The position numbers were made by a program, and so were the translations under genes. Under the pieces are notes generated by a model. The model made no database searches. It had not been told where the DNA came from and worked only from the letters and a program-made list of their open reading frames with translations. A stretch of DNA of 11,791 nucleotides from Pseudomonadota bacterium (GTDB lineage Bacteria; Bdellovibrionota_C; UBA2361; OMIW01): the NCBI GenBank assembly GCA_900299205.1, contig OMIW01000059.1:1-11791 (forward strand), read 5' to 3'. Below, one piece after another: positions 1 to 11,791 of the stretch (position 1 is its first letter; each line of letters opens with the position of its first letter).

Positions 1-132
1 CCCCCCCCCCCTGTGTCAAATGATATTTTGGCTATTTGGATACGGTGTGCGAATTTGGCCTCTGAGGAGGCGCCGGTGATTGAGGAAGACCTTCGCGAAT
101 ATGCCGTGGTATCCAGATACCCCAAGCACTAG
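1..132 (+). CDS. C-terminal fragment of a HEPN-like domain protein (partial)
   Basis: Reading frame 1 is open from the left edge to a TAG at 130-132, giving 43 codons after the poly-C start. The readable part runs from about NDILAIWIRCANLASEEA to a terminal LREYAVVSRYPKH. The ending, an acidic helix followed by L-x-x-YAV-x-x-RYP, resembles the C-terminus of HEPN-domain proteins, which often finish with 'yaV.tRYPd'; these are frequently paired with minimal nucleotidyltransferases as toxin-antitoxin modules. That resemblance is from family knowledge, and the catalytic RX4-6H motif would not be expected in this short tail, so it cannot be checked here. It does not resemble the C-terminus of LivH, the gene usually found upstream of livM. 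The first 11 bases are all C, so the leftmost codons may be an assembly or contig-end artefact. Function is a tentative call. Confidence 0.4.
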   Translation, partial: PPPPVSNDILAIWIRCANLASEEAPVIEEDLREYAVVSRYPKH

Positions 133-198
133 CCCCATCCGCATTTTTCCCGCACCATACGGCTGTTGATCCTATGAACCCGCCATCCCGCTTATCCC

Positions 199-1320
199 AT
201 GACTACTGACGCTATCCTCGTTCGCCGCCGCCTCTCGACCGTTGTGCTTGGGTTCTTTGCGGTGCTGCCCCTTTTGGCCTCATTCGTTGAGGTGCAATGG
301 GGTAGCCATTCTTTGATGGCGGTCGTGGAGGGGGGGTGCCCCCTTCTTATCTTCGGGGTTCTGGTGGCGGGGTTGCACTTGGTGACAGGGACCACGGGGG
401 CGCTGCATCTTGGGGTGGCGGGGTTCATGGCGTTGGGTGCATACACGTTCGCTATTCTGGCGAGCCCCGTGTACCCCTTTCAGATTCCGTGGGGGTTGGC
501 GCTCCTCGGTAGTGGAGCGATGGGGGCGTTGTGCGGAGTGTTGCTCGGAATTCCGGTGTTGCGGCTGAGGGGGGATTACTTCGCGATTGTTTCGCTTGGA
601 TTTGGTGAGATTGTCCAGGATGCGCTCCGAAATATGGAGCCGGTCACCAAGGGGACGGTTGGGATCAATCCGATCCCGGGGCCGGTTCTTCTTGAGGAGC
701 TCGTAGGTGGGGAGGGGGCACTTGCATGGCTCGGCAAGGGAGGGTGGTTTTATCTCCTTTTTGCCATTCTCTCGGTGATTGTTGGAGGGGTGGTTGCAAT
801 CGAGAGGACGTCGCTCGGGAGAAGTTGGGCCGCGCTTCGCGATGATGAGCTCGCGGCGCGGTGCATGGGGGTTATGGTGAGCCGAGCGAAGGTGTACGCG
901 ATGATTCTTGGCTCTGCAGTATGTGGGCTTGCGGGCGGATTGTGGGTGAGCTATCTCGGCGCGAGTGGGGAGCCGGGTAATTACGACGTTCAGGTGTCAG
1001 TAATCGTATTGTGCGGGTTGATCCTCGGAGGGATGGGGAATATCTGGGGAGCAGTCGTCGGGGTTTTTATCATGGTTGGTTTTAATTCCCTCGTTCTCAC
1101 CCGAATCACCGAGTTCCTCACCGATTCAGGGTGGGTATCGTCAGGTAGTGTGATCGCGTCGCCTCTCAATTGGAAGTATCTCATCTTTGGCTTGTCGCTG
1201 GTGCTTCTGATGCGGTACCGACCAGAGGGGCTTTTTCCAGCGCATATTCGCCGGACCCCGGAGAGGTTTTTGCCCGATGGTTCTGGGAATGTGGCACGGG
1301 AAGAGAAGGAGCTCATATGA
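199..1320 (+). CDS. livM: LivM-type branched-chain amino acid ABC transporter permease
   Basis: Inner-membrane permease of a high-affinity branched-chain amino acid (or related amide/urea-type) ABC importer. The 373-aa protein is strongly hydrophobic, with about 8-9 candidate membrane segments, and shows the LivM hallmarks: V-TGTTGALHLGVAGFMALGAY (residues 63-82), PVLRLRGDYFAIVSLGFGEI (119-138), the cytoplasmic coupling loop GRSWAALRDDELAARCMGV (207-225), LILGGMGNIWGAVVG (274-288) and a C-terminal MRYRPEGLF (338-346). Length is normal for the family. No clear Shine-Dalgarno sequence precedes the ATG at 199 (the 20 nt upstream are pyrimidine rich), so translation initiation may be weak or the start may differ slightly; no better start was seen. 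It overlaps livG by ATGA, indicating translational coupling. The partner permease LivH and a periplasmic binding protein are not present in the window, so substrate specificity cannot be inferred. The 25-residue C-terminal tail beyond the last membrane segment is hydrophilic. Confidence 0.93.
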   Translation: MTTDAILVRRRLSTVVLGFFAVLPLLASFVEVQWGSHSLMAVVEGGCPLLIFGVLVAGLHLVTGTTGALHLGVAGFMALGAYTFAILASPVYPFQIPWGLALLGSGAMGALCGVLLGIPVLRLRGDYFAIVSLGFGEIVQDALRNMEPVTKGTVGINPIPGPVLLEELVGGEGALAWLGKGGWFYLLFAILSVIVGGVVAIERTSLGRSWAALRDDELAARCMGVMVSRAKVYAMILGSAVCGLAGGLWVSYLGASGEPGNYDVQVSVIVLCGLILGGMGNIWGAVVGVFIMVGFNSLVLTRITEFLTDSGWVSSGSVIASPLNWKYLIFGLSLVLLMRYRPEGLFPAHIRRTPERFLPDGSGNVAREEKELI

Positions 1321-2336
1321 CGGTGCTTACGATAGATCAGATAGCGATGCGATTCGGTGGGGTGATTGCGGTGGATAATGTTTCCCTCGAAGTTCGCGAG
1401 GGGGAGATCCTCTCAGTTATCGGCCCAAATGGTGCCGGAAAGACGACCCTCTTTAACGCAGTCACCGGCGTGTATCGACCGAGTGCGGGAAAGGTCTCGC
1501 TCGAGGGCAGGGAGGTGGCGCATCGATGTGGTGCCCTTGGCATTGTCTACGGGGTGATGGTTGCGGTGCTTACGGGAGCGCTTCTGACGATGCTGGTCCA
1601 CTTGCAGGCAGCATGGGATCACTCGATCAATTCCCTGTATGTGTATGAGGAATCATTCGACTGGGTGCTCTTTTTGAAGGTGCTCGGTGAATACTTCGAT
1701 GAACAATCGTGGTTTGCGACGTGGGGGATCGGAGCTGTAGCGGCGGTCGTTGCGGCGGCAGCGTATGGGGTGATTCGGTATCAGGGGATGATTGTTCCCG
1801 AACGGATCGTTCGGTGCGGGATTGCGCGAACGTTCCAAAATATTCGGCTCTTTCCCTCTATGTCCGTACTCGAGGTTGTTCTCTGCGGAGCTCAGCTCAA
1901 CCGGGTGAGTTCGAGACTGAATGAACGGGCCTTTCGTCGGGGTAAACGGCAGGTTAGGGAAGCGCTTAATCTTCTTGCGATGGTGGGTTTGGCTGATCGA
2001 GCAGAGCAGGGAGCTACCACCCTTTCGTACGGCGATCAACGTCGGCTTGAGATAGCGCGCGCGCTTGCAACACAACCGCGGGTTTTGTTGCTTGATGAAC
2101 CAGCTGCGGGGATGAACGAGGCTGAGAGTGCTCAGCTTGGTGAGTTGGTGCGGCAGATCCGCGATCGTGGTGTCACAATCGTTCTGATTGAACACCATAT
2201 GAGTCTGGTGATGGCGATCAGCGACAGAGTGGTCGTTATGCAAAACGGTCGAATACTCGCGGAGGGTACACCCGCTGAGATTCAGAGTAATGAGGCGGTC
2301 ATCGCTGCGTATTTGGGGAATGATCTGGTTGCCTAG
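1317..2336 (+). CDS. livG: LivG-type ABC transporter ATPase with an inserted membrane hairpin
   Basis: ATP-binding subunit of the Liv importer. The start chosen is the ATG at 1317, which overlaps the livM stop (ATGA) and gives 339 aa beginning MTVLTIDQIAMRFGGV; an in-frame start at 1170 lies inside livM and is rejected. Visible motifs are Walker A GPNGAGKT (36-43), Q-loop GIARTFQNIRLF (168-179, Q174), signature LSYGDQRRL (236-244), Walker B VLLLDEP (256-262), switch histidine in EHHMSLVM (292-299) and the LivG-type C-terminal tail EGTPAEIQSNEAVIAAYLG. All catalytic residues are intact. Family members are usually about 250-260 aa; the excess is one insertion, roughly residues 68-159, placed after the β-strand SLEGREV and before PERIVRCGIARTFQ. 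It contains two strongly hydrophobic stretches (about 71-96 and 134-154) flanking an acidic, aromatic loop. The frame is uninterrupted, so this is not a frameshift. It would tether the ATPase to the membrane (inference). Confidence 0.93.
   Translation: MTVLTIDQIAMRFGGVIAVDNVSLEVREGEILSVIGPNGAGKTTLFNAVTGVYRPSAGKVSLEGREVAHRCGALGIVYGVMVAVLTGALLTMLVHLQAAWDHSINSLYVYEESFDWVLFLKVLGEYFDEQSWFATWGIGAVAAVVAAAAYGVIRYQGMIVPERIVRCGIARTFQNIRLFPSMSVLEVVLCGAQLNRVSSRLNERAFRRGKRQVREALNLLAMVGLADRAEQGATTLSYGDQRRLEIARALATQPRVLLLDEPAAGMNEAESAQLGELVRQIRDRGVTIVLIEHHMSLVMAISDRVVVMQNGRILAEGTPAEIQSNEAVIAAYLGNDLVA
1518..1793 (+). other. Segment encoding the two-helix membrane insertion in LivG
   Basis: This in-frame segment encodes LivG residues of about 68-159. 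Two hydrophobic runs, IVYGVMVAVLTGALLTMLV (76-94) and WGIGAVAAVVAAAAYGVI (136-153), are each long enough to cross a membrane. Between them lie about 38 residues rich in D, E, Y, F and W, which would face the periplasm if both ends of the hairpin are cytoplasmic. Boundaries are approximate and rest on comparison with remembered LivG sequences, in which the strand after Walker A joins the Q-loop region through only a short linker. Confidence 0.7.
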
Positions 2337-2386
2337 AAAGAGGGCATGACGAACAGATGATACGGAAGAAAAAGAGAGGATGAATC

Positions 2387-3130
2387 ATGTCTGCGGAAAC
2401 ATCTCAGCTCCAGCAGTCGGGGAAAGGACTTTCGCTCAGCGGGGTTACCGCAGGATACGGTGGTATCACCGCTCTGCATGAGGTTTCGCTCGAGGTGGGG
2501 GTAGGCGAGTTTGTTGCGGTTGTTGGGGCTAATGGAGCAGGTAAGACGACTCTTCTGAAGGTTGCGGCGGGGCTTCATGCGGCGTGGCCAGGAGATATTA
2601 TTTTGGGAGGGGAAGTGGTAACCGCGCGGTCTGCCTCGGACCGTGCGAACAGTGGGCTCGGTCTGGTCCCTGAGGGAAGAAGGGTCTTTCCGCGAATGTC
2701 GGTTCGTGAAAACCTTCTCGTTGGAGCTCACCATCGGCGAGATAAGGCGGGTATTGAGTCGGATCTGGGGGCAATGCACGATCTTTTTCCTATTCTCGCT
2801 GAACGGCGGAGTCAGGCTGCGGGTACTCTTTCAGGAGGTGAACAACAGATGCTTGCGATTGCGCGGGCTCTGATGGGACGACCTCAAGTATTGCTCCTCG
2901 ATGAGCCATCAATGGGGGTTGCGCCGCTTCTGGTGCGGGCGATATTTGGGGCGATAGCGCAGCTCCATCGCGAGGGCTTGACGGTGCTTGTTGTTGAGCA
3001 AAACGCGAGACTCGCTCTCACGACGGCCTCGCGTGGGTACGTTATTGAATCGGGTCGGGTCGTTCTCGAGGGAGGTGCGAGCGCACTGCTCAATGATTCG
3101 CAGGTTCAGCGGGCTTATCTCGGTATGTAA
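2387..3130 (+). CDS. livF: LivF-type ABC transporter ATPase
   Basis: Second ATP-binding subunit of the Liv importer, 247 aa, normal size. Motifs are Walker A GANGAGKT (47-54), the LivF-specific Q-loop region LGLVPEGRRVFPRMSVRENL (91-110), signature LSGGEQQMLAIARAL (148-162), Walker B VLLLDEPSMGVAP (168-180) and VVEQNARLAL (202-211), where the position usually filled by the switch histidine has the EQN form typical of LivF. The ATG at 2387 is preceded by a good ribosome-binding site, GAGAGGA at 2374-2380. It starts 50 nt after livG, in the same direction, so livM-livG-livF is almost certainly one operon. It lacks the membrane insertion seen in LivG. A 15-residue polar N-terminal extension precedes the first β-strand LSLSGVTAGYGG. 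Confidence 0.95.
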   Translation: MSAETSQLQQSGKGLSLSGVTAGYGGITALHEVSLEVGVGEFVAVVGANGAGKTTLLKVAAGLHAAWPGDIILGGEVVTARSASDRANSGLGLVPEGRRVFPRMSVRENLLVGAHHRRDKAGIESDLGAMHDLFPILAERRSQAAGTLSGGEQQMLAIARALMGRPQVLLLDEPSMGVAPLLVRAIFGAIAQLHREGLTVLVVEQNARLALTTASRGYVIESGRVVLEGGASALLNDSQVQRAYLGM

Positions 3131-3231
3131 TGAATTGTGCTGTTTCGCGCTTCTGTTTCCCACAAATCTCGAGAAAGCAACTTATGACACGAAGGCGAGA
3201 AAAGCACGACGCACTGGGGGGAGAATCTGAT

Positions 3232-4305
3232 ATGGCAAGATCAAGCGCAAAACTTCCTCCGGTGTGGCTGCTAGTGGCAATGCTCCTGATCGGGGCCGCG
3301 TGGCTTGTCAGTGAACTTAAGGAGATGGTGGTACTGGTCGTGCTTGGGTACGCGATTGCGTACGCCATACGCCCCGCGCTTGCTACCCTGGAGGGGTGGG
3401 GTATGAGCCGTCAGGGCGGTGTGCTCATTATATTTGGTGTTTCCGTGGCAGGGTGTGGGGTGTTGGCGTTTACGATCCTCCCTACCATTATATCAGAGCT
3501 GTCAGAACTCTTCAGTCGATTCCCCAATTTTGTTGATATCGCACGGGAAAAGGTGCTGCTCCATTATGACAAATTTCAACACCTGGTCCCGGCGGCATAT
3601 CGGGGTCAGGTTGAGGAAGCAGCGAGCTCGCTGGTGCCGTCGTTCGGTCCTCAGGCAGTTAAGGGGATGCTCGGCGGATTGGTGTCGGCATTGTTGAGCG
3701 GGTATTCACTGACTCTGACGATAGTTAACATCGCGCTCCTTCCCTTTATTGTGTACTACCTCGCGGTTGATTTCGAGGCGATGCACGGGCACGCTCTGGT
3801 GCTCTTTCCGAAGCAGATGCGGAAAGGGGTTCGCGAGATGGCGGCTGAGGTCGACGTGTTGATGTCCGCTTTTGTGCGGGGGCAGTTCGTCGTCGGATTT
3901 ATTCTTGCGCTCCTTTTTATGGTGGCGTTGGGGCTGATCGGGATCGATCTATGGTTTGCTATTGCGTTGATATCTGGATTCGGAAATCTCGTCCCGTACC
4001 TTGGTTCGATGGTGGGAATACTCCTCGCGTCACTCATGGCACTGGTGACTTTTGGAGATCTCCAGCATCTTCTGATGGTGTGGGGTGCGTTCGGGCTCAT
4101 ACAGTTTATTGAAGGGTCGTTTGTGACTCCCCATGTCGTCGGCGATAAGGTGGGACTGTCGCCCCTTTCGGTTATCCTCGCTATTTTCGCGTTCGGCAAG
4201 CTTCTTGGACTTCTCGGGATATTTCTCGCGGTGCCGTTTGCCGCGATCTGTCGAGTAACGATGCGACATGGGCATCGATGGTTGCTGGCGCAGATGGAGG
4301 GGTGA
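3232..4305 (+). CDS. AI-2E/PerM-family membrane transporter
   Basis: Polytopic membrane protein of the AI-2E (UPF0118, PerM/TqsA-like) family, of which members have been linked to autoinducer-2 export or to Na+/H+ exchange; the substrate here is unknown. With the start chosen it has 357 aa, the usual family length. Two N-terminal membrane helices (about 11-27 and 31-48) are followed by another at 63-83, an amphipathic region (about 88-150) and further helices. Conserved family blocks are NIALLPFIVYYLAVD (166-180), FVRGQFVVGFILALL (214-228), GFGNLVPYLGSMVG (249-262), FVTPHVVGDKVGLSPL (297-312) and FGKLLGLLGIFLAVP (321-335). The ATG at 3232 is preceded by a GGGGGAG ribosome-binding site at 3216-3222; the frame is open to ATGs at 3184 and at 3130 (overlapping the livF stop), but those extensions are polar and have poor ribosome-binding sites. 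It follows livF in the same direction after about 100 nt and may be co-transcribed with it, though a functional link is not evident. Confidence 0.9.
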   Translation: MARSSAKLPPVWLLVAMLLIGAAWLVSELKEMVVLVVLGYAIAYAIRPALATLEGWGMSRQGGVLIIFGVSVAGCGVLAFTILPTIISELSELFSRFPNFVDIAREKVLLHYDKFQHLVPAAYRGQVEEAASSLVPSFGPQAVKGMLGGLVSALLSGYSLTLTIVNIALLPFIVYYLAVDFEAMHGHALVLFPKQMRKGVREMAAEVDVLMSAFVRGQFVVGFILALLFMVALGLIGIDLWFAIALISGFGNLVPYLGSMVGILLASLMALVTFGDLQHLLMVWGAFGLIQFIEGSFVTPHVVGDKVGLSPLSVILAIFAFGKLLGLLGIFLAVPFAAICRVTMRHGHRWLLAQMEG

Positions 4306-4352
4306 GGTGATAGATACTCATGGGGCTTTGATATTTCATCCGTGAACCTCAA

Positions 4353-6314
4353 TCAGTGAGCCATTTCAATTTGCCATCTGAAGTCGCACGGGAGAAGAAG
4401 TGGTGGCGGACTATAGTTGTTTTTTTGAGCGATACTTTTCCTCTGTGCGGTGAGCACAAACTCGTGGATACGGGCGCCGATCTCGGCGTCGGTCATCTCA
4501 TGTACTTTCCTGGCAATTTCGTCGACCCAGTCGTATACATTCTGAGGGGTGCAGTAAATGGAGTGGACTGAAAATACCTTGCCGAACGTCGTGGGCGTTC
4601 TGGTTTCTCCTGATGAATAGAGCACCTCAGAGAGTTTCTCCCCCTCGCGGAGGCCGGTGAAGATTATGGGGAGGTCGCGCCGTCCGTAGAGGGCACGGAG
4701 CTTTTTAGCGACATCGACGATCTTGAGCGGTTTCCCCATGTCCAGCAGAAATATCTCGCCATCTTCACCAAGGGTACCGGCAGTCAGTACGAGGTGAACT
4801 GCCTCACGTATCGACATAAAGTAGCGATCCATTTCGGGATGGGTGACGGTGAGCGGTTGTCCCGCGAGGATCTGTTGTTTGAAGAGGGGAATAACGCTTC
4901 CCGAGCTATTAATGACGTTCCCAAAACGAACAACGGCGGTGTGCAGGTGAGGGGCGAATCTATCCTCGCTGCGGAAGTGATTATTGACATCACCCACCAT
5001 CAGCTCCTTTATCCGTTTGGTTGCGCCCATCACACTCGAAGGGTCTACAGCTTTGTCGCTTGAAATGAGAACAAACCTTTCAGCTCCCCATCGGCGCGCA
5101 CACGAGAGAAGGTTTCGTGTGCCGATTACGTTGTTAACGAATGCCTCGTAGCAATTGGATTCCAGGAGTGGGACATGCTTGTAAGCGGCAGCATGAAAAA
5201 TGATCTCGGGATGATACGTCGCAAAGGTTCGCTCGAGTCGTTTATGGTCGACGATTGTTCCGAGCACCATCTCTTTTTGGATCTCGGGGGCGGTGCGTTT
5301 AATCTCTTGCTCGATCGCGTAGAGGTTGTACTCACACTTATCGAGCAGTATGAGGCGATGTGGTGAAAAGGAAAGCACCTGTCGAACAAGTTCTGAGCCA
5401 ATCGAACCACCTGCACCGGTAATGAGCACCGTTCGTCCATGAATCTGGGCGTGGATCTCAGGGTCGACGGTAACCTGCACATCTCGGTTGAGGACTTCTT
5501 CAACAGTGAGTTTCGTTTTTGGTTCAAAGGGATCGGCGCAAGCTATCTCTTCGTAGCTCTGGAGATGTTTCAGTGGAACGTGAAATGAATCGCAGACATC
5601 CTTGAGCTCTGCCATTTTGAGTGAGGACAAACCGGGAATGGCCACGATAACCGCTGCGATCTGAATTCGCTCCTGAAGGATAGAGGCGAGGGCTGAGAGT
5701 GTCCCCAGAACGGGTACCCCGTGTACGCGGGTTCGGGCGAGTGCCGGTGCATCATCGAGGAATCCAATCGGTGCGTAGTTGAGTCGTGGTTGCGAAACGA
5801 TGGTACGTACAAACAGATGGCCCGAAACGCCCGCGCCGATCACGAGGATTTCGCGACGTGGTGAGAGAGGGTGGGCCTCAGCAGCGAAAAGTTTTTCGCT
5901 TACTGTTCTGACGGCGAGGCGAGTGGAAAAAACAAAGAGGAGGGAGAGGAGTGCTTCTCCGATGAAAACAGAAAGGGGAACCGAGGGAAGATCCATAAAA
6001 GGGAGAAGAGCAATGAGCACGCCAGAGGAGGCGAAGTGAGCTTTCGCGAGCAAGATCGCATCGGTAGGTGATGTGTAGCGCCATCTGGTGTTGAGCAGAC
6101 CGTACCAGGAGTAAGCAAAAAACCTCGTGTATACGAGAAGAATCAGGATGAAGGGGAGGATTTGCATCGCTTCTGAAATTGCGATAAGGGATTGGTCCTC
6201 AAAGCGAAGATACAGGCTAACGATGAAGGCGAGCACCGTTAGTATGATCGTTGCGATGCACGAGAGGCGTCGGCGAATGGTCGGATGAAGTGAAGCCACC
6301 TGTTCGAGGTTCAT
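4353..6314 (-). CDS. pglF: Membrane-anchored UDP-GlcNAc 4,6-dehydratase (CapD/WbpM/PglF type)
   Basis: Nucleotide-sugar dehydratase of the large, membrane-anchored SDR class. It would convert UDP-GlcNAc to UDP-4-keto-6-deoxy-GlcNAc, the first step of bacillosamine-type sugar synthesis. The 653-aa protein has four N-terminal membrane segments (about 18-37, 50-69, 86-106, 112-133), a first Rossmann fold with VIGAGVSGH (158-166), and a second, catalytic Rossmann fold with LITGAGGSIGSE (297-308). The active-site region reads ISSDKAVDPSSVMGATKR (417-434): S419/D420/K421 and, nine residues after the Asp, Met429 where classical SDRs have Tyr, then K433. The Tyr-to-Met change is typical of the large WbpM/PglF class. 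GLREGEKLSEVLYS (554-567) is the usual C-terminal family block. The ATG is preceded by a near-perfect AGGAGG ribosome-binding site (complement of about 6319-6324). It lies 59 nt downstream of the aminotransferase gene, which would act on its product. The last 25 residues are poorly conserved in character. Confidence 0.92.
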   Translation of the reverse strand: MNLEQVASLHPTIRRRLSCIATIILTVLAFIVSLYLRFEDQSLIAISEAMQILPFILILLVYTRFFAYSWYGLLNTRWRYTSPTDAILLAKAHFASSGVLIALLPFMDLPSVPLSVFIGEALLSLLFVFSTRLAVRTVSEKLFAAEAHPLSPRREILVIGAGVSGHLFVRTIVSQPRLNYAPIGFLDDAPALARTRVHGVPVLGTLSALASILQERIQIAAVIVAIPGLSSLKMAELKDVCDSFHVPLKHLQSYEEIACADPFEPKTKLTVEEVLNRDVQVTVDPEIHAQIHGRTVLITGAGGSIGSELVRQVLSFSPHRLILLDKCEYNLYAIEQEIKRTAPEIQKEMVLGTIVDHKRLERTFATYHPEIIFHAAAYKHVPLLESNCYEAFVNNVIGTRNLLSCARRWGAERFVLISSDKAVDPSSVMGATKRIKELMVGDVNNHFRSEDRFAPHLHTAVVRFGNVINSSGSVIPLFKQQILAGQPLTVTHPEMDRYFMSIREAVHLVLTAGTLGEDGEIFLLDMGKPLKIVDVAKKLRALYGRRDLPIIFTGLREGEKLSEVLYSSGETRTPTTFGKVFSVHSIYCTPQNVYDWVDEIARKVHEMTDAEIGARIHEFVLTAQRKSIAQKNNYSPPPLLLPCDFRWQIEMAH

Positions 6315-6373
6315 AAGTTCCTCCTCTTCTGGTGCGGTTATTGAGTTAGACTATTTTGCTTGAATTGTATGCC

Positions 6374-7531
6374 TCATGAATACATCAGGGCCGCGATAAT
6401 TCGCTCTATGATCTCCTCCTGCTCAACAGGCCGAAGTGCAGAACCGGAGGGAAGGCAGAGGCCCGTTGAAAAGAGTTGTTCACTGATTCCGTTTTCGTAA
6501 CGAGGGGAGTCTGCGAACAGGGGTTGGAGGTGGAGGGGTTTCCAGAGCGGTCGCGATTCTATCTCTGCGGTGGCTAACGCACGACGAACCCGCTCTCTTG
6601 CGAGCTCTCCCCAAACCTCTTCGTCGAAGAGCACGGTGGTGAGCCAGCGATTGGATAGGTATCCAGCTCGTTCATCGAGAAAGGTAATTCCCGGGATCTC
6701 TCCGAGATCGCGTTGATAACGTCGGTAAATTGCGCGGCGCGCTGCCACTCGGTGTTCGAGCATATCGAGCTGTGCGCGACCGATGCCCGCTGCGATGTTG
6801 CTGAGCCGGTAATTATACCCAACGGTTGAGTGTTCGTAGTGAGGGGCGGGATCGCGGGCCTGTGTCGCAAGAAACCGGGCCATCGAGGCAGCATGTTCGC
6901 TTCGGGTAAGAAGCGCGCCCCCGCCAGAGGTCGTGATAATTTTGTTGCCATTAAATGAGAGTACGCCGAACTCACCCCGTGTGCCCGTGGGCTCTCCCCG
7001 AATTGTCGAGCCGAGGGATTCGGCGGCATCTTCGATGATTGGGATGTCGTACCATCGAGCTATTGCCTGAATCTCATCCATCAACGCGGGCATGCCGTAG
7101 AGATGGACGGGGATGATTGCCTTCGGCAGTCGTCCGCGCCTTCGTATACGATCAGATATTGCCTCCTGGAGAAGGACAGGGCTCATGTTCCAGGTGCTTG
7201 GTTCGCTATCCACGAAGACTGTTTGAGCTCCAAGGTAGTGCACAGGATTTGCAGTGGCGGCAAAGGTGAACGATTGGACGATGACCTCATCTCCCAAGCC
7301 CACCCCGAGAAGAATAAGGGCTAGGTGAAGTGCCGCTGTGCCCGACGACAGGCAGACCACCTGAGGTGAGCCGGTGATGGAGCTGAGCTCCTCCTCAAGG
7401 TGATCGACATTCGGCCCCAGCGGAGCGACCCAGTTCGATTCAAGGGCGTCGTTGATAAAGGTGCCTTCGCGACCGCTCAGGTGAGGAGGGGATAACCAGA
7501 TTCTCATGGAGTGAGGGGTGTTCATCGGCAT
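6374..7531 (-). CDS. pglE: PglE-like UDP-4-keto-sugar aminotransferase (DegT/DnrJ/EryC1/StrS family)
   Basis: PLP-dependent sugar aminotransferase that would transfer an amino group to C4 of UDP-4-keto-6-deoxy-GlcNAc. The 385-aa protein has the family landmarks: RIWLSPPHLSGREGTFI (10-26) and SNWVAPLGPNVDHLEEEL (32-49), the PLP phosphate region SSGTAALHLAL (62-72), IIEDAAESLGS (165-175, PLP-contacting D168), the Schiff-base lysine K197 in SFNGNKIITTSGGGAL (192-207), GYNYRLSNIAAGIGRAQL (238-255) and ESRPLWKPLH (325-334). These blocks match my memory of Campylobacter PglE closely, so PglE is preferred over other DegT proteins such as WecE or LegC-type enzymes. A strong ribosome-binding site, AAGGAGGT, sits only 3-4 nt from the ATG at 7531; the in-frame ATG two codons later (7525) is better spaced and could be the true start. 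It is the first gene of a two-gene unit with the dehydratase. A small G-rich near-repeat overlaps its first codons. Confidence 0.92.
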   Translation of the reverse strand: MPMNTPHSMRIWLSPPHLSGREGTFINDALESNWVAPLGPNVDHLEEELSSITGSPQVVCLSSGTAALHLALILLGVGLGDEVIVQSFTFAATANPVHYLGAQTVFVDSEPSTWNMSPVLLQEAISDRIRRRGRLPKAIIPVHLYGMPALMDEIQAIARWYDIPIIEDAAESLGSTIRGEPTGTRGEFGVLSFNGNKIITTSGGGALLTRSEHAASMARFLATQARDPAPHYEHSTVGYNYRLSNIAAGIGRAQLDMLEHRVAARRAIYRRYQRDLGEIPGITFLDERAGYLSNRWLTTVLFDEEVWGELARERVRRALATAEIESRPLWKPLHLQPLFADSPRYENGISEQLFSTGLCLPSGSALRPVEQEEIIERIIAALMYS

Positions 7532-7621
7532 GGTACCTCCTTCAGGTGATAGGTATTGGAACAGTCGTACGAGACGGGGAGCGAGGGGGGACGAGCGAAC
7601 GTCGGGAGTGAGGGGGGTGTT
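7508..7621. repeat. Imperfect direct repeat flanking the pglE start
   Basis: GGAGTGAGGGGTGTT at 7508-7522 (inside the first codons of the aminotransferase gene) recurs as GGAGTGAGGGGGGTGTT at 7605-7621, differing only by two extra G. The copies are 97 nt apart and flank the ribosome-binding site and probable promoter region. They could be operator half-sites or a slippage duplication in G-rich DNA; no function is shown. Confidence 0.35.
7576..7617 (+). other. G-run cluster with quadruplex potential
   Basis: Four G runs occur on the + strand: GGGG at 7576-7579, GGGGGG at 7585-7590, GGG at 7604-7606 and GGGGGG at 7612-7617, separated by 5, 13 and 5 nt. They could fold as an intramolecular G-quadruplex, though the middle loop is long. 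The tract lies 45-86 nt upstream of the - strand aminotransferase start, on its template strand. Confidence 0.35.
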
Positions 7622-7959
7622 GAGGGCACGGATGGCGCGGCGGTTGGCGCCCCTTCGGTTGAGTTGATTCGGGGTGGGGAGGGTTCATCCATAGCTGGGT
7701 TGCTCCCTGATGTGCGGGGCTCCGCGAGAGCAGGTCCCCGATTTCAGAAGTCCCCGATGGATCTCGTGGATTGAGAGCTCATCTACCTTCCTTCTTGCAG
7801 AATCGGCGGTGACGTTCAAGAAGAAAATCGGTGAGCGCACTGGTGCTCTCGAGCAAGATCCTCCAACAAGAGTCATCCCGAGGGGTCGTTACGGTAAAAA
7901 GTCGGGTAGTTCCGGCGCAGAAGGGGCTCTTTCGAACTTGAAGGGGAAATGAACATCCC

Positions 7960-7974
7960 AACGGGTCACCCGTT
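7960..7974. repeat. Perfect 15-nt palindrome (AACGGGT-C-ACCCGTT)
   Basis: Seven-base arms AACGGGT and ACCCGTT flank a single central C. This is the size and symmetry of a dimeric repressor operator, but it lies more than 340 nt from the nearest gene start in either direction and no regulator gene is adjacent. It could equally be part of a mobile REP-like unit with the repeats to its right. No T tract follows, so it is not a terminator. Confidence 0.4.
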
Positions 7975-8031
7975 CTGGACAAAAAAGTGCCAAATAGCCG
8001 TTTTATCGTGCTCCTACCCAATCGTCCCCAA

Positions 8032-8044
8032 GGTCTCTGACACC
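8032..8044. repeat. REP-like repeat copy 1 (core only)
   Basis: This is the 13-nt core GGTCTCTGACACC. It is a near-palindrome: its reverse complement is GGTGTCAGAGACC, with outer arms GGT/ACC and inner TC/GA pairs around a mismatch. The flanks differ from those of the other two copies. Motifs of this GTGTCAGA type are, from memory, common as dispersed repeats associated with Y1/RAYT transposases; no transposase is in the window. Confidence 0.45.
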
Positions 8045-8162
8045 GGCGTGCAGAACGTTGCGGAAACCCGTCGTTTGGGAAAATTGGGGTTGGCAAGATA
8101 CGGTTAGCTTGTGGCAGGGTGACTAAGAGATATAAGTATCTGATATCTTTGGGTGGGCTGAG

Positions 8163-8183
8163 TTTCACGGGGTCTCTGACACC
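8163..8183. repeat. REP-like repeat copy 2
   Basis: The 13-nt core GGTCTCTGACACC (8171-8183) is preceded by the 8-nt flank TTTCACGG. The whole 21 nt is identical to the copy at 8197-8217, with a start-to-start spacing of 34 nt. A partial third flank, TTTCACGAGGG, begins at 8184 between the two copies. Confidence 0.6.
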
Positions 8184-8196
8184 TTTCACGAGGGAC

Positions 8197-8217
8197 TTTC
8201 ACGGGGTCTCTGACACC
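8197..8217. repeat. REP-like repeat copy 3
   Basis: This is a second perfect 21-nt copy of the unit at 8163-8183: flank TTTCACGG followed by core GGTCTCTGACACC. The tandem pair ends about 100 nt upstream of the gene starting at 8321. Two or three units with one spacer length are too few and too closely spaced for a CRISPR array. Confidence 0.6.
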
Positions 8218-8305
8218 ATGTGGAAGAGGGCGTAGCAGCTCTCTCGTCCCTTCGGCATACTGGTATCAAATAACGGTTTAGTATTGTTCTCCTCGTGCCG
8301 ATGAA

Positions 8306-8312
8306 GGGGAGG
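8306..8312 (+). promoter_or_regulatory. Ribosome-binding site supporting a TTG start at 8321
   Basis: GGGGAGG sits 8 nt upstream of TTG at 8321, an ideal spacing. The alternative in-frame ATG at 8384 has its purine-rich tract (GGGGAG, 8375-8380) only 3 nt away, which is less favourable. This decides in favour of the TTG, though only moderately. Confidence 0.5.
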
Positions 8313-8320
8313 ACTGAAGA

Positions 8321-8923
8321 TTGCGAGCTTTGGACGCCGTGACGGCGGAGAGAGATTGGAGCGGTTGTGTAGCAGGGGAGAGGATGACGGTAAACGCTCA
8401 TACATACCGCTCCAATACGAGCGAGGAACGAGGAAAAGATCTCGAGGACAGAATCTCTATACGAACGGCGTTTGTGGCACGATTTATTGTTTTGCGAGAG
8501 GGAAAGCGTTCGAAAGCACATCGAAAAATCGAACATATGGGGTGGCATGAACTGACCTCTGCCCGTGACCTGGCATTGGCCTTCAAGATACTATTCGCCG
8601 AAAATGGCGATCGTGAGGAGCCGGTAGACCGAGATCTCCGTCGCGCTCTCGGCCATGCAGAGAGGTCGGCCAGATTTTTCAAAGGAGAGTATGCAAAACG
8701 AGCTACCCTGTCATTCTCTGAGGCGCTTGTTGATTATGAACGTTCGAATATGCTGTTGTTCGGCACACCTGTTGGGGGTCGTCCCGGAGGATGGCGACCA
8801 GCGCAAGAGGTCGCCCGGGAGAGTACGGTAGTTATGGTCCCCGAGGTGCTCGCATCCACTGGGTCATCTTTGGTTACCATCGCTGGGATTGACGGTGGTC
8901 TTGATGATGAGGAGGATGACTGA
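8321..8923 (+). CDS. Unrecognised 200-aa protein with acidic C-terminus
   Basis: I do not recognise this protein. With the TTG start at 8321 it has 200 aa; starting at the ATG at 8384 it has 179 aa beginning MTVNAHTYRSNTSEERG. It is hydrophilic and charged, with no membrane segment or signal peptide. A probably helical region spans about 36-140 (for example LTSARDLALAFKILFAENG at 78-96 and RRALGHAERSARFFKGEYAKR at 107-127), followed by a Gly/Pro-rich turn GGRPGGWRP (152-160), a hydrophobic β-like stretch STVVMVPEVLASTGSSLVTIAGI (168-190) and the terminal DDEEDD. The gene lies 70 nt upstream of the FlhB-like gene in the same direction, so the two are likely co-transcribed. In other bacteria the stand-alone FlhB-domain gene often follows a FliK-like gene, but no hook-length-control domain is visible here. 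Coding status rests on the intact frame, ribosome-binding site and spacing. Confidence 0.65.
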   Translation: MRALDAVTAERDWSGCVAGERMTVNAHTYRSNTSEERGKDLEDRISIRTAFVARFIVLREGKRSKAHRKIEHMGWHELTSARDLALAFKILFAENGDREEPVDRDLRRALGHAERSARFFKGEYAKRATLSFSEALVDYERSNMLLFGTPVGGRPGGWRPAQEVARESTVVMVPEVLASTGSSLVTIAGIDGGLDDEEDD

Positions 8924-8993
8924 GATTGACCGCCCTCGAAGCACCCCTTCGGTGAGATCAGGCATCTTGAGGTAGAATGGGGAGGGTGCCGTG

Positions 8994-9278
8994 ATGAATC
9001 CAAGCGAGAAAAAATCGGTCGCTCTTCGGTACGGTCAACGGGATTGTACGCCTTGCTCTACGTCCGTGGGAGACGGATATCTTGCAAAGCGTATTGAGGG
9101 GATAGCCCAAGAACGAGGCTTGCCCATTGAAAAGGAATCTCTCCTCACCGATCTGTTAGCAATTCTCGATGCGGAGTCTGCGATACCGAAGGACGCCCAC
9201 TGCCTTACATCGAAGCTTATTACCTTCCTGTGGCGAGCCGATCAGAATCTTAAAAAAGGGACGGAAGCGAGTAATTAG
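8994..9278 (+). CDS. Stand-alone FlhB C-terminal-domain (FhlB/YlqH-like) protein
   Basis: Small cytoplasmic protein (94 aa) matching the C-terminal domain of FlhB/YscU/HrcU, the substrate-specificity switch of flagellar and type III export. It begins MNPSEKKSVALRY, which lines up with the N-PTH cleavage site and following VALxY strand of FlhB, and continues with DGYLAKRIEGIAQERGLPIE (the FlhB block 'aerIreiA.e.gvPive'), then SLLTDLLAILDAESAIPKDA (matching 'plaraLy..velg.eIPeel') and a final helix TSKLITFLWRADQ. No membrane domain is present. Such single-domain paralogues are known, for example YlqH in Bacillus subtilis. The ribosome-binding site GGAGG at 8981-8985 is 8 nt from the ATG at 8994; GTG at 8991 is an alternative one codon earlier. 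Two cysteines in DCTPCSTS (residues 17-24) are unusual. The presence of a flagellar or export system elsewhere in the genome is inferred. Confidence 0.8.
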   Translation: MNPSEKKSVALRYGQRDCTPCSTSVGDGYLAKRIEGIAQERGLPIEKESLLTDLLAILDAESAIPKDAHCLTSKLITFLWRADQNLKKGTEASN

Positions 9279-9440
9279 TTGGATCCGTGCAGCCATCATC
9301 AGAAAACTGAGCGGGGCTGGGGGCTATTAACTGTGGCGTATGCTCGACAGATAAGCGACTTTTATTTGCCACGGATGGTTAGTCGGTTGTCTTGGGATAC
9401 GTTCTCAGCGGTTTTTAGATTATTGATTGTTTCCATCTTC

Positions 9441-10430
9441 TCAGGGCTGATCGCCATCACGGAACCGTTGCACTGAACCTTTGAGGATATCCTCAATCGG
9501 AGTGCTGAGGGGTATAGTGAGGATGTCCTCCGAAAACACATCATGGAGATGATCGGTAACTTCGGCCGAGACTCCAGCTCTCATGAGCGAGGAGAGAATG
9601 ATGTGGCGATGGACTCCATAGGTGTCCCTGATAGCATCCGTAAAAAGGGGATGGAATGTCTCAAAGAGCTCATCGCGAAGGAAAGATTCGTCGATTGCGT
9701 CTTCGGGGTAAACCACCGCGAGAAAATGGCGACTGGTCTCAGTGGTTTCATCGATCAAGCCCTCAAAAAAGGTCTGGAGACGCCGATGGGCGTCCACTAC
9801 CTCGGCGAGGGTCAGAACTGCAGATGAGGTTAGACTATCGCGAAGGACGGTAGTGTGATTTCTGCGCATCTCAGAGGTCAGCCGAGGATCCTGACCAATG
9901 AAATCGCATCGGAGTATTATCCCCTCAGCCATTTCAGCGTGGCTCGCAAGCAATGATTGCCTCATTCTGACATCTGCTGCGGAGATTGCGGAGTCGATGA
10001 TATTCTTTCCCACGAGGCTGACGGCGTGGCTCGTTAAGTGTCCTACCAGAAGAGCCTTCTCTCGGGTGAAGTGGGGAGCTCGACCCGTATCCTGGTCTGA
10101 AAATGCCTCAGTCACGAGAGTGACGAGCGTCTTAAATCTGTCGAGAAGGTCTGTGTAGTAGGTATCTTCTGAAGCCTGAAGGTAGGTAGTCATCGTCTTC
10201 AGTGAAGGTATCCGCCCAAGAGAGCCACGGATCACATCATCGTCGTCATGGGACGCGGTCATTGCATGAATTTCATCTCGAGCAATCGTCGCGGCCGCCG
10301 ACAATCGGTTTGTCTCAAAAAGGGGTGCCGCGAGTTCTCGTGATAATACATCAGCCCAATGGTGCGGTTCCCCCCCGTTATGATTGAAGTTCGACCCTGA
10401 ATGGGCTGCTCCGTTTCCTGGCGATGTCAT
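9441..10430 (-). CDS. Unrecognised helical protein, paralogue B of a tandem pair
   Basis: I do not recognise this 329-aa protein. It has a polar, Gly/Asn/His-rich N-terminus (about 1-25), then largely helical sequence with no membrane segment or signal peptide. It is a diverged paralogue of the product of the gene just upstream: RELAAPLF---R--A (31-45) matches RELQAPAF---R--A there; IPSLKTMTTYLQAS (74-87) matches FPPLKQLSEYMHST; and H-x(11)-SAIS (135-150) and the DPRL/DPLL and FFEGLIDET/LDFLEET segments also align. An acidic patch, HDDDD, is at 61-65. The ATG at 10430 is preceded by AAGGAG at a 4-5 nt spacing. It is the second gene of a - strand pair, 58 nt after the first, and its 3' end converges with the FlhB-like gene across 162 nt that show no clear terminator hairpin. 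Function is unknown. Confidence 0.8.
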   Translation of the reverse strand: MTSPGNGAAHSGSNFNHNGGEPHHWADVLSRELAAPLFETNRLSAAATIARDEIHAMTASHDDDDVIRGSLGRIPSLKTMTTYLQASEDTYYTDLLDRFKTLVTLVTEAFSDQDTGRAPHFTREKALLVGHLTSHAVSLVGKNIIDSAISAADVRMRQSLLASHAEMAEGIILRCDFIGQDPRLTSEMRRNHTTVLRDSLTSSAVLTLAEVVDAHRRLQTFFEGLIDETTETSRHFLAVVYPEDAIDESFLRDELFETFHPLFTDAIRDTYGVHRHIILSSLMRAGVSAEVTDHLHDVFSEDILTIPLSTPIEDILKGSVQRFRDGDQP

Positions 10431-10488
10431 AGTCTCCTTTCAGCGTTGTCTGTGATCGAAAAAATGGATCATGCAGCGCGATATGCGG

Positions 10489-11448
10489 TCAACCGTCGTG
10501 CGTAGACTTCTGCTCACCCTCTTTGGTGCCGCCAAAGTCTCGCCGGGGCGGAAGTCGAGGACGGGGGGGAAGGACGTCTTCTAGTCGCCTGAGAGCACCA
10601 TTGATCACTTCCTGATGATTTTTATGATACACGAGAGCTGCCTGCTCGACTCCTTTTTGGAATTGCTTGGACAGTGCTGAGCTCAACATCTTTCTGAGAT
10701 TGGGGGTAATCTCGACGGGTGGCAAGATAGTTTCTTCAAGGAAGTCTAGGGCGTGATTGATCGATATCATTCCGGCGAGAAGATGACCCTCATTCCATTT
10801 ATCGGCCGTAAAAAGGGCATCACGAGCGTTCCGTGATTGAACAGAGAACTGTTCCCGGGCGAGCTGCCTAAATGATCCTGGTGACAGGAGAGGATCTTTT
10901 CGGAGTGAGCCGATATCGTTCTCACTTTCAGCGATAGAGCGGAGAAAGGGGTCGATCACTGAGGCCACAAAAACATCATGAGCATACTTGAGGTCTCGGG
11001 AGATAGCAGAGCCACACACCGCTGATGCGGTATGTCGAATGAGAAAGGTGAGAAGTCCGTTCTGAGCTAACTCAGCGATATCGGTTTCTCCTAATTTTGC
11101 GCCTACCTCTTGGATAATCTCTTGAGATGCAGCAAAGAAGCGCCGCTGCATCTCTTGCATATCATCCTGCGGGGTTGAGTGCATATACTCTGAGAGCTGT
11201 TTCAGAGGGGGAAATGAGGAGCCAATAACTTTTGTAAAGTGGTCAACCCCCTGTTCCTCTATTTCACTGACGAGTGCTGACACTGATGCGAGCATCCGTG
11301 CATCGAGAAACGCCGGTGCCTGTAATTCACGCGCAAAGGAATCGCCCGAGGAGAGGGATGATTCGGATGGATTTTCACCACCCTCAGCGGGGTTATTTTT
11401 ATGATCATCTCGAGAATGATCGGGGGTGTTTCCCTGGTGCTGGGCCAT
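10489..11448 (-). CDS. Unrecognised helical protein, paralogue A of a tandem pair
   Basis: I do not recognise this 319-aa protein. Residues 1-37 are low-complexity and polar (rich in H, N, D, E, S and G), residues of about 38-295 are mostly helical with modest hydrophobicity and no membrane helix, and the tail is Pro/Arg-rich (LPPRPRLPPRRDFGG, 293-307) followed by charged residues. Conserved with paralogue B are RELQAPAF (40-47), FPPLKQLSEYMHST (79-92), a helix ending in SAIS (147-150) and NHALDFLEETILPP (231-244). A single Cys occurs (C145). The ATG at 11448 has a ribosome-binding site AGGA about 7 nt upstream. It is the first gene of the pair and is transcribed divergently from the methyltransferase gene, so its promoter must lie in 11449-11663, where two inverted repeats are found. 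No enzyme motif, DNA-binding helix-turn-helix or TPR signature was identified. Confidence 0.8.
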   Translation of the reverse strand: MAQHQGNTPDHSRDDHKNNPAEGGENPSESSLSSGDSFARELQAPAFLDARMLASVSALVSEIEEQGVDHFTKVIGSSFPPLKQLSEYMHSTPQDDMQEMQRRFFAASQEIIQEVGAKLGETDIAELAQNGLLTFLIRHTASAVCGSAISRDLKYAHDVFVASVIDPFLRSIAESENDIGSLRKDPLLSPGSFRQLAREQFSVQSRNARDALFTADKWNEGHLLAGMISINHALDFLEETILPPVEITPNLRKMLSSALSKQFQKGVEQAALVYHKNHQEVINGALRRLEDVLPPRPRLPPRRDFGGTKEGEQKSTHDG

Positions 11449-11491
11449 GAATGTTCCTACGATGTATGATCTCTTGGTTACCGCATTCCTG

Positions 11492-11521
11492 GACGCACAA
11501 TCATTGTCTTTCTAGTGCGTC
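11492..11521. promoter_or_regulatory. Inverted repeat in the divergent spacer (GACGCAC-N16-GTGCGTC)
   Basis: Seven-base perfect arms at 11492-11498 and 11515-11521 are separated by 16 nt. It lies between two divergent genes, 44-73 nt upstream of the - strand start. It may be an operator or a leader hairpin; no T tract follows. On the + strand the loop and right arm sit within a weak promoter-like arrangement, TTGTCT (11504-11509) and TTTATA (11528-11533), with an 18-nt spacer. Confidence 0.35.
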
Positions 11522-11544
11522 GATGGTTTTATAACGACTCTCGA

Positions 11545-11556
11545 CTACCACGGTAG
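11545..11556. promoter_or_regulatory. Inverted repeat CTACC-AC-GGTAG in the divergent spacer
   Basis: Perfect 5-base arms flank a 2-nt centre, about 100 nt upstream of each divergent start. The short size and central position suit a small operator, but a motif this short can arise by chance. Confidence 0.25.
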
Positions 11557-11663
11557 AACACTTTCTGCAAGGATTCCCAAACCATATTCTTGGGCATGTC
11601 GCCGAGTCGTTACTCGATATCGCCACCGTTGATAAACAATCGATTCCCGCTCAAGGTACTCGA

Positions 11664-11791
11664 ATGCCACGCCTCACCCATTTCGCTCATGATTTTCTCG
11701 CACCCCTCCTCACCCCTGGTGCTATTGCCATCGACCTTACCGCAGGCAACGGCCACGACACCCTCTTCCTCGCTCAGCGGGTTTCCCCGTC
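11664..11791 (+). CDS. mnmM: MnmM/YtqB-like SAM-dependent methyltransferase, N-terminal part (partial)
   Basis: The gene runs off the right edge; 42 complete codons are visible. They begin MPRLTHFAHDFLAPLLTPG and continue AIAIDLTAGNGHDTLFLAQR, in which DLTAGNGHDTLFLA is the SAM-binding motif I with the NGHDTLFLA form characteristic of the MnmM/YtqB (rRNA methylase-like, PF06962) family. Known members methylate nm5(s2)U34 to mnm5(s2)U34 in tRNA. The ATG at 11664 has a modest ribosome-binding site AAGGT 6 nt upstream, and family members usually start at this distance before motif I. The frame is open upstream to a TAA at 11532-11534, but it has no ATG, GTG or TTG codon in that stretch. The gene is divergent from the paralogue pair. 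The catalytic part is outside the window, so activity cannot be judged. Confidence 0.75.
   Translation, partial: MPRLTHFAHDFLAPLLTPGAIAIDLTAGNGHDTLFLAQRVSP

Follow-up and report, generated by a model that had tools for sequence, protein, structure and literature searches.

The window, that is, the whole stretch of 11,791 nucleotides of contig OMIW01000059.1 that was analysed, encodes a LivG protein whose ABC ATPase fold is interrupted by an insert that very probably forms a membrane hairpin. ATPase subunits of ABC importers are usually treated as soluble, peripheral proteins. The insert, its constant length and conservation, the operon and the single clade of its carriers are all read from sequence; we further infer that the hairpin packs on the permease and that its loop makes contacts there. 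This LivG would then be the integral membrane ATPase of a LivK-LivHM-LivGF amino-acid importer, with the hairpin on the permease and the loop at the periplasmic face, a reading that we consider somewhat probable.

The LivG protein of the window

The livG gene (1317..2336, + strand, like all features of the operon given below) is one open frame of 339 aa. The preliminary description had reported an intact ABC ATPase, and all motifs were indeed found: Walker A GPNGAGKT (aa 36-43; 1422..1445), the Q-loop glutamine Q174 (1836..1838), the ABC signature LSYGDQRRL (aa 236-244; 2022..2048), Walker B VLLLDE (aa 256-261; 2082..2099) and the switch histidine H293 (2193..2195). The C-terminal branched-chain amino acid ATPase motif BCA_ABC_TP_C (PF12399; aa 312-336; 2250..2324) scored 47.5 bits in Pfam against a cut-off of 25.5. 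The NCBIfam LivG profile NF008449 (length 255) matched with 268 bits, below its cut-off of 362, and the insert split the match in two, the second stretch aligning LivG residues 162-335 with profile positions 75-254. The two stretches indicate about 87-89 extra residues between Walker A and the Q-loop, which agrees with the roughly 90 first noted at about residues 68-159. This insert (aa 68-159; 1518..1793) is missing in ordinary LivG, and extends the distance from Walker A to the Q-loop to 135 aa, compared to 46-52 aa in the ordinary LivG of the same phyla. The absence of an insert from the paired ATPase LivF (2387..3130), also noted before, was borne out by both Pfam and NCBIfam, with Pfam ABC_tran unbroken over residues 30-175. 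Taken together, the window protein is a LivG by its motifs, core fold and operon. It departs from the described family twice, namely by scoring below the NCBIfam cut-off and by being predicted as a protein of 339 aa with two membrane helices, compared to a soluble one of about 255 aa.

A predicted membrane hairpin with a conserved loop

The insert can be divided into a predicted TM helix 1 (aa 73-97, hydrophobic core 76-94; 1533..1607), a putatively periplasmic loop with the family motif W..(I)..(N)YVY(QQP)F(P)W (aa 98-117; 1608..1667), a short helix between the loop and TM2 in the AlphaFold model (aa 116-129; 1662..1703), and a predicted TM helix 2 (aa 132-157; 1710..1787). The two membrane-helix-like runs of the preliminary description thus reappear in hydropathy plots and in two AlphaFold models. 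Kyte-Doolittle peaks of the window LivG are 2.35 for TM1 (76-94) and 1.81 for TM2 (135-153), with 1.39 as the maximum for the remainder of the protein; maxima of insert-less LivGs range from 0.93 to 1.71. Over the whole two-helix set, TM1 peaks at 1.5-2.8, TM2 at 1.2-2.0 and the rest of the proteins at about 0.9-1.7. The hydrophobicity of TM2 is moderate in many members, and octanol sums are unfavourable in some. AlphaFold placed helices at residues 73-107, 116-129 and 132-157 of the window LivG (pLDDT 79.4), and at 73-94, 96-105, 116-129 and 132-157 of a Hydrogenedentota homologue (L022; pLDDT 83.2); a turn precedes the short helix 116-129 in both models. Computed from nine input sequences (pTM 0.71), these models inform on helices, not on packing. 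The loop carries 0-3 K/R in most members (six in L028) and the flanks carry more, as expected of a hairpin with both ends on the cytoplasmic side, and such a pair of TM helices is what we predict.

Among nine aligned proteins, mean pairwise identity is 50% in the loop (98-117), 23% in TM1, 30% in TM2 and 59% in the core, so that no other part of the insert is as well conserved in sequence as the loop. W100 (97%), Y108 (81%), F114 (100%) and W116 (94%) are kept over 36 two-helix sequences. TM2 of the family has a GxxxG motif (glycines 94% and 97%), followed by W (94%), R158 (97%) and P161 (94%). At these five positions the window copy has A, A, R, M and P and is therefore a divergent member: it shares W100, F114, W116 and the Walker A-Q-loop distance of 135 aa with the two-helix clade, and has AxxxA in place of GxxxG. 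The loop had been described as acidic and aromatic. Its aromatic character, together with proline, is conserved, but its acidity belongs to the window copy (seven D/E in 40 aa vs one to six in the other members) and is not a family trait. Comparison of the insert with Pfam and with PDB sequences gave no convincing known family or solved sequence. Foldseek and VIA-align searches with the LivG model returned matches to the ATPase core; the hairpin alone may still have a known fold.

Occurrence in other genomes

We searched for related proteins with an insert-only profile, built from three and later nine sequences; our in-depth survey covered three phyla. Of 45 genomes in the candidate phylum to which the window belongs, four had the insert, and three of these four represent different families within the order of the window. 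Eight records came from scanning GTDB species genomes and bore the labels Oligoflexia/Deltaproteobacteria, Planctomycetota (Phycisphaerales and others) and Hydrogenedentota. Further hits came from sampled Planctomycetota (13 of 392), from the class of one insert-carrying planctomycete (16 of 397) and from Hydrogenedentota (6 of 68). These counts are sequences, not independent species, and the genome sets overlap in part. Overall, 38 distinct LivG sequences from three phyla have a membrane-type insert at this site. Their Walker A-Q-loop distance is 128-136 aa in 36 cases (135 aa in 26), 186 aa in one and 372 aa in one. No viral contig with the insert was found when we looked for such contigs.

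The presence of the same insert in at least 36 related LivG proteins of three phyla identifies it as a real variant and not a sequencing error, and its recurrence in dozens of other assemblies disposes of the assembly insertion that had been named as a possible refutation. It had also been anticipated that an insert shared by many LivG proteins would be real but not new. Dozens do share it, but we found no description of such LivG proteins in the searched open-access literature, of which our coverage was partial. The two-helix LivG is thus a real variant that is undescribed in the literature searched.

Phylogeny of the insert-carrying proteins

As proposed beforehand, the homologues were placed on a tree (57 LivG proteins, insert columns left out), and the two-helix proteins formed one clade. 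A single branch (86/84; recovered in 84% of the bootstrap trees) separates the 26 two-helix LivGs, including the 372-aa type, from all others; for LivG alone, this support is moderate. LivH and LivM of two-helix operons are each monophyletic, with SH-aLRT values of 100 and 99. Since no insert-less member lies inside these LivH and LivM clades, loss of the hairpin is not seen in our sample. Each of the three phyla has few carriers, which suggests that the whole liv operon may have been passed between phyla by transfer.

Three LivG proteins are altered in other ways at the same site. A Planctomycetota protein (L091 3327-5693, G089:C120; the 186-aa type) carries roughly 140 unrelated residues there, with four hydrophobic peaks, probably four helices. 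A single origin that includes L091 was rejected (AU test, p = 0.0017 against joining it to the two-helix clade), and its insert is independent of that clade. This site has thus probably acquired membrane segments on at least two occasions, each time in even number, which suggests that it faces the membrane and tolerates additions. Another Planctomycetota LivG, of 581 aa (L037 1306-3048, G332:C639), is enlarged within the hairpin loop by about 240 residues with a high share of charged ones. This stretch gave no Pfam match over the cut-off and would give an ABC ATPase a domain on the periplasmic side. L103 is the same gene; its position on the trees is uncertain. A third LivG (L089 4896-5858, G113:C16) carries a soluble 28-aa insert in which RLPEGQEA occurs twice as a repeat.

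Partner subunits and operon

The preliminary description had raised the possibility that the hairpin replaces contacts of a missing subunit. The window encodes LivM (199..1320) and LivF, and the same genome has LivK, which matches Peripla_BP_6, and LivH at the end of contig C165 (L162 3776-5035 and 5094-6035). LivH and LivM are exactly the two PF02653 permease genes of this genome, and where sufficient sequence is available, almost all related operons have the order LivH-LivM-LivG-LivF. With both permease genes, LivK and LivF present, the missing-subunit idea is excluded for the window genome. Its liv operon is divided between two contigs, and livM is preceded in the window by 198 nucleotides (1-198) without livH. 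About 315 bases follow LivK-LivH on the other contig (L162 6038-6350), including a frame that resembles the end of a transposase/Rpn-type protein; possibly a mobile element lies between livH and livM.

The permease subunits of the two-helix clade have longer loops. The LivH segment between anchors measures 57-59 aa, compared to 44-54 aa in compact insert-less LivH, with about 12 extra residues in the sequence GGLPMxVFxGGxAAAAPKDFPAL, and the LivH of the window genome has the same loop. The last LivM loop is mostly 50-56 aa in the clade and mostly 33-44 aa in insert-less operons, with 10-14 extra residues ending in SPNNWKY (SVIASPLNWKY in the window LivM, as identified by Pfam and loop comparison). 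Given the usual LivH/LivM topology with the coupling helix inside, we take these additions to be periplasmic. In the L103 operon, where the LivG loop is about 240 aa longer, LivH is without the 12 residues and LivM is short. The absence of these residues beside a remodelled LivG loop is suggestive of a LivG-permease contact, although as a sequence pattern from a single case. The LivH and LivM differences as such were inherited with the whole operon clade and are therefore not independent evidence of contact. LivH periplasmic loops of 88-180 aa between anchors are common in insert-less planctomycete operons, and these expansions are independent of LivG inserts (L126, L127, L128, L129, L141, L147 and others). 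We had considered that LivG inserts covary with giant LivH loops, as in L091 (about 110 aa or more), but rejected this because the control set had such loops without an insert.

Other genes of the window were noted in passing. On the - strand, neighbouring genes (9441-10430 and 10489-11448) encode proteins of 329 and 319 aa. Their N-termini are weakly alike (28% over 71 aa, E 6e-4), and neither protein matched Pfam or NCBIfam. A 95-aa protein (8991-9278, +) resembles the C-terminal part of FlhB only (PF01312, just below the cut-off) and adjoins a 200-aa frame at 8321-8923.

A model for the hairpin and its alternatives

In the model that we propose, the hairpin would emerge from the ATPase fold behind the strand that comes before the Q-loop segment and then cross the membrane. 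The aromatic loop would form on the periplasmic side, and the chain would return through the glycine- or alanine-rich second helix. A short R-x-x-P link, which is conserved in the family, would connect this helix to the Q-loop region. Packed on LivM and/or LivH, the hairpin would enlarge the permease bundle by two helices and keep LivG on it permanently, and its loop would probably meet the residues by which the periplasmic loops of LivH and LivM are extended. The long LivH loops of insert-less operons count against this last argument for loop contacts.

The preliminary description had also suggested that the ATPase binds the permease differently or senses something outside the membrane; both ideas would fit the conserved loop and the clade-specific periplasmic loops of LivH and LivM. 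The hairpin could also do more than pack. Its loop could sense LivK docking or the permease gate and move the Q-loop via a short rigid link after TM2, in addition to the route through the coupling helices. The higher conservation of the loop relative to the helices would fit such a role, as would the clade-specific LivH and LivM loops, the L103 operon and the residues R158 and P161, which join TM2 to the Q-loop segment 13 residues past the conserved proline. But loop conservation could serve packing or folding alone, the contrast with L103 comes from one operon of uncertain tree position, and the window copy has M, not R, at position 158. We regard such signalling as possible though not likely. 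In a fuller version, which is doubtful, the hairpin would act as a line across the membrane that connects the periplasmic face (LivK docking or the permease gate) with the Q-loop of one ATPase, and one of the two ATP sites would thereby come under direct control from outside, in addition to the coupling helices. At the other extreme, the hairpin could be a passive tether that keeps LivG at the membrane and increases the efficiency of assembly without any permease-specific contact. This would suit helices that are kept mainly as hydrophobic, as the low identity of TM1 indicates, and the independent, probably four-helix insert of L091 means that unrelated membrane segments occur at this site. 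A tether leaves the conserved loop and the constant insert length across three phyla unexplained, however, and we consider it unlikely. It is more improbable still that the insert is hydrophobic without spanning the membrane, either as a helical pair lying on it or by providing cytoplasmic LivG-LivF contacts. TM2 is weakly hydrophobic in several members, but both AlphaFold models have two helices of membrane length, TM1 peaks reach 2.8, W and R end TM2, and the loop is mostly poor in K/R. An assembly or annotation artefact is practically negligible: the window comes from a draft assembly of 206 contigs, but dozens of other assemblies have the same insert with constant length and conserved residues, and its GC content equals that of the livG core (0.552 and 0.557).

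With one membrane-embedded ATPase out of two, as predicted, the two-helix clade would be a natural system for studying how docking of the periplasmic substrate protein reaches the ATP sites. It also poses the question why LivG, and not LivF, was altered.

Comparison with known systems

The window protein is like ordinary LivG in having all ATPase motifs, the PF12399 motif and a LivK-H-M-G-F operon. Its model superimposes on MJ1267 (PDB 1GAJ; also 1G6H) over the ATPase core, with a Z score of 29.3 for 234 residues at 2.1 A. Unlike ordinary LivG, it has a predicted membrane hairpin of about 89 residues between Walker A and the Q-loop. An ATPase that is physically part of a membrane-embedded chain is also found in ABC exporters with fused domains. 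There, the pore-forming membrane domain stands before or after the whole ATPase, whereas the fold of the window LivG is interrupted by two helices and its permease is a separate protein. ABC ATPase folds broken by an insert are known from ABC-F proteins, with their arm domain, and from Rad50/SMC proteins, with their coiled coil. Those inserts are soluble and act on the ribosome or on DNA, and compared to these general descriptions, the insert of the window LivG differs both in its nature and in its probable function.
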